Positions 1-64,000 of a stretch of DNA of 64,000 nt are shown piece after piece; position 1 is the stretch's first letter; each line of letters opens with the position of its first letter. This stretch comes from Leptolyngbya sp. BL0902. Its GTDB lineage: Bacteria; Cyanobacteriota; Cyanobacteriia; Phormidesmidales; Phormidesmidaceae. The notes beneath the pieces were generated by a model. The model ran no database searches, was not told the DNA's origin, and was given only the letters and a program-made list of their open reading frames with translations. The stretch spans positions 2,046,001 to 2,110,000 of the forward strand of contig NZ_CP046155.1 in the NCBI RefSeq assembly GCF_016403105.1. The letters are read 5' to 3'. The position numbers and the translations under genes were made by a program.

Positions 1-674
1 CCAACGCCTTCCTCGCCACCAAAATCAGCTTTATTAATGAGGTCGCCAATATCTGCGACCGGGTGGGGGCCGACGTGACCCAGGTGGCGGCGGGCATTGG
101 GCTAGATTCTCGCATTGGCCAAAAGTTCCTCCAGGCGGGCTTGGGCTGGGGCGGCTCCTGTTTTCCCAAAGACGTCGCGGCCCTGATCCACACCGCCGAG
201 GACTACGGCTATGAGGCTCAACTGCTGAAGGCGTCTGTGGCCGTCAACCAGCGCCAACGGCTGATCGTTCTCGAAAAACTTCAGCAGGTGTTGAAAATCC
301 TCAAGGGCAAAACCATCGGCCTGCTGGGGCTCACCTTCAAACCCGACACCGACGACATGCGCGATGCCCCGTCGCTGATTCTCATTGAGCAGCTTAACCG
401 CCTAGGGGCCAAGGTAAAAGCCTACGACCCCATCGTCTCCCAAAGCGGCCTGCGCCACGGCCTGACCGGGGTGATTGTAGAAAACGATGCTCTCCACCTA
501 GCCGACGGCTGCGATGCCCTCGTCCTCGTCACCGACTGGGCCCAATTCCAAGACCTAGACTACGCCGCCCTAGCCCAGCGCATGCACAGCCCCATCCTCA
601 TTGATGGGCGTAATTGCCTCGACCGCGAAGCCCTAGGGCAGGCCGGATTCCAGTACGTCGGCATTGGCCACTAG
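1..674 (+). CDS. ugd: UDP-glucose 6-dehydrogenase, C-terminal part (5' end outside window)
   Basis: The frame is open from base 3, so the gene starts before the window. The enzyme oxidises UDP-glucose to UDP-glucuronate with two NAD+, feeding exopolysaccharide and cell-envelope sugars. The visible part has the central helix region, the catalytic cysteine motif G-S-C-F-P-K-D at about base 160, and the C-terminal UDP-binding domain with the family signature G-L-T-F-K-P-D-T-D-D-M-R. It ends on a TAG that overlaps the stop codon of the convergent DUF1824 gene. GDP-mannose dehydrogenases are related, but the motif set fits UDP-glucose dehydrogenase better. Confidence 0.93.
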   Translation, partial: NAFLATKISFINEVANICDRVGADVTQVAAGIGLDSRIGQKFLQAGLGWGGSCFPKDVAALIHTAEDYGYEAQLLKASVAVNQRQRLIVLEKLQQVLKILKGKTIGLLGLTFKPDTDDMRDAPSLILIEQLNRLGAKVKAYDPIVSQSGLRHGLTGVIVENDALHLADGCDALVLVTDWAQFQDLDYAALAQRMHSPILIDGRNCLDREALGQAGFQYVGIGH

Positions 675-1093
675 GGCCGAAATAGGGTGAAGGGAAAGGG
701 GCCGTAGGTGCCCACAAGTTCCGCATATTCGGGTTCTGAACTGTGGAAGGTAATCAGTACGCCCCGCGATGGGCCGCTGTAGTCATCCAGATACCAGGCT
801 CCTTTAAGGGTGTTGAACTTGAGGTAAACGGCTCCTTCCCGCGTTGGCAAATCCAGCGTCACCGTCACTCCTAGGGCCGCCAAAAATGACTCCATCGCCT
901 CCTTGGCCTCAGAGAGGGTATCGGCACAAATGCCAAGGGTTTGGTAGTCGGACAAATCGTTGAAGGTAGCCAAGTCTTGGCGCATCTGATCGAGGTCAGC
1001 TGCGCTCAGTGCGGGAGGCGTCTTTAGGCAACTCAAAACATTCAGCCGCTTACGGATAGCAGCGAGATCGGCGGTGGGATGGGTCGAAACCAT
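671..1093 (-). CDS. DUF1824 family protein
   Basis: A 140-aa soluble protein of the cyanobacterial DUF1824 family, function unknown. I start it at the ATG at 1093 (M-V-S-T-H-P) because the open frame upstream to 1273 is low-complexity and reads like untranslated sequence. The C-terminal half has the conserved aromatic stretch G-A-W-Y-L-D-D-Y and S-R-G-V-L-I-T-F-H, followed by a short G-P-F-P tail. The stop codon shares the tetranucleotide CTAG with the stop of ugd on the other strand. The family assignment is from memory of its sequence pattern. Confidence 0.8.
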   Translation of the reverse strand: MVSTHPTADLAAIRKRLNVLSCLKTPPALSAADLDQMRQDLATFNDLSDYQTLGICADTLSEAKEAMESFLAALGVTVTLDLPTREGAVYLKFNTLKGAWYLDDYSGPSRGVLITFHSSEPEYAELVGTYGPFPFTLFRP

Positions 1094-1347
1094 GGTGTCC
1101 TCAGCAAGGGAACTGGACAGGGAACTTAGACAGGCGATGGGGGTAGAAGGCTGACGTCGGCGGGTGGAGGATGCCGTGGGGCCTAAAAACCAGAGATCCC
1201 ACCGAGCATCGAGGTCAAACCCTCCCCAGGACAATTTAGCCAATTGGCGTAACCCTAGCCTAGGGGGTTCCATCGAAGCCGCTACTTGGGCTTACTAATC
1301 CTGGGTCAAATACCCGTCGCCTAGGGATTATAAGGTGCACTTCAGCT

Positions 1348-2079
1348 ATGACTTACCACGTCCGAGTGTTGGATATGCCGTCCAGTGATCGCCCCCGCGA
1401 ACGATTGTTGTCCTACGGCTCTAAGAGTCTGTCCACAGCGGAACTACTGGCTATTTTACTAGGAACCGGGCAAGGCCCCGGCAAACTTTCGGCGGTGGGT
1501 TTGGGGCAATTAATCTTGCAGGAAATGGGCCATAGCCAGCGGGATCCCCTCTCCGCCATGCGCGACATGACCGCCCACGACCTCACCTGCATTCCGGGCG
1601 TTGGCCCCGCCAAAGCGACTACCATCATCGCCGCCATCGAACTCGGTAAGCGCGTCCTCCAGGCCATTCCCCCCGAAAAAACCGTGGTAGATGATCCTGC
1701 CATCGCCGCCGCCGCCCTCAGCCACGACCTGATGTGGCAAACCCAGGAGCGCTTCGCCGTGGTACTGCTGGATATCCGCCATCGCCTGCTGGGCACCAAG
1801 GTGATCACTATCGGCACCGCCACCGAAACCCTGGCTCACCCCCGCGAAATCTTCAAAGAAGTGATTCGCCACGGAGCCGTGCGCTGCATCGTGGCCCACA
1901 ACCACCCCAGCGGCAACCTCGACCCCAGCCCCGAAGACCTTTCCCTCACCCGCCAACTGCTTCAGGGCGCACAAATCCTCGCCACCCCCGTTTTGGATCA
2001 CCTGATCCTCGGCAACGGCGACTACCGCAGCCTGCGCCAAACCACCCAACTCTGGCAAGAAACTCCCCAAGGAGCCTAG
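1348..2079 (+). CDS. radC: RadC family JAB/MPN-domain protein
   Basis: A 243-aa protein. The N-terminal part (about 1-85) has the helix-hairpin-helix-like G-V-G-P-A-K-A. The C-terminal part (about 110-230) is the JAB1/MPN metalloprotease-like RadC domain with the zinc motif H-N-H-P-S-G-N...S-x-x-D. RadC is annotated as a DNA-repair protein, but its biochemical role is unresolved. The start M-T-Y-H-V-R follows a TATAAG-like box at 1329-1334. It is a single gene, followed by about 230 bp of repeat-rich DNA before nrdJ. Confidence 0.93.
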
Positions 2080-2172
2080 GAATTGGGGATTAGGGGCTAG
2101 GGATTAAGGTATTGGGAGCGAAAACGAATGGGACGAACCGTAGGGTGCCATTCGCGAAGCAATGCACCCCTA
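2080..2172. repeat. Degenerate short G-rich repeats plus a dispersed imperfect palindrome
   Basis: Bases 2080-2108 are a run of GGGGATTAGGGG-like heptamer variants, the type of short tandem repeat often seen between genes in filamentous cyanobacteria. Bases 2141-2172 form an imperfect inverted repeat: TAGGGTGC-ATT is answered by AATGCACCCCTA around a short GC-rich centre. The GTAGGGTGC...GCACC form resembles a widespread cyanobacterial intergenic repeat. No coding potential is seen. Confidence 0.6.
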
Positions 2173-2306
2173 GATACTGCTGTGCAGTGCTACGGACGGG
2201 GGCTAGATTTAGCGTCATATAAGGTTCTGTATCGCAGGACAACACTAAATCGAGGAGAATTGGGTATCATGGAAAGCTGCTTACTCTATTCCTGCAAGGC
2301 TCTCCC

Positions 2307-3634
2307 ATGGTTCAAGAAATTCCCCGTACTCGGCAGCAAGGGCCGTTCCCCGAAGCCGCCCCTGCCGCATTCCCGGTGTTTTACCGTACCTATAGCCGTC
2401 GAGGCGAGGTGGTGCCGGGGCAACGGGAAACCTGGGATCAAGTCTGTGACCGCACCCTCGAAGGGCTCAAAGAACTGGGCAACCTCACCGATGACGAGGT
2501 TGAACTGCTCAACCGGATGCAGCGTCAGGTGAAAGCCCTGCCCTCTGGTCGTTGGCTGTGGGTGGGCGGCACCGCCTGGAGCAAGCAACCTGAGAACTTC
2601 TCTGGAGCCTACAACTGCACCAGCACCAACGTTGTAGACTGGCGCGCCTTTGGCCTGATGATGGACTTGGCCATGATGGGCTGCGGCACTGGGGCTATTT
2701 TGGAACCCAAATACATCAACCAAATCCCCGCCATCCGTAACCGCATCAGCGTCACCATGGGCGGCGACATTGGCGAAACCCCCGCCGAAGAACGCCGGGA
2801 AATCACCGAAGTTTCCATCGACGGCAACCAGGTCAACATTCGTGTGGGCGACAGCCGCCAGGGCTGGGTGCAGTCCTACCAAACCCTGCTGGAACTCTCC
2901 ACCGATGAGCGCTTCACCGACACCGTGGAAGTCACCATCGACCTGCGCGATGTGCGCCCTGCCGGGGAAAAACTCAAGGGCTTCGGCGGTGTGGCCAACC
3001 CCATCCGCCTCTCGCTGCTGTACGACCGCTGCGCTAACATCCTCAACAAAGCCCTCGGTCGCCAGCTCAATTCCGTCGAGTGCTGCCTGCTAATCGACGA
3101 AGCCGCCGCCTGTGTGGTAGCAGGTAATATCCGAAGATCAGCGGGAATGAGGCAATTCGACAGCAATGACGACCTAGCGGCTGGGGCCAAGGACAACCTC
3201 TGGCAACAAGATGCCGAGGGCAACTGGCGCATCGACCCCGAACGGGACGTGCTGCGGATGGCCAACCACACCCGCGTCTTCCACGAAAAGCCCAGCCTGC
3301 AAGATTGTGTAGACTCGGTGCGGAAGCAGTTCTATTCCGGCGAGGGCGCAATTCAGTGGGCTGGAGAGGCCATTGCCCGGTCGAATGCAGATTTGCTCAA
3401 TACTGCCGAAAAGAAGGAGGTGTTCATTCAGCTCTATGGTGAGTCTGAAGAAAAAGCTAGGGCCTATCTCAAGCAGCTTTTGCTTGAGCATCGAGGTGCT
3501 AGCGAAGGTTAGGGTCGCAGATTGCGTCTGATGTGGAGAAACCGATTTGGAGAGAATTCATGGCAATTGATACAGCAAGCATCGAGCTAGAGCTCGATCA
3601 TCGATTGGGCTGTTATGGCCTCAATCCGTGTGGT
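2307..3634 (+). CDS. nrdJ: Adenosylcobalamin-dependent (class II) ribonucleotide reductase, exon 1
   Basis: N-terminal part of the B12-dependent ribonucleotide reductase that makes deoxyribonucleotides. Hallmarks are S-G-R-W-L-W-V-G-G-T-A-W, N-C-T-S-T-N-V and L-A-M-M-G-C-G-T-G-A-I. From the ATG at 2307 the frame runs to a TAG at 3510-3512. The protein clearly resumes one frame back (T at 3509 read twice, or one base missing within 3503-3512) as W-R-E-F-M-A-I-D-T-A and L-D-H-R-L-G-C-Y-G-L-N-P-C-G, ending at T3634. Splicing to exon 2 at 4383 restores N-P-C-G-E-I, the motif with the catalytic thiyl-radical cysteine and glutamate. With the shift corrected, the spliced protein is 799 aa. The segment around the shift (about 25 residues) looks longer than I recall for relatives. 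The frameshift may be an assembly error, a true mutation or recoding. Confidence 0.88.
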
Positions 3635-3805
3635 AGATGATTTTGCCTCACGTTAAAAACCCGGCAAAAACGGGGAAGGCTGCGATGCTAATCCCGTGGT
3701 AACCAGTTGGGGTAACGCCCGCTGGCACCGTACAGAGTAGAGGATGAAACTTTATAGTTAGCCATTTAGATCTGGCGTACTATAAAGACTATAATTCCTC
3801 CACGA

Positions 3806-4024
3806 GTGTCGGGCTACGTCATGAACGGAAGAACCTATTGTGGGCATTACAACGGGTATTATCTCAAGTCCACCTTGGAATATATCTATGCTCGGTATCT
3901 CGACCATGTAGGCATCGCCTGGGAGTATGAAGTAAAAACCTTTCAGCTCTCCAACGGCGGTTCTTACAAGCCTGATTTTCGGCTAGAAGACGGTTCCTTA
4001 TTGCTCGCGAAAGTGTTCAGTTAG
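3806..4024 (+). pseudogene. Intron-encoded homing endonuclease, apparently decayed
   Basis: A 72-codon frame starting at GTG 3806; M-N-G-R-T-Y at 3821 is an alternative start. The pattern G-Y-Y-L-K-S-T-L-E-Y-I-Y-A-R-Y-L...W-E-Y-E...Y-K-P-D-F resembles the PD-(D/E)xK type of small intron endonucleases such as I-Ssp6803I. The helix glutamate and the P-D-F aspartate are present. Where (D/E/Q)-x-K is expected the sequence reads L-A-K, and the frame stops almost at once, far short of a full enzyme of about 150 aa. I therefore call it broken. Family membership is inferred from the motif pattern only. Confidence 0.6.
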
Positions 4025-4301
4025 TGCTGTCCGAGGAAAAATCACACCAGCGGTGATTACATCCATTCAAGAATTAGCCCTAGCGTTTGCGACAGCCAAT
4101 TCTGAGGCGATTCTAAACTGCAAGCTCAACGCGATTCGGCCTATACTTCAACCGTTTTACGATGAAGTGTTTCGGCGATACAACATCCAGGACGAACGAA
4201 CCTTAAGTAAAGCGCTCCTTGGCTATCAGGCTAGTCGAAAAGACATCTTGGCCTACTTCCGTTCTTTAGTAGAAAAGGTACTCGGAACTACAGGGAAATG
4301 A
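3987..4301 (+). pseudogene. Second intron reading frame, possible C-terminal part of the endonuclease
   Basis: An open frame directly after and one base out of register with the endonuclease fragment; the first in-frame start (GTG) is at 4053. It would encode 82 aa, mostly helical and charged (E-V-F-R-R-Y-N-I-Q-D-E-R), with no family I recognise. Because the two frames abut inside one intron, a frameshift splitting a single endonuclease gene is the simplest reading. An independent small gene cannot be excluded. Confidence 0.4.
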
Positions 4302-4382
4302 ATCTGTAGAACTAGGGGATAAAGAGCCTCTAGGGTAACAACATTTTTTCTGCCGTCACAATAACAACAGCAGAAAAAACTG

Positions 4383-5453
4383 GAGATCATCGGAGCTGAT
4401 TTTCATTGCAATTTGGCGGAGGTACATTTGAATCAGCTTGATCCTGGCAACCTTCAGGATCAAGAGGATGCCTTCACGGCGGCGGCGCTGTCGGTGGCGG
4501 TGCTGTTGAACCACCAATTTAACGAGCCCCGCTATCAGCAGTCGCGCCTGGAAGATCCGATTGTGGGAGTGTCCTTCACCGGATTGTTCGACTTCTTTGT
4601 GCAGGCGTTCGGCGTAGACTGGCTGCGCTGGTGGGAGGCGGGCCGTCCTGACACCATGCAGGGGCTGGAGTTTAAACAGAAAGAACAGGACTACCTGACC
4701 CGCTGGAAGGAGATCGTCCATCGGGTGGTGTGGGAGTACTGCGACCGTCACGGGTTGAAGCGGCCCAACCGCTGTACCACGGTGCAGCCTGCGGGGACGA
4801 AATCCCTGCTGACGGGGGCATCTCCTGGCTGGCACCCGCCCAAGGCCCAGCGCTTTTTGCGGCGGATTACCTTCCGCAAGAACGACCCCGTGGCCATGGC
4901 CTGCATCGACTACGGCTATTCCGTGGTGCCCTCCCAGTCCGACAAGGACGAGAACGGCAACCTGTTGAATGATCCCTTCGACCCGCGCTGTACCGAGTGG
5001 CTGGTGGAAATTCCTGTAGAAGTGCCCTGGGCCAACCTGCCCGGTGCCGACGAAATCGCCATCGAAAAATTCACGGCGGCGGCCCAGTTCGACTTCTACA
5101 TGCAGGTGCAAAAGTACTACACCACCCACAACACCTCGGCCACCATCGAGTTTCGAGAGCCGGAACTGGAAGCCCTGGGCGAACGGATTTACCAAGCCAT
5201 CCAAAACGACGAGGGCTACATCTCGGCGGCGCTGCTGGCGCGGTTCGACGACCTGCAAACCTTCCCCCGGTTGCCCTTCGAGCCGATTGACAAGGCCACC
5301 TACGACGCTGAAAGTCAGAAGGTAGAAGCCCGTCGCGGCACGGCGGATTTCCACTCAGCCCTAGCGCTGTACGATGCCGGAGACCTGATCGAAGCTGGCC
5401 CCGCTGGCTGCGACTCCGACAAGTGCATGATGCCGGAACAAAAGCCGGAGTAG
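4383..5453 (+). CDS. nrdJ: Class II ribonucleotide reductase, exon 2
   Basis: C-terminal 356 codons of nrdJ. Read from the deduced 3' splice site, the exon begins E-I-I-G-A-D-F-H-C-N-L-A-E-V-H-L-N-Q. That is the continuation expected after N-P-C-G, upstream of the first ATG-like start at 4413. Further family blocks are V-G-V-S-F-T-G-L-F-D-F, R-P-N-R-C-T-T-V-Q-P-A-G-T-K-S-L-L-T-G and the C-terminal G-C-D-S-D-K-C pair of cysteines that re-reduces the active site. No further lesion is seen in this exon. A strong terminator follows 15 bases after the stop. Confidence 0.93.
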   Translation, partial: EIIGADFHCNLAEVHLNQLDPGNLQDQEDAFTAAALSVAVLLNHQFNEPRYQQSRLEDPIVGVSFTGLFDFFVQAFGVDWLRWWEAGRPDTMQGLEFKQKEQDYLTRWKEIVHRVVWEYCDRHGLKRPNRCTTVQPAGTKSLLTGASPGWHPPKAQRFLRRITFRKNDPVAMACIDYGYSVVPSQSDKDENGNLLNDPFDPRCTEWLVEIPVEVPWANLPGADEIAIEKFTAAAQFDFYMQVQKYYTTHNTSATIEFREPELEALGERIYQAIQNDEGYISAALLARFDDLQTFPRLPFEPIDKATYDAESQKVEARRGTADFHSALALYDAGDLIEAGPAGCDSDKCMMPEQKPE

Positions 5454-5468
5454 ATCCGCATGGAAAGT

Positions 5469-5509
5469 CCCCTAGTCGATGCCTCAAAAGGCAGACCTAG
5501 GGGGTTTTT
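5469..5509 (+). terminator. Rho-independent terminator of nrdJ
   Basis: CCCCTAG (5469-5475) pairs with CTAGGGG (5497-5503), with an inner GCCT/AGGC stem (5481-5484, 5489-5492), followed by five T residues at 5505-5509. Confidence 0.8.
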
Positions 5510-5565
5510 ATAGCCCATCGTCCTCTCAGATCAGCCCGTTGAGGCAAAATCTGGGAGGACGTTGT

Positions 5566-5865
5566 TTACATCAGCCTCGGCTGCATCAAGGACAAGCGGC
5601 GCTGCTGAATAGCAGGATGATCCGGTCGTCCTGCCGAGACCTGAACCCAGGCCCGTAATCGGTTGTGGATCGCGTCCCAGGTGCCGTCGTTCACCCACGC
5701 TCGATAGTCCGTGTAGACGGTTTGCCAGACCGGGAAGTCGCTCGGTAGGTCTTGCCAACCGCACCCTTGCTTGACTAGGTAAAAGATAGCGTTCAGCACC
5801 GCCCAGAGGCCGACCGTTCGAGGCCGACCACCGGGCTTTGCTGGAGGTAACAGGGGTTCAATCAA
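5566..5865 (-). pseudogene. IS5-family transposase remnant (N-terminal part)
   Basis: About 99 codons reading M-I-E-P-L-L-P-P-A-K-P-G-G-R-P-R, then V-L-N-A-I-F-Y-L-V-K-Q-G-C-G-W-Q-D-L-P. This is the DUF4096-like N-terminal domain of IS5-group transposases. The family pattern is lost after R-A-W-V-Q-V, where an overlapping frame carries on briefly, and the DDE catalytic part is absent. It lies in the gap between the nrdJ terminator and recG. I could not define inverted repeats or a target duplication. Confidence 0.8.
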
Positions 5866-5969
5866 CCTATATTCTGTGTCTATATCTATAGAATAACCCG
5901 CCCCCTAGAGAACCTAGTGCCCCGGTCTCTTGGCATACTAGAGGCGCTGGCGATTTTTGTTCCTGCCCT

Positions 5970-8546
5970 ATGGTGTCCGATCCGCAACCAAATTCACCCG
6001 ACTGGCTGCGTCTGCAACGGGCGCTGTCGGTGGAGGCTGAGAGCGGGTTTAACGACCTGGTGGGCAAACAGCAGACCTTCAGCGAGTTTTTGCGAGACAG
6101 TTTGCAACAGCCGCCGGGAGTGTTGCCGCCGGATCAGCAGCGGTCTTGGCAGAGTTTGGCCCAAAAGTATAGTGACTATAGCGATTTGGGCTTTGCCCAA
6201 CGGCAGCATTTGGTGGCGGAAACGCGGCGGTTTCTCTACGGCACCCAGCGGATGCTGGAGCAGTTTGGCAAAACCCAGGCCCAGCGGGGGCGGGGAGACG
6301 GTTCGGAGGACGCAGGGGACAGGGGGGATGCGGGGACGGGGGGAAGGTCGGCGGCATCGGCATCTGCAACGGTGGCGACTTCGGCGGCAAAGCGTAGCCC
6401 TAAGACGGCGCAGGTGGCGGGAACCAGTCCAAATAGCTTTGGCTTTGGGTTGGATCAACCGCTCACCTACCTGAAGGGGATTGGCCCCAAGAATAGTGAG
6501 CGACTGGCCAAGCTGGGCCTGTTCACCGTGCAGGATGTGCTCTACTACTATCCCCGCGACCACATCAACTATGCCCAGCAGGTGAAGATTCGCGACCTGG
6601 TGCCGGGGGAGACGGTGACGATTGTGGGCACGGTGAAGCGGGTCAACTGTTTTACCAGTCCGCGCAACAAGAAGCTGACCATTTTTGAGCTGCAACTATC
6701 GGACGGCAGCGGCACCCTCAAGCTAAATCGCTTTTACCCCGGCAACCGCTACGCCACGCCATCTTGGCAGCAGCAGCAAAAGCGCCAGTATCCCCAGGGG
6801 GCGGTGGTGGCGGCGTCGGGCTTGGTGAAGGAGGGCAAATATAACGTGACCCTGGAGGATCCGCACCTGGAGGTGTTGGACAGCCTCAGTGATCGCATCG
6901 AATCCCTCACCATTGGGCGGCTGGTGCCCGTGTATTCGCTGACGGAGGGGGTGACGGCTGACCTGGTGCGACGGGTGGTGGTGGCCTCGTTGCCAGCGGT
7001 GCCGTTGGTGAAGGATCCTCTCCCCGTGGATGTGCGGCAGCGCCAGGGGTTGGTGGCGTTGGAAACCGCCGTTGCCCAGATTCACTTTCCTGATGACGAG
7101 GAAAACCTGACCCAGGCCCGCCGCCGCCTGGTGTTCGATGAGTTTTTCTATCTGCAACTGGGCCTCTTGCGTCGTCGGCAGCAGCAGCGCCAGCAGCAAA
7201 CCGCCATCACCCTAGCCCCCACCGGAGAGTTGATTGACCGCTTCTATGGCATCCTGCCCTTTAAGTTAACCGAGGCCCAGCGGCGGGTCGTGAACGATAT
7301 TTTGTCTGACCTGCAACAGCCCATCCCGATGAACCGCCTGGTGCAGGGGGATGTGGGGTCAGGCAAAACCGTGGTGGCGGTGGTGGCGATTTTGGCGGCG
7401 ATCCAGTCCGGCTATCAGGCGGCGTTGATGGCCCCCACGGAAGTCCTCGCCGAGCAGCACTATCGCAAACTGGTGGACTGGTTCAATCAGCTGCACCTGA
7501 CCGTGGAACTGCTGACCGGATCGACTCGCGCCGCCAAACGCCGCAAAATTCTGGGGGAACTGGCCACGGGGGAACTGAAAGTCCTGGTCGGCACCCATGC
7601 GCTGATTGAAGACCCGGTGCAGTTCTGTGCCCTGGGCCTGGTCAGCATCGACGAACAGCACCGCTTTGGCGTCCAGCAACGGGCGCGACTAATGCAGAAA
7701 GGCGCGAATCCCCACGTCCTCACCCTCACCGCCACCCCCATCCCCCGCACCCTGTCGCTAACATTGCATGGGGATTTGGACGTGAGCCAGATCGACGAAC
7801 TGCCCCCCGGACGCAAGGCCATCCAAACCACCCTGCTCACCAACCAAGACCGCACCCACGCCTACGACCTAATGCGGCGGGAAATTGCCCAGGGTCGCCA
7901 GGTCTATGTGGTGTTGCCCCTGGTGGAGGAGTCGGAAAAGCTCGACCTCAAATCCGCCGTGGACGAGCACCAGCGCCTCGCCGAGGTGATTTTCCCTGAA
8001 TTTAAGGTTGGTCTGCTCCACGGCAAAATGTCCTCCGCTGAAAAGGACGCGGCCATCACCGCCTTCCGCAACCAGGAAACCCATATCCTGGTGTCCACCA
8101 CCGTGGTCGAGGTGGGCGTAGACGTACCCAACGCCTCGGTGATGCTGATCGAACACGCCGAACGCTTTGGACTGTCGCAACTGCATCAGCTCCGGGGGCG
8201 GGTGGGTCGTGGGGCGGCGCAATCCTTCTGTTTGTTGCTCAGCAGTAGCCGCAGCGAAAATGCCCTGCAACGGTTGCGAGTGCTGGAACAATCCCAGGAC
8301 GGCTTCTTTATTGCGGAAATGGATCTGCGCTTTCGAGGGCCGGGGGAAGTGTTGGGTACCCGACAATCTGGCCTACCTGATTTGGCGTTAGCGAGTTTGA
8401 TCGAAGACCAGGACGTTCTCATGTTGGCCCGCGAAGCTGCGGAATCTCTACTGAACGAAGACCCTACTCTCTCCCGCTGGCCTCGGTTAGCGAAGGAACT
8501 ACAACGTCGCTACGACAAATTTATGGGCGGGGCGATTATGACCTAG
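5970..8546 (+). CDS. recG: ATP-dependent DNA helicase RecG
   Basis: 858-aa branch-migration helicase that reverses stalled forks and processes Holliday junctions. It has the wedge/OB domain (Y-L-K-G-I-G-P-K-N-S-E-R-L-A near residue 165), Walker A G-D-V-G-S-G-K-T, motif II D-E-Q-H, A-T-P-I-P-R-T and the C-terminal helicase motif Q-L-R-G-R-V-G-R-G. It is about 160 residues longer at the N terminus than E. coli RecG, as in other cyanobacteria. The extension is joined to the core by a Gly/Asp/Ala/Ser linker coded by very G-rich DNA (6311-6345). The ATG at 5970 is the first good start in this frame. Confidence 0.96.
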   Translation: MVSDPQPNSPDWLRLQRALSVEAESGFNDLVGKQQTFSEFLRDSLQQPPGVLPPDQQRSWQSLAQKYSDYSDLGFAQRQHLVAETRRFLYGTQRMLEQFGKTQAQRGRGDGSEDAGDRGDAGTGGRSAASASATVATSAAKRSPKTAQVAGTSPNSFGFGLDQPLTYLKGIGPKNSERLAKLGLFTVQDVLYYYPRDHINYAQQVKIRDLVPGETVTIVGTVKRVNCFTSPRNKKLTIFELQLSDGSGTLKLNRFYPGNRYATPSWQQQQKRQYPQGAVVAASGLVKEGKYNVTLEDPHLEVLDSLSDRIESLTIGRLVPVYSLTEGVTADLVRRVVVASLPAVPLVKDPLPVDVRQRQGLVALETAVAQIHFPDDEENLTQARRRLVFDEFFYLQLGLLRRRQQQRQQQTAITLAPTGELIDRFYGILPFKLTEAQRRVVNDILSDLQQPIPMNRLVQGDVGSGKTVVAVVAILAAIQSGYQAALMAPTEVLAEQHYRKLVDWFNQLHLTVELLTGSTRAAKRRKILGELATGELKVLVGTHALIEDPVQFCALGLVSIDEQHRFGVQQRARLMQKGANPHVLTLTATPIPRTLSLTLHGDLDVSQIDELPPGRKAIQTTLLTNQDRTHAYDLMRREIAQGRQVYVVLPLVEESEKLDLKSAVDEHQRLAEVIFPEFKVGLLHGKMSSAEKDAAITAFRNQETHILVSTTVVEVGVDVPNASVMLIEHAERFGLSQLHQLRGRVGRGAAQSFCLLLSSSRSENALQRLRVLEQSQDGFFIAEMDLRFRGPGEVLGTRQSGLPDLALASLIEDQDVLMLAREAAESLLNEDPTLSRWPRLAKELQRRYDKFMGGAIMT
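6314..6343 (+). other. G-quadruplex-like tract inside recG
   Basis: Four runs of four to six G separated by loops of two to five bases lie on the coding strand within the codons for the recG linker. They satisfy the simple G4 pattern. Whether the structure forms in the cell is unknown. Confidence 0.5.
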
Positions 8547-8564
8547 CGGATCCAGCCTACAATG

Positions 8565-8671
8565 AAGGGGCATCCGCGCCCTGATTAGCGAAAGACTGCC
8601 CCATGGAGAGAGTCGCTTTTCCAACCTCAGCACGTAACAGATGGGTTCTTTGCCCCGCCACAATGCCCCTT
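8565..8671 (+). other. Candidate structured RNA element after recG
   Basis: AAGGGGCAT (8565-8573) is perfectly complementary to ATGCCCCTT (8663-8671). The enclosed segment has further GCCCC/GGGG complementarities. A TACAAT box at 8558-8563 could be a -10 element for it. It may be a small RNA, a long-loop terminator or chance. It matches no family I know. Confidence 0.3.
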
Positions 8672-9182
8672 AAAGCCTCACCCCTAGCCTAGGTCTTTTC
8701 TGAAGCACCCTCACCCTCAAGCCGATCCTAGGCCATAAAACAGGCCAAACGAGAGCGAAAAATTAGTCCAATTTCAGTCCAGACATAAGGCAGAGAATCT
8801 GAAACTATTGCAAAACAGAAGCTTGAGGATTTTGATTGTTTGCGGTGTAGGCAACTACTCAAAAAACCTCTTTATCCACGGGTGTCTAGGGTTCTGCTCT
8901 GCTACAAACTCTTCCAGCAACCTTCCTGTCCAGCGATGTCCAACAAGGACCTCCGCGAAGCAAGGGTGTCACTGGAACTGCCCTAAAAATCCGCGCCAGC
9001 CGCCCAACCTCAACTACGTTGCCTTGCTAAACCAAGCCCAAATTTCATCACCCCGACCTCCAAAGGGCGAAGCGGCAGGGTACATTCGCGGCGATAGCCC
9101 CACCCATCAAAACCCTGATCGCCTCGGCGAGACGCAAGGCACCCCCAAACGAATCAAGGGTAGCCAAGCAGAATTTGACACT

Positions 9183-9592
9183 AGTCTTAAGACAAGAATA
9201 AGCAGTCTAATAAAAAGTCTAGCTTCGAGACTTAAAAGACCTGATGCGAGATGCCTTCGATGGTGATGCGCCTCAAGCCAATAATGCACACGCAAGCACC
9301 CTCATCCGAGAAGCTATGGAGTCAGGCATTGCACAGCACGTACAGAAGGTGCCCTGCGCACTGAGCCCATAAAGCCAAGTTCAAATCGAATTTGCTACCA
9401 TATCTCGTAAAAAGACTCATAATTATCTAAATAAGTCTATTAAAAAGATGATTAAGTCTATTTGCGAGATTATTGTCAACCCATTGCTCAATTCTTTGCG
9501 CCTAGGCTGTGACCGCAAGATCGAGATCAGAAAAGTCCCTTAATAAGAATTAGCAGTCTATTCAATAGACTTAAAATGAGGTGTTTAAGACT
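9183..9592. repeat. Cluster of AGTCTA repeats, palindromes and phased direct repeats
   Basis: GTCTTAAGAC (9184-9193) is a perfect palindrome. AAGTCT/AGACTT form a hairpin (9215-9220, 9228-9233). TAAGTCTATT occurs twice, 21 bp apart (9432-9441, 9453-9462). AGTCTATTCAATAGACT (9555-9571) is a palindrome with 8-bp arms. The 16-mer AAGAATWAGCAGTCTA occurs at 9194-9209 and 9545-9560. Another AAGACT lies at 9587-9592. Confidence 0.7.
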
Positions 9593-9920
9593 TTTTGCAA
9601 GACAACCTACTTGCTTATCACCTGAGTTTGCGATAGGTCAATTGCTGTCATCTTGAGCAATCTGCTTCCTGGATTGCCAGAGCGTAGGTCTACTGGATTT
9701 ATCGGGGGCGTGGTTCCCTGCTCTCATCCAGCGCCTATGACATTCATGGCGGTGCTGATGATTCTGTCTCAATAAAGGAATCAAGGATGTCTAGATTGGA
9801 CTATTTTTAGTACTATCAAGTCCAGATATAAGACTTGCGGGCGATTCTTGGGAGTATTTCAGGACTCTGGGGCGCATGGAAACGGCCACTATCGAATAAG
9901 AAGGCTGATGGCCTCTATTC

Positions 9921-10430
9921 TTAATGGTTTTTCATATTATTTTCTGTGGATAAGATTGGAGTGCTGGCTGGCGCAGCGGATTGCTGTTGTTTGAGCGCTT
10001 CCCATTGTTGTTCGAGTTCTGCGCGTTCTTGTTTTAGGCTGCGCTCTAGTTCTTGGATTTCGTCCCGGCGGGCAGCTGTCTCTAGGGCGCGACGATCTAC
10101 CTCTTGGCTTTTTAGGGTGAGGGACTGCCGCCATTGTTCGGCCCGTTCAATCTCCTGCTCTAGGGCGGTAGGGGTGACGCCATAGCTGAGGTAGTCTTCG
10201 ACTAGATTGAGCACCCAGGCGGTTGCGTCTTCAATGGCGCTAACTTGGTCTGGCCCTTCCACATCTACCAGCACCAGATGGCCTTCTTGGAACGCTAGCA
10301 AGCGAGAGGTTTCCACGGTGCGCTCGGCAGGGAGGCGTTCCCAGGTGGATTCGGAGGTACGCACCGCCAGCAGCGCGAGTTCAGCCCCGCCAACTAATGT
10401 TTTTCTTTGCACCTTCGCCAAATACTGCAT
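9921..10430 (-). CDS. Conserved cyanobacterial coiled-coil protein, function unknown
   Basis: 169 aa. The N-terminal half (about 1-90) is a compact alpha/beta segment (K-V-Q-R-K-T-L-V-G-G-A-E-L-A-L-L-A), followed by a long coiled coil (about 95-150) rich in Glu, Gln, Arg and Leu, and a short polar tail. No signal peptide or membrane segment. The pattern resembles hypothetical proteins common in filamentous cyanobacteria, but I know no function. It is transcribed toward the repeat region. The start ATG lies 48 bp after the stop of the upstream phosphoesterase gene on the same strand, so cotranscription is possible. Confidence 0.75.
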   Translation of the reverse strand: MQYLAKVQRKTLVGGAELALLAVRTSESTWERLPAERTVETSRLLAFQEGHLVLVDVEGPDQVSAIEDATAWVLNLVEDYLSYGVTPTALEQEIERAEQWRQSLTLKSQEVDRRALETAARRDEIQELERSLKQERAELEQQWEALKQQQSAAPASTPILSTENNMKNH

Positions 10431-10478
10431 GGGCGGCTACGGGATTGCGATGGACTGAGTATACCGCTAGAGATCGTT

Positions 10479-11444
10479 TCAACGGACGGGGGATGTTCCG
10501 GTTAGCGCCTGGTGGAGGAGGGAAGGCTCCATCAGGTCGTTGTCGTCAACGATGCCGAGTTGATCATCGACCCAAACCTGGCGAGCACGAGTGACCTGGT
10601 TGGCTTGCAGCGTGACTAGGGAAAAGTGGCGTTGGGTGACACCATTCTGCTGTCGCCAACGGGGCACCCTAGCGGCATTGAGGTAAACCGTTGCCCCAGC
10701 GCTGTGAATTTGGCGGCGCAGGCGATCTTTGCGATGGCGTAGGGTGTGGTGCATGTGCCCAAAGGCCACCAACGGAACGGTTTTACCGCTCTGCTTAGCG
10801 TAGGCAATGGCCGCCGCTAGGTCAGGATCACCATAGTCACTGCCGATGGGGTTCCAATCTCGCCCACAGGGATCTTCGGGCGCTGCGCCCAATCCCTGTG
10901 GGCCACTGTGGCCAATGAAAATGAGGTTGTCATAGGCGGTTGCATTCACGGCATCGCACAGACGCTCGATGGACGCTTCCCAGCTATTGACCCCATAGCG
11001 TTCGGCGTAGAAGGGGGCATTTGTCCAAGTGGAGCCCCCCCAGCTAAACGGACGTCCACCCACTACCGATAGGCCCAACTGGGGTAAGTCTAGATGGCCA
11101 TAGCCTACATGGCAGTGGCCCAAATCCTGCAACTGCTGGGCGACCCAATCCTCCTGTTGGCGGTTGTAAGGGCACTTCTTTTGACCCCAAGGCGTAGCGC
11201 TGTACCAGGCATCGTGATTACCTAAAATTACGGCTTTGGGCAAATCTAGGGCCGCCACCTGGCGCACCAACGCAACGGCCTCATTGCCAAAATCACCTAC
11301 AAACAGCACTAAATCCACCCCCAACCGATGCAGAGCCAGCGCATCAGCCTCGCTCCACTGATCGTGGACATCTCCCACCACAGCGAGGGTGAGGGGCGCG
11401 GGGGCGCGGTTAGTATGGATTGGGGCGGAGGCAACGGAGGTCAT
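10479..11444 (-). CDS. Metallophosphoesterase, TIGR04168-type cyanobacterial family
   Basis: 321 aa. Calcineurin-like phosphoesterase motifs are in order: V-G-D-V-H-D (about residue 25), F-V-G-D-F-G-N-E, I-L-G-N-H-D-A-W, G-H-S-G-P-Q-G and F-G-H-M-H-H-T-L. These supply the two-metal site. The combination G-D-V-H-D-Q-W and the G-L-G-A-A-P-E-D-P-C-G-R-D-W insert fits a family confined to cyanobacteria and plants whose substrate is unknown. Cytosolic, no signal peptide. The 48-bp gap to the coiled-coil gene suggests they may be cotranscribed. Confidence 0.88.
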   Translation of the reverse strand: MTSVASAPIHTNRAPAPLTLAVVGDVHDQWSEADALALHRLGVDLVLFVGDFGNEAVALVRQVAALDLPKAVILGNHDAWYSATPWGQKKCPYNRQQEDWVAQQLQDLGHCHVGYGHLDLPQLGLSVVGGRPFSWGGSTWTNAPFYAERYGVNSWEASIERLCDAVNATAYDNLIFIGHSGPQGLGAAPEDPCGRDWNPIGSDYGDPDLAAAIAYAKQSGKTVPLVAFGHMHHTLRHRKDRLRRQIHSAGATVYLNAARVPRWRQQNGVTQRHFSLVTLQANQVTRARQVWVDDQLGIVDDNDLMEPSLLHQALTGTSPVR

Positions 11445-11533
11445 GGGCGAGGCAGGTGGAGGGATGAGAGAGAATGAGGGTGAGGGGCAATCTCAAGCTA
11501 TTCAAGGGAGTTTGCGATCTACTGAGCCTATCT

Positions 11534-11567
11534 TTTATTAAAGGTCAAAATTTATTAAAGGCCAAAA
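11534..11567. repeat. 17-bp tandem duplication upstream of the HAD phosphatase gene
   Basis: TTTATTAAAGGTCAAAA (11534-11550) is followed without spacer by the same 17-mer with one change (T to C, 11551-11567). It lies about 40 bp before the start codon at 11606 in otherwise AT-rich leader DNA. It could be a pair of binding sites or a simple duplication. Confidence 0.75.
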
Positions 11568-11605
11568 TTACCAGACAATAAACGGGTATCCACCGGGCCG
11601 AAGTC

Positions 11606-12424
11606 ATGCCTTATCTAATTTTTACCGACCTCGACGGTACCCTCCTCAACGCAGAAACCTACGACTGTCAGGCCGTACAGCCTGTTCTGACGGCCCTGGC
11701 TCAGCGGTCTATTCCGGTCATCCCCGTCACCAGTAAAACCCGTGCCGAAGTAGACCACCTGCGGCAGGCCCTGGGGTTGCGAGATCCCTTTGTGGTGGAA
11801 AACGGCAGCGCGATTTACGTCCCCCAAACCGGAATTCCCTTTCCTTGCCCAGCGGGGGAGGACGAGGGCAACTACCGCGTTGTGACCCTGGGGTGCAACT
11901 ATGTCACGGCGCGGGCCGGATTGAAGGCCATGGCCCAAATCTTGGGTCGTCCGCTCAAGGGTTTTGGAGATTGGAGCGTGGAGCAAGTGGAACAGCTCAC
12001 GGGGCTATCGACCGCAGCCGCCAAACGGGCCAAGGCCAGAGACTTTAGCGAACCGTTTATGACGCCCAAAAACGTGACAGAGGCCGATCTCCAAGGGGCG
12101 GCAGAGGAAATGGGGTTTCGGGTGGTGTTAGGAGATCGCTTCTCCCATCTGATTGGCGGCGCAGCGGGTAAAGGAGAAGCGGTGCGCCAACTCGTAGCCC
12201 TCTACCGAAGCGCCTACCCCGATACTCCCCTCACCACCCTGGGCCTGGGTAACAGCCCCAACGACATCCCTATGCTAGAGGTGGTCGATCAGCCGATCAT
12301 TCTACCCGGCGTGTCGGGTCCCCATCCTCAACTGGCGGAGCGGGGTTGGCCCGTAGCTCCGTCTCCAGCCCCTACGGGTTGGGCCGAGGCCGTCATCCAT
12401 CAGATCGATGACCTGGCTCCATGA
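11606..12424 (+). CDS. HAD-superfamily mannosyl-/glucosyl-3-phosphoglycerate phosphatase
   Basis: 272 aa. HAD motif I is F-T-D-L-D-G-T-L-L (nucleophile D about residue 8), motif II V-T-S-K-T-R, the cap domain holds V-V-E-N-G-S-A-I-Y, and the C-terminal motif is L-G-N-S-P-N-D-I-P-M-L. The S-K-T-R-A-E and E-N-G-S-A signatures fit the MPGP branch (COG3769), which removes phosphate from mannosyl- or glucosyl-3-phosphoglycerate to give compatible solutes. The partner synthase is not in the window, so the substrate is not settled. A generic Cof-like sugar phosphatase is the alternative. Confidence 0.85.
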   Translation: MPYLIFTDLDGTLLNAETYDCQAVQPVLTALAQRSIPVIPVTSKTRAEVDHLRQALGLRDPFVVENGSAIYVPQTGIPFPCPAGEDEGNYRVVTLGCNYVTARAGLKAMAQILGRPLKGFGDWSVEQVEQLTGLSTAAAKRAKARDFSEPFMTPKNVTEADLQGAAEEMGFRVVLGDRFSHLIGGAAGKGEAVRQLVALYRSAYPDTPLTTLGLGNSPNDIPMLEVVDQPIILPGVSGPHPQLAERGWPVAPSPAPTGWAEAVIHQIDDLAP

Positions 12425-12485
12425 AACAGCTCCATGACCTGGCTCAATGGGATTGAGTTCCCTCACCCCCTTTTTCCACCCAAGT

Positions 12486-14237
12486 CTAGCCCTGCAACTT
12501 GGCCCGCAACTCAGTTTTGATGCGGCTCAAAATCGAGGCTTCATCTAGGCTGTCTAAAATTTGGCGTACCACAGCCTTTGGCCCCTCTGGCCCCCAGGCA
12601 GCTCCGTTGGTGAGGTAGGTTTTGGCGACTTGGCCTAGGCCGTAGGTAGAGAGTCCAGCCACCGCCGCTTGGGTGAGGGCCACAGGAATGTAGGGCGCAA
12701 GGGACAGGCCCCCCGTCGCCAAGGCTGACACCCCCAGTAATCCCTTCAGGGAACTCAGACCTACCGTCACCGCCACTTCACTGAGGGTAATGCCGCCAAG
12801 GCCGACAGCAATTTGCTTGAGGAGCTGAATCGCTGCCGTTTGGGTCATGGGCAGACCGTAGATGCGGGAGAGGGTGAGGATCAGCGACACGTCAATCAGG
12901 GCTCCACTGATTAGGTCGGCCATGGTGATGGGGTTTAGGGCCACAGCCACAGCCGTAATCATCACCCCATTCCAGATCGTGTCGTCGGCGATGCGGTCAC
13001 AAATTTGCCGCTTGCGTTCCACAATTTCTGCACTGATGGCGTCGGCATAGATCAACGTGTTTAGCGCCACCAGAGCCTTACCCTCGCGGTGCAGGATGTC
13101 CAAAATCTTGAGTTTGAGGTCGTCTACCTGGGGCGTTCCCCGCACGGTTTCGTAAACGACAGAGCCATCCCCCTGCTCCACCGCCTGCACCGCCAGGGGA
13201 GCCGCCGCCACCCGCACGATTTCCTCCGGCGAAATCAAATCCTTCAGCCGTTGGTCGCAGAGAACGTCGTAGATTTGCTGGCAATCCGCCTCCGGGTACT
13301 GATCCATCTTGTTGAACACCAGCAGAATTGGCTTGCTGGCCCGCCGCAGGGCGTGGAGAGCTTCATACTCCACCCGCGTCAGGTCGCCCGCAATCACAAA
13401 CAAAATCAAGTCCACCTGTTCGGCAACGCGCTGAGCCAGGGTAGCCCGTTCCTCCCCCGCCACCTCATCCAGGCCGGGGGTGTCAATCAACTCAATGCGC
13501 GACTGGCCGAGGCTCTTCAGCGACACCCGCCGTAAATCCGGTCCCTCCTCAGCCCCCGCGCCCCAATCTTGGGCCACCGACCACTGCGCTCCTTCCACCA
13601 CTTGGGTGACGCCGTGAATCGGGCCTGTAGCAAACACCTCCGCACCCAGCAACGCATTTAGCAGCGACGACTTGCCCCGCCCCACCAGACCAAACACCGC
13701 AATATGAACGACGGTGTTCTCCAACTTATCTAGCAACCCGCTGAGGCTGTGGATCGCCTCATCCAGGCCCGTGCGCTCCCGTGGGGTTAGGTTCAGCCGC
13801 TGCACCAAATCCCGCAGCGCCCCCTGGGCACGGCGATAGTTGGCGTCATCTTGCAGGGTTTGAACCTCTCCCACCAGTTGCCCCAACTCCTGTTCCACCT
13901 CATCCCAGGTGGGGGGCCGAGAGGGCGGCGGTGGCAGAGGACGGACGGCGCTGGGCAGGGGCGAGACCGGGGAAGCAGGAGGGCTGTCTGGGTCAGAGGC
14001 CATCCAGGTAAGGGCCGCATCCACATCGTCCCAGATCCCATCGTCCCACCCTGGAATATCCCTCGCCAAAACGATGGCCGTACTAGGCGGTGCAGCCCCG
14101 TCAGACGATCCTGGGCTCCTGGGAGACGGTTCGCCAGGAGATAGTTCACGAGACTCACTAGGAGACAGTGCGCTGGAAGACGCTTCGGCAGCAGACCATT
14201 CGCTGGGCAAGGGAGAAGACAGTTCGCTAGAAGCCAT
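12486..14237 (-). CDS. GTPase with C-terminal DUF697 membrane-associated domain
   Basis: 583 aa. The first ~110 residues are a Ser/Pro-rich low-complexity region. A helical segment precedes a GTPase domain with P-loop G-L-V-G-R-G-K-S-S-L-L-N, G3 motif D-T-P-G-L-D-E-V and G4 motif N-K-M-D. The C-terminal third (about 410-560) has hydrophobic helices (A-V-A-V-A-L-N-P-I-T; A-T-G-G-L-S-L-A-P-Y-I-P) of the DUF697/YcjF type, which suggests membrane attachment. Cyanobacteria carry several such GTPases of unknown role. The start ATG is followed by the repetitive Ser/Pro stretch, so a later start is possible. Confidence 0.88.
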   Translation of the reverse strand: MASSELSSPLPSEWSAAEASSSALSPSESRELSPGEPSPRSPGSSDGAAPPSTAIVLARDIPGWDDGIWDDVDAALTWMASDPDSPPASPVSPLPSAVRPLPPPPSRPPTWDEVEQELGQLVGEVQTLQDDANYRRAQGALRDLVQRLNLTPRERTGLDEAIHSLSGLLDKLENTVVHIAVFGLVGRGKSSLLNALLGAEVFATGPIHGVTQVVEGAQWSVAQDWGAGAEEGPDLRRVSLKSLGQSRIELIDTPGLDEVAGEERATLAQRVAEQVDLILFVIAGDLTRVEYEALHALRRASKPILLVFNKMDQYPEADCQQIYDVLCDQRLKDLISPEEIVRVAAAPLAVQAVEQGDGSVVYETVRGTPQVDDLKLKILDILHREGKALVALNTLIYADAISAEIVERKRQICDRIADDTIWNGVMITAVAVALNPITMADLISGALIDVSLILTLSRIYGLPMTQTAAIQLLKQIAVGLGGITLSEVAVTVGLSSLKGLLGVSALATGGLSLAPYIPVALTQAAVAGLSTYGLGQVAKTYLTNGAAWGPEGPKAVVRQILDSLDEASILSRIKTELRAKLQG

Positions 14238-14535
14238 GGGCCTGATGTGTGATAACCCGAATCTTCAGCATAGCGAAGGGCTGCTCGTAGCAGGGTGAGA
14301 ACTCCCAGGGAGATCACCGGAATTTTGGACGATTCTGATGAATCCCTTAGCAAGGGATGCGAGAATAGGTCAGAAAAGCGACGTTGGGCGACGTTCGATT
14401 CTCCCTTGGGCGATCAGCTGGGCTAAAGTGCGGCAGTCACCCTCAATCTGCGCCGCAGTTCTCCTTCTCGGCCATCTCACAGCGGCAATCTCGTAATTGC
14501 CAATCTCGCAATCGTATCGACACTAGACAGACACC

Positions 14536-14991
14536 ATGGGCAGTATCGAGTTCAAAACACCGGGCCAACGGGAGGTCTACTACCGGATTTTGCCCTGGAT
14601 GCATGATTTATTTGGGGAGTCTCTGGTGGTGTTTGAGGATGAGCCCCTGTTTATCGTCAATCTAGGCTCAGCGGTGGCCTCCACGCGGGTTGTTCCGTGG
14701 CACGAAGACGAAACCCTCATCACCACTCGCTCCTACGTGGTGACAGACATTCACCTCACCCCAGAGCTGAGTTACTACCTGCTACGAGAAAACAACAACA
14801 TCTACTTTGGCCGCTTTGCCTACGATGCCGAAAACGACATTGTGTTTGAACACAGCCTCCTAGGCGAAGGCTGCGAACGCAATGCCCTCAACCATTCCGT
14901 CACCACCGTCATCCGCATCGCCGATAACTATGATGACGAAATTGTGGCCCGGTGGGGTGGCAAGCGAGCCCTAGACCGTTGGGCTTCCTAG
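14536..14991 (+). CDS. YbjN-like (Tir-chaperone fold) cyanobacterial protein
   Basis: 151 aa, acidic, no membrane segments. The arrangement S-Y-V-V-T-D-I-H-L-T-P-E-L-S-Y-Y-L-L-R-E-N, then F-G-R-F-A-Y-D-A-E-N-D-I-V-F-E-H-S-L-L-G fits the YbjN / type III secretion chaperone-like fold (CesT type). That family is common in cyanobacteria and its role is unclear. The first 18 or so residues contain G-Q-R-E-V-Y-Y-R-I-L-P-W-M. Its TAG stop overlaps the stop of the convergent DsbA-like gene by three bases (shared CTAG). Confidence 0.8.
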   Translation: MGSIEFKTPGQREVYYRILPWMHDLFGESLVVFEDEPLFIVNLGSAVASTRVVPWHEDETLITTRSYVVTDIHLTPELSYYLLRENNNIYFGRFAYDAENDIVFEHSLLGEGCERNALNHSVTTVIRIADNYDDEIVARWGGKRALDRWAS

Positions 14992-15815
14992 TCGGTGCTG
15001 GGTTGGTTCACAGGCTCGGAGGGTTGGGTGTTGGCTCGGATGCGCCCATTGATGTCCTGGAACAAGATTTCCAGCAGTTCCGGCGTAATGGCCCCCGGAA
15101 TTAGCAGGTCGTTCATCAGAAAGGTGGGGGCGCTTTGGAGTTCGAGGCGCTGGGCCAAGGCCCGATCCCGCTGGAGGGTGGCCTCTGCTTCGGGGCCGTG
15201 GCGATCTCGGTTGAACTGCTCCAAATTCAACCCGATGGCGCTGGCAAGCTCCAGGTAAAGATCCTCCCCCAGCCGTTCCTGATTGGCAAAGAGACCATCG
15301 TGGTAGAGCCAAAACTGCCCCTGCTGGCCTGCGGCCCAAGCGGCTTTGGCGGCGGGGGTGGCCTCAGGATGGATATTATCCAAGGGAAAATGCTTGTAGA
15401 CGTAAAGCATATCCCCGTTGTGGCGACGGATAAAATCCTTCATCTGGGCGGCAGAAACAGCACAGTAAAGGCACTGAAAATCAGAAAACTTAAACAGCAC
15501 AATGGCCGCATTGGGGTTGCCCTGGGTGGCCGAGGTGGCGATCAACTCTGCCCGATCTAGGCTGGTGATCACCTCGGTGACAACGGCCTGCTTAGGGCCA
15601 GTAGCCGCTGGGCTATCGGACGGGGGCTCGGCTGTCCCCAAGAGCGTTGGCCAAGGCACCAGGGCCGCCAAGGGAACGATTAACCCCAGCCCCACTAGGC
15701 CCAAACAAAACCACAACAAACGCTTAGAGTGAAGAATCTTTTGCCAGATTTGTGCCATGGGGGAGAGGGGTTCTGTTACCGGAGTGGGGGGCAAAGGTGC
15801 AGCCTGGGGGGCCAT
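14988..15815 (-). CDS. Membrane-anchored DsbA-family thioredoxin-fold protein
   Basis: 275 aa from the ATG at 15815 (M-A-P-Q-A-A). An upstream start at 15887 would overlap the TrkA-N gene, so I prefer the inner one. A Pro-rich N terminus is followed by one membrane helix (L-L-W-F-C-L-G-L-V-G-L-G-L-I-V) and a periplasmic DsbA/DsbG-like domain. This has the redox motif C-L-Y-C in F-K-F-S-D-F-Q-C-L-Y-C and the cis-proline region S-A-P-T-F-L-M. It probably makes or isomerises disulfides in periplasmic proteins. The gap to the upstream TrkA-N gene is 20 bp, so cotranscription is likely. Confidence 0.88.
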   Translation of the reverse strand: MAPQAAPLPPTPVTEPLSPMAQIWQKILHSKRLLWFCLGLVGLGLIVPLAALVPWPTLLGTAEPPSDSPAATGPKQAVVTEVITSLDRAELIATSATQGNPNAAIVLFKFSDFQCLYCAVSAAQMKDFIRRHNGDMLYVYKHFPLDNIHPEATPAAKAAWAAGQQGQFWLYHDGLFANQERLGEDLYLELASAIGLNLEQFNRDRHGPEAEATLQRDRALAQRLELQSAPTFLMNDLLIPGAITPELLEILFQDINGRIRANTQPSEPVNQPSTD

Positions 15816-15835
15816 GAGGGGCCACGATGACCCAG

Positions 15836-16555
15836 CTATGGGCGGTGCAGGGTAGATACCAAAGACGGCGGATCGGGGGCAGAGCAAAGCCCCATGAAGT
15901 CGATCAACTGTCGCACCAGTTCGGGCTTAGTGACGGCAAGGATGGTAGAGCCACTTTCTAGGATAGAACTGCCGTTGGGAATGCTAAGGGCTTCGTGGGG
16001 ATGGGCTTGGTAGCCAATGATGAGCGTCCCCGCCGGGAAGCGAGGATCCTGGGCAATTTCAGCCACGCTGCGGCCCACAATCGAGCAGGTTTGGGGAATA
16101 GACAGCTTCAGCACTTCAATTTGCCCCTGTTCAAAATGCATCATGGCATCCACCTGGGGATACTCAATGGCGTTGACCATACGGTTAATGGCTAGGTCTA
16201 CCGTGCTCATGATGTGGGTTGCGCCCGCCAAGTGATAGGGCTCCGCAAAGTCGCGATCACTCATTCGCACAATGATTTGCGGCACGCCATAGTGTTTGCA
16301 CAGCGTTACCAGGGCCAGGTTCAGGGCATCCTCCTGAAGCGTGGCAATCACCACTCCAGCCTTGCGAATCCCGGCCTCTAGCAGCACCGTCGTATTTACA
16401 GCGCTGCCTTCAAAGGCCATCACCCCAATCTTTTCGCGCACCTGCTGACAGACAAGGGGGTTGCTATCAACCACCGCAATGGTGTGCCCCATGGCCAACA
16501 AAGTTTTGGCCAATTCTGTACCCATGCGCCCCATGCCGCCAATCAGTATGTACAT
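15836..16555 (-). CDS. TrkA-N/TrkA-C domain NAD-binding potassium-transport regulator
   Basis: 239 aa from ATG 16555 (M-Y-I-L-I-G-G-M-G-R-M-G). The G-G-x-G-x-x-G Rossmann start and D at the end of beta 2 (V-V-D-S-N) mark an RCK/TrkA-N domain (about 1-125). A TrkA-C domain follows (about 140-225; G-R-S-V-A-E-I and G-S-T-I-L-A-V-T). Such proteins gate K+ channels or Trk/Ktr transporters in response to nucleotides. No channel partner lies adjacent. Cotranscription with the downstream DsbA-like gene is likely from the 20-bp spacing. Confidence 0.88.
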   Translation of the reverse strand: MYILIGGMGRMGTELAKTLLAMGHTIAVVDSNPLVCQQVREKIGVMAFEGSAVNTTVLLEAGIRKAGVVIATLQEDALNLALVTLCKHYGVPQIIVRMSDRDFAEPYHLAGATHIMSTVDLAINRMVNAIEYPQVDAMMHFEQGQIEVLKLSIPQTCSIVGRSVAEIAQDPRFPAGTLIIGYQAHPHEALSIPNGSSILESGSTILAVTKPELVRQLIDFMGLCSAPDPPSLVSTLHRP

Positions 16556-16633
16556 CTCGCCTCCTGCTATCCTCACCTATCCTAGCGGAGTGCCAATCCG
16601 AAAAAAGCCCCGACCCTTTGGAGAGGGAGGCTC

Positions 16634-18883
16634 CTAGGACAGGGTGATGCCATAGCTGACATGCAGCGTAGCCCACTGTCGATGGTCTAGGGCATAAACA
16701 TCCCCAACACTGCGCCCCTCTGGGAGCGCATCGTCATGATGGAGGTCTTGTAACAGGGCTTGGGCAAATTTCAGGGGTTGCTCAACCCGCTGTAGGTCGG
16801 CCTGGGGAGGGGGCAAAGCGCCATCGGCAGCGAGTACCGCAAGGCTGTAGGTCAGGGGTTGGGCGCTGAGAACAATGTGTGTCTCAACCCAGGCGGTAGA
16901 CCCCAGAATGCCCCAGCCGTTGGCCTGATTGGGCACCAACAGGGTTTGTCGAGGAGCCAAGGGCGGCAGGATAAGCTGGGTCTCGTCGGTATTACCGCTC
17001 TCTTCAGGGGGCACCACCAAAGCCGAGCAGTCTCCTTGGCTATTGAACCGAATCACCATCACGTATAGGGGCACTGCGCTATGGTTGGTGATGCGATACT
17101 GGAACCGGGTATCCCGTGGCAGGTTGAGGCGAGTGGGGCCGTTGCCGGGATCGGTGAGGCCGGGGTGGGTGCGGCGGCTGGCTTCTGTCTGTTGGCGCAG
17201 CAGCACCGTGGGCTTGGGGCCAACGGCTTCCACCGCCACTGAGGCCGCAAGCCCAGAGGCAAAGCGGTTTTGGGTCAGGCGGATCAGCTTCAGGGCCAAT
17301 AGGGAACGCAGGGTGGGCGTCAGGCGCGTAATAGCGGTTTTGACCGCCTCATCCTTGGCTAGCATAGTCCCCGGCACCAGGGTGCGATTGGGGGCAAACA
17401 AACCATAGCTGCTTTCTGTTTGCCGATCTGGGGAGGCCGGACGGTCACTTTCGTTGGCGCGACCCACAGGCCCCAAGGGCAAACGCCCAAACAGCGCGTC
17501 GGCACTGTGATCTCCCGCAGTTTGGGCCGTCACGAAGGGCAACCCTGCTAGAGCGCTGGTAGCATCCACTCGCTCCACCCGTTTAAGTTGGGCATCTAGG
17601 GCCACACCGAGGGAAAGGTTGGTGGGCAACAGGCGCACTGTTTCGTACAGCGGCTGGGCCGTGGTGGGTAGGGGGGCATCGGCCATCACGGGTTTGGCGA
17701 TGCCATGGAGGCCCGTACGCGACTCTAGCCGCAGGTCTAAACCAGGATCGGGGAAGACATCGGGGACCGTGGACTCCGTAGACGTAGCGGCATCGGCAGC
17801 GAGAGGATTGGGGATGGTAAACCGAGATCCGGGCTGGAGGTAGGGCAGTAGTTCTGGCGAGAGCCCGCCCAGCCAAAGGTCGAGGCTGCGTTGGTCGGCG
17901 GGTTGCGCTATGCCTGCCGCATTGGGCTGATCTGGGGGCAAGCTGTAGGGCATAGTCACGGCCTTGGGCACCAGCACATTCCCCAGGGTTGGGACTTCAT
18001 CCGGCCCAGTCCAGCGCTGGAGCCGATCCCCCGTCCGCTGGATCAGCAGCTTGGGATTGGGATCCGCTGCGGCTTCCCATAGACCTTGGGTGAGGGCGTA
18101 GGTGAACAGTCCGGCGCTGAAGCCATCCCACGGCCCCTCTAGCACCAGACTGCCGGGGGTATTGGCTCTCAACAGCAAACCGGGCCAAGGGGTTTCGCCT
18201 TCTCTGGCTCCTTCCACCGTGCCCAAGAAAGGTTCCGGCAAGTGGCCCGTGGGCACCGTGGGCCGAGATCGCACCTTCATATTGCCCCAGCGCAGATAGC
18301 CCGTATCCTGGCTTCCGGCGTCGATCACCGTGGTCAGATTAGCTGTGGCCACCCGTCGCAGAATGGCCGAAATTTCCACCTCAAACAGGTCATTTAGGGC
18401 GGGCTGATCGCTGCTGGGCAGGCGTCCATCCACGGGCACCCAGGTGCGGTAGGTGCGGCTGGGGTTGCCGTCCCAGCGCACTTGGCTACCGTAGCCGCTG
18501 AAATGCAGCAGCACCACGTCGTCGGCCTGGGCCTGCTGAACGAGGTGCTGATCGAGGGCGTTGAGGATGCCCTGGCGGGTCGCCGCCTGATTCGTGAGGG
18601 TGAGGATATCCGAGGGCGCAAAGCCAAAGCGGTGGATAAGCAACTGCCGCTGCATCTCCACATCGGTGAGGCACCCCTTGAGGACAATGTCTTGACCAGG
18701 GGTGGGGCTAATGGCCCGATCTGGGTACTGGTTAATGCCAATCAATAGGGCCAGCTTGCGACGGGCAGGTTTGCCGAGGGCTTGGGCATAGGAAGCGGGC
18801 CAAACCAGGCTACCCCCCCCTACGCCTAGCGCCCCCAGCGCCAGAATCGCCCCTTGCAAAAACGTCCGTCGATTCAGTGTCAC
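16634..18883 (-). CDS. Tat-exported caspase-fold protein (pseudo-orthocaspase), active site lost
   Basis: 749 aa. It begins with a twin-arginine signal (N-R-R-T-F-L-Q-G, hydrophobic stretch, A-Q-A at about 34). The p20-like caspase domain (about 40-290) starts K-L-A-L-L-I-G-I-N-Q-Y-P. The catalytic histidine position reads F-S-G-Y-G-S-Q (usual S-G-H-G), and the D-x-C-H-S-G region reads D-A-G-S-Q, without cysteine. This matches the known cyanobacterial 'YS' pseudo-variant class, so proteolysis is unlikely. The C-terminal part (about 620-720) resembles the DUF4384 beta domain. Probably a periplasmic binding or scaffold protein. Confidence 0.85.
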   Translation of the reverse strand: MTLNRRTFLQGAILALGALGVGGGSLVWPASYAQALGKPARRKLALLIGINQYPDRAISPTPGQDIVLKGCLTDVEMQRQLLIHRFGFAPSDILTLTNQAATRQGILNALDQHLVQQAQADDVVLLHFSGYGSQVRWDGNPSRTYRTWVPVDGRLPSSDQPALNDLFEVEISAILRRVATANLTTVIDAGSQDTGYLRWGNMKVRSRPTVPTGHLPEPFLGTVEGAREGETPWPGLLLRANTPGSLVLEGPWDGFSAGLFTYALTQGLWEAAADPNPKLLIQRTGDRLQRWTGPDEVPTLGNVLVPKAVTMPYSLPPDQPNAAGIAQPADQRSLDLWLGGLSPELLPYLQPGSRFTIPNPLAADAATSTESTVPDVFPDPGLDLRLESRTGLHGIAKPVMADAPLPTTAQPLYETVRLLPTNLSLGVALDAQLKRVERVDATSALAGLPFVTAQTAGDHSADALFGRLPLGPVGRANESDRPASPDRQTESSYGLFAPNRTLVPGTMLAKDEAVKTAITRLTPTLRSLLALKLIRLTQNRFASGLAASVAVEAVGPKPTVLLRQQTEASRRTHPGLTDPGNGPTRLNLPRDTRFQYRITNHSAVPLYVMVIRFNSQGDCSALVVPPEESGNTDETQLILPPLAPRQTLLVPNQANGWGILGSTAWVETHIVLSAQPLTYSLAVLAADGALPPPQADLQRVEQPLKFAQALLQDLHHDDALPEGRSVGDVYALDHRQWATLHVSYGITLS

Positions 18884-18928
18884 GGAATGGCTTGCCCCAG
18901 TGATGGTGTGCCCTAGGTAGAGGATACC

Positions 18929-20110
18929 TTAGCCGACTGCTTCGGGGACTCGCATGGCGCGGGCCAGTTCCGCCGCCACTTCGGGCCGGGAGAATTCCGG
19001 CGGGGGCAGTTCTCCCCGGCGCAGCATCTCGCGTACCTTGGTGCCCGACAGGTGGATGCGCTCCTCCTTGGTGCTGGGGCTGGTTTTGGAGGTGGCCATG
19101 CCCCCCGTGCGGGTGCAGTAGAAGGCGTGCTCAAACTTCATCGGCACGATGCCCAGTTCGGCGGGGTCAAACTCGTCGAAGATGTACTGAGCGTCGTAGG
19201 TGCCGTAGTAGTCGCCCACCCCGGCATGGTCGCGCCCGACGATGAAGTGGGTGCAGCCGTAGTTTTTGCGAATTAGGGCGTGGAAAATGGCTTCCCGTGG
19301 CCCTGCATAGCGCATGGCAGAGGGGTTAATGGCCAGAATCACCCGATCCTGCGGGAAATAATGCTCCACCATAATTTCGTAGCAGCGCATCCGCACATCG
19401 GCGGGGATGTCGTCGGACTTGGTGGCCCCGACCAGGGGATGCAAGAACAGCCCGTCCACGGTCTCTAGGGCGCACTTTTGAATGTACTCGTGGGCGCGGT
19501 GGATGGGGTTGCGAGTTTGGAAGCCCACCACGGTTTTCCAGCCCTTTTCCCGGAACATCGCGCGGGAGACAGCGGGGTCAATTTGGTACTTGGGGAACAG
19601 GGGATGGGGATCCCGCTGCATTAGCCAGATCGGGCCAGCCAGGTTCACCGCGCCCTGCTCATAGACCACCTTCACGCCGGGATGCTTGTCTTCGTCGGTG
19701 CGGTAGACGTTGATGGCCTCGCGGGCTTTGTCGTAGGTGTATTTTTCTTCCAGTTCCAGCACGCCCACAAAGCGCCCGGTGGGGTCATCCAGTCGCACCA
19801 GGGAGCCTTCCTTCAGGGGATCCGCCACCGCTTCGCTCACAGACAGGGTGACAGGCACCGCCCAGGGCAAGCCATTGGCCAACCGCATATCCGTCACGAC
19901 GGGATCGTAGTCGGCCTTTTTCATAAAGCCGTCTAGGGGGCTGAAGCCGCCAATGGCAATCATCACCAGGTCGGAAAAGGCCCGTTCATCCAAGGTCACA
20001 CGGGGCAAATGATCGGCCTGATCCAAAAAATGGGCTTCCTTTTCGGGGGAAACTAGGCGATTGATGAGCGTGCCACCGTGGGGGGCAATACCATCCTTAT
20101 GCATCGTCAT
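18929..20110 (-). CDS. sat: Sulfate adenylyltransferase (ATP sulfurylase)
   Basis: 393 aa from ATG 20110 ([13 protein letters not shown]), chosen to match the family N terminus; the open frame extends to 20188. It makes adenosine phosphosulfate from ATP and sulfate, the first step of sulfate assimilation. Nucleotide-site motifs [12 protein letters not shown] and [12 protein letters not shown] are intact, with G-T-K-V-R near the end. Homo-oligomeric single-domain form without APS-kinase fusion. Single gene. Confidence 0.95.
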
Positions 20111-20632
20111 GAGAGATACCGTTTTCCTACACTGGGCGACATTGGCCGCGAAGTCAGACCGGAGCAGCGTCATTACCCCTAGGGTCAATGTCCGCCGTTG
20201 TCATTAAGGCGATGAACCATACTCGCCAGGGCCACAAACCACACAATGGCTCGATTGACTCGCTTACTCCATGAAATTACATCTTGGCACCAATGTCACC
20301 TGCGACGGAGATTTTCATGGGTTCAAAATTCAATTTGACTGCAATTCAACTGCGATTAGACGGGAATTTATCTGCTGTAGAAAATTCTGCCACAGAGTCG
20401 AGGTCGCCACCGAAGAATCATCTGCCCATCAGCCGTGGATGACCGTGGCGATCTCCTCACCTTGGTATCGAGTCATGGGTTTATGTTGACCTGTCCCTCC
20501 ACAAACCCCCAAAGCCCAGCGTCGCTTCTTGGTAGACTGGTAAAGCTGCAAAAAATCTGGCCTGTCAGGGTGATGGCCCTATTCAGGCCCAGTCGGTAGC
20601 ACTGCGATCCACGGTTTACTTTCTCTTTTCCT
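20111..20632. other. 522-bp divergent gap between sat and glyS
   Basis: Contains the upstream regions of sat (minus) and glyS (plus). Bases 20330-20350 have AATTCAATTTGACTGCAATT-like repeats. I see no gene, tRNA, terminator or clear operator. Confidence 0.5.
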
Positions 20633-22789
20633 ATGGCGACATTTTTGCTGGAAGTGGGCACCGAAGAATTGCCCGCCAGTTTTGTAAGCGATGCCCTGGC
20701 TCAGTGGCAGCAACGGGTTGTGGCAGATTTAGAAGAACAGGCCCTCGCCCCAGAACTGGTGCGGTTTTACGGCACTCCTCGGCGGTTGGCCATGGTGCTA
20801 AAGGGGTTGCCCGACCGTCAGCCCGACCGCACGGAGGAGGTGAAAGGCCCCCCGGCCCAGGCGGCGTTCAAAGACGGCCAGCCCACCAAGGCCGCTGAAG
20901 GGTTTGCCCGTTCCCGTGGGGTCGAACTCGATGCCTTGGAAGTGCGCGAAACCGATAAGGGCGCGTTTGTCTTCGTCACCCAGGCCATTGCCGGACGACC
21001 CGCCGCTGAGGTGTTGACAGAGCTGATTCCCGGCTGGATTTTGAACCTCGAAGGCAAGCGCTTTATGCGGTGGGGCGATGGCGATCTGCGCTTCCCTCGG
21101 CCCATTCGCTGGCTGGTAACGCTGCTGGATACCGAAGTGCTGCCCCTCACCCTGGAAAATGGATCCATCACCTGCCAGAGTGGTCGCCATTCCCAAGGCC
21201 ATCGAGTCCTAGCGCCAGAGGCCATCGCCCTGAAGCAGGCCCAAGACTATGTGGAAACCCTGCGCCACGCCTTTGTGGAAATCGATCCCGTTGCCCGTCG
21301 CCTGCTGATCCAAAAGCAGGTGGAGGATGCCGCGAAGGAATTGGGTGGCGTACCCGTTATTTCGGAAGCCCTGTTGGACGAAGTGACCAACCTGGTGGAG
21401 TGGCCCACCGCCGTCGTCGGCCAGTTTGACGCAGAATTTTTAGAACTGCCGCCGGAAGTCGCCACCATGGAAATGGAAAGCCACCAGCGCTATTTCCCGG
21501 TGCGGAAGTCGGCCCAGTCTGCCGACCTCATGCCCTACTTCATCACTATTTCCAACGGCGATCCGGCCAAAGCCGCCATCATCGCTGAGGGCAACGCCAG
21601 GGTGATCCGCGCCCGCCTCTCCGACGGCAAGTTTTTCTTCGATGCCGACCGGGCCGTTTCCCTGGATCAATTTGTCGAAAAGCTGGAAACCGTCACCTTT
21701 GAGGAGCGGCTGGGTTCCGTGGCCGCCAAGGTGCAGCGCATCGAAGCCATCGCCGCCCGCATTGCCGCTCAGCTTGGGGTCGAGGCTGCGACTCGCCAAC
21801 ACATCCAACGCGCCGCCCACCTGTGCAAGGCGGATTTGGTCTCCCAAATGGTGGGAGAATTCCCCGAACTCCAGGGCGTGATGGGCCAAACCTACGCCAC
21901 CCACAGCGGCGAACCCGACGCCGTCGCCACCGCTATTTTTGAGCACTACCTGCCTAGGGGTGCCCACGACCAACTGCCCCAAACCCAGGTGGGCCAAGTC
22001 GTTGGCATTGCCGACCGCCTGGATACCCTGGTCAGCATCTTTAGTTTGGGCGAAAAACCCAGCGGTTCCTCCGACCCCTTTGCCCTGCGCCGCGCCGCCA
22101 ATGCTGTGGTGAACATCATCTGGGCGGCGGGTTTGCCCCTTAACCTGCTGGCCCTGCTTCAAGATGTAGTGGCCGATGCCGTGGCGAATCCGGGTATCCC
22201 CATTGCCGACGCCGAACCGCTGCTGGGCCAACTGCGGGACTTTTTCCTCCAGCGGGTGCAAACCCTGCTCCAGGACGAATTGGGGATTGATTACGACCTG
22301 GTGAATGCCACCCTAGGCGAAGACAATCCCGCCTACGCCGACCGCGCCCTGGTGGATTTGCTGGACACCAAAAATCGGGCGCAGTTCCTCCAGGAAATCC
22401 GCCAGGACGGACGCCTTGCCACCATCTACGAAACCGTTACCCGCGCCACCCGCCTTGCGGCCCAGGGCGATCTGGCCACTACGGTTCTTGACCCCGCTGG
22501 ATTGGTGGATGCCAAGCAGTTCCAATCCCCCGCCGAACAGGCGTTTTTGGACACCCTAGACACCCTACTGCCCCAAACCCAAGCCGCCCAGGCCAGCCGC
22601 GACTATCAGCAGTTGCTCTCCGGCCTTCAGCAAGCGGCCCCCGTGGTCAGTGGTTTCTTCGATGGCCCCGATAGCGTCTTGGTGATGGACGAAAACCCCG
22701 CCATCCGCCAAAACCGCCTGAATCTGCTAGGTCTGCTGCGAAACCATGCCCTGGTATTAGCTAACTTTGGGGCGATTGTGAAAGGCTAG
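20633..22789 (+). CDS. glyS: Glycyl-tRNA synthetase beta subunit
   Basis: 718 aa, normal length for the beta chain of the alpha2beta2 bacterial enzyme. It starts [15 protein letters not shown] and shows the family blocks [29 protein letters not shown] and the HD-like A-A-H-L-C-K-A-D-L region. The C-terminal DALR-like anticodon-binding part ends [10 protein letters not shown]. The beta subunit binds tRNA and supports aminoacylation by the alpha subunit (glyQ), which is not in this window. Separate glyQ and glyS loci are usual in cyanobacteria. Confidence 0.96.
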
Positions 22790-22905
22790 GGGTGATGCGA
22801 GTCGGGCTGCTTATCTGAGTTGAGAGCAGCCCAACCGCTAGCGAGAAACAGCGCCATAGCGAACCGAGGCCCACAGCACTTCCCCAGCCCCTCAAACCCA
22901 ACCCC

Positions 22906-23643
22906 TCAAAACTGAGCCATGAGATATTCCCGACGCAGACGAGCAATGGCGTCGATGGAAATCCCCTTGGGGCACACCGCCTGACATTCGCCGTGGTTAG
23001 AGCAGTCCCCAAAACCTTCGGTGGCCATTTGCTCAGTCATCGCCAGAACGCGGGCTTTACGCTCAGGATGTCCCTGGGGCAAGAGGGATAGGTGAGCGAC
23101 CTTAGCTGCGGTAAAGAGCGAGGCGGAAGCATTGGGACAGGCGGCCACACAGGCTCCACAACCAATGCAGGCCGCATAGTCAAAGGCTTGATCGGCCTGG
23201 GGCTTGGGCACAGGCAGGGCGTTGGCCTCCGGGGCAGACCCGGTTTTGACTGAAATATACCCCCCCGCCACCATAATCCGGTCGAGGGCGGTGCGATCCA
23301 CCACCAGATCCTTCACCACCGGAAACGCCTGGGCGCGCCAGGGTTCTACGGTGATGGTGTCGCCATCTTGGAAGTGACGCAAATAGAGCTGACAGGTCGC
23401 CGTTTCTTGCTTCCCCCCGTGGGCCTTGCCGTTGATCATCAGACCGCAGGATCCGCAGATGCCCTCGCGACAGTCGTGATCAAACTCCACCGGGTCTTCC
23501 CCTGCGTGGATCAGTTGCTCGTTCAAAACATCCAGCATTTCCAGGAAGGACATATCTGGATGGGCTGTGGCCAGGGTGTAGGTGCGCAGTTGCCCCAGCT
23601 GATCGACACTGGGTTGTCGCCAAATCTTGAGGTGAAGTTGCAT
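22906..23643 (-). CDS. sdhB: Succinate dehydrogenase/fumarate reductase iron-sulfur subunit
   Basis: 245 aa. The N-terminal [2Fe-2S] domain has C-R-E-G-I-C-G-S-C and the fourth cysteine in E-T-A-T-C. The C-terminal domain has [12 protein letters not shown] for [4Fe-4S] and [12 protein letters not shown] for [3Fe-4S]. It passes electrons from the flavoprotein SdhA to the quinone pool in thylakoid membranes. Other sdh genes are not adjacent, as is typical for cyanobacteria. All cluster ligands are present. Confidence 0.95.
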
Positions 23644-23905
23644 CGTACCAGACCCAGATCAAACAACGTGAAGCACCGGGCCAGCCTTGAGGAGCTTTGC
23701 CGATTGAGCCCTGTTCCGACGGGAGATGGCCTGAACCGAGCCCTCTCTAGGGTATACCCGATCATTCCAGAAAAAACTACCCTACCGATGACCAGCTAGC
23801 GCTCCTCTTCTGAACTGGCGGCGAGGCTGGCCCATCAACGCCAGGGGCACCCGCCAACCCCAAAGCCAGCTTGCTCTAAACTAGCTGAACCTCAATCAGC
23901 CTGCC

Positions 23906-24070
23906 CTAAATCAGGTTGAGAAAATGCAGTACCCCTTCCCCACTGAGACGCTCGATCACGATGGCAAAGGCAAAGCCCAGCATGGCAAGGCGGCCATTGA
24001 GGTTCTCGGCATCGCGGGTAAACCCCCAGATGGAGGACTCGGCCTGGGCGGGGGCAGATAGGCGGGTCAT
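23906..24070 (-). CDS. High-light-inducible (Hli/Scp) one-helix chlorophyll-binding protein
   Basis: 54 aa, found by reading the reverse strand. The sequence has W-G-F-T-R-D-A-E-N-L-N-G-R-L-A-M-L-G-F, then A-I-V-I-E-R. This is the LHC-like signature, with the Glu/Arg and Asn ligands (E-N-L-N-G-R), one membrane helix and a C-terminal V-L-H-F-L motif. Hli proteins bind chlorophyll and carotenoid and protect photosystem II assembly in strong light. An A-G-G-A-G ribosome site stands five bases before the ATG. An HLR1-like site is just upstream. Monocistronic by context. Confidence 0.93.
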   Translation of the reverse strand: MTRLSAPAQAESSIWGFTRDAENLNGRLAMLGFAFAIVIERLSGEGVLHFLNLI

Positions 24071-24081
24071 AGCTTCTCCTA

Positions 24082-24099
24082 TTTGTAACGCTTTGTTAA
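24082..24099 (-). promoter_or_regulatory. HLR1-like site (RpaB-type) upstream of the Hli gene
   Basis: Read on the minus strand: TTAACAAA, two bases (GC), GTTACAAA. The HLR1 consensus is two (G/T)TTACA(A/T)(A/T) half-sites two bases apart. The second half is perfect and the first has one mismatch. It lies 11 bases before the start codon, closer than in known activated promoters, so a repressing role or leader position is possible. Confidence 0.6.
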
Positions 24100-24432
24100 G
24101 AAGGATAACAATTTACCTGCAAAAATGGGATGCCTCCCTAGGCCGTCTCCGCCCAACAGCCCGGTTTACACCGCTCTTAGCCCTTTGCTTCTACCTTGAC
24201 GCCCCCAAAAAGTTACGCGACACTACATCTCATCGAGAGTATCGCTCTCCCCAAACAATGCAGGTCAATGCCAGTTATTGACTTTTGCAATGTCCAGCGG
24301 CAGCGAAAACCCTTGATCCTTAGTAGGATAAAATGGCACGGTTTCTGCACTAGCCCCAGGTAAAAGCTAGATACAAACCTAGGTCTATCCGTGCTTTTGG
24401 CCTTCCGTGACCCCAAAAGTGAACACCTATCT
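24100..24432. other. Divergent gap between the Hli gene and the DUF2997 gene
   Basis: About 330 bp with both upstream regions. The side next to DUF2997 is AT-rich. No other gene or clear promoter box was identified. Confidence 0.4.
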
Positions 24433-24648
24433 ATGGAAACCCTAGAGTTCATTATTTATCCCGATGGTCGGGTTAAGGAGATGGTGACAGGCATTGTCGG
24501 GGCTTCCTGTGCCGAAGTGACGGCAGCCATCGAAGCCCAGTTGGGCACGGTGGTCTCCCATCAAACCACCTCCGACTACTACGCCCAACCCCAAGAGCAA
24601 TCGCTCCAGGAACGGGCCGCAACTCAGGTTTCCTACAGCCAGTGGTAA
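24433..24648 (+). CDS. DUF2997 family protein
   Basis: 71 aa starting M-E-T-L-E-F-I-I-Y-P-D-G-R-V, the DUF2997 pattern (beta hairpin, then G-x-x-G-x-x-C and helix A-A-I-E-A-Q-L-G). I start at ATG 24433 rather than the CTG/TTG-rich extension upstream. First gene of a DUF2997-ycf35-ferredoxin cluster that is conserved in cyanobacteria. Spacing to ycf35 is 43 bp. Function unknown; the conserved linkage suggests a role with the ferredoxin. Confidence 0.88.
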   Translation: METLEFIIYPDGRVKEMVTGIVGASCAEVTAAIEAQLGTVVSHQTTSDYYAQPQEQSLQERAATQVSYSQW

Positions 24649-24691
24649 GCGCTTATCTTTAAGGTTTTGTTCTCAATATCCCGAAGAAAAC

Positions 24692-25084
24692 ATGTCACAC
24701 TTTAGCCAGATTAAAACCAAGCTCCGTAACCTGTCCTCCCTGCAAGCGGCCCTCACCGATTTGGGCACAGCATGGAAAGCTGGCCCCTGTTCGGTGCGCG
24801 GCTACCAAGGCCAAACCGAAGTAGCCGAACTGGTGATTCCCCAGGAAAATGGCTATGACATCGGCTTTCGTCGCAACGCCGACACCCAAGACTATGAACT
24901 GGTGGCCGACCTGCAATATTGGCAGCAACCCCTCACGGTGGATGGTTTTCTGCGCCAAGTGACCCAGCGCTACGCCTACAACACCGTCATTACTGAGAGC
25001 CAGCGCCAGGGCTTTCAGCTTGCCGAAGAACAGGTCCAGAGCGACGGTTCAGTGCGCCTCGTGGTGCAGCGCTGGAACGGTTAG
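24692..25084 (+). CDS. ycf35: Ycf35 / DUF1257 protein
   Basis: 130 aa, M-S-H-F-S-Q-I-K-T-K-L, the usual DUF1257 start. It then has Y-D-I-G-F-R-R and D-L-Q-Y-W-Q-Q, and a C-terminal helix-strand region (Q-R-Y-A-Y-N-T-V). Homologous to the plastid-encoded Ycf35 of red algae. Function not established. It sits between DUF2997 and the ferredoxin gene, 85 bp upstream of the latter. No signal peptide or membrane helix. Confidence 0.92.
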   Translation: MSHFSQIKTKLRNLSSLQAALTDLGTAWKAGPCSVRGYQGQTEVAELVIPQENGYDIGFRRNADTQDYELVADLQYWQQPLTVDGFLRQVTQRYAYNTVITESQRQGFQLAEEQVQSDGSVRLVVQRWNG

Positions 25085-25168
25085 GCTCACTGCTCTGGTG
25101 ATGGTGACCAAGATCCTTAGGCGGATCGCGAGGCCATCGTTCTTTCCTGTTGGCACGGAGTTTGCCCC

Positions 25169-25633
25169 ATGGCTGATGTCGATTCCTCTCTGAACTGCCC
25201 CGCCCCGCCTAGCGGGCTAGAGCCTGAGTTGGGCGGGAACCTGCGCCAAGCCGATGACCGTACCGGACTAGAGCCGGAACTGGGGGGGCAACTGCGGCAG
25301 CGGGGGGTCTATGTGGATGAAATCACCTGCATTGGCTGCAAACACTGTGCCCATGTGGCCCGCAACACCTTTTACATCGAGCCCGACTACGGTCGTTCCC
25401 GCGTCTACCGTCAGGATGGCGACTCGGAGGACATCATTCAGGAAGCCATCGACACCTGCCCCGTAGACTGCATTCACTGGGTAGACTACACCGAGCTGAA
25501 GCAGCTTGAGGCAGACCGCAAACACCAAGTCATTCCGGTGGCTGGGTTCCCGGTAGATAAGGCCACCGCCGTTTTACAAATGCGGCGTTCCAAGCTCAAG
25601 GCCCAACGAGCTTCCCACAAGTCAGACACCTAG
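25169..25633 (+). CDS. 4Fe-4S ferredoxin of the ycf35 cluster
   Basis: 154 aa. The iron-sulfur part has C-I-G-C-K-H-C and a distal C-P-V-D-C. It lies in the context V-Y-V-D-E-I-T-C-I-G-C-K-H-C-A-H-V-A-R-N-T-F, typical of cyanobacterial/plant ferredoxins related to chloroplast DnaJ-ferredoxin fusions. Upstream, the 12-residue motif G-L-E-P-E-L-G-G-(N/Q)-L-R-Q occurs twice (bases about 25211 and 25268). The C-terminal third is a charged helical tail. A soluble electron carrier with an unknown partner, probably working with Ycf35 and DUF2997. Confidence 0.9.
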   Translation: MADVDSSLNCPAPPSGLEPELGGNLRQADDRTGLEPELGGQLRQRGVYVDEITCIGCKHCAHVARNTFYIEPDYGRSRVYRQDGDSEDIIQEAIDTCPVDCIHWVDYTELKQLEADRKHQVIPVAGFPVDKATAVLQMRRSKLKAQRASHKSDT

Positions 25634-25704
25634 GCAGGGCCGTTCCGCATGGGTGATGCGTAGTGGTGCGTTAGGCATGGGCTAGATCACCGATGGCACT
25701 CATC

Positions 25705-28700
25705 TCAGAACAACGCCGCAGACGAGTCCTTGACCCATGCCCCCAGGGATTGGAGCACATCTAGTTCGGCAGCAGAGAGCCCTGTAGCTCCCTGGAGGTT
25801 CACCCCGGCATAGGGGCGATCGGGCTGAAGTTGGTGGCGGCAACCGCCTCGGTCTACCTCCCAAACGAAGACGTCTGAATTGTGGCTGGCCGTAGCCAGG
25901 GATGTGCCATCAGCGCTGAAGAGAGCCGCCCAAATAGGCTGGCGATGCCCCCGCAGACGGCGACACCGACGGTTAGTTTGGGGATGCCACAAATCTACTT
26001 CAGTGCCGTGGCTGGTGGCCGCGAGGGCGGTGCCGCTGGGGTCAAAGGCGACGCTATGGATCCAATGGCCGTCGGGCGGTGCCCAGCGTCCCAATGTGCG
26101 CCCCTGGGGCAGATCCCACCAAACAACGGTGCCATCATGGCTGGCGCTGATCAAGGTTGCGCCATCAGGGCTAAGGGCAAGGCTGTGGACGGGGCGCTGA
26201 TGGCCCTGCAGCCGTCGGGGCTCTGCATCCTCGGGGGGCCACAGAGCAATAGTGCCGTCCCGATGGCCGCTGAGGAGGCGGGGATGGTTCAACCTGGGGT
26301 CGTCCTTTCCATCGGTTGCGCCCCAGATAAGGGTAGAGGGCGGCGCAGACCCACTAGGCCACTGCTGCAAGCGTTGGCCACGACTAACTGACCACAGAGA
26401 TAAGGCGTGGGCATCGGCACTGGCTAGCCCTTGGCCATCGGGGCTGAAGGCAAGGCAATGGGCCAACTGATGAGCAATCCACTGGCGCTGTCCCGTGGCG
26501 CTGTGCCACAGGTGAATCGTTTGGTTGGCGCTGGCGCTAGCACACCACTGGCCATCGGCACTGAGGGCCAAGGCTTGGATCGAGTCGGTGAGGCCCGTTA
26601 GGGTGCGGGGGGAAGAGGGGCGAGGGTCTAGTGGCCAAAGCCTGAGTTGGTCATCGCTGTGGCCCGTCAACAGTTGGGCAGCAGCGGTGCTGAGGGCCAA
26701 GTGGGTGACGGGATGAGCCTGCCCTAGAAAGCGGCGGAATGCTTCCCCTGTGTTAGCCTGCCATAGGTGAATCTGATAGTCACTCCCCGTGACCAGGTAT
26801 TGACTGTTGGGGCTGAAGCTAAGCCACCACACCGGAGCCTCTGCCGAAGGTAGGCCATAGCAGAGAGTCCGGCTGGGGATATCCCACACCACCACGCTAA
26901 AGTCGGGACGGCTACAGGCCAGGTATTGCCCATCGGGGCTGAGGGCAAGGGCGGGCAAGGGCTGGACATCAATGGTCAGCAACCAACAGGGACGCCCCGT
27001 TTGCACATCCCACAGCACGAGGCCATGGTCGTCGTAGCCTGCCGCAAAGGGTAGGGCAGGGCTGTGGGGATCCTTGGGGTCGGGCAAAAATCCAGCGGTG
27101 CGAATCGAAGCTGGAGCCGGAGCCCGAAAGGCCGTGATGAGGCACGCCTGGGATAGATCCCACAGGCAGGTAGTTTGGTCGTCGCTGCTGATCAGGCGAT
27201 CCCCCGCTGCACTAAAGGCTAAGCTATGAATCGCCCCTGGATGCTCTGTCCAGCAGGCCCAGCAGCGCCCAGAGGCCACCTCCCACAGCCGCAGTTCCCC
27301 TTGGCTATCCCCAGAGGCCAACCAAACGCCATCTCCGCTGAAGGCCAGGGCTTGTACCGCCGCCCGGTGGCCGCAGAGGGCATCCGAGTGGGTGCGACGA
27401 CTCAGCAGCCAGAGTCTAATTTGCCCCGTGGCGTCGCCCGTAGCCAAGGTGTCACCATCGGGGTTAACGGCTAGGGCCTCAATGGCCAAGGCCGCACCGT
27501 CGTCGAGCCCCTGCACCCCCTGGCCCCGATCCACCGACCACAGCAGCAAACGCCCCTCCTGGTCGCCCGTTACCATCAGCGGTTCCTCACCCTCGGCTAG
27601 GGCCATCGAACCGCTGGCTAGATTCACCGGAGGACAAAAGGCCACCCGAGGACTGCGCCCTAGGGCTGTCGCAAAGGCCGTTTGCCGAAACTGCACCTGA
27701 CGGAGGTTAGCCCCCTGCACACTAATCTGGCGGAGGTCGGCCTGCCAGAGGGCCAACTCAGAAAAATCTGCCCCGCTAACGCTGACCCCCAAGGATTGGC
27801 AAAGCTGCAACCAGTTCGCCGCCCCAAAGCCGGGTTGGCCCCGGTGCTGTTGCCGCAAGGTCTGAAGCCGTTGATGACACGCCTGCGTCAAGTCTGCCAA
27901 AAGAGGGAACCGCTGGCGTAATTGCTGGGCCAAGGGATCGACTAGGGCGGATCGCTGCTCGGTTTGCACCGATTCTGAGGCCGTCATCATCACCAGGGGC
28001 AACCGCTGAAGCCAGTGAAACTCCCCCGCCAGCCATTCCATGGCCAGCAGATCTAGCAAATGAGGCTCCACCAACCTTTGCACCAAGGGCGGTAGACCGA
28101 GGTGGGTATCGGTAGGGGGGAAATCAGACGGGGGACCCTCCGGCTTAGAAACCTGGCTTGGAATTTGGGGCGTCCCTTGCGGCCAGGCTGGCAACCTATG
28201 GGACGGAGAGACTGGGGCCACCTGCACCTGACACAGCCCCCGATCAACCAAGGACTGCACGACCGCTGGCCCAGGATAGTTGGGCATTGCCGTTTGCAAT
28301 GCCTTTAGGGCAACCGGAGCACGGGCCAAAGCCAGCCAAAATAGCAGGTACTCTTCCTCAAAGGTGAGCCGTTGCAGGAAGGCTTTCCAGGGATCTGCTA
28401 ACCATTCCGGCTGGGGGCTTTGGGCGAGGAAGGCCGCAAGCTGGCCCTGATAAACCGTGGTGAGGGTAGTGGCGAGGCGACGTAGCAGCAGCGGGTTGCC
28501 ACCGTAGCGTTGCCTAAACCGTTCCCCTTGGTCGGGCGTCATAGATAACACCCCACGCTGGTGCAGCAAGGCTTGGGTCTCCGCCGCACTCAGGTCTGAC
28601 AGCCCATAGCCCTGCGCCCGTGGCCCCATCCACTGAAACCGATCCGCCGGAGGCTCACGGCTAATAACCACCACACTACTGGCATGGGCGTGGGTGGCCC

Positions 28701-29610
28701 ACCGTTGCAGCAGGCGCTGTAGCGTTTCAGTGCCCGGTTGGTAATGGCCTGCCAGTTGCTGGGGCGCTAGCCGAGTTTCCAGCCCATCCACCACCAGTAG
28801 GCAGCGCTGTTGCTCTAGCTGGGCCAAGACCCCATCTATGCCGACGGTGCCTGGGGCAAACGGTTCCTCCGGCCTCAACCAATCCGCTAGGGCCACCAGC
28901 AGCGACGCATCATCGGGATAGTCCGCCAGATCCACGTAGCCACAGCGATCCATCTGGGGGCCAAGGCGGTGGATGAGCTGCCCCGCCAGTGCGGTCTTCC
29001 CAACACCGGGCAAGCCCCACAGCAACACCAGCCGACAGGGGCCATCCTCTACCCCCTCCCCAGTAATCCACTGACTGAGGGTGGCCAAGTCCTCCGCCCG
29101 ACCCCAAAAATCCGCTACCTCCATGGCTGGAGCCGATCTCACCCCCCGCTGGGCCACTGGAGCCGCTCCCCCAGCATTGCCCAGTGTCTCCGTGCTGGCT
29201 GTCCCCAAGGTTGGCGTCAAGGTTGGCGTCTCAGATCCTGGTACTCCCAATCCTGACGCGCCTAACCCTGGCATGATAAGTCCTGCCGCTGCCGACGAGT
29301 CCACCCCCAGTCCACGGGGGGATTTTCCCTGCTGAGCCCAGGTTCGCAGCACATTTTGTAGGTTACGCTTTGTCACCTTAATGCCCTGGTGGTGGGGATC
29401 CACCAAGCCAGATAGCAGGTGCCATAGCTTTGGCCCCACATCTTTTTTGAGGTAATCCTCGGAGTAGCCCACCGCCTGGTCGGCCATGGCCCCGTAGGTT
29501 TGGTTGTGCCAAGCGCCCTGCAATACCAGGCGCTCCACATCCTTTAGCGGTCGCCCAAGCTGCTCCAGAGCCGCCTGATTGACTAGCCCCGCAATGTCTT
29601 CAAAGTCCAT
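25705..29610 (-). CDS. STAND NTPase with N-terminal HTH-like domain and WD40 propeller(s)
   Basis: 1301 aa. Residues 1-95 form the winged-helix-like domain found at the N terminus of cyanobacterial STAND proteins (L-S-G-L-V-D-P near 65). A Gly/Thr/Pro-rich linker (about 98-165) leads to an NB-ARC-type NTPase: Walker A G-L-P-G-V-G-K-T near 199-206 and Walker B L-L-V-V-D-G-L near 275. A short pentapeptide-like stretch comes next, followed by some 12-14 WD40 repeats to about residue 1240. The C terminus has the motif G-V-N-L-Q-G-A-T-G-L-S. STAND proteins are signal-sensing switches, sometimes in defence or cell death. No effector enzyme domain is visible here. Confidence 0.9.
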   Translation of the reverse strand: MDFEDIAGLVNQAALEQLGRPLKDVERLVLQGAWHNQTYGAMADQAVGYSEDYLKKDVGPKLWHLLSGLVDPHHQGIKVTKRNLQNVLRTWAQQGKSPRGLGVDSSAAAGLIMPGLGASGLGVPGSETPTLTPTLGTASTETLGNAGGAAPVAQRGVRSAPAMEVADFWGRAEDLATLSQWITGEGVEDGPCRLVLLWGLPGVGKTALAGQLIHRLGPQMDRCGYVDLADYPDDASLLVALADWLRPEEPFAPGTVGIDGVLAQLEQQRCLLVVDGLETRLAPQQLAGHYQPGTETLQRLLQRWATHAHASSVVVISREPPADRFQWMGPRAQGYGLSDLSAAETQALLHQRGVLSMTPDQGERFRQRYGGNPLLLRRLATTLTTVYQGQLAAFLAQSPQPEWLADPWKAFLQRLTFEEEYLLFWLALARAPVALKALQTAMPNYPGPAVVQSLVDRGLCQVQVAPVSPSHRLPAWPQGTPQIPSQVSKPEGPPSDFPPTDTHLGLPPLVQRLVEPHLLDLLAMEWLAGEFHWLQRLPLVMMTASESVQTEQRSALVDPLAQQLRQRFPLLADLTQACHQRLQTLRQQHRGQPGFGAANWLQLCQSLGVSVSGADFSELALWQADLRQISVQGANLRQVQFRQTAFATALGRSPRVAFCPPVNLASGSMALAEGEEPLMVTGDQEGRLLLWSVDRGQGVQGLDDGAALAIEALAVNPDGDTLATGDATGQIRLWLLSRRTHSDALCGHRAAVQALAFSGDGVWLASGDSQGELRLWEVASGRCWACWTEHPGAIHSLAFSAAGDRLISSDDQTTCLWDLSQACLITAFRAPAPASIRTAGFLPDPKDPHSPALPFAAGYDDHGLVLWDVQTGRPCWLLTIDVQPLPALALSPDGQYLACSRPDFSVVVWDIPSRTLCYGLPSAEAPVWWLSFSPNSQYLVTGSDYQIHLWQANTGEAFRRFLGQAHPVTHLALSTAAAQLLTGHSDDQLRLWPLDPRPSSPRTLTGLTDSIQALALSADGQWCASASANQTIHLWHSATGQRQWIAHQLAHCLAFSPDGQGLASADAHALSLWSVSRGQRLQQWPSGSAPPSTLIWGATDGKDDPRLNHPRLLSGHRDGTIALWPPEDAEPRRLQGHQRPVHSLALSPDGATLISASHDGTVVWWDLPQGRTLGRWAPPDGHWIHSVAFDPSGTALAATSHGTEVDLWHPQTNRRCRRLRGHRQPIWAALFSADGTSLATASHNSDVFVWEVDRGGCRHQLQPDRPYAGVNLQGATGLSAAELDVLQSLGAWVKDSSAALF

Positions 29611-29814
29611 TCACCTGCCACCCCTGGCCCCGGATGCCTAGGGCTTAGTCTACCCCGAATAATTCAGCCCTTTCCAGAACTCCCTGGGGGCCGGGGGTAA
29701 TCCATGGCCAAACCATGGCAGCAGACGCCCATCAACCAAACCAGTTGGGGGCGATTTTCCATCGTCTAGGGCTGTCATTCGCCCAGAACCGCTATAGCAT
29801 CAAAGGACGAGGTG

Positions 29815-29844
29815 AACTTCCCCCAGGCAAACTTCCCCCAGGCA
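29815..29844 (+). repeat. Perfect 15-bp tandem duplication before the cysteine desulfurase start
   Basis: AACTTCCCCCAGGCA occurs twice without spacer (29815-29829, 29830-29844), ending 15 bases before the ATG at 29860. If an upstream GTG (29812) were used it would add N-F-P-Q-A twice. I take the ATG because M-T-Q-R-P-I-Y-L-D matches the family start. Confidence 0.8.
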
Positions 29845-29859
29845 ACCAGGGACATAGCG

Positions 29860-31062
29860 ATGACTCAGCGACCCATTTATCTAGATGGCCATGCCACAAC
29901 CCCCGTAGATCCACGGGTGATGGAGGCCATGATTCCCTTTTTTACCCAGCAGTTTGGCAATGCCGCTAGCAGCAGTCACCTCTATGGCTGGGAGGCCGAA
30001 GCCGCCGTCAAGCAGGCCCGTGAGCGCTTGGCAGCGGCGATTAATGCCAGCCCAGAGGAAATTGTCTTCACCAGTGGGGCCACGGAGGCCAACAACCTCG
30101 CTATCAAGGGCGTCGCGGAGGCGTATTTCCAGCGGGGGCGGCATATTGTCACCGTGCAGACAGAACACAATGCCGTCCTGGATCCCTGCACCTACCTCGC
30201 CAGCCTAGGGTTCGAGATTACCGTTTTGCCCGTGCAGGCCAACGGGTTGGTCAATCTGGATGACCTGGAGGCTGTACTCCGGCCCGACACGATTTTGGTG
30301 TCAGTGATGGCGGCCAATAACGAAATCGGCGTGCTGCAACCCCTGTCAGACATTGGCCAACGCTGCCACGACCTGGGCATCCTCTTCCACAGCGATGCCG
30401 CCCAGGCCATCGGCAAGGTGCCGTTGGACGTGCAGGCCATGCAGGTGGATTTGATGTCCCTCACGGCCCACAAGGTCTACGGCCCCAAGGGCATCGGTGC
30501 CCTCTACGTGCGGCGGCGCAACCCCAGAGTCACCCTGGCCCCCCAGCAGCACGGCGGTGGCCACGAGCGGGGGATGCGCTCCGGCACCCTCTATACGCCC
30601 CAAATTGTCGGCTTTGCTAAGGCGGTGGATCTGGGTCTGGCAGAAATGACCGCAGAAACCCCACGGCTGAAGGGGCTGCGCGATTACCTCTGGGCCAGGT
30701 TACAGGCGTGTGATGGCCTCGTAATGAACGGACACCCTAGCCAGCGCCTACCGGGCAACCTCAACCTCAGCGTAGCCGGGGTTGATGGCCAAGCCCTGCA
30801 CCTAGGGCTGCGATCCCTAGTGGCCATTTCCTCCGGGTCGGCCTGTAGTTCCGCCAGCCGCCAGCCCTCCCATGTGCTCAAAGCCCTGGGCCGCAGCAAT
30901 GATCTCGCCTACGCCACCCTGCGCTTTGGCCTGGGCCGCTTCACCACCGCCGACGAAATTGATCACGTAGCCGAGGGCGTCATCGCTACGATTACCGCCC
31001 TGCGCTCCGCCGCCATAGATCCCATAGATCAAGGCCACACCGTGCCAGAGGCTATTTCCTAG
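29860..31062 (+). CDS. Cysteine desulfurase (NifS/IscS class)
   Basis: 400 aa, PLP enzyme that takes sulfur from cysteine for Fe-S clusters and thiolation. It starts I-Y-L-D-G-H-A-T-T-P-V-D. The PLP lysine is in S-L-T-A-H-K-V-Y-G-P-K-G. The sulfur-carrying cysteine loop reads S-G-S-A-C-S-S, the class I (IscS/NifS) arrangement. The usual L-D-N-A-A-T-T is L-D-G-H-A-T-T here, as in several cyanobacterial paralogs. No isc or suf neighbours, so which acceptor it serves is open. Confidence 0.94.
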   Translation: MTQRPIYLDGHATTPVDPRVMEAMIPFFTQQFGNAASSSHLYGWEAEAAVKQARERLAAAINASPEEIVFTSGATEANNLAIKGVAEAYFQRGRHIVTVQTEHNAVLDPCTYLASLGFEITVLPVQANGLVNLDDLEAVLRPDTILVSVMAANNEIGVLQPLSDIGQRCHDLGILFHSDAAQAIGKVPLDVQAMQVDLMSLTAHKVYGPKGIGALYVRRRNPRVTLAPQQHGGGHERGMRSGTLYTPQIVGFAKAVDLGLAEMTAETPRLKGLRDYLWARLQACDGLVMNGHPSQRLPGNLNLSVAGVDGQALHLGLRSLVAISSGSACSSASRQPSHVLKALGRSNDLAYATLRFGLGRFTTADEIDHVAEGVIATITALRSAAIDPIDQGHTVPEAIS

Positions 31063-31098
31063 CGATGGTTGGGTGGTGGTTGAGGCCAGCCATCGGGG

Positions 31099-33027
31099 TC
31101 AACGAGCCGCAACGGATACCTGAACCGACTCAAACTGGGAAAGGTAATGATCAATGCGCTGGCGGGTTTGGTCGGCGGTGAGGGATTGCGTCCAGTATTC
31201 CACCATGGCATGGCCAAAGGCCCAGGCGGCTTTGTCGGGGTGGGTGTTGTGCTCTAGCAGCAGCGGCCAGAGGGAGAGTAAATCAAGCTGAACACCAGGG
31301 GGCGCAACGACTTTATAGAGGTCGTAGGCGAGCTGGAGCTTACCAATCACCACAGGTAGCTGCTCGATGGGAATTTGTTCTGCCAACAGGTAGGCCAGGG
31401 TTGGGGTTCCGGTGGTGAGGGTGGCCAAAAATTGCAGAATTGGGCTCTTGAGGAAGGCCGCAAGCCCCTGGGTGGTGCTCATTTGCAGGCGGTAGCGGTC
31501 AATGATTCGGGCGGCGGCGATAACCTTGGAGTCTCGATCTCGCAGAAATCGGGCTAGGCGAAGTTCCTGGGTGGGGTCGATCTGCTCCAGCAGGGTAACG
31601 GCCAAAGCTTCGGCATTCCAGGCCAATCGGCCATTGGCGGGGTCGTAGGTGACGAGGGGCAAAACCCGATCACACAGGTCGCCCAGTTGAGTTTGGCGAT
31701 ATTGGGTAGCTTCTCGGATCGCGATTTCCTTAGGCCGATTGCCCCACTGCCAGTCGTAGGGAGGCTCCCACTCCCGCAAAGGCCGCAGCCGATCCACCTG
31801 GGTAACAATGGCAATGGTGCCCAGGTCGGGCACGGCTTCCCGCATGTCTTGGAGTAGGTCGGCATCCATTTGCAGAGCCGGATCCAGGGCTGGAGTAACC
31901 AGCAGCAGCAAATCCGATTGATGGGCACAATCCAGCAGTGCTTCGCGATAGTCCTCTCGCTCCGCCTGTTCATAGCCAGGAGAATCCCACAGCGTCAGAG
32001 TTTCGCCGCTGTCGGTCTGCCAGTGGTAGGTGCGGATGGCGTCGGTGCTGGGTAGCACATCCACCTCGGCCAGATTCGCCTCAAACAGGGTGTTGATAAC
32101 GCTGCTTTTTCCGGCCCCGGTGCGCCCCACCAGCAGCAAATTCAGGGGCTTTTCTGCCAGAGTATCAGCGGGTTCCGCCTGATCAAGAATGTCCCGCAGG
32201 GTTTGGGTTTTGATCTGGGGCAGCGCTGAAGCCTTATCCGCAGGTAGGGGCATATCGGGCAACTGTCCCCCGTAAAGCAGCACCGCCTGCCGATAGAGGT
32301 TACGCAGGGCCGCTTCCCGCAGCAGACTATTGAGGTTGCCTAAGAGTTGCTGATTGGCCACGGCACTGGCAGGTTGGCTAACGGTGCGGGCGGCGGCGGC
32401 GGCAGGATTGAGGAACCACTGTGCCCATCCCCAGGCTTGCCATAATTTTCCAGCTACGGGCTCCAGTTTGCGGTAGACCTCATAGCCCTGTACCGCTTGT
32501 CCCACTGTCACCTGGCCCAGCACCGGGGAGAGTTGATCCATCCAGCGATCCATTTCGTCCACGGTGCCCCGCAGCAGGCCGTAGGCATCGGGCACATAGA
32601 TGTTCAAGAGGGGATATTTGACCTCTGGGTAATAGGCATTAGCCACCGCCGTCACTACCTCCCGGCAGCGCTCCCCAAAGGGATTCCAGTCCTCCCAAAC
32701 GGGCGGATCGGCTTGGGCCTGTGCCAAAATCTTCTCTAACGCCGCCTCAGCCTCGGATCCGATGGCCGTATTGGGGGTTACCGCCTCCACCGCTGCCTCT
32801 AAATCCTGTTCCGCCTGCTTCAGAGCCTCAGCTATAGGTTGTCGTAACGGCTTCAGCCAGCGAGCCAGCAGCCACCGCCAGCCGACTAATACGACTGCTA
32901 CGATAGCCCAGATCCAGTTAATCCCCCAGGCGTGAATTTGTGCCCCCGCCGCTGCCACCACAAACCCCACAATGCTCAAGGGGGGCAGGGCCAACACAAT
33001 CCATTGCCAGGGCTGAAGCTTAATCAT
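31099..33027 (-). CDS. Large membrane-associated GTPase
   Basis: 642 aa. The first ~60 residues hold two membrane helices (W-I-V-L-A-L-P-P-L-S-I-V-G; W-I-W-A-I-V-A-V-V-L-V-G-W). After a helical region the GTPase domain has P-loop G-R-T-G-A-G-K-S-S-V-I-N, G3 W-D-S-P-G-Y-E and G4-like T-Q-V-D. The C-terminal 200 residues are helical. It resembles the HSR1/YeeP/DUF697-neighbouring GTPases that are numerous in cyanobacteria. It is distinct from the 12.5-14.2 kb GTPase in having N-terminal membrane helices. Role unknown. Confidence 0.85.
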   Translation of the reverse strand: MIKLQPWQWIVLALPPLSIVGFVVAAAGAQIHAWGINWIWAIVAVVLVGWRWLLARWLKPLRQPIAEALKQAEQDLEAAVEAVTPNTAIGSEAEAALEKILAQAQADPPVWEDWNPFGERCREVVTAVANAYYPEVKYPLLNIYVPDAYGLLRGTVDEMDRWMDQLSPVLGQVTVGQAVQGYEVYRKLEPVAGKLWQAWGWAQWFLNPAAAAARTVSQPASAVANQQLLGNLNSLLREAALRNLYRQAVLLYGGQLPDMPLPADKASALPQIKTQTLRDILDQAEPADTLAEKPLNLLLVGRTGAGKSSVINTLFEANLAEVDVLPSTDAIRTYHWQTDSGETLTLWDSPGYEQAEREDYREALLDCAHQSDLLLLVTPALDPALQMDADLLQDMREAVPDLGTIAIVTQVDRLRPLREWEPPYDWQWGNRPKEIAIREATQYRQTQLGDLCDRVLPLVTYDPANGRLAWNAEALAVTLLEQIDPTQELRLARFLRDRDSKVIAAARIIDRYRLQMSTTQGLAAFLKSPILQFLATLTTGTPTLAYLLAEQIPIEQLPVVIGKLQLAYDLYKVVAPPGVQLDLLSLWPLLLEHNTHPDKAAWAFGHAMVEYWTQSLTADQTRQRIDHYLSQFESVQVSVAAR

Positions 33028-33165
33028 GATGGGGAGAATCCGTCTACTGTGCCTACTATAGCCCTCCCCGGCTGGGCCATAAAACGCAAAACAGCCACAG
33101 CTTAGCTGCGACTGTCTGGGTTAAAGTACGTTACCAATGATTTTGGAAATCCCTAGGGAAAAGAC

Positions 33166-33366
33166 TTAGTAGGCTAGGGTCTCTAGGGTTTCGCGCAGGT
33201 AGCGGCGCACCAGGTAGTCCAGGGAAACGTTGTCCGCTTCACCTTTTGAGAGTTCACCTTTCCAACTCCGAAAGCCTGAACTGCTGGCAATCGCAGAACG
33301 TAGGCTGCTCCAAATTTGGGCGTGATCAGAAAGGGCGCGGGAGTCCGCAGAACGAGATACTGCCAT
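33166..33366 (-). CDS. Small conserved cyanobacterial protein
   Basis: 66 aa with a helical C terminus L-D-Y-L-V-R-R-Y-L-R-E-T-L-E-T-L-A-Y, a pattern I associate with small hypothetical proteins across cyanobacteria. The Ser-rich N terminus is followed by a Gly/Ser segment (A-I-A-S-S-S-G-F-R-S-W). No signal peptide, no membrane helix. Function unknown. It stands alone between two larger minus-strand genes. Confidence 0.7.
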   Translation of the reverse strand: MAVSRSADSRALSDHAQIWSSLRSAIASSSGFRSWKGELSKGEADNVSLDYLVRRYLRETLETLAY

Positions 33367-33572
33367 AGCTGCCTCAACAACGTTTTAGGTCAATCAACAA
33401 AACAAACTTGAACACTGCACCGATAGAAGGTAAGGTCGGCGTCAGGGTGATACCGCTGAACTTTGACCCGTTGGCGCAAGGGCTATAGGTTTAAGATAGC
33501 GCAAGTTTCTTGGGGGTCATTGTGCTTGGGGCCACAATTCGGCCCTTAAACCGCCAAAATTCAAAGCTAAAA

Positions 33573-35003
33573 TCAGGACGGATCGGATATCCGCACCACA
33601 GCCACTTCAACGGTCTGTTCCTTGGCTGACTCCACCGAGGCTTCCCAATTGGGGTCTTGTTCCCAGTCGTGGGTGGTCTGATCCCATCCGTCATTGCCGT
33701 GATCCCAGTCTTCAGAAGATTGAGATTCGGCCTGGGGTTCGGACACTGAAACCTCAGCGATACTTTCAACAGTCTCAACCGTCTCTTCAGCCGCTACTTC
33801 AACGATGGTGTCGTTGCTTTCGAGGTCAATTTCTTCAACCGCTTCAACGGGAAGGTCGTTAACTTCGAGGTCAGTCACTTCGCCAGACACTTCGACCGTA
33901 ATTTCGTTGGTTTTGATGCCAATTTCTTCAACCACTTCAACGGGAAGGTCATTAACTTCGAGATTGTCAGCGTCTTCGACCGTCGCCTCAACGGTTGTAA
34001 GGTCGTTAGTCGCGTTGTCGCCACTGAACGAATCTGCGCCGTCAAGACGATCCATAGCGTCGTTCAGGGAAATGGTGGCGGACTCGGCGACCTCTAGGGT
34101 GACTGGTTCTGGGCTTTCAGGCAACGCCTCATCGTTAGCCGCTAACTCGGTTGAGGGCTGGAGTGAATCGGCCCACACTTGAGCTTCATCCATTTCGGGC
34201 TCGAAGGCTGTAGCATCCGGCCCTGGAGAGAACGTGATCTCTGGGGTGTCAATTGCAACCTTAGCCAATGCCGTCTCAGCCAACTCTACTTCAACGAGTT
34301 CTGGGCCGACAGCAGGTTCTAAATCAACAATTTCTTCTAAATCAACAGCGCCTGACTCTTGTGCCACAAGCGCTTGCTCAACGCTGGCCTCCACCGCAGA
34401 CACCGCACCCTCAGGCGGCAGCACTTCCGGCAACAGGCGCTTTAAGGGAATTCCCACCTGGGTAAAGTTGGCTTTGACCTGATCTAAAGAATAGGGAGTG
34501 GTGCGTTTAAAGCGCTTCTCAGAGGTAGCCATGACGGCCAGAACGCTGACAGGCACCTGGAGAAACAGGTTAGCTAGGGCGAAGGATCCCGCCGCCACCG
34601 CCAGTCCGCCAAAATGTCCCAAGGAGGCGAAGGGCGTAATGTCTGCCGCCACCACAGCCCTAGGGTAGATTTCCCACAGCAGCCAGACCAGCAAGATCGG
34701 AGACACGATGGCCAGACTACGCACCCACCACTGCTGGAAGATCGTCAGCATCCGCCTCTGATCGTCGCTAAGAGCAGTCGGTTTTAGGGTGAGCGCCAGC
34801 AAACTGAAAATATAGAAGGGTCGCCTAAGCTGCATCCACAGCGCCGGGGAAACCCCCAGCAACGCCAGCAGCGCCAGTTCAAGACCGGGCCACTGGGGCG
34901 AACCCACCGCTAAACCCAGCATCGAGATTGCCAGCCACAGAGGAACCGTGGCGAGGCCAGCCAGGTGTACCCAAAGGTACGGGTCGTAGCGGTGGGTAGC
35001 CAT
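33573..35003 (-). CDS. Low-complexity-tail membrane protein
   Basis: 476 aa. The N-terminal ~175 residues contain four hydrophobic helices (L-W-V-H-L-A-G-L-A-T-V-P-L-W-L; L-A-L-L-A-L-L-G-V-S-P; I-V-S-P-I-L-L-V-W-L-L-W; G-L-A-V-A-A-G-S-F-A-L-A). The remaining ~280 are an acidic Glu/Val/Thr-rich tail with near-repeats of L-E-V-N-D-L-P-V-E-x-V-E-E-I. This matches the cyanobacterial 'low-complexity tail membrane protein' family, function unknown. Start 4 bp downstream of the infB stop, so it is the last gene of the infB operon. Confidence 0.85.
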   Translation of the reverse strand: MATHRYDPYLWVHLAGLATVPLWLAISMLGLAVGSPQWPGLELALLALLGVSPALWMQLRRPFYIFSLLALTLKPTALSDDQRRMLTIFQQWWVRSLAIVSPILLVWLLWEIYPRAVVAADITPFASLGHFGGLAVAAGSFALANLFLQVPVSVLAVMATSEKRFKRTTPYSLDQVKANFTQVGIPLKRLLPEVLPPEGAVSAVEASVEQALVAQESGAVDLEEIVDLEPAVGPELVEVELAETALAKVAIDTPEITFSPGPDATAFEPEMDEAQVWADSLQPSTELAANDEALPESPEPVTLEVAESATISLNDAMDRLDGADSFSGDNATNDLTTVEATVEDADNLEVNDLPVEVVEEIGIKTNEITVEVSGEVTDLEVNDLPVEAVEEIDLESNDTIVEVAAEETVETVESIAEVSVSEPQAESQSSEDWDHGNDGWDQTTHDWEQDPNWEASVESAKEQTVEVAVVRISDPS

Positions 35004-35007
35004 AGGG

Positions 35008-38000
35008 TTAGGTCATTGCTAGGGTACGTCGCTTCGTCACCATGCGGAAGGCGTCGATGATGTCGCCCTCCTTCCAGTCGCTGAAGCTGTCGATGCCGAT
35101 ACCGCACTCGAAGCCTGCCGCAACGTCTTTGGTGTCTTCCTTCATCCGTTTGAGGGAGTCGAGCTTGCCCGTGTAGACAACCTCGCCACCGCGCACCACC
35201 CGCAGGTTGCAGTTGCGCGTTACCTTGCCCGACAGCACATAGCAGCCTGCCACAGCGCCCTTGCGTACTGGGAAGACGGCCCGCACTTCCACCTGGCCGA
35301 GGGTTTCCTCCACCATTTCGGGATCGAGCAAGCCTTCCATGGCCCCTTGGATGTCGTCCAGCAGGTTGTAGATCACCTCGTAGTCTCGCACATCCACGCC
35401 CAGACGATCCGCCGACTGACGGGCACCGGGGGCGAGGGTGGTGTTGAAGCCGACAATCACCGCGCCACTGGCAGCCGCGAGATCCACGTCGGTTTCGCTG
35501 ATTTCGCCCGGAGCGGCCAGCAGCACCCGAATCTGCACCTCGTTCTGGGGCAACTGTTGCAGGGCGGCGAGGATAGCCTCGATGGAACCCTGCACGTCGG
35601 CCTTCAGCAACAGGTTGAGATCCTTCAGATCCCCTTCCTGGACTTGGGCTGAGATGGTGTTCAGCGTCACCCGGCGAGAGGCCATCGCCTGCTGGAGGCG
35701 AGACATCCGCTGCTCAGACATCCGCTTGTCGGCCACTGCCCGCGCCGTTTTCTCATCGGGGTAGACCTCGAACTCGTCCCCAGCGGCGGGGACATCGTTC
35801 AGACCCAGCACCTCCACCGCAAAGGAGGGCGTGGCCTTGTCTACCCGCTGGAGTCGGTCGTCGAGCATCGCCCGCACCTTACCCAGCACGGGGCCAGCCA
35901 CCAGGGAATCGCCCACCTTCAGAGTGCCGTTTTGCACCAGTAGGGTAGCCACAGGGCCACGGGCCTTGTCGAGGTTGGCCTCGATGACAGTACCCCGTGC
36001 CCGACGGTCAGGGTTGGCCTGGAGGTCTTCCACCTCGGCCACCAGCACAATCATTTCCAGCAGGGTATCCAGGTTTTCGCCAGAGAGGGCGCTGACGGGC
36101 ACCATGATGGTGTCGCCGCCCCATTCTTCGGGCACCAGGCTGTGCTCCATGAGCTCCTGCTTCACCCGGTCGGGGTTGGCGGTTTCCTTGTCCACCTTGT
36201 TGATGGCGACAATCAGCGGCACCTCAGCGGCCTTGGCGTGGCTGATAGCCTCAATGGTTTGAGGCCGTACCCCGTCATCAGCGGCCACCACCAGAATGGC
36301 GATGTCGGTGACACGGGTACCCCGCGCCCGCATGGCGGTGAAGGCTTCGTGACCCGGCGTATCCAAGAAGACAATCTGGTGAGACTGTCCGGCGTGCTCC
36401 ACATCCACGTGGTACGCCCCGATGTGCTGGGTGATTCCCCCCGCCTCGCCCTGAGCCACCTTGGTTTTGCGGATGGAGTCGAGCAGGGTGGTTTTCCCAT
36501 GGTCTACGTGGCCCATAATCGTCACCACCGGAGGCCGACGCTGGAGGCTTTCCAGATCTGCCGCGTCGAGCATTTCCGTGACCTTCTTAGCCTCAGACTG
36601 AGCGGCTTCGGTTTCAACCACCACCTCAAACTCCTCGGCCACCATCTTGGCGGTTTCAATATCAAGGGTTTGGTTGATGTTGGCGGCGATGCCCTTGAAG
36701 AACAGGGACTTGATCAACTCGGTGTCGGGCACCATGATCATCTCGGCCAGCTCATGCACCGTCAGCCCTTCGGTGAGCACGATCAGTTCAGGCCGCTCCT
36801 GCTTGGGAGCCGATTCCCGCCGATCCCGTCGTCCACGACCGCCACCACTGCTGCTGTCGCGGTGCTGGGGGCGATGGCTCTTCACCGTGGGGGTGGAGGG
36901 CTTGCCGCTGCCAGCGCTCTTGGGCTTGGGCGGACGAGCCAAAGACATACTGAGGTTCATGGCCTCGGTGTCTTGCTCTTCACCGTCTAGCTCATCGGCC
37001 AGGGCATCGAGATCTTCGTCTTCGTCCTCTAGGACGGCCTGACCCCGGCGCTTGGTCTTGCTGACCTTGCCCGCCTTTTCGCGCATTTCCATTTCATCGT
37101 CTTCGTCCTCCCGTTCCTTGCGCTTGTGGCGCGGGGGTGAAGGCCGACGCAGGCGGCTTTCTAGATCTAGAGGATCCACACCGATGACGGAAATAGAGTC
37201 GTCGCCGCCCTCTTCTTTACCCTTCGCGGCGGTTTCCTTGGCCGGGGTCGGGGGCGCATCAGGACGACGCAGTTTGGGCTTAGGCTTCAGACGGGGGACG
37301 TTAACATTTTCGTCCTCGTCCATCTCGCGAATGGGAATGGTAGGCCGTACCGCAGGCTCTTCGCCATCCCGAGCCTCGGCCCGCTTAATGACGGGGCGAA
37401 CAGGGCGGGGCGCATCTCCAGTCTTGGCGCTAGGCGGTGCCCCAGCGGCAGCGACAGCACCCCGGCTGGGAGGGCCAGCCAGCTTGGGTCGAGGTGCTAC
37501 CGCCGCCACCTCAACGGTTTCCGTAGGCTCTGGACGATAGTCATCATTACTGGGGGGGGCCGAAACCGCCGCCGCTGGACGGTTGGGTGCAACGACTGGA
37601 CGGGGCTTACGATCCTCCATTAAACCGCCGTCTTTAGCGCCTGGGCTAACGGGACGGCTGGGCTTATCAACGATATCGGCAGCAGGACGAGTCGGCTTAC
37701 TCGGTGCTGCCCCGTCATTGGCTCCCCCATTCCCAGGGCCACCCTCAGCGGGCCGTTCTGGTTTGGGCGTCACACGGTGGCGACGGATTTCTAAAATCTG
37801 CTGTTTTTGCTCTGGTCGGCTGCTGCTCTTAACTAGGTTAGGGCGAGGACGATTTGGGCGAGCGGCACCACCGCTTTGGCGCGTTTTCTGAGCTTCTGAG
37901 CGAATTTGCTCTGCCTGTGAGTCATCAAGGGTGCTGCTATGACTTTTCGCGGCAATGTCAAGGCGATCACAGATCGCCAAAATATCCTTATTCTCCAAAT

Positions 38001-38046
38001 TCAGTTCCTTAGACAATTCATAAATTCTGACTTTGCCGTTGTTCAT
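35008..38046 (-). CDS. infB: Translation initiation factor IF-2
   Basis: 1012 aa. A short N-terminal IF2_N domain ([10 protein letters not shown]) is followed by about 400 residues of Pro/Arg/Lys/Glu-rich disordered sequence. A second IF2_N-type domain is near 425-475. The G domain has [26 protein letters not shown] and N-K-V-D. Domains C1 and C2 reach to the end ([12 protein letters not shown]). It brings fMet-tRNA to the 30S subunit. It is downstream of ylxR with a 351-bp gap. Confidence 0.97.
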
Positions 38047-38397
38047 CCAGTTCTCCCTACGCTAGTCAAGAAAATTAGTTCATAAAGCCAACCTGCTTCG
38101 TCCAACACAACGACATCAAAACCATTCTGACGCATACGTTAGCCTAGCAAGGCATTGTAAACCAAAGCTAGATACTCTCTGAGCCATCTAATCTAGTTTA
38201 CAGATTTATCGGATGGGATGGGCAAGCTTTCCCGTCCGGTGGTAGGTTTCTAGGCTGCGGATGTCCCCCTTCCCAGTGTAGTCAAGGCCCAAGCGCCTAG
38301 GCGGCGGCGCTTTTGGGTGAGGCTAGTCAGGCAAGATAGACCAGCTTTTTCCCAGTATGCCCAGTGGGGCATGATTTCCCTATCCTAGCTTAGGAAG
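38047..38397. other. 351-bp gap between ylxR and infB
   Basis: Unusually long for this normally tight gene pair. It holds a GC-rich near-palindrome around 38293-38312 (GCGCCTAGGCGGCGGCGC) and AT-rich sequence near the infB start. It probably carries a separate infB promoter or leader. I see no gene. Confidence 0.5.
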
Positions 38398-38682
38398 CTA
38401 ACGGCTCGGCAGCTTGGATGCCAAGGGGCTGACGCCAGCCTCTAGGCGCTGCCAAAGCTGGGGCCAAAGACTATCGGGAATGGGCGCTTTGAGGGCGCGA
38501 CCAAGACGGTTTTTGCGCTGGGCAATCCGCAGACAGTCGGCCTGGGGGCACAGGTAGGCAGATCGCCCCATACCCTGATCGAGGCAGACGGTGGTGGAAT
38601 GAGCCAGACGCACCACTCGCCAGAACTCAGCCTTGGGGGCAACGCGCCGACAACTGACGCAGCGCCTATCGTTGGGAGCCAT
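38398..38682 (-). CDS. ylxR: YlxR (DUF448) RNA-binding protein
   Basis: 94 aa from ATG 38682 (M-A-P-N-D-R-R-C-V-S-C-R-R). The family G-R-G-A-Y-L-C-P motif appears as G-R-S-A-Y-L-C-P-Q-A-D-C. YlxR proteins are small nucleoid/RNA-associated factors encoded between nusA and infB. The second cysteine pair is present. The open frame extends nine codons upstream, but the ATG fits the family start. 206 bp separate it from nusA. Confidence 0.9.
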   Translation of the reverse strand: MAPNDRRCVSCRRVAPKAEFWRVVRLAHSTTVCLDQGMGRSAYLCPQADCLRIAQRKNRLGRALKAPIPDSLWPQLWQRLEAGVSPLASKLPSR

Positions 38683-38888
38683 AGGGTAAAAGCGCAGTCC
38701 GATGAACAACTTACCCCACGATAGCAGCTATCCTTCAGCCCCCAGCCCCCACGGGCTACTCCCTGTCCATCAGTCACTGATATTGATGCCGCGTAGATCT
38801 ACGGAACCGTAGCGCCACGGGAAAAGGGAATCGAACGGGAGATGCCCTAGGGCTAGCCCAAACTCAGGTGCCGTGGGCTGGGCTAGGG

Positions 38889-40316
38889 CTATTCCTCCTC
38901 CGTTGCGGCGGATTCTAAGTCTAGGTCTTCCGCCTCGTCTGTGGGAGCGATGGGTTCGGGCTCAGCGGGTTCCACGTCCTCCTCCTCTTTGAGGAATCCG
39001 GCTTCCAGTTCGGCCTCCACTTCTTCGGCGGCGGCGGCAATGGCGGCCATCTTGGCTTCGCGGGCGGCTTGGGCGGCTTTGGCCTTGGCTTCGGCTTCGG
39101 CAGCTTTGGCCTGGGCTTCGGCTTCGGCGGCTTCACGGGCGGCTTGCAGTTCCGCTAGTTTTTGATCTTCGGCGGCATAGTCATACTTGCCCGCGTCCTT
39201 GATGTCGATTTTCCACCCGGTCAGGCGGGCCGCAAGGCGGACGTTTTGCCCCTCTTTGCCAATGGCGAGGCTGAGCTGATCTTCGGGCACCAGCACATGG
39301 GCCTGCCGCTCGTCGGGGTTAACCAGGCGCACCTCATCCACCCGGGCAGGGCTGAGGGCGTTGGAAATGTAGGTGGCAGGGTCGGGCGACCAGCGGATCA
39401 CGTCGATTTTTTCGCCGCGCAGTTCGTTCACCACCACCTGAATCCGCGATCCCCGTGCGCCAATGCAGGCCCCGACCGGATCCACGTCTCGCTCTAGGGT
39501 ATCCACGGCAATTTTGGTGCGGGGGCCAACGGAGCGGGAGGGCGGGTTGGCTTCGCGGGCCACGGCCACAATGCGGACGATTTCGTCTTCGATTTCCGGC
39601 ACTTCGTTGGTGAACAGTTCCACCACCAGGGCCGCATCGGCACGGGAGACCAACAACTGCGGCCCCCGGTGAGACCCCTCAGACACTTTTTTGAGGGCAA
39701 CCCGGAAGGTGGCGTTGGCCCGGTAGTTGTCGTTGGGCAGTTGATCCCGCTTCAGCAGTTCCGCCTCCACTTCCGGCTGACCCACGCCGCTACTCACGGC
39801 CATAATCACCGACTGCCGCTCAAACCGCAGCACCCGCGCATTCAGAATCGCTCCTTCGAGATCCTGAAACTCCTCCTGAATCAGCTTACGCTGCTGATCC
39901 CGCAACTTCTGGGCCAGAACCTGCTTGGTTTGAATCGCTGCCATGCGGCCAAAGTCACCCTGATCGGGCGTGACATCCAGCACCACCGTATCCCCGGCCT
40001 GGGCTTCGGGAGCCACTTCCCGCACTTCGTCCAGGGCGATCTGGTGATCCTGGCTGGTCACTTCCTCGACGATGGTTTTGGTGGCCAACACCCGGAACCC
40101 CTGTTCGCCGTAGTCATCCACATCCAGTTCAATATCGAAATTGTCAAAATACTCTTCATCGAAGTGGAGGCCCATTTGCTGGGTGCGGCGGTAGCGTTCG
40201 TAGCCCTTCAGCAGCGCCTCGCGTAGGGCATTTTCTACAGCGTGTTTGGGCAGATTCTTTTCTCGACTAATGGTGTCGATCATCTCCTGCAAATTGGGCA
40301 GATTAACCAGAGACAT
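38889..40316 (-). CDS. nusA: Transcription termination/antitermination protein NusA
   Basis: 475 aa from ATG 40316 (M-S-L-V-N-L-P); a TTG two codons earlier is less likely. The N-terminal RNAP-binding domain (1-125), S1 (about 130-200) and two KH domains (G-A-C-I-G-A-R-G-S-R-I and A-I-G-K-E-G-Q-N-V-R-L-A) are present. The tail from about residue 375 is low-complexity: repeated A-E-A-x-A-K-A segments, then an acidic end. It lacks the E. coli-type C-terminal acidic repeat domains, as in other cyanobacteria. Follows rimP by 83 bp. Confidence 0.96.
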   Translation of the reverse strand: MSLVNLPNLQEMIDTISREKNLPKHAVENALREALLKGYERYRRTQQMGLHFDEEYFDNFDIELDVDDYGEQGFRVLATKTIVEEVTSQDHQIALDEVREVAPEAQAGDTVVLDVTPDQGDFGRMAAIQTKQVLAQKLRDQQRKLIQEEFQDLEGAILNARVLRFERQSVIMAVSSGVGQPEVEAELLKRDQLPNDNYRANATFRVALKKVSEGSHRGPQLLVSRADAALVVELFTNEVPEIEDEIVRIVAVAREANPPSRSVGPRTKIAVDTLERDVDPVGACIGARGSRIQVVVNELRGEKIDVIRWSPDPATYISNALSPARVDEVRLVNPDERQAHVLVPEDQLSLAIGKEGQNVRLAARLTGWKIDIKDAGKYDYAAEDQKLAELQAAREAAEAEAQAKAAEAEAKAKAAQAAREAKMAAIAAAAEEVEAELEAGFLKEEEDVEPAEPEPIAPTDEAEDLDLESAATEEE

Positions 40317-40399
40317 AGACAATTACCTTTCAACAGTGTGAGTTTGAAATACATGGGAAGGCCGAGGGTAGGCCCACGGAAGACCGCTATTCGGGGCTG

Positions 40400-40870
40400 C
40401 TAATCAGGGCTTTCGTTACTCAGTTCCACAGCGGTCACGTTCTCGCGGGGCAGGGTGATGGGTTTGCCCCGTTGGCTAATCACCACAGCGGCATCGTCCC
40501 GGTGCAGGAGTTGACCCACCCAGGTTTGCTTGCCCCGGTAGGGTTCTGCCAGCCGCACTTCCACCATGAACCCCTTGAATACGATAAAGTCCCGGTCGGT
40601 GGAGAGGTCGGAGGACACCCCAGGACTCGACACCTCCAGCACGTAGGCATCGGGAATCAGATCGGAGCCATCGAGGACTTCTTCGAGGGCTTGGCTCATT
40701 TTTTCGCAGTCCTCTAGGCCCGTATCTTCGTTCTCCAGGCTGCGGATATCAATCCGTAGAACCGGGGGAGACTGGTTAGTTTGAAAGACTGCCTCCACCA
40801 CTTCCAGTCCCAGTTGTTCGGCAACGGGGGCAGCAAGGGCAAGCACCTGGGGGATGATGGGGTGAGTCAT
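40400..40870 (-). CDS. rimP: Ribosome maturation factor RimP
   Basis: 156 aa. The N-terminal domain has L-G-L-E-V-V-E-A and V-L-R-I-D-I-R. The family signature around Y-V-L-E-V-S-S-P-G is followed by the SH3-like C-terminal domain. It assists 30S subunit assembly. First gene of the rimP-nusA-ylxR-infB cluster. A terminator-like hairpin lies about 75 bp upstream of the start, so the promoter must be between them. Confidence 0.94.
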   Translation of the reverse strand: MTHPIIPQVLALAAPVAEQLGLEVVEAVFQTNQSPPVLRIDIRSLENEDTGLEDCEKMSQALEEVLDGSDLIPDAYVLEVSSPGVSSDLSTDRDFIVFKGFMVEVRLAEPYRGKQTWVGQLLHRDDAAVVISQRGKPITLPRENVTAVELSNESPD

Positions 40871-40945
40871 GGCGAAGAGCGGCGGGGCGAAGGAAGAACT
40901 GGTATCTAGGGCGGGATTGCCGTGAACCAGAGGCCCACGGACAAT

Positions 40946-40967
40946 AAAAAAGTGGGCGTTGACCCAC
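40946..40967 (-). terminator. Rho-independent terminator between a small gene and rimP
   Basis: On the minus strand GTGGGTCAACGCCCAC is followed by six T (complement of 40946-40951). The 5-bp G/C stem with T run is compact and convincing. It would end transcripts of the 41040-41228 gene. Confidence 0.75.
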
Positions 40968-41039
40968 CTCCCTAGACCCTAAGACTAAAGGAACCCAAGC
41001 CCGAAGACTTGAGTGCTTCTATTCTAACCAACTTTGGCC

Positions 41040-41228
41040 CTATTCGGACTCCATGCGGTTGAGGAGTTGATACACAAAGAGTTGCCGTAGGGCAGCGGCC
41101 TCTAGGTTGGGCTGGTTCGCTCTGGCCTGAAGTTCGGCAGAGTAGTAAACCAGCCCAGCGGTGGTCAGCAGCAGAATCACGATATTCCGCAGAATGAGGT
41201 AGCAGGGAAGACAACGATTTTTCATCAT
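41040..41228 (-). CDS. Small single-helix membrane protein, unknown
   Basis: 62 aa (or 61 if the second ATG is used). M-M-K-N-R-C-L-P-C-Y precedes one hydrophobic helix (I-V-I-L-L-L-T-T-A-G-L-V-Y-Y). A charged C-terminal helix A-A-A-L-R-Q-L-F-V-Y-Q-L-L-N-R-M follows. Two cysteines lie in the N terminus. A terminator follows 73 bp downstream, which supports a real transcription unit. I recognise no family. Confidence 0.6.
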   Translation of the reverse strand: MMKNRCLPCYLILRNIVILLLTTAGLVYYSAELQARANQPNLEAAALRQLFVYQLLNRMESE

Positions 41229-41416
41229 GATGAGAAAACCCCGATGCCGTGTTAGCGTGTGGCGACGTAACGGCTATAGCTCTATCTTAACCGTTCGCCA
41301 AGACCGTGCTGATGGGCATTATACGGTCAATAAGATCGCGCCTTAGCCTCTCCTCAGGGGTTCTTCACCCATGGACAGGAAGGACTCTGGAAAAAGTGCG
41401 CTTACCACGGCTGAGG

Positions 41417-42172
41417 CTAAACATTCACTTTGCCAAAGCGGCGTTCTCGCCCTTGGTAGGCGATGAGGGCTTGGTGAAATTCAGTGAGGTCAAAGTCGGG
41501 CCAGAGAGTGTCGGTGACGTAGATTTCGGCGTAGGCCAACTGCCACAACAAAAAGTTACTGATGCGCATTTCGCCACTGGTGCGGATGAGCAGGTCGGGA
41601 TCGCGTAAGCCCGCTGTGTAGAGCTGCTGGCTGAACCGATCCTCGGAAATGTCGTCGGGCTGAAGTTCTCCCCGCTGTACCTGGGCCGCAAGACGGCGGC
41701 AGGCTTCAACAATTTCCTGGCGTCCACCATAGTTGGTGGCCACTGTGAACTCAATGCCCTGATTATCCTGGGTTTTAGCCATGGCCTGCTCAATTTCCGC
41801 TTGGAGGGAGGCGGGCAGAGCGGTGAGATTCCCCACAAAGCGAATCCGCACATTTTCCGCCATCATTTCCATGAGTTCTTGGCGCAGCACCCGTTCAAAC
41901 AGGGTCATCAAGAAGTCCACTTCCTCTAGGGGCCGACCCCAGTTTTCTGTGGAAAAGGCGTAGGCCGTGAGGGCACCAATGCCCCAATCCCGACAGACCC
42001 GCAGCAGGGTTTTGAGGGTATCTACCCCGCGTCGATGGCCCATGATGCGGGGCAGTCCCCGGCGTTTGGCCCAGCGTCCGTTACCGTCCATAATCACCGC
42101 CACATGGTGGGGTAGGCGGTCGGGGTTGAGATCGGTGGGGCGGACGTAGGGCGCGAAGGGCTTGGGGGTCAT
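41417..42172 (-). CDS. uppS: Isoprenyl transferase (undecaprenyl diphosphate synthase class)
   Basis: 251 aa cis-prenyltransferase making the C55 lipid carrier for peptidoglycan. The signature [15 protein letters not shown] holds the catalytic Asp. [13 protein letters not shown] and the C-terminal [15 protein letters not shown] are all present. Its ATG overlaps the TGA of cdaA (ATGA), so the two are translationally coupled. Confidence 0.96.
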
Positions 42173-43089
42173 TTTTTCTCTCGAGGAGACGACGATGCCG
42201 GACGAAATAAGCGGAGAAGCAAAGCGAGGGCCTGACTACTGAGCCGCCGCCCCAGGGTGCGAAGCTGGGGAGCTACGGCCTCACGATCCCCCGTTTTGGA
42301 GAACTTGGCGTTGAGGATGCTCCGCAGGCGGCTGCTCGTCAAGGGCCGATCTAGGATACCGCCCTCTGCCAAGGAAATCGAGCCTGTTTCCTCAGACACC
42401 ACCACACACACACAATGTTCAACCCGTTCGGTGATGCCCATAGCGGCCCGGTGGCGAGTGCCCAACTGCCGCGAGGCCACCCGCTCGGAAATAGGCAAAA
42501 TCACCCCGGCGGCGAGGATGCGCGATCCCCGAATCAGCATCGCCCCATCGTGGAGCAGGGTGGTGGTTTGAAAAATGGTCTGAATCAGTTCCTTGGATAC
42601 CTCGGCATTCATCCGCACCCCAGGCACCGAAAAGTCTCGCTCGTCGATGGGCTTATCCACCTCCAGAATTAACAGCGCCCCCGTCCGATTTTGGGACAGT
42701 TCCTTCACCGCGTCCACAATTTCATCGATGACGCTGTCTGGCTGGGCCATGGTTTCCTTCGGCGGACTCAGCAGCTCCCACAGTCGGCCCTGCCCCAGCA
42801 GTTCTAACAGCCGCCGAAACTCCGCCTGGAGAATAAACGCCATGGCCACCGCCGAGCCAATTACCAGCTTATCCAGCACAAACCCCAGCAGCGTTAGCCC
42901 CAGGAATTTGCTCAGTGCTGCCGCCAGCATCAGAAAGATCAGCCCCCGCACCATCCACAGGGTACGCCGCTCGCCAATCACCACCAGCACCACATAGCTG
43001 AGGGCTAACACCAGCGCAATATCGAGGGCCTGGAGCGCAAACCTGACCCGGTCTAGGTTGGTTAGCCATTGCTCCCAGGGATAGTTCAT
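42169..43089 (-). CDS. cdaA: Diadenylate cyclase (CdaA type)
   Basis: 306 aa. Three N-terminal membrane helices (about 15-90) are followed by the DisA_N cyclase domain. Its motifs are D-G-A-M-L-I-R-G and G-T-R-H-R-A-A-M-G. It makes cyclic di-AMP from two ATP, a signal for potassium and osmotic balance and cell-wall state. The C-terminal ~45 residues are a basic Arg/Leu-rich tail. Coupled to uppS by a 4-base overlap. The usual partner cdaR is not seen. Confidence 0.95.
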
Positions 43090-43215
43090 GCCGTGTTAGA
43101 AGGAGGTGCCTTGCGGATAGTGCGGCGCGTCGAAGGTGGATCGAGAAATGCGAGGCTAGCCGCCGAAACGTCAAAGGAACCTTGGAGATTGGCGGCTTAT
43201 GGAGGCTGAACGAAT

Positions 43216-44625
43216 CTAGGGCTGAGCGGCCTTGAGGGCGAGGGACTCCGGTAGACAGTCCTGACGTAGGAGATCCTGAAGAGTTTCCCGCCGCAGAATT
43301 AGACGGGCTTCGCCATCCCCAACGAGAACCGCCGCTGGTCGGGGCACTCGGTTGTAGTTCGACGCCATGCTGTAATTGTAGGCACCCGTGGCCGCAACGG
43401 TGATCACATCGTCGGTGCGCAGGGTAGGCAGGGGCGCGTCTTTGATCAAGATATCCCCCGATTCGCAGTGCTTCCCGGCTAGGGTGATGGTTTCGCTGAG
43501 GGGAGCCGACATGCGGTTGGCCACCAGGGCGCGATAGACCGATTGGTAGGTGATGGGGCGCGGATTGTCGGACATGCCCCCATCCACGGCGGCGTAGGTG
43601 CGAATACCGGGGACTTCCTTTTGGCTACCCACCCGATAGGCCGTCACACAGGCACTTCCCACCAGGGAACGGCCCGGTTCGCACAGCAGCCGGGGCAGGG
43701 GCAGACCTTGGGATTTACAGGCGGCAACCACGCTGTCGCAGACGGTTTTCACCCAGGTTTCGATGCTCGGTGGGTCATCGGATTCGGTGTAGCGAATGCC
43801 CAGACCGCCCCCCACGTCCAGTTCCGTCAAGGTGAGGCCGTAGCGCTGGGCCGTCACAATCCACTGGGCCATCACGCCGCCGAGATCGGTGTGGGGGTTG
43901 AGTTCAAAAATTTGAGAGCCAATGTGGGCATGGACGCCGAGGCAGTTCAACTGGGGCTGTCCGGCCAGGAATTGGAACACCGATTCAATTTGGTCGGGAT
44001 CAAAGCCAAACTTACTATCCAGGTGTCCGGTGCGGATGTATTCGTGGGTGTGGCACTCGATGCCGGGGGTAATCCGCAGCAGAATGGGCACGGTTTTGCC
44101 CTGCTGGGTAGCCAGTTCGCCCAGGGTTTTCAGTTCGTACCAGTTATCGACAACGATGCGGCACCCGGCATCCAGGGCCAGGGTCAGCTCGTCCACAGAC
44201 TTATTGTTGCCGTGGAAATAGATTGTGTCAGGATTCACCCCAGCTTCGGTGGCGGTGAACAGTTCCCCCGCCGAAACCACGTCGATCCCCAGCCCTTCGG
44301 ATGCCACAATGGCGCACACCGCGAGGCAGTTCCAAGCCTTGGAGGCATAGAGCACCAGGGCTTCGCCGGGATAGTACTGCTCGAACCCTTGGCGATACTG
44401 GCGGCAAGCCGCACGCAGGCTGTGGTCATCCAATATATAGAGAGGTGAGCCAAACTGCTCCACCAAATCCACCACGTCGCAGCCGCCCACAGTCAAATGA
44501 TCCGCATCATTCACGGCAGCGGTGAGGGGCAGCAGGTTTTGGTTGGGTGAAGGCGAAGGCGAATCGGACAGGTAGCGGCGGCTGCTCTGGGTGCCAGCGT
44601 TGGTCGGAGGAGAGGTGAGTACCAT
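43216..44625 (-). CDS. lysA: Diaminopimelate decarboxylase
   Basis: 469 aa; removes CO2 from meso-diaminopimelate to give lysine. The PLP lysine is in V-L-Y-A-S-K-A-W-N. H-A-H-I-G-S-Q-I-F, D-V-G-G-G-L-G, E-P-G-R-S-L-V-G and C-E-S-G-D-I-L are in order. The first ~35 residues are a Ser/Pro-rich lead-in, so a later start is possible. On the same strand as cdaA with a 126-bp gap; a shared transcript is possible but unproven. Confidence 0.95.
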   Translation of the reverse strand: MVLTSPPTNAGTQSSRRYLSDSPSPSPNQNLLPLTAAVNDADHLTVGGCDVVDLVEQFGSPLYILDDHSLRAACRQYRQGFEQYYPGEALVLYASKAWNCLAVCAIVASEGLGIDVVSAGELFTATEAGVNPDTIYFHGNNKSVDELTLALDAGCRIVVDNWYELKTLGELATQQGKTVPILLRITPGIECHTHEYIRTGHLDSKFGFDPDQIESVFQFLAGQPQLNCLGVHAHIGSQIFELNPHTDLGGVMAQWIVTAQRYGLTLTELDVGGGLGIRYTESDDPPSIETWVKTVCDSVVAACKSQGLPLPRLLCEPGRSLVGSACVTAYRVGSQKEVPGIRTYAAVDGGMSDNPRPITYQSVYRALVANRMSAPLSETITLAGKHCESGDILIKDAPLPTLRTDDVITVAATGAYNYSMASNYNRVPRPAAVLVGDGEARLILRRETLQDLLRQDCLPESLALKAAQP

Positions 44626-44815
44626 GGAAAAAATCAGAGAAAATCTGCCGTAGAGGAATGTCTAGTAATGTCTATGCCCGGTCTGCCCTAGGGGGTTGGG
44701 TGCCAGGGCTAGGCTCTCGCCCTAGGCCGAAACCATAGACGGCCCACAATTCAGCCGCCGTTCGGGCATCCCATAGACCAGTGTACAATCAAGGACTGTG
44801 TCGATTCCCTGTGCC

Positions 44816-45418
44816 ATGGGGCAAATTTTCTGCACTACCCCCACCCCCGATCACATCCCGGCCCTGGTTGATTTCGATCAACAGGTGCTAGGGGGGCTAT
44901 GGAGTGCCGACGGCTATCAACGGGAAATGGCCAGCCCCAATAGCTGCCTGCGGGCGCTTAGCTTCTCGAATTTAGGGGCCAGCGCTGCCATCAAAGACGA
45001 CTCCAAGGTCAACTATCCCGACCTGTTGGGAGTGGGTTGCTACTGGGCCATTTTGGACGAAGCCCACATCACCCTGCTCGGCATCCTACCCACCCACCAG
45101 CGGCAGGGGCTAGGGCGGTGGCTGTTGCTCCATCTACTAGAGGACGCCTGCGACCGGGAGATGAGCCGCGCCACCCTAGAGGTACGGATTTCCAACCAGC
45201 GGGCCATTGATCTCTACGAAAGCCTGGGTTTTAGCGCCTTGGGCCAGCGCAAACGCTACTACCATGACGGGGAAGATGCCCTAGTTCTCTGGCAAAATTC
45301 CCTAAAAACCGCTGCATTTCAGGAGAATTTGCGTTCCAGACGCATCGCCACCGAGGCCCGATTAGCCCAGCAGGGAATACAGATTATGACCCCAAAAAAT
45401 GTAGCCAACCGAACCTAA
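44816..45418 (+). CDS. rimI: Ribosomal protein alanine N-acetyltransferase-like GNAT protein
   Basis: 200 aa from ATG 44816 (M-G-Q-I-F); a GTG six codons earlier (44798) is possible. GNAT motif A is L-L-G-I-L-P-T-H-Q-R-Q-G-L-G-R-W-L-L, and motif B is N-Q-R-A-I-D-L-Y-E-S-L-G-F-S-A-L-G-Q-R-K-R-Y-Y. These match RimI. The last ~45 residues extend beyond the usual RimI end. It probably acetylates an N-terminal alanine (ribosomal S18 in E. coli). Other GNAT substrates cannot be excluded. Confidence 0.85.
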   Translation: MGQIFCTTPTPDHIPALVDFDQQVLGGLWSADGYQREMASPNSCLRALSFSNLGASAAIKDDSKVNYPDLLGVGCYWAILDEAHITLLGILPTHQRQGLGRWLLLHLLEDACDREMSRATLEVRISNQRAIDLYESLGFSALGQRKRYYHDGEDALVLWQNSLKTAAFQENLRSRRIATEARLAQQGIQIMTPKNVANRT

Positions 45419-45617
45419 AACCGAACCATTCCGGTTGCGAAAATTAATATTTTCTTCCAAAGCCAAGGATTGATCGGCCTTGATCCCGAGGTCATTTTAG
45501 GGATCGTGGGGATCCCATCCCCCATTGGCAAAATCAATGGTTTGATGGGCCACAAACCACAAAAATCGCTGTGCTAGAATTTCCCTATCCGGCACGCACC
45601 AGGTGATTAATACCATC

Positions 45618-48083
45618 ATGTTTGAACGCTTCACAGAAAAAGCTATTAAAGTCATCATGCTGGCTCAGGAGGAGGCACGTCGGCTTGGCCACAACTTTGT
45701 GGGCACCGAACAAATCCTGCTGGGGCTGATTGGGGAAGGCACGGGCGTGGCCGCCAAGGTCTTAAAGTCCATGGGCGTCAATCTCAAAGATGCCCGTATC
45801 GAGGTCGAGAAGATCATTGGTCGCGGTTCTGGCTTTGTGGCCGTCGAAATCCCCTTCACCCCCCGCGCCAAGCGGGTGCTTGAACTCTCCCTGGAAGAGG
45901 CTCGTCAACTCGGCCATAACTACATTGGCACCGAGCACCTGCTCCTGGGTCTGATCCGCGAAGGCGAGGGGGTCGCGGCCCGCGTGCTCGAAAACTTAGG
46001 CGTTGACCTCTCAAAGGTGCGAACCCAAGTGATTCGGATGCTGGGGGAAACCGCCGAGGTTTCTGCTGGAAGCAGCGGTGGGCGCACCAAAACCCCCACC
46101 CTGGACGAATTTGGCTCCAACCTGACCCAGATGGCCACCGACGGCAAGCTGGATCCGGTGGTGGGTCGGCAAAAGGAAATCGAGCGGGTGATTCAAATCC
46201 TCGGTCGGCGCACCAAAAACAACCCGGTGCTGATTGGCGAACCCGGTGTGGGTAAAACCGCCATCGCCGAGGGCTTGGCCCAGCGCATCGGCAACGGCGA
46301 CGTGCCAGACATCCTGGAAGATCGCCGCGTGGTGACGCTGGATATTGGTCTGCTGGTGGCGGGCACCAAGTACCGAGGCGAGTTTGAAGAACGCCTGAAG
46401 AAAATCATGGATGAGATCCGCACCGCCGGAAACGTCATCCTGGTCATCGACGAAGTCCACACCCTAATTGGGGCCGGGGCTGCGGAAGGCGCGATTGATG
46501 CCGCCAACATCCTCAAGCCTGCCCTGGCGCGGGGTGAACTCCAGTGCATTGGGGCCACCACGTTGGACGAGTACCGCAAGCACATCGAGCGGGATGCTGC
46601 TCTGGAACGCCGCTTCCAGCCCGTCATGGTGGGTGAGCCCAGTGTCGATGAAACCATCGAAATTCTCCACGGTCTGCGGGATCGCTACGAGAAGCACCAC
46701 AAGCTGAAAATCTCCGACGAAGCCCTGGAAGCAGCGGCTAAACTCTCGGATCGCTATATTTCCGACCGCTTCCTGCCCGACAAGGCCATCGACCTGATCG
46801 ACGAAGCCGGATCCCGTGTGCGCCTGATCAACTCCCAGCTTCCCCCCGAAGCCAAGGAGAAGGATCGGGAACTGCGCCAGGTGCTGAAGGACAAGGACAA
46901 CGCCGTCCGTTCCCAGGACTTCGATAAGGCCGGGGAACTGCGGGATCGCGAAATGGAGCTGAAGGCCGAAATCCGCGCCATTGCCCAAAACAAAGCCACC
47001 GAAGACGCCGAGGGCGAAGACCAACCCGTCGTTGGCGAAGAGGACATCGCCCACATCGTCGCCTCCTGGACGGGGGTTCCGGTGAACAAGCTAACCGAGT
47101 CCGAGTCCGAGAAGCTGCTGCACATGGAAGATACCCTGCACCAGCGCTTGATTGGTCAGGATGAAGCGGTGAAGGCGATTTCCCGCGCCATCCGTCGGGC
47201 CCGGGTGGGCCTCAAGAACCCCAACCGTCCCATCGCCAGCTTCGTCTTCTCTGGCCCCACCGGGGTCGGTAAGACGGAATTGGCCAAGTCCCTGGCCTCC
47301 TACTTCTTCGGATCCGAAGAGGCGATGATCCGGCTGGATATGTCCGAATTCATGGAGCGGCACACCGTTTCCAAGCTGATCGGCTCTCCTCCGGGCTATG
47401 TGGGCTACAACGAAGGCGGTCAGCTCACCGAAGCCGTCCGTCGTCGGCCCTACACCGTGGTGCTGTTCGATGAAATCGAAAAAGCCCACCCCGACGTCTT
47501 CAACATGCTGCTGCAAATCCTGGAAGACGGTCGCCTCACCGATGCCAAGGGCCGCACGGTGGACTTCAAGAACACCCTGCTGATTATGACCTCCAACATC
47601 GGCTCTAAGGTGATCGAGAAGGGTGGCGGCGGCCTCGGCTTCGAGTTCGAGCAGGATCAGGCCGAATCCCAATACAACCGGATTCGCTCTTTGGTGAACG
47701 AGGAACTGAAGCAGTACTTCCGCCCAGAGTTCCTCAACCGTTTGGACGAAATCATCGTCTTCCGTCAGCTCACCAAGGACGAGGTGAAGCAAATCTCCGA
47801 CATCCTGCTGAAGGAAGTATTCAACCGTCTGACCGAGAAGAACATCAACCTGCAAGTCACCGAGCGCTTCAAGGAGCGTCTGGTGGAAGAGGGCTACAAC
47901 CCCAGCTACGGGGCACGGCCCCTGCGTCGGGCCATCATGCGCCTGCTGGAGGACACCCTGGCCGAGGAAATTCTCTCCGGTCGCTTGGGCGATGGCGACA
48001 CCGCCACCGTCGATGTAGACGACAGCGGCAAGGTAACAATTCAGTCCGAGCATCGGCGTGAGCTGATCTCCGCTGAGAGCTAA
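45618..48083 (+). CDS. clpC: ATP-dependent Clp protease ATP-binding subunit ClpC
   Basis: 821 aa from ATG 45618 ([13 protein letters not shown]). Two N-terminal Clp repeats (1-145) come first. AAA-1 follows with G-E-P-G-V-G-K-T, then the UVR/middle coiled coil near 420-460 and AAA-2 with G-P-T-G-V-G-K-T. It unfolds proteins for ClpP/ClpR proteolysis in cytosol and stroma-like compartments, and is essential in cyanobacteria. A TAGAAT -10-like box lies at 45576-45581. The transcript probably ends in the hairpins at 48.1-48.3 kb. Confidence 0.97.
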
Positions 48084-48088
48084 CCGCT

Positions 48089-48172
48089 GGCCCTCACCCC
48101 AACCCCTCTCCCACAGGGAGAGGGGAGCCGGAAGTCCTTCAAAGTTCCTCCCCCACATTGGGAGAGGGACTT
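48089..48172. repeat. Dispersed CCCCTCTCCCA hairpin repeat after clpC
   Basis: CCCCTCTCCC (48103-48112) pairs with GGGAGAGGGG (48116-48125) around a 3-base loop. A second hairpin is built on CTCCCCCACATTGGGAGAG, with outer arms AAGTCC (48132-48137) and GGACTT (48167-48172). A related copy lies at 59.25-59.37 kb. Such repeats are scattered through many cyanobacterial genomes. Confidence 0.8.
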
Positions 48173-48249
48173 AGGGCAAGGTCTGTAGAGATTCCGTGAG
48201 CTACATCAGTCGCTGATTCGGATCGACGGTTCATCAAGATCGGTTACTC

Positions 48250-48280
48250 AAGGGGAGGGCTACTTTGGCCTTCCCCTTTT
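48250..48280 (+). terminator. Rho-independent terminator downstream of clpC
   Basis: AAGGGGAGGGCT (48250-48261) pairs with GGCCTTCCCCTT (48267-48278) around a 5-base loop, ending in TTTT. About 165 bp after the clpC stop, and just before the promoter of the response-regulator gene. Confidence 0.8.
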
Positions 48281-48310
48281 ACATTTCACAAGGTCATGGC
48301 CTTCACGCGC

Positions 48311-48316
48311 TATAAT
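48311..48316 (+). promoter_or_regulatory. -10 box of the NblR-like regulator gene
   Basis: Perfect TATAAT 52 bp before the start codon. I could not place a good -35 element at normal spacing. Confidence 0.5.
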
Positions 48317-48368
48317 CGCGATGTTTTGACTGATACCAAAGTTAACCCCCCAACCGATTGAGGAGGCT

Positions 48369-49061
48369 ATGGGCACCGCAGCAGCGTCGGAACCCACCAT
48401 TTTGATTCTGGGTACCAGCGAGGGGCAAACTCGCCAGATGGGCCTTGACCTTCAGGAGGCAGGCTATCATCCGGTGATGGCCCATAGCCGTAAGGAGGGT
48501 CTTGCCTTGGCCACAGACATCAGCCCCGCCCTGATTGTGGTAGATCGGCTGCTGGGGAACGAGTCTGGGCTGTCGGCCTGCCAAGCCCTGCGAAAACAGG
48601 GCATCAAAACGCCCATCGTGCTGCTAATGGTGAAGGAGAACCTGGAAGATCGGGTGGCCTGCCTGGAGTGTGGGGCCGATGATTACTTCCTCAAGCCCTA
48701 CCGTGCCGATGCTTTCCTCAAAATTGTGCAGCTTTACCTCAAATCCAGTCCGGCGGAGGTGGAAAGCCTGCGCTTCGGCGAACTCACCTTGGACTTGGTC
48801 AACCGCCACGCCAGCCGCAATGGTCGTGTGATCGAACTCACCATGAAAGAGTTTGACCTCTTGAAGTACCTGATGGAACATCCCCGCGAAGTTCTCCATC
48901 GGGAGCAAATTTTAGAAAACGTTTGGGGTTACGACTTCGTGGGCGAATCTAACGTGATTGAGGTTTATATTCGCTATTTGCGCCTAAAAATTGACGGTGA
49001 AGACGAAAAACGCCTGATTCAAACCGTGCGCGGCGTCGGCTATGTGCTCCGCGAAAGCTAG
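48369..49061 (+). CDS. nblR: OmpR-type response regulator, NblR-like, with atypical receiver
   Basis: 230 aa. The receiver domain (9-125) keeps the candidate phosphoacceptor Asp (V-V-D-R-L, D59) and the switch Lys (F-L-K-P-Y, K109). It lacks the acidic pair near residue 15 (I-L-I-L-G-T-S-E) that binds Mg2+. The winged-helix DNA-binding domain (135-228) has L-T-M-K-E-F-D-L-L-K-Y-L and N-V-I-E-V-Y-I-R-Y-L-R. This profile resembles NblR, known for phosphorylation-independent control of phycobilisome degradation and stress survival. Symbol given by similarity only. Confidence 0.78.
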   Translation: MGTAAASEPTILILGTSEGQTRQMGLDLQEAGYHPVMAHSRKEGLALATDISPALIVVDRLLGNESGLSACQALRKQGIKTPIVLLMVKENLEDRVACLECGADDYFLKPYRADAFLKIVQLYLKSSPAEVESLRFGELTLDLVNRHASRNGRVIELTMKEFDLLKYLMEHPREVLHREQILENVWGYDFVGESNVIEVYIRYLRLKIDGEDEKRLIQTVRGVGYVLRES

Positions 49062-49109
49062 TTTCTCCCTGTCTACTTTTCTTTCTATAATCTGCGTCCC
49101 GGTGGTGCC

Positions 49110-49745
49110 ATGGTTTTCCGATTCTTGTCAACCTGCTCGCGATGGCGTACTGGCCTGTGGTCGGGCTGTTGCGCGGTGCTGCTGGCCGCTAGCGTCGGCT
49201 GCACGAACCCCCAAACCATAGCTCCCACACCGACAGATACTAGCCCAGGGTCGGACAATCCTGCCCTCAGCAGCCCACCTCACAACAGCTTGGAACTTGA
49301 GGCTGACGACACACCCACAGAGCCCGACGACACCGCTAGCAATGCCACAACCAACCTAGGTCAACAGTTGCCCATTACCGCCAAAACAACTCTGGGCGGT
49401 AAAGAGATCTTCCTAGAGGTAGCTGCAACTCCGGCCCAGCAAGCCCTAGGACTGATGTACCGCGATGCCCTACCCGACGACCGAGGCATGGTATTTCCGA
49501 TGAATCCCCCCCGTCCGGTACGCTTTTGGATGATGAACGTGCCCGTAGCCCTGGATATGGTGTTTGTCTACCAAGGCCAAATTCAGTATATCGCTGCTGA
49601 GGTGCCCCCCTGTATCGCCGATCCCTGCCCCACCTATGGCCCCGACAATCAACTGATCGACCACGTGATTGAACTCCGAGCCGGACGTGCCGCCGAACTA
49701 GGCTTGCAGGTAGGTGATGCTGTCGAGATTCTTCCCATTGATTAG
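49110..49745 (+). CDS. DUF192 exported (probable lipo-) protein
   Basis: 211 aa. The signal peptide W-S-G-C-C-A-V-L-L-A-A-S-V-G-C ends in a lipobox-like S-V-G-C, so lipid anchoring is probable though the -3 residue is not ideal. A disordered Thr/Pro/Asp-rich linker leads to the DUF192 domain (about 95-210): Q-Q-A-L-G-L-M-Y-R, R-P-V-R-F-W-M-M-N-V and H-V-I-E-L-R-A-G. A TATAAT box is at 49086-49091. Function of the family unknown. Confidence 0.88.
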   Translation: MVFRFLSTCSRWRTGLWSGCCAVLLAASVGCTNPQTIAPTPTDTSPGSDNPALSSPPHNSLELEADDTPTEPDDTASNATTNLGQQLPITAKTTLGGKEIFLEVAATPAQQALGLMYRDALPDDRGMVFPMNPPRPVRFWMMNVPVALDMVFVYQGQIQYIAAEVPPCIADPCPTYGPDNQLIDHVIELRAGRAAELGLQVGDAVEILPID

Positions 49746-50196
49746 ACGGATTAAAGGGGTTGACTCAACGGGTCATAGCTAGGTAGGGAACAGACACTTT
49801 ATGCTAAATCCTGATTGTTCACCCCTGATTGAAAAACCGACCTTGCTCAGGCTGAGCCTGTTGTTGGCGTAGCCTTCTCAATGGGGGAAGCTTCAATTTA
49901 TATAGGGGATTCCGACTCAGCTTTAGTGTTACACCAACAGACAAAGCAAGGGCCAAAAAACTATCTAGAGCAGCACTGAATTGGCCTAAAGCGTTGACCT
50001 GGATAGACTCGGCTTATTTCCGACAAGCTATCAAACTTGTCTTGGGCCGCATCGGTGGTGGAATAGCGGAAACACATGGTACTTTAGGGCTAATTCTCTG
50101 ACTCTAGAGCTTGCATCAACGTAGTAAGTAAGTGAACAGAATTAAACATAGCGATGGAGGTAAGCTGAAGAGCCACCCATCGAGATTGTTCCAGCG
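49746..50196. other. Gap with an unassigned open frame next to the IS630 remnant
   Basis: 451 bp with no recognised gene. Bases 49856-50101 form an 81-codon open frame on the plus strand without a good start. It includes N-G-G-S-F-N-L-Y-R-G-F-R-L-S and R-Q-A-I-K-L-V-L-G-R-I-G-G-G-I-A-E, which reads protein-like and may be the tail of a lost gene. The rest is AT-rich; part may belong to the insertion sequence ends. Confidence 0.4.
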
Positions 50197-50977
50197 ATGT
50201 CAACACCTCCTCTGCGAGTTGAACTGAGTGCGGAGGAAGACCTCACCCTGCAAGAGTTGCGAGTGGCATCTGACGTGCCTCAACGCACCAAAGACCGGGC
50301 TGAAGCACTGAGGTTAAGCCATCGGGGATGGACGCCAGCCCAAATTGCTGAATATTTGGGTTGGCAAGTCGCCACAACCCGCAGGGCGATTCATCGTTGG
50401 CAGCGGGAGGGGCTCTATGGGTTGTGGGATAGTCCTCGCCCAGGTCGTCCGTCGCCATGTACCCCAGCCGTGATGAGTGCATTAGAGCAGCATCTATTGA
50501 CAGAGGAGGGCACCGTTAATAGTCGTCAACGACGAGACATGAGCTATGGCTTAGTCGTCGGCAGCCTCACGAGTGCCACTTACATCCGATTCATGAATTG
50601 GCAAGCCACCCGCGCCCAACGGCTATTTCAGCGTACCGGTATTGCCACGGTGATTGTCCAGGATAATGCCTCGATCCATACCAGCAAGGCGGTGCAAGAG
50701 CGGATGCCCATCTGGCAGCCTCAAGGTCTAGATTTCTTTCAACTGCCCCCATACTGTTCGCAGATGTAGCTTGCTTCCCGCAGGGTATCCGATTGAGACC
50801 GAATGGCATCAACTCAAAGCCCATGAGATGCGAGGTGCGATGTTTGAAGACACCTATGACTTAGCGATGGGTGTGATGACTGGATTGAACCGTCGCGGAG
50901 CCCAAGCAGGCTACACACTCAAACGCTTTAGTTTTGCCTCAAATCGTCAAGCCAATCCTAAATTCCTCATGGTCTAG
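50197..50977 (+). pseudogene. IS630-family transposase, internally deleted and frameshifted
   Basis: The N-terminal HTH part is present (S-H-R-G-W-T-P-A-Q-I-A-E-Y-L-G-W and T-T-R-R-A-I-H-R-W-Q-R-E-G-L). After T-E-E-G-T-V-N-S the family sequence is missing and resumes at D-M-S-Y-G-L-V-V-G, so the segment with the first catalytic Asp is lost or damaged. V-I-V-Q-D-N-A-S-I-H (second Asp) is present. Near 50766 a TAG and about 19 extra bases break the frame; it resumes as P-I-E-T-E-W-H-Q-L-K with the catalytic Glu. Not functional. IS ends not defined. Confidence 0.85.
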
Positions 50978-51060
50978 CAGGACTACGTTTATTTAGGGCC
51001 ATCTACTTACCAACTCGCTGCATTCACATAACCCACTGAATAACCAACAGGAGAAAACCC

Positions 51061-51231
51061 ATGCTGGGCTTTGATCGGATTACCTTTGATCCAAAAATTA
51101 TGGCTGGGCAAGCCTGTATTCGTGGAATGCGGGTTCCAGTTTCCTTAGTGTTGAACCTAGTCACCAATGGTCAGACCGTAGAGGCCATTATTGAAGACTA
51201 TCCCTACCTAGAACTTGAAGATATTCAGTAA
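51061..51231 (+). pseudogene. DUF433 antitoxin-like protein with premature stop
   Basis: 56 codons: L-G-F-D-R-I-T-F-D-P-K-I-M-A-G-Q-A-C-I-R-G-M-R-V-P-V, then E-A-I-I-E-D-Y-P-Y-L-E. This is the DUF433 fold common as antitoxin of DUF5615 toxins. After D-I-Q a TAA (51229-51231) interrupts the frame. The same frame continues S-L-Q-Y-A-A-W-L-A-S-D-R to a second stop at 51289-51291, which is the normal family end. One base change (CAA to TAA) would explain it. Confidence 0.8.
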
Positions 51232-51290
51232 TCTTTGCAGTATGCCGCTTGGCTGGCCTCTGACCGAATTTATTGGGCTGAGGGTGCCTA

Positions 51291-51320
51291 ATGAGATTTC
51301 TAGCTGATATGGGTATTTTA
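51291..51320 (+). pseudogene. 5' stub of a DUF5615 PIN-like toxin gene
   Basis: An ATG overlapping the natural DUF433 stop (TAATG) opens M-R-F-L-A-D-M-G-I, the typical start of DUF5615 PIN-like nucleases. After nine codons the resemblance ends. The frame then runs as unrelated sequence through the frr terminator. The toxin body has been deleted. Confidence 0.65.
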
Positions 51321-51346
51321 CCCTGCACTACATCTCACCCTAGCCT

Positions 51347-51417
51347 AAAAATATCCCAGAGTTCTGACGTGGTTGGCGATGAATATTGGCATCGCTCCAC
51401 TTGGAACCCTGGGATAT
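51347..51417 (-). terminator. Terminator of pyrH-frr
   Basis: On the minus strand ATATCCCAG (complement of 51409-51417) pairs with CTGGGATAT (complement of 51351-51359), followed by T residues (complement of 51347-51351). The loop is 49 nt with GGTTC/AGAAC-like inner pairing. It stands about 20 bp after the frr stop. Confidence 0.65.
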
Positions 51418-51438
51418 GGCGTGACCCAAGACGCTGGG

Positions 51439-51999
51439 TTAGACAGTGGTGATGTCCTTTTCTTTGATGGCTAGGAGATCATCCAGCTTAGCGATGTATT
51501 TATCGGTGAGCTTTTGGATTTCGTCCTGATAGTCGCGGGATTCGTCTTCAGAAATCTCGCTGGCTTTCTCTAGCTTTTTGATGCCGTCGATGCCGTTGCG
51601 GCGCTGGTTGCGGATGGAGACCCGGCCTTCTTCAGCGATTTTGTTGGCGGTTTTAACAAATTCCTGCCGCCGCTCGGTGGTGAGGGGGGGAATATTCAGC
51701 CGAATCACCTTGCCGTCGTTGTTGGGGGTGAGGCCCACGTCAGACATGGAAATCGCCCGTTCGATGGCGGTTAGAGTGCTGCCGTCGTAGGGCTGAATCA
51801 TCAGGGTGCTGGCGTCGGGGATGGAGATGTTGGACATCTGCTTGAGGGGGGTGGCCACGCCGTAATATTCCACTTCAATCCGGTCTAGCAGGGAGGCATT
51901 GGCCCGCCCGGTGCGGATGGTGTTGAAGTTGCGCTGGGTGGCCTCGGTGGCCTTCTGCATTTGGTCTTCAATTTCAAGCAAAATATCGTCAGCTGACAT
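51439..51999 (-). CDS. frr: Ribosome recycling factor
   Basis: 186 aa from ATG 51999; the ATG one codon earlier is equally possible. Family features: [36 protein letters not shown] and the long C-terminal helix E-I-Q-K-L-T-D-K-Y. It splits post-termination ribosomes together with EF-G. Its start overlaps the end of pyrH by 11 bp, the normal pyrH-frr arrangement. Confidence 0.96.
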
Positions 52000-52717
52000 C
52001 ACAAGCCTCTCCTACAATCGTGCCAATGGGTTCACCCGTTAGCGCCCGTTTAATGTTACCAGGCACTGACAGGTCAAATACCATGATAGGGATGTTGTTG
52101 TCCTTGCACAGGGCAATGGCGGTGCTATCCATCACCTTGAGGTCGTGCTGGAGCACATGGCCATAGGTGAGGGTGCGATAACGTTTCGCCTCCGGGTTAA
52201 TTTTAGGATCAGCGTCGTAAACACCGTCAACCTTGGTGGCCTTGAACACCACTTCGGCGTTGATTTCGGCGGCGCGGAGGGCGGCGGTGGTGTCGGTGGT
52301 AAAGAAGGGATTGCCGGAACCCGCCCCAAAAATAACCACCCGGTTTTTCTCCAGGTGGCGAATGGCGCGGCGGCGAATGTAGGGTTCGGCCACTTCCTGC
52401 ATGGCGATGGCCGTTTGGACGCGGGTGGGCACGCCCTTGCGTTCGAGGGAATCTTGCAGGGTCATGGCGTTCATCACCGTGGCGATCATGCCGATGTAGT
52501 CCGCCGTGGCCCGATCCATCCCCGCCGCCGAACCCATGATGCCGCGAAAGATGTTGCCTGCGCCCACCACAATGGCGATTTCAATGCCCTCTTCCACCAC
52601 CTCGGCAATTTCAGCAGTGATGGCTTCTACCACGTTGGGGTCAATGCCGTAGGCGAGATCGCCCATCAGGGCTTCGCCGCTCAGTTTGAGTAAGACTCGC
52701 TTATAGGGATTCGTCAT
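51989..52717 (-). CDS. pyrH: Uridylate kinase
   Basis: 242 aa from ATG 52717 ([16 protein letters not shown]). UMP kinase of the amino-acid kinase fold: [21 protein letters not shown] and [14 protein letters not shown]. It phosphorylates UMP for nucleotide synthesis. No purine-rich ribosome site precedes this start: the bases upstream are pyrimidine-rich on the coding strand (CCTCCT). Confidence 0.96.
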
Positions 52718-53019
52718 AGGAGGTCGGTGTAGGTGAGGTTCGTGAGGTCTAGAAAGTCCCACACCACTATACCGAGTGCTAGGGTCAGTGACTCACAAAC
52801 CCCAAAGCAAAACCCTCATCTTTCCAGTTCCCAGCTTCCGATTCCCGCTTCCTGACTTCTGACTCCCTATATTCCCTATTCCCCACTGCCAACTCCCCTA
52901 AAGATTTCATGGAACTTCCCAGGCTCCGGCCAAAATCAAGCTAGGCTACCTACAGCTTTGCAGGGCCAGCCCTCCCGTGGCCGCCGCTGCCATTCGGTCT
53001 ATATCTCTGGGGTGCATCC
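52718..53019. other. Divergent gap with degenerate C/T-rich repeats
   Basis: Bases about 52821-52898 are a run of CCCTATTCCC/TTCCCAG-like short repeats (degenerate heptamers), similar in type to those at 2080-2108 but in the opposite orientation. The remainder carries the upstream regions of pyrH and pgl. No gene is seen. Confidence 0.6.
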
Positions 53020-53781
53020 ATGACTGAGCCAACCATTTCCATCCTGCCGGACAAAACGGCCCTCGTGCAGTATGCCCTAGGGCGTTCGGTAGACATCATT
53101 CAGCAGGCCATTGCCGACCACGGCTATTGCACCCTGGCGCTGGCGGGGGGCAGCACCCCCAAACCCCTCTACGAAGGATTAGCCCAGCAGGATTTGCCCT
53201 GGGACAAGCTCTACATTTTTTGGGGCGATGAGCGCTATGTGCCTGTGGATCATCCCGATAGCAACGCAGGCATGGCGAAGCAGGCTTGGTTAGACCAGGT
53301 GCCCATTCCGGCGGATCACATCCACATCACCCCCACCGCCGAGGGCGATCCGGCCCAGTCGGCCCAGGGCTATGAGGATATGCTTAAAGCGGCGTTTGCC
53401 CCGTTGCAACCCCTGTCTGGGGCGGGCTTTCCTCGGTTTGACCTGATCTGGCTGGGCATGGGCGACGATGGCCACACCGCGTCCCTGTTTCCCCACACAG
53501 CGGCCCTAGAGGAGGCAGAACGCTGGATTACTGTGGGCGACAAGGACGGCGAACCTCGGATTACCTTCACGGCCTCGCTGATTAACCACAGCCGTCGGGT
53601 GATGGTGGTGGCGGCGGGGGCCAGCAAGCAGCCTGCCCTGGCCCAGGTGTTTTCGGCCACGGCAGCGGACGCCGACTACCCCATTCGCCTGGTGCGGCCC
53701 ACCGGAACCCTAGAGTGGCTCCTAGATGCCGAGGCTGTGGGTAATTTGGCCTTGCCAGACGCGCAGCGCATCACCCCCTAG
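53020..53781 (+). CDS. pgl: 6-phosphogluconolactonase
   Basis: 253 aa (DevB/NagB-like fold). It hydrolyses 6-phosphogluconolactone in the oxidative pentose phosphate pathway. Motifs: L-A-L-A-G-G-S-T-P-K-P-L-Y, F-W-G-D-E-R-Y-V-P, and L-G-M-G-D-D-G-H-T-A-S-L-F-P with the catalytic residues. Single gene, not next to zwf or opcA here. Confidence 0.95.
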   Translation: MTEPTISILPDKTALVQYALGRSVDIIQQAIADHGYCTLALAGGSTPKPLYEGLAQQDLPWDKLYIFWGDERYVPVDHPDSNAGMAKQAWLDQVPIPADHIHITPTAEGDPAQSAQGYEDMLKAAFAPLQPLSGAGFPRFDLIWLGMGDDGHTASLFPHTAALEEAERWITVGDKDGEPRITFTASLINHSRRVMVVAAGASKQPALAQVFSATAADADYPIRLVRPTGTLEWLLDAEAVGNLALPDAQRITP

Positions 53782-53909
53782 GGGCTGGGGGCACCGCCGG
53801 GGAATGAACCTTTTTATCTTTTCTGCCCTCGGTTGCAGTCACAGTGCGCGAAGTTCTGAAGACTCCCCTATGATTAGTGTCTATAAGCTAGAATCTCAAG
53901 CCAGTTAAT

Positions 53910-54368
53910 GTGATTACCCTTTCCCTGCTCCATCCCCTGCATAAAACCCCGGTACAGCACTGGCCTTTTGACCAGGAAACCGTGATCCGGGTGGGTCGAT
54001 CTAGCGATAACAATGTGATTCTCTACAGTGCGGTGGTGTCGCGGCACCACGTGGAAATTCTTCGTACCGAAAATGGCTGGCGCATCAAAAACATTGGCAC
54101 CAATGGCACCTATGTGGACGGCAAGCGCATCGACGAAATTCCCGTGGAGGATGGAATCATCATTCGGCTAGCCCGATCTGGCCCCAACATCCAAATCCAC
54201 ACCACCCCCGAAAAGCGCGACCCGCTGAAGGAACTGCTCAACAGTCGGCGACGGGAGGACAGCCACAGCCCCGACGATCTCCATCCCATCCCCACCGCCC
54301 TCGATGCCGACGATATGCCCCACCAGGCAACCCTGATTGGCGAGGACAAAGACGGCCTCACCCCCTAG
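53910..54368 (+). CDS. FHA-domain protein
   Basis: 152 aa, probably starting at GTG 53910. The FHA domain (about 25-95) has R-V-G-R-S-S-D-N-N-V, S-R-H-H-V-E-I and N-G-T-Y-V-D-G-K-R-I, the phosphothreonine-binding set. The C-terminal ~50 residues are acidic and disordered. FHA proteins read Ser/Thr-kinase signals; no kinase is adjacent. The next gene, an LRAT-domain protein, begins about 75 bp downstream on the same strand. Confidence 0.9.
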   Translation: MITLSLLHPLHKTPVQHWPFDQETVIRVGRSSDNNVILYSAVVSRHHVEILRTENGWRIKNIGTNGTYVDGKRIDEIPVEDGIIIRLARSGPNIQIHTTPEKRDPLKELLNSRRREDSHSPDDLHPIPTALDADDMPHQATLIGEDKDGLTP

Positions 54369-54442
54369 TGTTCTCTCCGGCACTGGAAAGATCGGTGTCG
54401 ATAGCCGTTCCCTGTTCCCCGTTTGCTCCTGGCGAGGTGCCC

Positions 54443-55138
54443 ATGGTGAGAAGCGATCAAATCTACGTGATGCGCCCCCTAGCAAGTATTCAGGGGGTCT
54501 ACCAACACCACGGCATCGACTGCGGCGATGGCACCGTTATCCACTACCGCAAACTGGGAGACGACGCCCAAATCGAGCGCACCAGCCTAGAGATGTTTTC
54601 TTGGGGCAACCCCATTCGGCGGGTGTATCACGCCGCGATGGATCCCGAAGATGTAGTGATGCAACGGGCCGAAAGTCGCCTTGGAGAACGCCAGTATGAT
54701 TTGTTCTTCAACAACTGCGAACACTTTGCCACCTGGTGCAAAATAGGCCGTTCCGAAAGCGCCCAACTTGCCGCCTTTGGCCTTGATCGAGACCGGGTAG
54801 CAAGCCCTCTATTTCATCGCTGGGCCGAACGCACCAGCCAACACCAAACCCCAGAACAGGCGCTCATTCTGTTCCATAGGGCCATGGGCGACATTGCCGT
54901 GGCCTACCAATCCGCCCTCACCCAGCAGCAGACCCTTCAGCAAGAGATGGATACCTGGCAAAAGGTGGCCGAACGGGCCTTATCTCAACAGCGCGAAGAC
55001 CTCGCTAGAGCCGCCCTCCATCGCAAAGTCACGGCCCAGCGCCAAGTGGATGACCTCACCCAACAACTGCGCGACTTGGTGGGGGTAGAACTATCGCTTC
55101 AGCAAAGCCGGGAGATGGCTGAGGGGAGAGGCTTGTAG
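54443..55138 (+). CDS. LRAT/NC-domain (NlpC/P60-like) protein
   Basis: 231 aa from ATG 54443 (M-V-R-S-D-Q-I-Y-V); the open frame reaches back to the FHA stop but is unlike the family. The LRAT/NC domain (1-125) has H-H-G-I-D-C-G-D-G-T-V-I-H-Y and N-N-C-E-H-F-A-T-W-C, giving the His and Cys of a papain-like thiol acyltransferase/hydrolase. The C-terminal ~100 residues are a Gln-rich coiled coil. Possibly lipid or protein acyl chemistry; substrate unknown. Likely cotranscribed with the FHA gene. Confidence 0.88.
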   Translation: MVRSDQIYVMRPLASIQGVYQHHGIDCGDGTVIHYRKLGDDAQIERTSLEMFSWGNPIRRVYHAAMDPEDVVMQRAESRLGERQYDLFFNNCEHFATWCKIGRSESAQLAAFGLDRDRVASPLFHRWAERTSQHQTPEQALILFHRAMGDIAVAYQSALTQQQTLQQEMDTWQKVAERALSQQREDLARAALHRKVTAQRQVDDLTQQLRDLVGVELSLQQSREMAEGRGL

Positions 55139-55324
55139 GGAAACCGGGAAGCAGCGCCTGCATGGGGGTGCGGTTGAGCCGTGGGGAAGGCAAGCGGCTT
55201 AGCTGAGGATTGAAGGCCGAACTGGGTTGCCTCACAATCCGAAAAATTCGCCCTATCATGGTTTCCCGGTGCGCCTAGGCCCAGATGGGGCCGTTGCCAC
55301 CGTTGCTGAGACGAGTTGGGGGGG

Positions 55325-57166
55325 GTGAAGCGCTTGATTTTTCCTAGGATGCGGCGCTGGTGGTGGGTGATGGTGCTGGCGGCGGTGGTCGTCTCGGTTC
55401 AGGGTTGGGGCTTCCGTCCGGCCTTGGCGCAATTACCTAATCCGCTGGGAGGAGCTGGGGGCAATGGCCCACCCCTGGGGGTGCAGCGCATTGGGGTGCT
55501 GGAGGCAACAACCGTTGTGCTAGACGGCAACAATCTGTTTGACATTGCCTCTCCGGTGGTGTTTAACCGCAGTGAACCGGGGGAACTGGTACCCGTAGAG
55601 GTGCGGGCGCGGCAGATTGAAACCCACCTCAACCAAGTGGTGAGCCAAACCCTGCAATACCTCAGCTTGAATCCAGAGATGGGAATGCCGGAAGCAGACA
55701 TTCGGGCGCTGATTCAGGTCAATATTCAGGAAATGAACAAGCTGCCCGTGCTGTTTGCCACCGTGGGCAATCTGCCCGACCCCAGGGGCCTGCTAACGGT
55801 GATTGATAGCGATGCCCAGTACCACGGCCTAGCCAAGATGGAACTGGCGGCCATCTGGCAGGAAATTTTGGAAGAAAGCCTGCAAGATGCCCTGGTCAGT
55901 CGGTTGCCCGGTGCCCTGCAAATGCGGCTGCGGCGGACGGGGGTGATTGGGCTGGTGGCCCTATTGATCACCCTGGCCCTGGCAGGCATTTGGCAGGCGT
56001 TGGGCTGGCGCAAGCGTGATTTGGAACAACGCAAGGCCGACGAAGTCAGCGGTCTGGCTCCACCGATGCCGTCCGGTCAGATCTCAGTAGCAGCGTCTCC
56101 TGGGCCACGGTCTCGCCCTGTTCCCTGGCCCCACGCCCTTTCGGTGGATCATCGGCTGCAACTGGTGGCCTTTCTGCGCTGGCTGATGTTTTGGGGCATG
56201 GCCTTTGTGTGGATTATGGCCCTCGCCAGTGTGCTGTACCAGTTTCCCCAAACCCGCCGCTATGCCTCTGGGCTGTTTTCCACCCCGGCCCTGCTGCTGC
56301 TGACTTGGTTTGTGGTGGGGTTGCTCAATCGCCTCGCTAACCTTGCCATTGACCGCATTGCTAGCGCCTGGGAAAAGAACGAACTGGGCAGCGTGGAAAA
56401 TATCCAGCAAAAGTCGATGCGAATTTCCACCATTACCCGCGCCGCCAAGGGGTTTAAGACCACGGTGATCTACATCCTGGCGCTGCTGTGGGTGTTGCAG
56501 GTGCTGCGGCTGGCCCCGGCCTCGCTGCTGGCGGTGGGGGCGTTGGCGGCTTTGGCTCTGTCCTTTGCGGCCCAAAATTTGGTGAAGGACTTGGTGAACG
56601 GCTTTCTGATTTTGATGGAGGATCAGTACGCCATTGGCGACCTGGTTTCCACGGGCCAGGTGACGGGCATTGTGGAAAACCTCAACCTGCGGATTACCCA
56701 AATTCGCGGCGAAGATGGCCGCTTGGTGACGCTGCCCAACAGCCTCATCTCCCAGGTAGAAAACCTCAGCCGCACTTGGTCGCGGGCCACCCTCAAAATT
56801 GATGTGGCCTACGGCACCGATGTGGATCACGCCCTGGCGGTGGTGCGCCAAACCGCGCAGAAAATGGGCCAAGACCCCACCTGGGGCTACGCCATCCTCG
56901 ACGCCACCGAAATGCTGGGGGTCGAAGCCATGTCCCATGCGGGGCTCACCCTGCTGCTGTGGATCCGTACCCGTCCGCTGAAGCAATTTTTGGTAGCCCG
57001 CGAGTTCCGCCGCCGCCTACGAATTGCCTTTGAACAGGAAGGCATCGCCATCGGCGTCCCGCAGCAGGTGTGGCGGGGCGATCACCCGCTGGAGCCCCTC
57101 ACCGATGCAAGCAGGGCGGACTCCTGGGAACGATCCCCACGCCCTGCGGGGCCAGATAGACCCTAG
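55325..57166 (+). CDS. MscS-family mechanosensitive channel
   Basis: 613 aa from GTG 55325; a TTG three codons earlier is the other option. A signal peptide (W-W-W-V-M-V-L-A-A-V-V-V-S-V, ending A-L-A-Q) is followed by a periplasmic region of about 180 aa. One helix is near 215 and several more lie between 285 and 430. The pore-lining helix A-L-A-L-S-F-A-A-Q-N-L-V-K-D-L-V-N-G and the beta domain Y-A-I-G-D-L-V are MscS hallmarks. It releases solutes on osmotic downshock. Longer than E. coli MscS (286 aa). Confidence 0.92.
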   Translation: MKRLIFPRMRRWWWVMVLAAVVVSVQGWGFRPALAQLPNPLGGAGGNGPPLGVQRIGVLEATTVVLDGNNLFDIASPVVFNRSEPGELVPVEVRARQIETHLNQVVSQTLQYLSLNPEMGMPEADIRALIQVNIQEMNKLPVLFATVGNLPDPRGLLTVIDSDAQYHGLAKMELAAIWQEILEESLQDALVSRLPGALQMRLRRTGVIGLVALLITLALAGIWQALGWRKRDLEQRKADEVSGLAPPMPSGQISVAASPGPRSRPVPWPHALSVDHRLQLVAFLRWLMFWGMAFVWIMALASVLYQFPQTRRYASGLFSTPALLLLTWFVVGLLNRLANLAIDRIASAWEKNELGSVENIQQKSMRISTITRAAKGFKTTVIYILALLWVLQVLRLAPASLLAVGALAALALSFAAQNLVKDLVNGFLILMEDQYAIGDLVSTGQVTGIVENLNLRITQIRGEDGRLVTLPNSLISQVENLSRTWSRATLKIDVAYGTDVDHALAVVRQTAQKMGQDPTWGYAILDATEMLGVEAMSHAGLTLLLWIRTRPLKQFLVAREFRRRLRIAFEQEGIAIGVPQQVWRGDHPLEPLTDASRADSWERSPRPAGPDRP

Positions 57167-57276
57167 GAAGAGCCCATCACGGTTTGGTGCGTTAACCAAC
57201 GGCAACTGTCTCGGTTTTGGCAAACTGAGCTAATATCTAAGCCGATTTAGGTCATTGCTGGGGCGAATGTCCCCCG

Positions 57277-59235
57277 ATGTCATCCCCAATGCCGCCTTGG
57301 GCGTGTTCCGAGGCAGCACGGATGAATTCGGGGAGGATTTTCAGCGGCCTAGGGATCTTTAGCGGATGTGGGAGGCCGATTCGCTTGCGCGTTCAACAGG
57401 TATTTACAGGGGTTGTCGGCGTGGTGGGGGCCTGCCTGTTTGGGGGGATGCCCGCCAAGGCCAGCCCACGACTCCACACGTGGCAGTTTGACACGGGACA
57501 AAACCGCTTTATGTTCACCACCGAGGGCGGCGTGCAACCCCAGGTGAGCCTCGGTCAGCACCCCAATCGGCTGATTATCGACCTCCCTGGCGTGGTTGTG
57601 GATGAGGCCGTGGCTGATCAATTCATTGGCGGCGCGGTATGGGCCGTGAAGGTGATGCAGGTGGATGCCCGCACTACCCGCATGGTGCTAGAGCTTGACC
57701 CTAACTACAGCATTGATCCCGGTCAGGTGCGGGTTTGGGGGCTGACGGAATCTCAATGGGTGGTGCAGTTGCCTAGTTTTGCTCCAGGGCAGGGTACCGA
57801 CGACGACCTAGCCTGGACAAGCGCCACCGCAGACACCCCCCAGGCGTCCCCACCCGCCAGTCACCCCTCCACCCAAACCTGGCCCAGCCATTCGTTACCG
57901 AGTCAGCCCCTCACCCTGCGCCCCAGGGAAAGAACGGATCCCGTCCCTCCAGCCTATGGAGATCTTCAATCCAAAGCCAATTCAGGGGCGGGGATGGATA
58001 CGGGGATGGATAGCGTTGTCCTTCCGCCAGCGACGCTTCACCGCAGCGCCACTCCGTCCACCCTCAGCCCGTTTCCCTTTCCCTCGGCGCGGCCTGCCAC
58101 CCCGCAACCGCCTCCCAATCCGGCGGATGTGAACCTTCGCCTATCGCCCCGCACCAACGCCACCCCCCTGCCGCCGCTGCTCAGCCGCAACCAGATTAGC
58201 TATGCCCCAGTGACGACGGTGGCCACGGTGATTCAGGGTATTCAGGCCACGCCCCACGGGTTTTTCATGCCCCTAGCCGGGGCCTCGCCCCAGGTGCAAA
58301 TCTACCGCACCCGCGACGCCAACCAGATGCGGCAGATTGTGATCGACGTGCTGAATGCCGCCATTCCGTCGCAGCTCACCGCCGATGCGCTTCCGGTGCC
58401 CCGCTACGGCGTCTCTCGCTGGACGCTGACCCAGTTCCCCACCCTGCCCCCGGCGGTACGCATCACCCTCAACCTCGATAACGTCAGCCCCGATTGGCAG
58501 GTGAGCCCGGTGGCCGGAGGGCTGATGATTACCCCCGTTGGCACAGCCGCCCAGCAAGTGGCCACGGCCCCAACCACGGTGGTGCTGCCTGTCCTCCATA
58601 CCGCCCCCGGAGGCCAAACCTTCTCCCCAGGGGCCATGGCTCCGGTAGCCCAGGCTCAGCCCGCCGTTAATCCTTTGCCCCAGCATGGTCAGGTGCTGGT
58701 AATGATCGATCCGGGCCATGGCGGGGCCGATCCGGGGGCGGTGGGCATCGGTGGTTTGCAGGAAAAAGTGGTGGTCAGTGCGGTGTCTCAGCACGTAGTC
58801 AATGCCCTCAGCCGCCAAGGCATTGCCGTACAGGTAACGCGCCAGGGCGACGAAACCCTCGACCTACAGCCCAGGGTAGACCGTGCCGCCGCCGCCAATG
58901 CCACGATTTTTGTCAGCATCCACGCCAATGCCGTGAACATGCAGCGCCCGGAGGTGAACGGCCTAGAAACCTACTATTTTTCTGAAACCAGTCTGCCCCT
59001 GGCCAATGCCATCCATCGGCGGGTGATGGGTTCCGTCTCCATGAACGACCGAGGCGTGAAGCAGGCCCGGTTCTTTGTGCTGCGCCGCACCACCATGCCC
59101 GCCGCCCTGATTGAAATCGGCTTTGTCACCGGAGCCCTAGACGCCCCCAAGCTGCGCGACCCCCAGTGGCAGGCCCAAATGGGGCAGGCCATCGCCCAGG
59201 GCATTGTGGACTACCTCCAGAGCGGCGGTCGGTGA
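57277..59235 (+). CDS. amiC: N-acetylmuramoyl-L-alanine amidase with AMIN domain
   Basis: 652 aa. An N-terminal export signal ends near A-K-A-S-P (about residue 63). An AMIN domain (about 65-165; R-L-I-I-D-L-P-G) follows, then a long Pro/Ser/Thr-rich linker (165-300), a second AMIN-like domain (about 310-420) and an Amidase_3 domain. The latter has M-I-D-P-G-H-G-G-A-D-P-G (Zn His), an E-K-V-V segment, S-I-H-A-N-A and E-I-G-F-V. It splits septal peptidoglycan; in filamentous cyanobacteria AmiC drills cell-cell nanopores. The start codon may lie further downstream. Confidence 0.93.
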   Translation: MSSPMPPWACSEAARMNSGRIFSGLGIFSGCGRPIRLRVQQVFTGVVGVVGACLFGGMPAKASPRLHTWQFDTGQNRFMFTTEGGVQPQVSLGQHPNRLIIDLPGVVVDEAVADQFIGGAVWAVKVMQVDARTTRMVLELDPNYSIDPGQVRVWGLTESQWVVQLPSFAPGQGTDDDLAWTSATADTPQASPPASHPSTQTWPSHSLPSQPLTLRPRERTDPVPPAYGDLQSKANSGAGMDTGMDSVVLPPATLHRSATPSTLSPFPFPSARPATPQPPPNPADVNLRLSPRTNATPLPPLLSRNQISYAPVTTVATVIQGIQATPHGFFMPLAGASPQVQIYRTRDANQMRQIVIDVLNAAIPSQLTADALPVPRYGVSRWTLTQFPTLPPAVRITLNLDNVSPDWQVSPVAGGLMITPVGTAAQQVATAPTTVVLPVLHTAPGGQTFSPGAMAPVAQAQPAVNPLPQHGQVLVMIDPGHGGADPGAVGIGGLQEKVVVSAVSQHVVNALSRQGIAVQVTRQGDETLDLQPRVDRAAAANATIFVSIHANAVNMQRPEVNGLETYYFSETSLPLANAIHRRVMGSVSMNDRGVKQARFFVLRRTTMPAALIEIGFVTGALDAPKLRDPQWQAQMGQAIAQGIVDYLQSGGR

Positions 59236-59251
59236 TGGGAGGTGAGGCGCG

Positions 59252-59372
59252 GCTAACCCCAACCCCTCTGCCACAAGGCTACCGCTTGTACATCAGCCCA
59301 CAAGGAAAGGGGATCTAGCCAATATCAAAGCCCCTCTCCCATCATTGGGAGAGGGGGTGGGGGTGAGGGCCG
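59252..59372. repeat. Second copy of the CCCCTCTCCCA hairpin repeat
   Basis: CCCCTCTCCCA (59331-59341) pairs with TGGGAGAGGGG (59346-59356) around a 4-base loop, flanked by the same AACCCCAACCCCTCT and GGGTGAGGGC sequences as in the repeat after clpC. It sits between convergent amiC and the sigma gene and may serve both as terminator. Confidence 0.8.
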
Positions 59373-59408
59373 CACTCAGGCCCAGGAACGCTTCTTGATC
59401 TACGGAGC

Positions 59409-60365
59409 TTAGCTCGCGAGGTATTCGCGGATGTCGGATTGGCGCTTACGTAGTTTGGTGAGGGCTTCCCGCTCAATTTGGCGCACCCGTTCGCGGCTGA
59501 TGGAGAGGCGATCTCCAATTTTGGCGAGGGTCATGGTTTGGCCGTCAGCAAGGCCAAAGCGCAGGGAAAGTACCTCCCGCTGTTGGGGCGTCAGTTCGCC
59601 CATGAGGCGCTCTAGGTCTTGGCGCAGGGAGGTTTGGGCGGCAAACTCTTCGGGGGAGGGGCCGTCGTCTTCCAGTAGCTCTACCAGTTCGGTATCCTGG
59701 TTATCGCCCACCTTGAGGTCGAGGGAGAGGGGCTGACGGGCCTTTTCCAAGTATTCCCGCACCTGCTTGGTGGTGAGGTCGCACTCGGCGGCGAGTTCGG
59801 CTACGGTGGCGGCGCGGCCATGCTGTTGGGCGAGCTGTCGCTGGGCTTTTTTCAGCTTATTGAGTTTTTCGGTGATGTGGATGGGCAGGCGGATGGTGCG
59901 GCTTTTTTCGGCGATAGCGCGGGTGATGGCCTGACGGATCCACCAGTAGGCGTAGGTGGAGAAGCGATAGCCCTTGGTGGGGTCAAACTTTTCGACGCCG
60001 CGCTGCATGCCGATGGTGCCTTCCTGGATCAGATCCAGCAGGTCAACGTTGCGCTTGATATATTTTTTGGCCACGGAAACCACCAGGCGCAGGTTGGCTT
60101 CCACCATTTTGCGCTTAGCCATCTCGCCCTCACGAATGACCCGCTTCAGTTCTGGCAGAGACACCGAAGCGGCTTCAGCCCAGGTCTCCAGGCTCAGGGT
60201 TTGTCCGGTGGCCTCCTCAAGGTCGCGCCTCCGGGCCTCCAGCAGAGACAACCGCTGCACCTGTTTCCCCAGAACAATCTCTTCCTCGTGGGTCAGCAGG
60301 GGCACCCGACCGATCTCCTTGAGATAGGTGCGTACTAAGTCGGTGGAATGCGGCGACGTTTTCAT
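59409..60365 (-). CDS. Group 2 sigma factor (RpoD/SigA-like)
   Basis: 318 aa, the length of cyanobacterial group 2 sigmas (SigB/C/D/E). Region 1.2 has [12 protein letters not shown]. Region 2 has [19 protein letters not shown] and [13 protein letters not shown]. Region 4 has [13 protein letters not shown]. The long region 1.1 of SigA is missing. It directs RNA polymerase under stress or light change. I cannot tell the exact SigB-E class by eye. Confidence 0.93.
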
Positions 60366-60463
60366 GGCAAAAGCAGACTAAACGGTAGGGAGGAGTCTAA
60401 ACAGACCAGTCGGCCAACACGTGAGCGCATCTGGGGGCCAGGTGCTCAACCCCAGAACAGCCC

Positions 60464-60613
60464 CTAACGGCGACGATCAGCGGAGCGATCATCCACAGGG
60501 ATTGGGATAGGAACCTCTTGATGGGCGGCTTCGGCCTCGGCCTTGCGATTGGCGATTAAATAACCAACGCCTAGGGCGATCAGCGCACTGTCAAGCAGAG
60601 TGGCAATGTCCAT
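60464..60613 (-). CDS. 49-aa single-helix membrane protein, unknown
   Basis: Read on the minus strand: M-D-I-A-T-L-L-D-S-A-L-I-A-L-G-V-G-Y-L-I gives one membrane helix. It is followed by the charged, Ala/Glu-rich stretch N-R-K-A-E-A-E-A-A and a Pro-rich basic tail. It has the size and layout of small thylakoid subunits, but I do not recognise it. An HLR1-like site stands 21 bases before the start. It is just upstream of the sigma gene on the same strand (98-bp gap), so cotranscription is possible. Confidence 0.65.
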   Translation of the reverse strand: MDIATLLDSALIALGVGYLIANRKAEAEAAHQEVPIPIPVDDRSADRRR

Positions 60614-60634
60614 AACTGTTGTGACTCGAATCTT

Positions 60635-60652
60635 TATGTAAACAACTGTAAC
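60635..60652 (-). promoter_or_regulatory. HLR1-like site (RpaB-type) upstream of the 49-aa protein gene
   Basis: On the minus strand: GTTACAGT, two bases (TG), TTTACATA. Both TTACA cores fit the HLR1 pattern with the right 2-base spacer; one flanking base of the first half deviates. 21 bases before the ATG. Confidence 0.55.
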
Positions 60653-61190
60653 ATTTATGAACAGGGTCGGGAATAGTTATTCTTACTCAATTTGTTTTTG
60701 TAGCGACCTGAACTCTTTGCAGGATATAGCGTTTGGGGGCGGTGGACTGCATTCCTTGCGACATATTTTTCGTGGCAAACCCAAAAATAATCTTAAGTTT
60801 CCATAGAAGTATTAACGATTGTTGCGATTTCTTTAGGAAAGGGGCTCAGCTAGGGGAGTGATTACTCCGGTGGGTGATGGCGGCCATGGAGGGTGTCCGC
60901 GATCTTGCCCTTGAGAACTATGATCGTCCTAGGGCCAGCGGTTGCACTCTATCTGGGGAGAGGTTGTCTGAGAAGAGGCAGGGGGCGGCGGGGGTGCAAT
61001 GAGCCCAGGATCTACTAATTTAGTGGTGTGGGCTCAGTGGTGTAGGTCATCTTCAGCAGATCGCCCGCTCCATGGGGTAAGGCTGCCTTCGCTGGCTCAA
61101 GGGCAGGTCAGGTGTCTCCCCCATCGTGTTCCGCGAGATCTCCTGATCCTCCCAGGCCCCGTTCCAACGTTTCTTTTTCTCAGCGATCCC
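60653..61190. other. 538-bp gap upstream of prfB
   Basis: The first ~190 bp are AT-rich (for example AAAAATAATCTTAAG near 60784), the rest GC-rich. It holds the divergent upstream regions of the small membrane protein/sigma genes and of prfB. No gene, tRNA or clear promoter box was found. Confidence 0.45.
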
Positions 61191-62316
61191 ATGCTCGACA
61201 CTGTAGACCTCAAACGCGACCTCGACCAGCTCACCCACCGCCTGGGTAAAACCCAGGACTATCTTTGACATCCCTGCCCTAGAAGCGAAGATTCAAGACC
61301 TAGAGCAAGTTGCCGCTCAGCCCGACTTTTGGGACGACCAAACCAAGGCCCAGGAGACCCTTCAGGAACTGAGCGACTGTAAGGCAAATGTGGCCCAGCT
61401 CACCCAATGGCAGGCCAGCCTAGAGGATGCCGCCGCCATCCTAGACCTGTTGCAGGTGGAGAGCGACGAAGCCTTGCTCCAGGAGGCGTGTGACAATGTG
61501 TCCCAACTCAGCCACGAGCTAGACCAGTGGGAGCTTCAGCAGCTTTTGGCTGGCCCCTACGACAAAAAAGGGGCCGTGCTGACCATCAACGCCGGGGCAG
61601 GCGGCACCGATGCCCAGGATTGGGCAGAAATGCTGCTGCGGATGTATACCCGCTGGGCGGAGCGGCAGGGCTATGGTGTGCATTTGGTGGAGATGTCTGA
61701 AGGGGAAGAGGCGGGGCTGAAGTCTGTGACGCTGGAAATTACTGGACGCTATGCCTTTGGCTACCTCAAGTCTGAGAAGGGCACCCATCGACTGGTGCGA
61801 ATTTCGCCCTTTAATGCCAACGGCAAGCGCCAAACTAGCTTTGCTGGGGTGGAGGTGATGCCGATTTTGGATCAAACCGTGACCCTAGATATCCCCGAAA
61901 AGGATCTGGAAATCAAGACCTCGCGCTCTGGTGGGGCGGGGGGCCAAAACGTCAACAAGGTAGAAACGGCGGTGCGGATTACTCACTTGCCCACGGGTAT
62001 TTCCGTGCGCTGCACCCAGGAGCGCTCCCAACTGCAAAACCGCGAAAAGGCCATGGCTATCCTCATGGCTAAGCTGTTGATTATCGCCCAAGAGCAACAC
62101 GCCCAAGCCATTGCCGAAATTCGCGGCGACATGGTGGAAGCGGCCTGGGGCACCCAAATCCGCAACTATGTGTTTCACCCTTACCAAATGGTGAAGGATT
62201 TGCGCACCGGGGTTGAAACCACCGCCATTACCGATGTGATGGACGGCGAGTTGGAGGCGTTCATCCAAGCCTACCTGCGCCAGGAAAGTCAACTGATCCA
62301 AGAACCTGCGGTGTAG
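61191..62316 (+). CDS. prfB: Peptide chain release factor 2, made by programmed +1 frameshift
   Basis: Starts at ATG 61191 (M-L-D-T-V-D-L-K). After 25 codons an in-frame TGA (61266-61268) follows in the classic context CTT-TGA-C. Skipping T61266 continues with GAC as D-I-P-A-L-E-A-K-I-Q-D-L-E, giving 374 aa. An AGGA tract upstream (61251-61254) could pair with 16S rRNA. The RF2 stop-recognition tripeptide S-P-F and the catalytic G-G-Q (S-G-G-A-G-G-Q-N-V-N-K) are present. RF2 reads UGA and UAA, so the frameshift regulates its own level. Confidence 0.96.
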
Positions 62317-62601
62317 GCTGTCCATTCTCCTGTCAGGTTCTTCGGTTGCAGGGAAACCATTGTCTAGAGTCGATCACCCTCCTGACTCCCAGAGGAGGGG
62401 GGTGATTGGGGGTGAAGATGATCGCACAAGCGAGCAACCAGTTTATGAGGATTTTACAGTCCTCGGTTGATGCGGATTGATGTTGAACTAAGGCGACGTT
62501 GCGGGGCCACATGCCCCCCAACAAAAGTAGTCTTGGATACGGTTCAAAATTTTTCCCATGATAGGGTATGGCCCAGTGACCGCTATCGAGGATGCATTGT
62601 C

Positions 62602-63834
62602 ATGGCTAGTACCCTGATCAAAATCGATTTGGACAAGTCTCCCTACGAGAACGACATGATCCACAATCGCTGGCACCCAGATATTCCGATGGTGGCTATG
62701 GTCAAGCCGGGGGATGACTTTATTATTGAGTGCTACGACTGGACAGGGGGCCAAATCCACAACAACGACAGCGCCGACGATGTGCGCGATGTGGATCTGA
62801 CCCAGGTGCACTTTCTCTCTGGCCCCGTGGGCATTGAAGGGGCCGAACCGGGGGATCTGCTGGAGGTAGATATCCTCGATATTGGAGCTTTTGAGGCTAG
62901 CCAATGGGGCTTTAATGGCTTCTTTTCCAAGAAAAACGGCGGCGGATTTCTCACCGAGCATTTCCCAGAAGCGCAGAAGTCGATCTGGGATTTCCACGGC
63001 ATGTTCACCAAGTCTCGCCATGTGCCCAACGTGGAGTTTGCGGGGCTGATTCACCCCGGATTGATTGGCTGCTTGCCCTCTAAGGAAATGCTGGCGGAGT
63101 GGAACCAACGGGAAAGCGCCCTGGTGGCCACCAACCCCGACCGGGTGCCGCCCCTCGCCGCCCTGCCCTACGCCGAAACCGCCCACATGGGCCGCATGCC
63201 CGCCGACCAAGCCAAAACCGCCGCCGCCGAAGCCGCCCGCACCGTTCCCCCCCGCGAACACGGCGGCAACTGCGACATCAAAGACCTCTCCCGTGGGGCC
63301 AAGGTGTACTTCCCGGTCTATGTCAATGGCGGCGGCCTGTCGGTGGGCGATTTGCACTTCAGCCAGGGCGATGGCGAAATCACCTTCTGCGGTGCCATCG
63401 AAATGGCGGGCTGGATTCATTTGCGGGTGAACCTGATCAAAGACGGCATGGCCAAGTACGGCATCAAAAACCCCATCTTCAAGCCCAGCCCCATCAAGCC
63501 CCGCTACGAGGACTACCTGATCTTCGAGGGCATTTCCGTCGATGAACAGGGCGAACAGCACTACCTAGATGTCCATGTGGCCTACCGTCAGGCTTGCTTG
63601 AACGCCATCGAATACCTGACCAAGTTTGGCTACAGCCGCGCCCAGGCCTACGCCATCCTCGGTTGTGCTCCGGTGCAGGGCCACATCAGCGGCGTGGTGG
63701 ATATCCCCAACGCCTGCGCCACCCTCTGGCTACCCACCGAAATCTTCGACTTCGACATCCAGCCCGGTGCCGCTGGCCCCCAAGCCCAAGCCAGCGGCAC
63801 CATGGATATTCCCCTATCCCCGGATAAGGAGTAG
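62602..63834 (+). CDS. fmdA: Formamidase (FmdA/AmdA family)
   Basis: 410 aa from ATG 62602 (M-A-S-T-L-I-K-I-D-L-D-K). It hydrolyses formamide (or short amides) to ammonia and the acid, a nitrogen-scavenging step. Family blocks: R-W-H-P-D-I-P-M-V-A-M-V-K-P-G-D, H-N-N-D-S-A-D-D-V-R, H-P-G-L-I-G-C-L-P-S, G-G-N-C-D-I-K-D-L and the C-terminal G-C-A-P-V-Q-G-H-I-S-G-V-V-D. The length matches known formamidases. fmdB follows after 5 bp. Confidence 0.95.
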   Translation: MASTLIKIDLDKSPYENDMIHNRWHPDIPMVAMVKPGDDFIIECYDWTGGQIHNNDSADDVRDVDLTQVHFLSGPVGIEGAEPGDLLEVDILDIGAFEASQWGFNGFFSKKNGGGFLTEHFPEAQKSIWDFHGMFTKSRHVPNVEFAGLIHPGLIGCLPSKEMLAEWNQRESALVATNPDRVPPLAALPYAETAHMGRMPADQAKTAAAEAARTVPPREHGGNCDIKDLSRGAKVYFPVYVNGGGLSVGDLHFSQGDGEITFCGAIEMAGWIHLRVNLIKDGMAKYGIKNPIFKPSPIKPRYEDYLIFEGISVDEQGEQHYLDVHVAYRQACLNAIEYLTKFGYSRAQAYAILGCAPVQGHISGVVDIPNACATLWLPTEIFDFDIQPGAAGPQAQASGTMDIPLSPDKE

Positions 63835-63839
63835 CGCCC

Positions 63840-64000
63840 ATGCCGCTATACGACTACAAATGCCGGGAACATGGCTTGTTTCAGGAGTTGGTGCTGCTGT
63901 CGGCAGGGGATCAACCCCAGCCCTGCCCCCACTGCGGCACCCTCTCAGCCAAGGTGATTGTCCTGCCAGCCACCATCCTGGGGCTAGACCCGACCCACCA
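63840..64000 (+). CDS. fmdB: FmdB-family zinc-ribbon protein (3' end outside window)
   Basis: 53 codons visible: M-P-L-Y-D-Y-K-C-R-E-H-G-L-F, then C-P-H-C-G. The zinc-ribbon pair C...H / C-P-H-C matches FmdB regulatory-type proteins, often encoded beside formamidase. It starts 5 bp after the fmdA stop, so the two form an operon. The rest lies beyond base 64000. Confidence 0.85.
   Translation, partial: MPLYDYKCREHGLFQELVLLSAGDQPQPCPHCGTLSAKVIVLPATILGLDPTH

Follow-up and report, generated by a model that had tools for sequence, protein, structure and literature searches.

Ribonucleotide reductase (RNR) is an essential enzyme, and descriptions of its cellular class II forms give either a single catalytic chain or, for Proteobacteria, a complete barrel plus a small partner. 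According to one account (PMC4520616), class II RNR is a single polypeptide, and a split form, NrdJa/NrdJb, occurs in Pseudomonas aeruginosa and other Proteobacteria; a second account (PMC9669993) describes NrdJa as keeping the catalytic barrel and NrdJb as carrying the C-terminal domains. The split nrdA of Aeromonas phage Aeh1 reportedly arose when a homing endonuclease inserted into the gene (PMC2988022), and nrdJ-a and nrdJ-b of Thermus phage phiYS40 are described as class II genes in two consecutive frames 12 nt apart (PMC3653736). A group I intron is on record in the RIR gene of Nostoc punctiforme PCC 73102 (Meng, Zhang and Liu 2007; as cited in PMC1995217, PMC3984707 and PMC12702839).

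Here we analyze a 64,000-nt stretch of DNA from Leptolyngbya sp. BL0902 (the window), in which the class II RNR gene nrdJ falls into two pieces, the second of them interrupted by an intron (Table 1). Very probably, the locus encodes a two-subunit class II RNR whose halves are translated from separate starts and assemble non-covalently, with a group IA-type intron in nrdJ-C.

Table 1. Features of the split nrdJ locus, in window coordinates
Feature	Position	Strand	Details
nrdJ-N, N-terminal half of class II RNR	2307..3512	+	401 aa; own stop TAG 3510-3512
Foreign tract	3373..4403	+	no blastn match to nearest same-genus alleles (G002, G021)
GGAG, likely ribosome binding site of nrdJ-C	3549..3552	+	11 nt before ATG
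nrdJ-C exon 1	3560..3634	+	ATG + 24 codons, ends ...YGLNPCG
P1	3627..3652	+	exon 3627-3634 with guide 3645-3652
Group I intron (IA-like) in nrdJ-C	3635..4382	+	748 nt; alignment, pairing/covariation test
P3	3660..3813	+	3660-3665 with 3808-3813; double changes in 6/6 pairs
P4 and P5	3670..3697	+	P4 3670-3675/3692-3697; P5 3678-3680/3687-3689; pairing test
P6	3698..3729	+	pairing test
P7	3735..4283	+	3735-3739 GAGUA with 4279-4283 UACUC; 20/20 paired, double changes in 2/5 pairs
P7.1 and P7.2	3740..3800	+	P7.1 3740-3744/3796-3800; P7.2 3750-3754/3783-3787
P8	3814..4272	+	3814-3817/4269-4272; loop contains endonuclease remnant
Dead homing endonuclease gene	3821..4301	+	N part 3821-4024; C part ~3987-4301, another frame
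P9 and P9.1	4288..4333	+	P9 4288-4293/4304-4309; P9.1 4312-4318/4327-4333
Hairpin at 3' splice site	4344..4379	+	4344-4356/4367-4379; not common to 19 aligned relatives
nrdJ-C exon 2	4383..5453	+	356 codons + stop

A class II reductase in two reading frames

Both pieces of nrdJ match TIGR02505, the model for adenosylcobalamin-dependent ribonucleoside-triphosphate reductase: nrdJ-N over profile positions 18-348 (E=2e-103, 347 bits) and exon 2 of nrdJ-C over positions 379-723 (E=4e-126, 422 bits), each passing the cut-off of 340 bits alone. By this model the enzyme is a class II RNR of the RTPR type, encoded in two reading frames rather than as a single polypeptide. The frame that contains NPCG differs from that of 2307-3512 and opens at the ATG at 3560, behind TTGGAGAGAATTC. 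NrdJ-N would contribute the N-terminal part and the first half of the catalytic barrel, and NrdJ-C the finger loop with the thiyl-radical cysteine, the second half-barrel and the cysteine tail, each from its own start codon; the products of these neighboring genes would then have to assemble without a covalent bond. Just downstream of nrdJ-C, on the minus strand (5566-5865), lies what by eye is a truncated IS5-type transposase fragment.

The same layout (a stop, an ATG, then 25-36 codons to the splice site) was seen in 15 intron-bearing loci of 14 genomes, L070 and L159 apparently belonging to a single organism. The halves are separated by anything from an overlap to 210 nt and stand in frame relation 0, 1 or 2. 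In a sample of 388 cyanobacterial genomes, 13 of 23 confirmed intron carriers are split and 10 unsplit; among the at least 42 named cyanobacterial loci listed, two are split (L159, L171), and some others are cut by contig ends. The 210-nt gap of L171 (Chamaesiphon sp. MAG) is the longest among the linked cases and could be the remnant of some insertion. N pieces share a tail, EKKxxFxxLYxxSxxxAKxYLKxLL, and C pieces a head, ELELEHRM, both of which differ from the continuous sequence of unsplit genes. GGAG, GAGG or AGGA occurs at most 18 nt before the ATG in 9 of the 14 split genomes, and the other five have no clear ribosome binding motif. Both sides of the break are under constraint, with dN well below dS in 10 of 10 pairs compared; one caveat here is that dS is saturated in several pairs and that the stretches are 38 and 19 codons long. 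Intronless genes are mostly frames of >700 codons among the matches listed.

A pseudogene, or a sequencing frameshift near 3512 that creates the split in error, would also give two frames, and the frame does break at 3510-3512. Moreover, the intronless gene of G040 has a broken frame near the break site without the split features: by eye, a single frameshift with neither ATG nor binding site. Against an error or decay stand the recurrence of the layout in 14 genomes with differing gaps and frames, the low dN on both sides, the location of the halves at separate loci in six genomes (see below) and the window's own genome, in which no other RNR was found. The relatives largely refute this explanation, which we regard as extremely improbable.

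Separate loci came from a search that used a profile built from ten split tails. Matches at E<=1e-4 occur in 225 of 388 genomes, but 19 form a distinct top group at >=68 bits, made up of the 13 linked genomes (ten had contributed their tails to the profile) and six from another genus, coded g24 (G048, G067, G081, G095, G117, G128). Below them comes G178 at 65 bits, with an unsplit gene, and then none above 50. The C half was not found within ~1.5 kb downstream of the N tail in any of the six g24 genomes. It lies 0.72 Mb from the tail in G067, a one-contig genome, 85 kb from it in G048, far away on the single contig of G095, and, in G081, G117 and G128, on a different contig; it was found once in each genome, as two aligned pieces in G048. 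Starts of the C gene were read in all six except G067 and G095. The C genes of these six genomes and of G138 run from the Gly codon directly into the Glu codon, without the intron; inteins are present at other positions, and the G081 gene reads MTQAPERFLNLTDRTLEAELDHRMSRYGLNPCGEIIGADFHCN uninterrupted. For G138, the C half was seen and the N tail was not found. G178 has a second, unsplit nrdJ (L270, L292; C1:775652-777901), with an insert after NPC and a split-type tail that joins the split clade from outside (96/86); this gene may resemble the unsplit ancestor or donor.

Could a single chain still be made, via programmed frameshifting, stop read-through or a split intein? Cyanobacterial RNR genes often carry inteins, and some of these genomes do too. 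However, the frame relation takes all three values and the gap is variable, no intein sequence occurs at the break in the tails and heads read, and the halves of G067 are ~0.7 Mb apart. We consider a single chain very improbable and return to two separately translated subunits.

PF00268 (NrdB/F) is absent from 20 of 20 genomes (13 linked, six g24 and G138), a survey in which 19 of the 20 have both halves seen and to which the Chamaesiphon MAG did not belong. The window's genome (99.99% complete) has one nrdJ, and neither NrdB/F nor NrdD was found there, NrdD having been sought in this genome only. Pfam PF02867 missed nrdJ in its own genome and is therefore unusable as proof of absence.

To place the break in the protein, we used the structure predicted for L298, an unsplit homologue from a virus (26-sequence alignment, mean pLDDT 86, pTM 0.88), whose best PDB match is 1l1l, a class II RNR. 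The model shows a helix at 371-384, a loop, a second helix at 391-398 and, after it, the NPC loop (404-406). Judged by sequence, the first of these helices corresponds to the split N tail and the second to the C head, and the break is thus predicted to lie in the loop between the two, just before the finger loop, which is described as connecting the two half-barrels (PMC9531940). A viral origin of the break was considered and rejected, as 52 of 52 viral NrdJ loci with a related tail continue to NPC unbroken; viruses may have given the tail sequence, but not the break.

The intron at the active-site codons

In the window, the codons AAT CCG TGT GGT (3623-3634) and GAG ATC ATC (from 4383) are held apart by 748 nt, GGT (Gly) ending at 3634 and GAG (Glu) starting at 4383. 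The exons translate as ...YGLNPCG/EIIGADFHCNL..., the class II RNR active-site motif. A sequence-only reading of this DNA had put an insert at 3635-4382, between the Gly and Glu codons of N-P-C-G/E-I, with T at the 5' site and G at the 3' end, and it was correct to the base: the exon ends in U, and the last intron base is G. CCGTGTGGT precedes the intron start in the window and in 19 aligned relatives, and the intron ends in G, followed by GAR; the uniformity on the 5' side is partly a product of selection, loci having been kept only if they fit a CCGTG(T/C)GGT plus GC(C/T)TCACGT pattern. Splicing would restore nrdJ-C through attack by guanosine after U3634 and joining of the exons after G4382. 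Translation of unspliced RNA stops one codon inside the intron, at an in-frame TGA (3638-3640), and would give a 26-residue peptide only. Given one nrdJ, with no class I small subunit or NrdD found, it is fair to infer, as the same reading did, that dNTP synthesis depends on splicing. That reading mentioned neither the broken frame upstream, with the gene split that it marks, nor the decayed endonuclease gene inside the intron.

The assignment to group I, also proposed by that reading, is supported by homologues at the same boundary and by covarying structure. We aligned the window intron with 19 diverse relatives and derived a 62-pair structure comprising P1, P3, P4, P5, P6, P7, P7.1, P7.2, P8, P9 and P9.1. 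Across the 20 homologous introns 98.5% of cells are paired, double changes occur in 39 of 62 pairs (versus 24.5 in shuffles), and pairing falls to 36-44% when partners are slid; these values partly favor the structure, which was read from the same sequences used to test it. A P4-P6 and P3-P8 core is present, and the P3/P7 pseudoknot holds in all 20. P7 reads GACUA/UAGUC, GCGUA/UACGC or GCAUA/UAUGC in relatives. GAGGA/UCCUC was tried as P7 and rejected, since this pairing forms P7.1 and P7 itself is GAGUA/UACUC. Subgroup IA is characterized by extra stems between P7 and P3, namely P7.1/P7.2, and their presence places the window intron near this subgroup.

Two helices proposed earlier stand in part. 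P1 has the expected U.G at the cut, but seven of its eight positions pair, with a U.U mismatch at 3631/3648. It is invariant, partly via the locus-picking pattern that fixes it, and its seven pairs constitute no covariation evidence. The hairpin abutting the 3' splice site is real but lies outside the conserved fold, since 16 of 19 relatives have no sequence in this region and the other three have different inserts.

The check suggested with the sequence-only reading, a covariance search with Rfam Intron_gpI, gave no match in the window at the Rfam cut-offs, and in 3560-4440 no intron appeared even at E<=1. Because Intron_gpI also misses the N. punctiforme relative (L188), this negative result was judged uninformative. 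A Nostoc homologue, L097, spans the whole RF00028 model below its cut-off (E=6e-4, 23 bits; cut-off 50), and a phage intron at the same site, L213, passes it (53 bits). A SAM_alpha riboswitch match on P1-P4 (window 3618-3689; L188 3502-3573), at 17-20 bits against a cut-off of 36, was judged to be chance.

Intact introns of relatives hold one frame of ~300 codons in the same loop as the window's endonuclease remnant, with YKPDF...VEIKGG (PD-(D/E)XK), a NUMOD3-like stretch and CxxC pairs. One such intact endonuclease, that of L064, combines the PD...ExK motif with similarity to T7 endonuclease I (PDB 1m0d, E=3e-4; Pfam PF05367 at 24 bits, below the cut-off of 29). Relative to these, the window's gene is missing an inner stretch, the end of the PD-(D/E)XK motif is lost, and the catalytic strand is followed by the C-terminal part in a different frame; the G152 intron is 433 nt longer than the window's. 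The gene is dead, and because it is broken the window intron probably cannot home by itself. The same-site intron of L140 (Anabaena sp. UHCC 0204) holds a different frame, GIY-YIG-like by eye (GSIYIIKN...VYIGQT), and, going by this case, the ribozyme may have changed endonucleases.

With its endonuclease decayed, the intron is no longer a complete mobile element, and it might have lost splicing too, in which case NrdJ-C would not be made. This is very unlikely, as the core helices of the window intron are intact and the intron sits in the only RNR detected. We infer that the intron is spliced in the cell and that the two halves assemble into an active enzyme.

At the nrdJ site such introns are not rare, contrary to the sequence-only reading. 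A search with bases 3620-3830 gave matches at E<=0.01 in 26 of the 388 sampled cyanobacterial genomes; 23 of these, the window's own included, were confirmed at the same NPCG/E boundary, and the weak matches in G200, G227 and G303 fall outside the confirmed set. In G305 the 3' end of the intron is at a contig edge, and carriers thus number at least 24 of 388. This count is a lower bound, since the window-intron DNA search missed an insert of ~234 nt at the same boundary in G186 (L293, after 1266), where nrdJ is unsplit and a stop follows soon after NPCG. A pattern scan of named genomes found at least 42 cyanobacterial records with exon 2 also found, as well as at least 37 further non-cyanobacterial records, by title nearly all Bacillota, with an intron-like start at NPCG. 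The latter (range L083-L199; for example L146, Bacillus badius, and L160, Neobacillus drentensis) have the same guide sequence and an RNR-like frame, their exon 2 being unconfirmed. Viral contigs, too, include several with an intron start at NPCG. In Anoxybacillus vitaminiphilus, an RF00028 match of 73.9 bits (L120:5118-5454, minus strand) ~700 nt upstream of the NPCG-site intron start may mark another group I intron close to that gene. Intein-like sequence starts right at NP/C, two codons from the intron site, in L065 and L066 (G021 and G002), L244, L245, L283 and L284; active-site codons are targeted by inteins and introns alike.

A foreign tract around the break

The sequence flanking the foreign tract, at 2296-3372 and 4404-5453 of the window, shares 89-92% identity with the same-genus alleles of G002 and G021, which are unsplit, lack a window-type intron and carry inteins. 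The downstream end of the tract is uncertain by some bases, the match to the intein-free G016 resuming at 4401. Similar trends are seen in other lineages: identity with intronless congeners drops sharply in the final 200-240 nt of exon 1 and is regained farther on (7 of 7 comparisons), whereas two split congeners, L068 and L073, remain 82-90% identical over the same stretch.

In trees of NrdJ-N 1-355 and NrdJ-C 33-381, split genes are scattered among intronless congeners. Trait changes number 12 versus 12.0 in shuffles for N, and 11 versus 12.7 for C, where L231 is labelled intronless though it carries an intron end. Grouping the 13 split genes together is rejected for NrdJ-N (p-AU 3e-39). The 57 columns adjoining the intron place the same 13 genes in one clade (100/99), in a tree based on few columns with the trait itself included; this tree leaves out rows without an AIAR/AVAR/ALAR stretch (short-loop genes) as well as L171, L206 and L232. 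When six g24 tails and the Chamaesiphon tail are added, all 20 stay together with weaker support (92/88, not starred). Because the flank groups as a single clade and the remainder of the gene tracks the host, the break-bearing flank looks, on this phylogenetic evidence, to have a single origin and to have moved horizontally between lineages as a patch.

As for how the patch moved, ordinary homologous recombination, with the intron as a passenger or a separate arrival, has a little under an even chance of being the answer. In six genomes the split halves are apart and the junction has no intron. The introns in split alleles belong to more than one lineage, and an unsplit Okeania gene with the intron, L195, falls inside the main split-intron clade (the intron tree leaves out 12 loci without found motifs and the duplicate L159). 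Unsplit genes are numerous among the intron carriers, at 10 of 23 in the sample and 40 of 42 named loci among the matches listed, some of these contig-cut. In addition, the window intron's endonuclease is dead. Ordinary recombination fits less well with the finding that 13 of 13 linked split alleles from the intron-independent tail search carry the intron (ten of them built the profile), or with the extent of the patch: its downstream end is close to the intron and its upstream end 200-260 nt away, limits expected of co-conversion following cleavage at the intron site.

Group I introns are known to co-convert their flanking exons (PMC2988022). We tentatively suggest, at somewhat longer odds, that co-conversion during homing put the single-origin flank, with its stop, ribosome binding site and start, into intact one-piece RNR genes, that the break shields the 5' splice site from ribosomes translating the first half, and that the halves became independent genes in one genus. 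If so, a homing intron carried a gene break along with it and made the dNTP enzyme a two-subunit half-barrel enzyme. The effect of a mobile intron on an essential gene may here have gone further than the insertion itself.

Comparison with described systems

The window intron is of a group I kind already known; the half-barrel two-gene class II RNR appears to be a novel form of split reductase. No half-barrel split RNR in cyanobacteria was found in the open-access literature searched. About twenty cyanobacteria have the barrel divided at the finger loop, six of them with the halves at separate loci, and a class I small subunit was not found in these organisms; half-barrel assembly of a radical enzyme becomes testable. 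Annotation pipelines probably label such split genes as frameshifted or fragmentary.

The intron of N. punctiforme PCC 73102 is likewise a group I intron in a cyanobacterial RNR gene, a likeness at the level of the gene, and N. punctiforme NIES-2108 (L188) has a homologous intron at the window's site. Compared with the PCC 73102 RIR gene, no IS element was seen in the window's case, and the host gene is split. As described, Aeh1 nrdA resembles the window's locus in having a mobile element in a catalytic RNR gene and two chains, which in Aeh1 form an active enzyme; it differs in being a class I gene of a phage, with an endonuclease gene between the pieces and, in that account, no intron. The phiYS40 genes, as reported, share the two-frame class II nrdJ layout and differ in belonging to a phage. 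NrdJa/NrdJb, in the published descriptions, is likewise a class II RNR made as two polypeptides from separate genes. A break of this proteobacterial type, beyond the catalytic barrel, was not encountered here; the cyanobacterial break comes before the finger loop and, unlike that described for NrdJa/NrdJb, separates the half-barrels, in genes that may lie apart and that, where linked, bear the intron.
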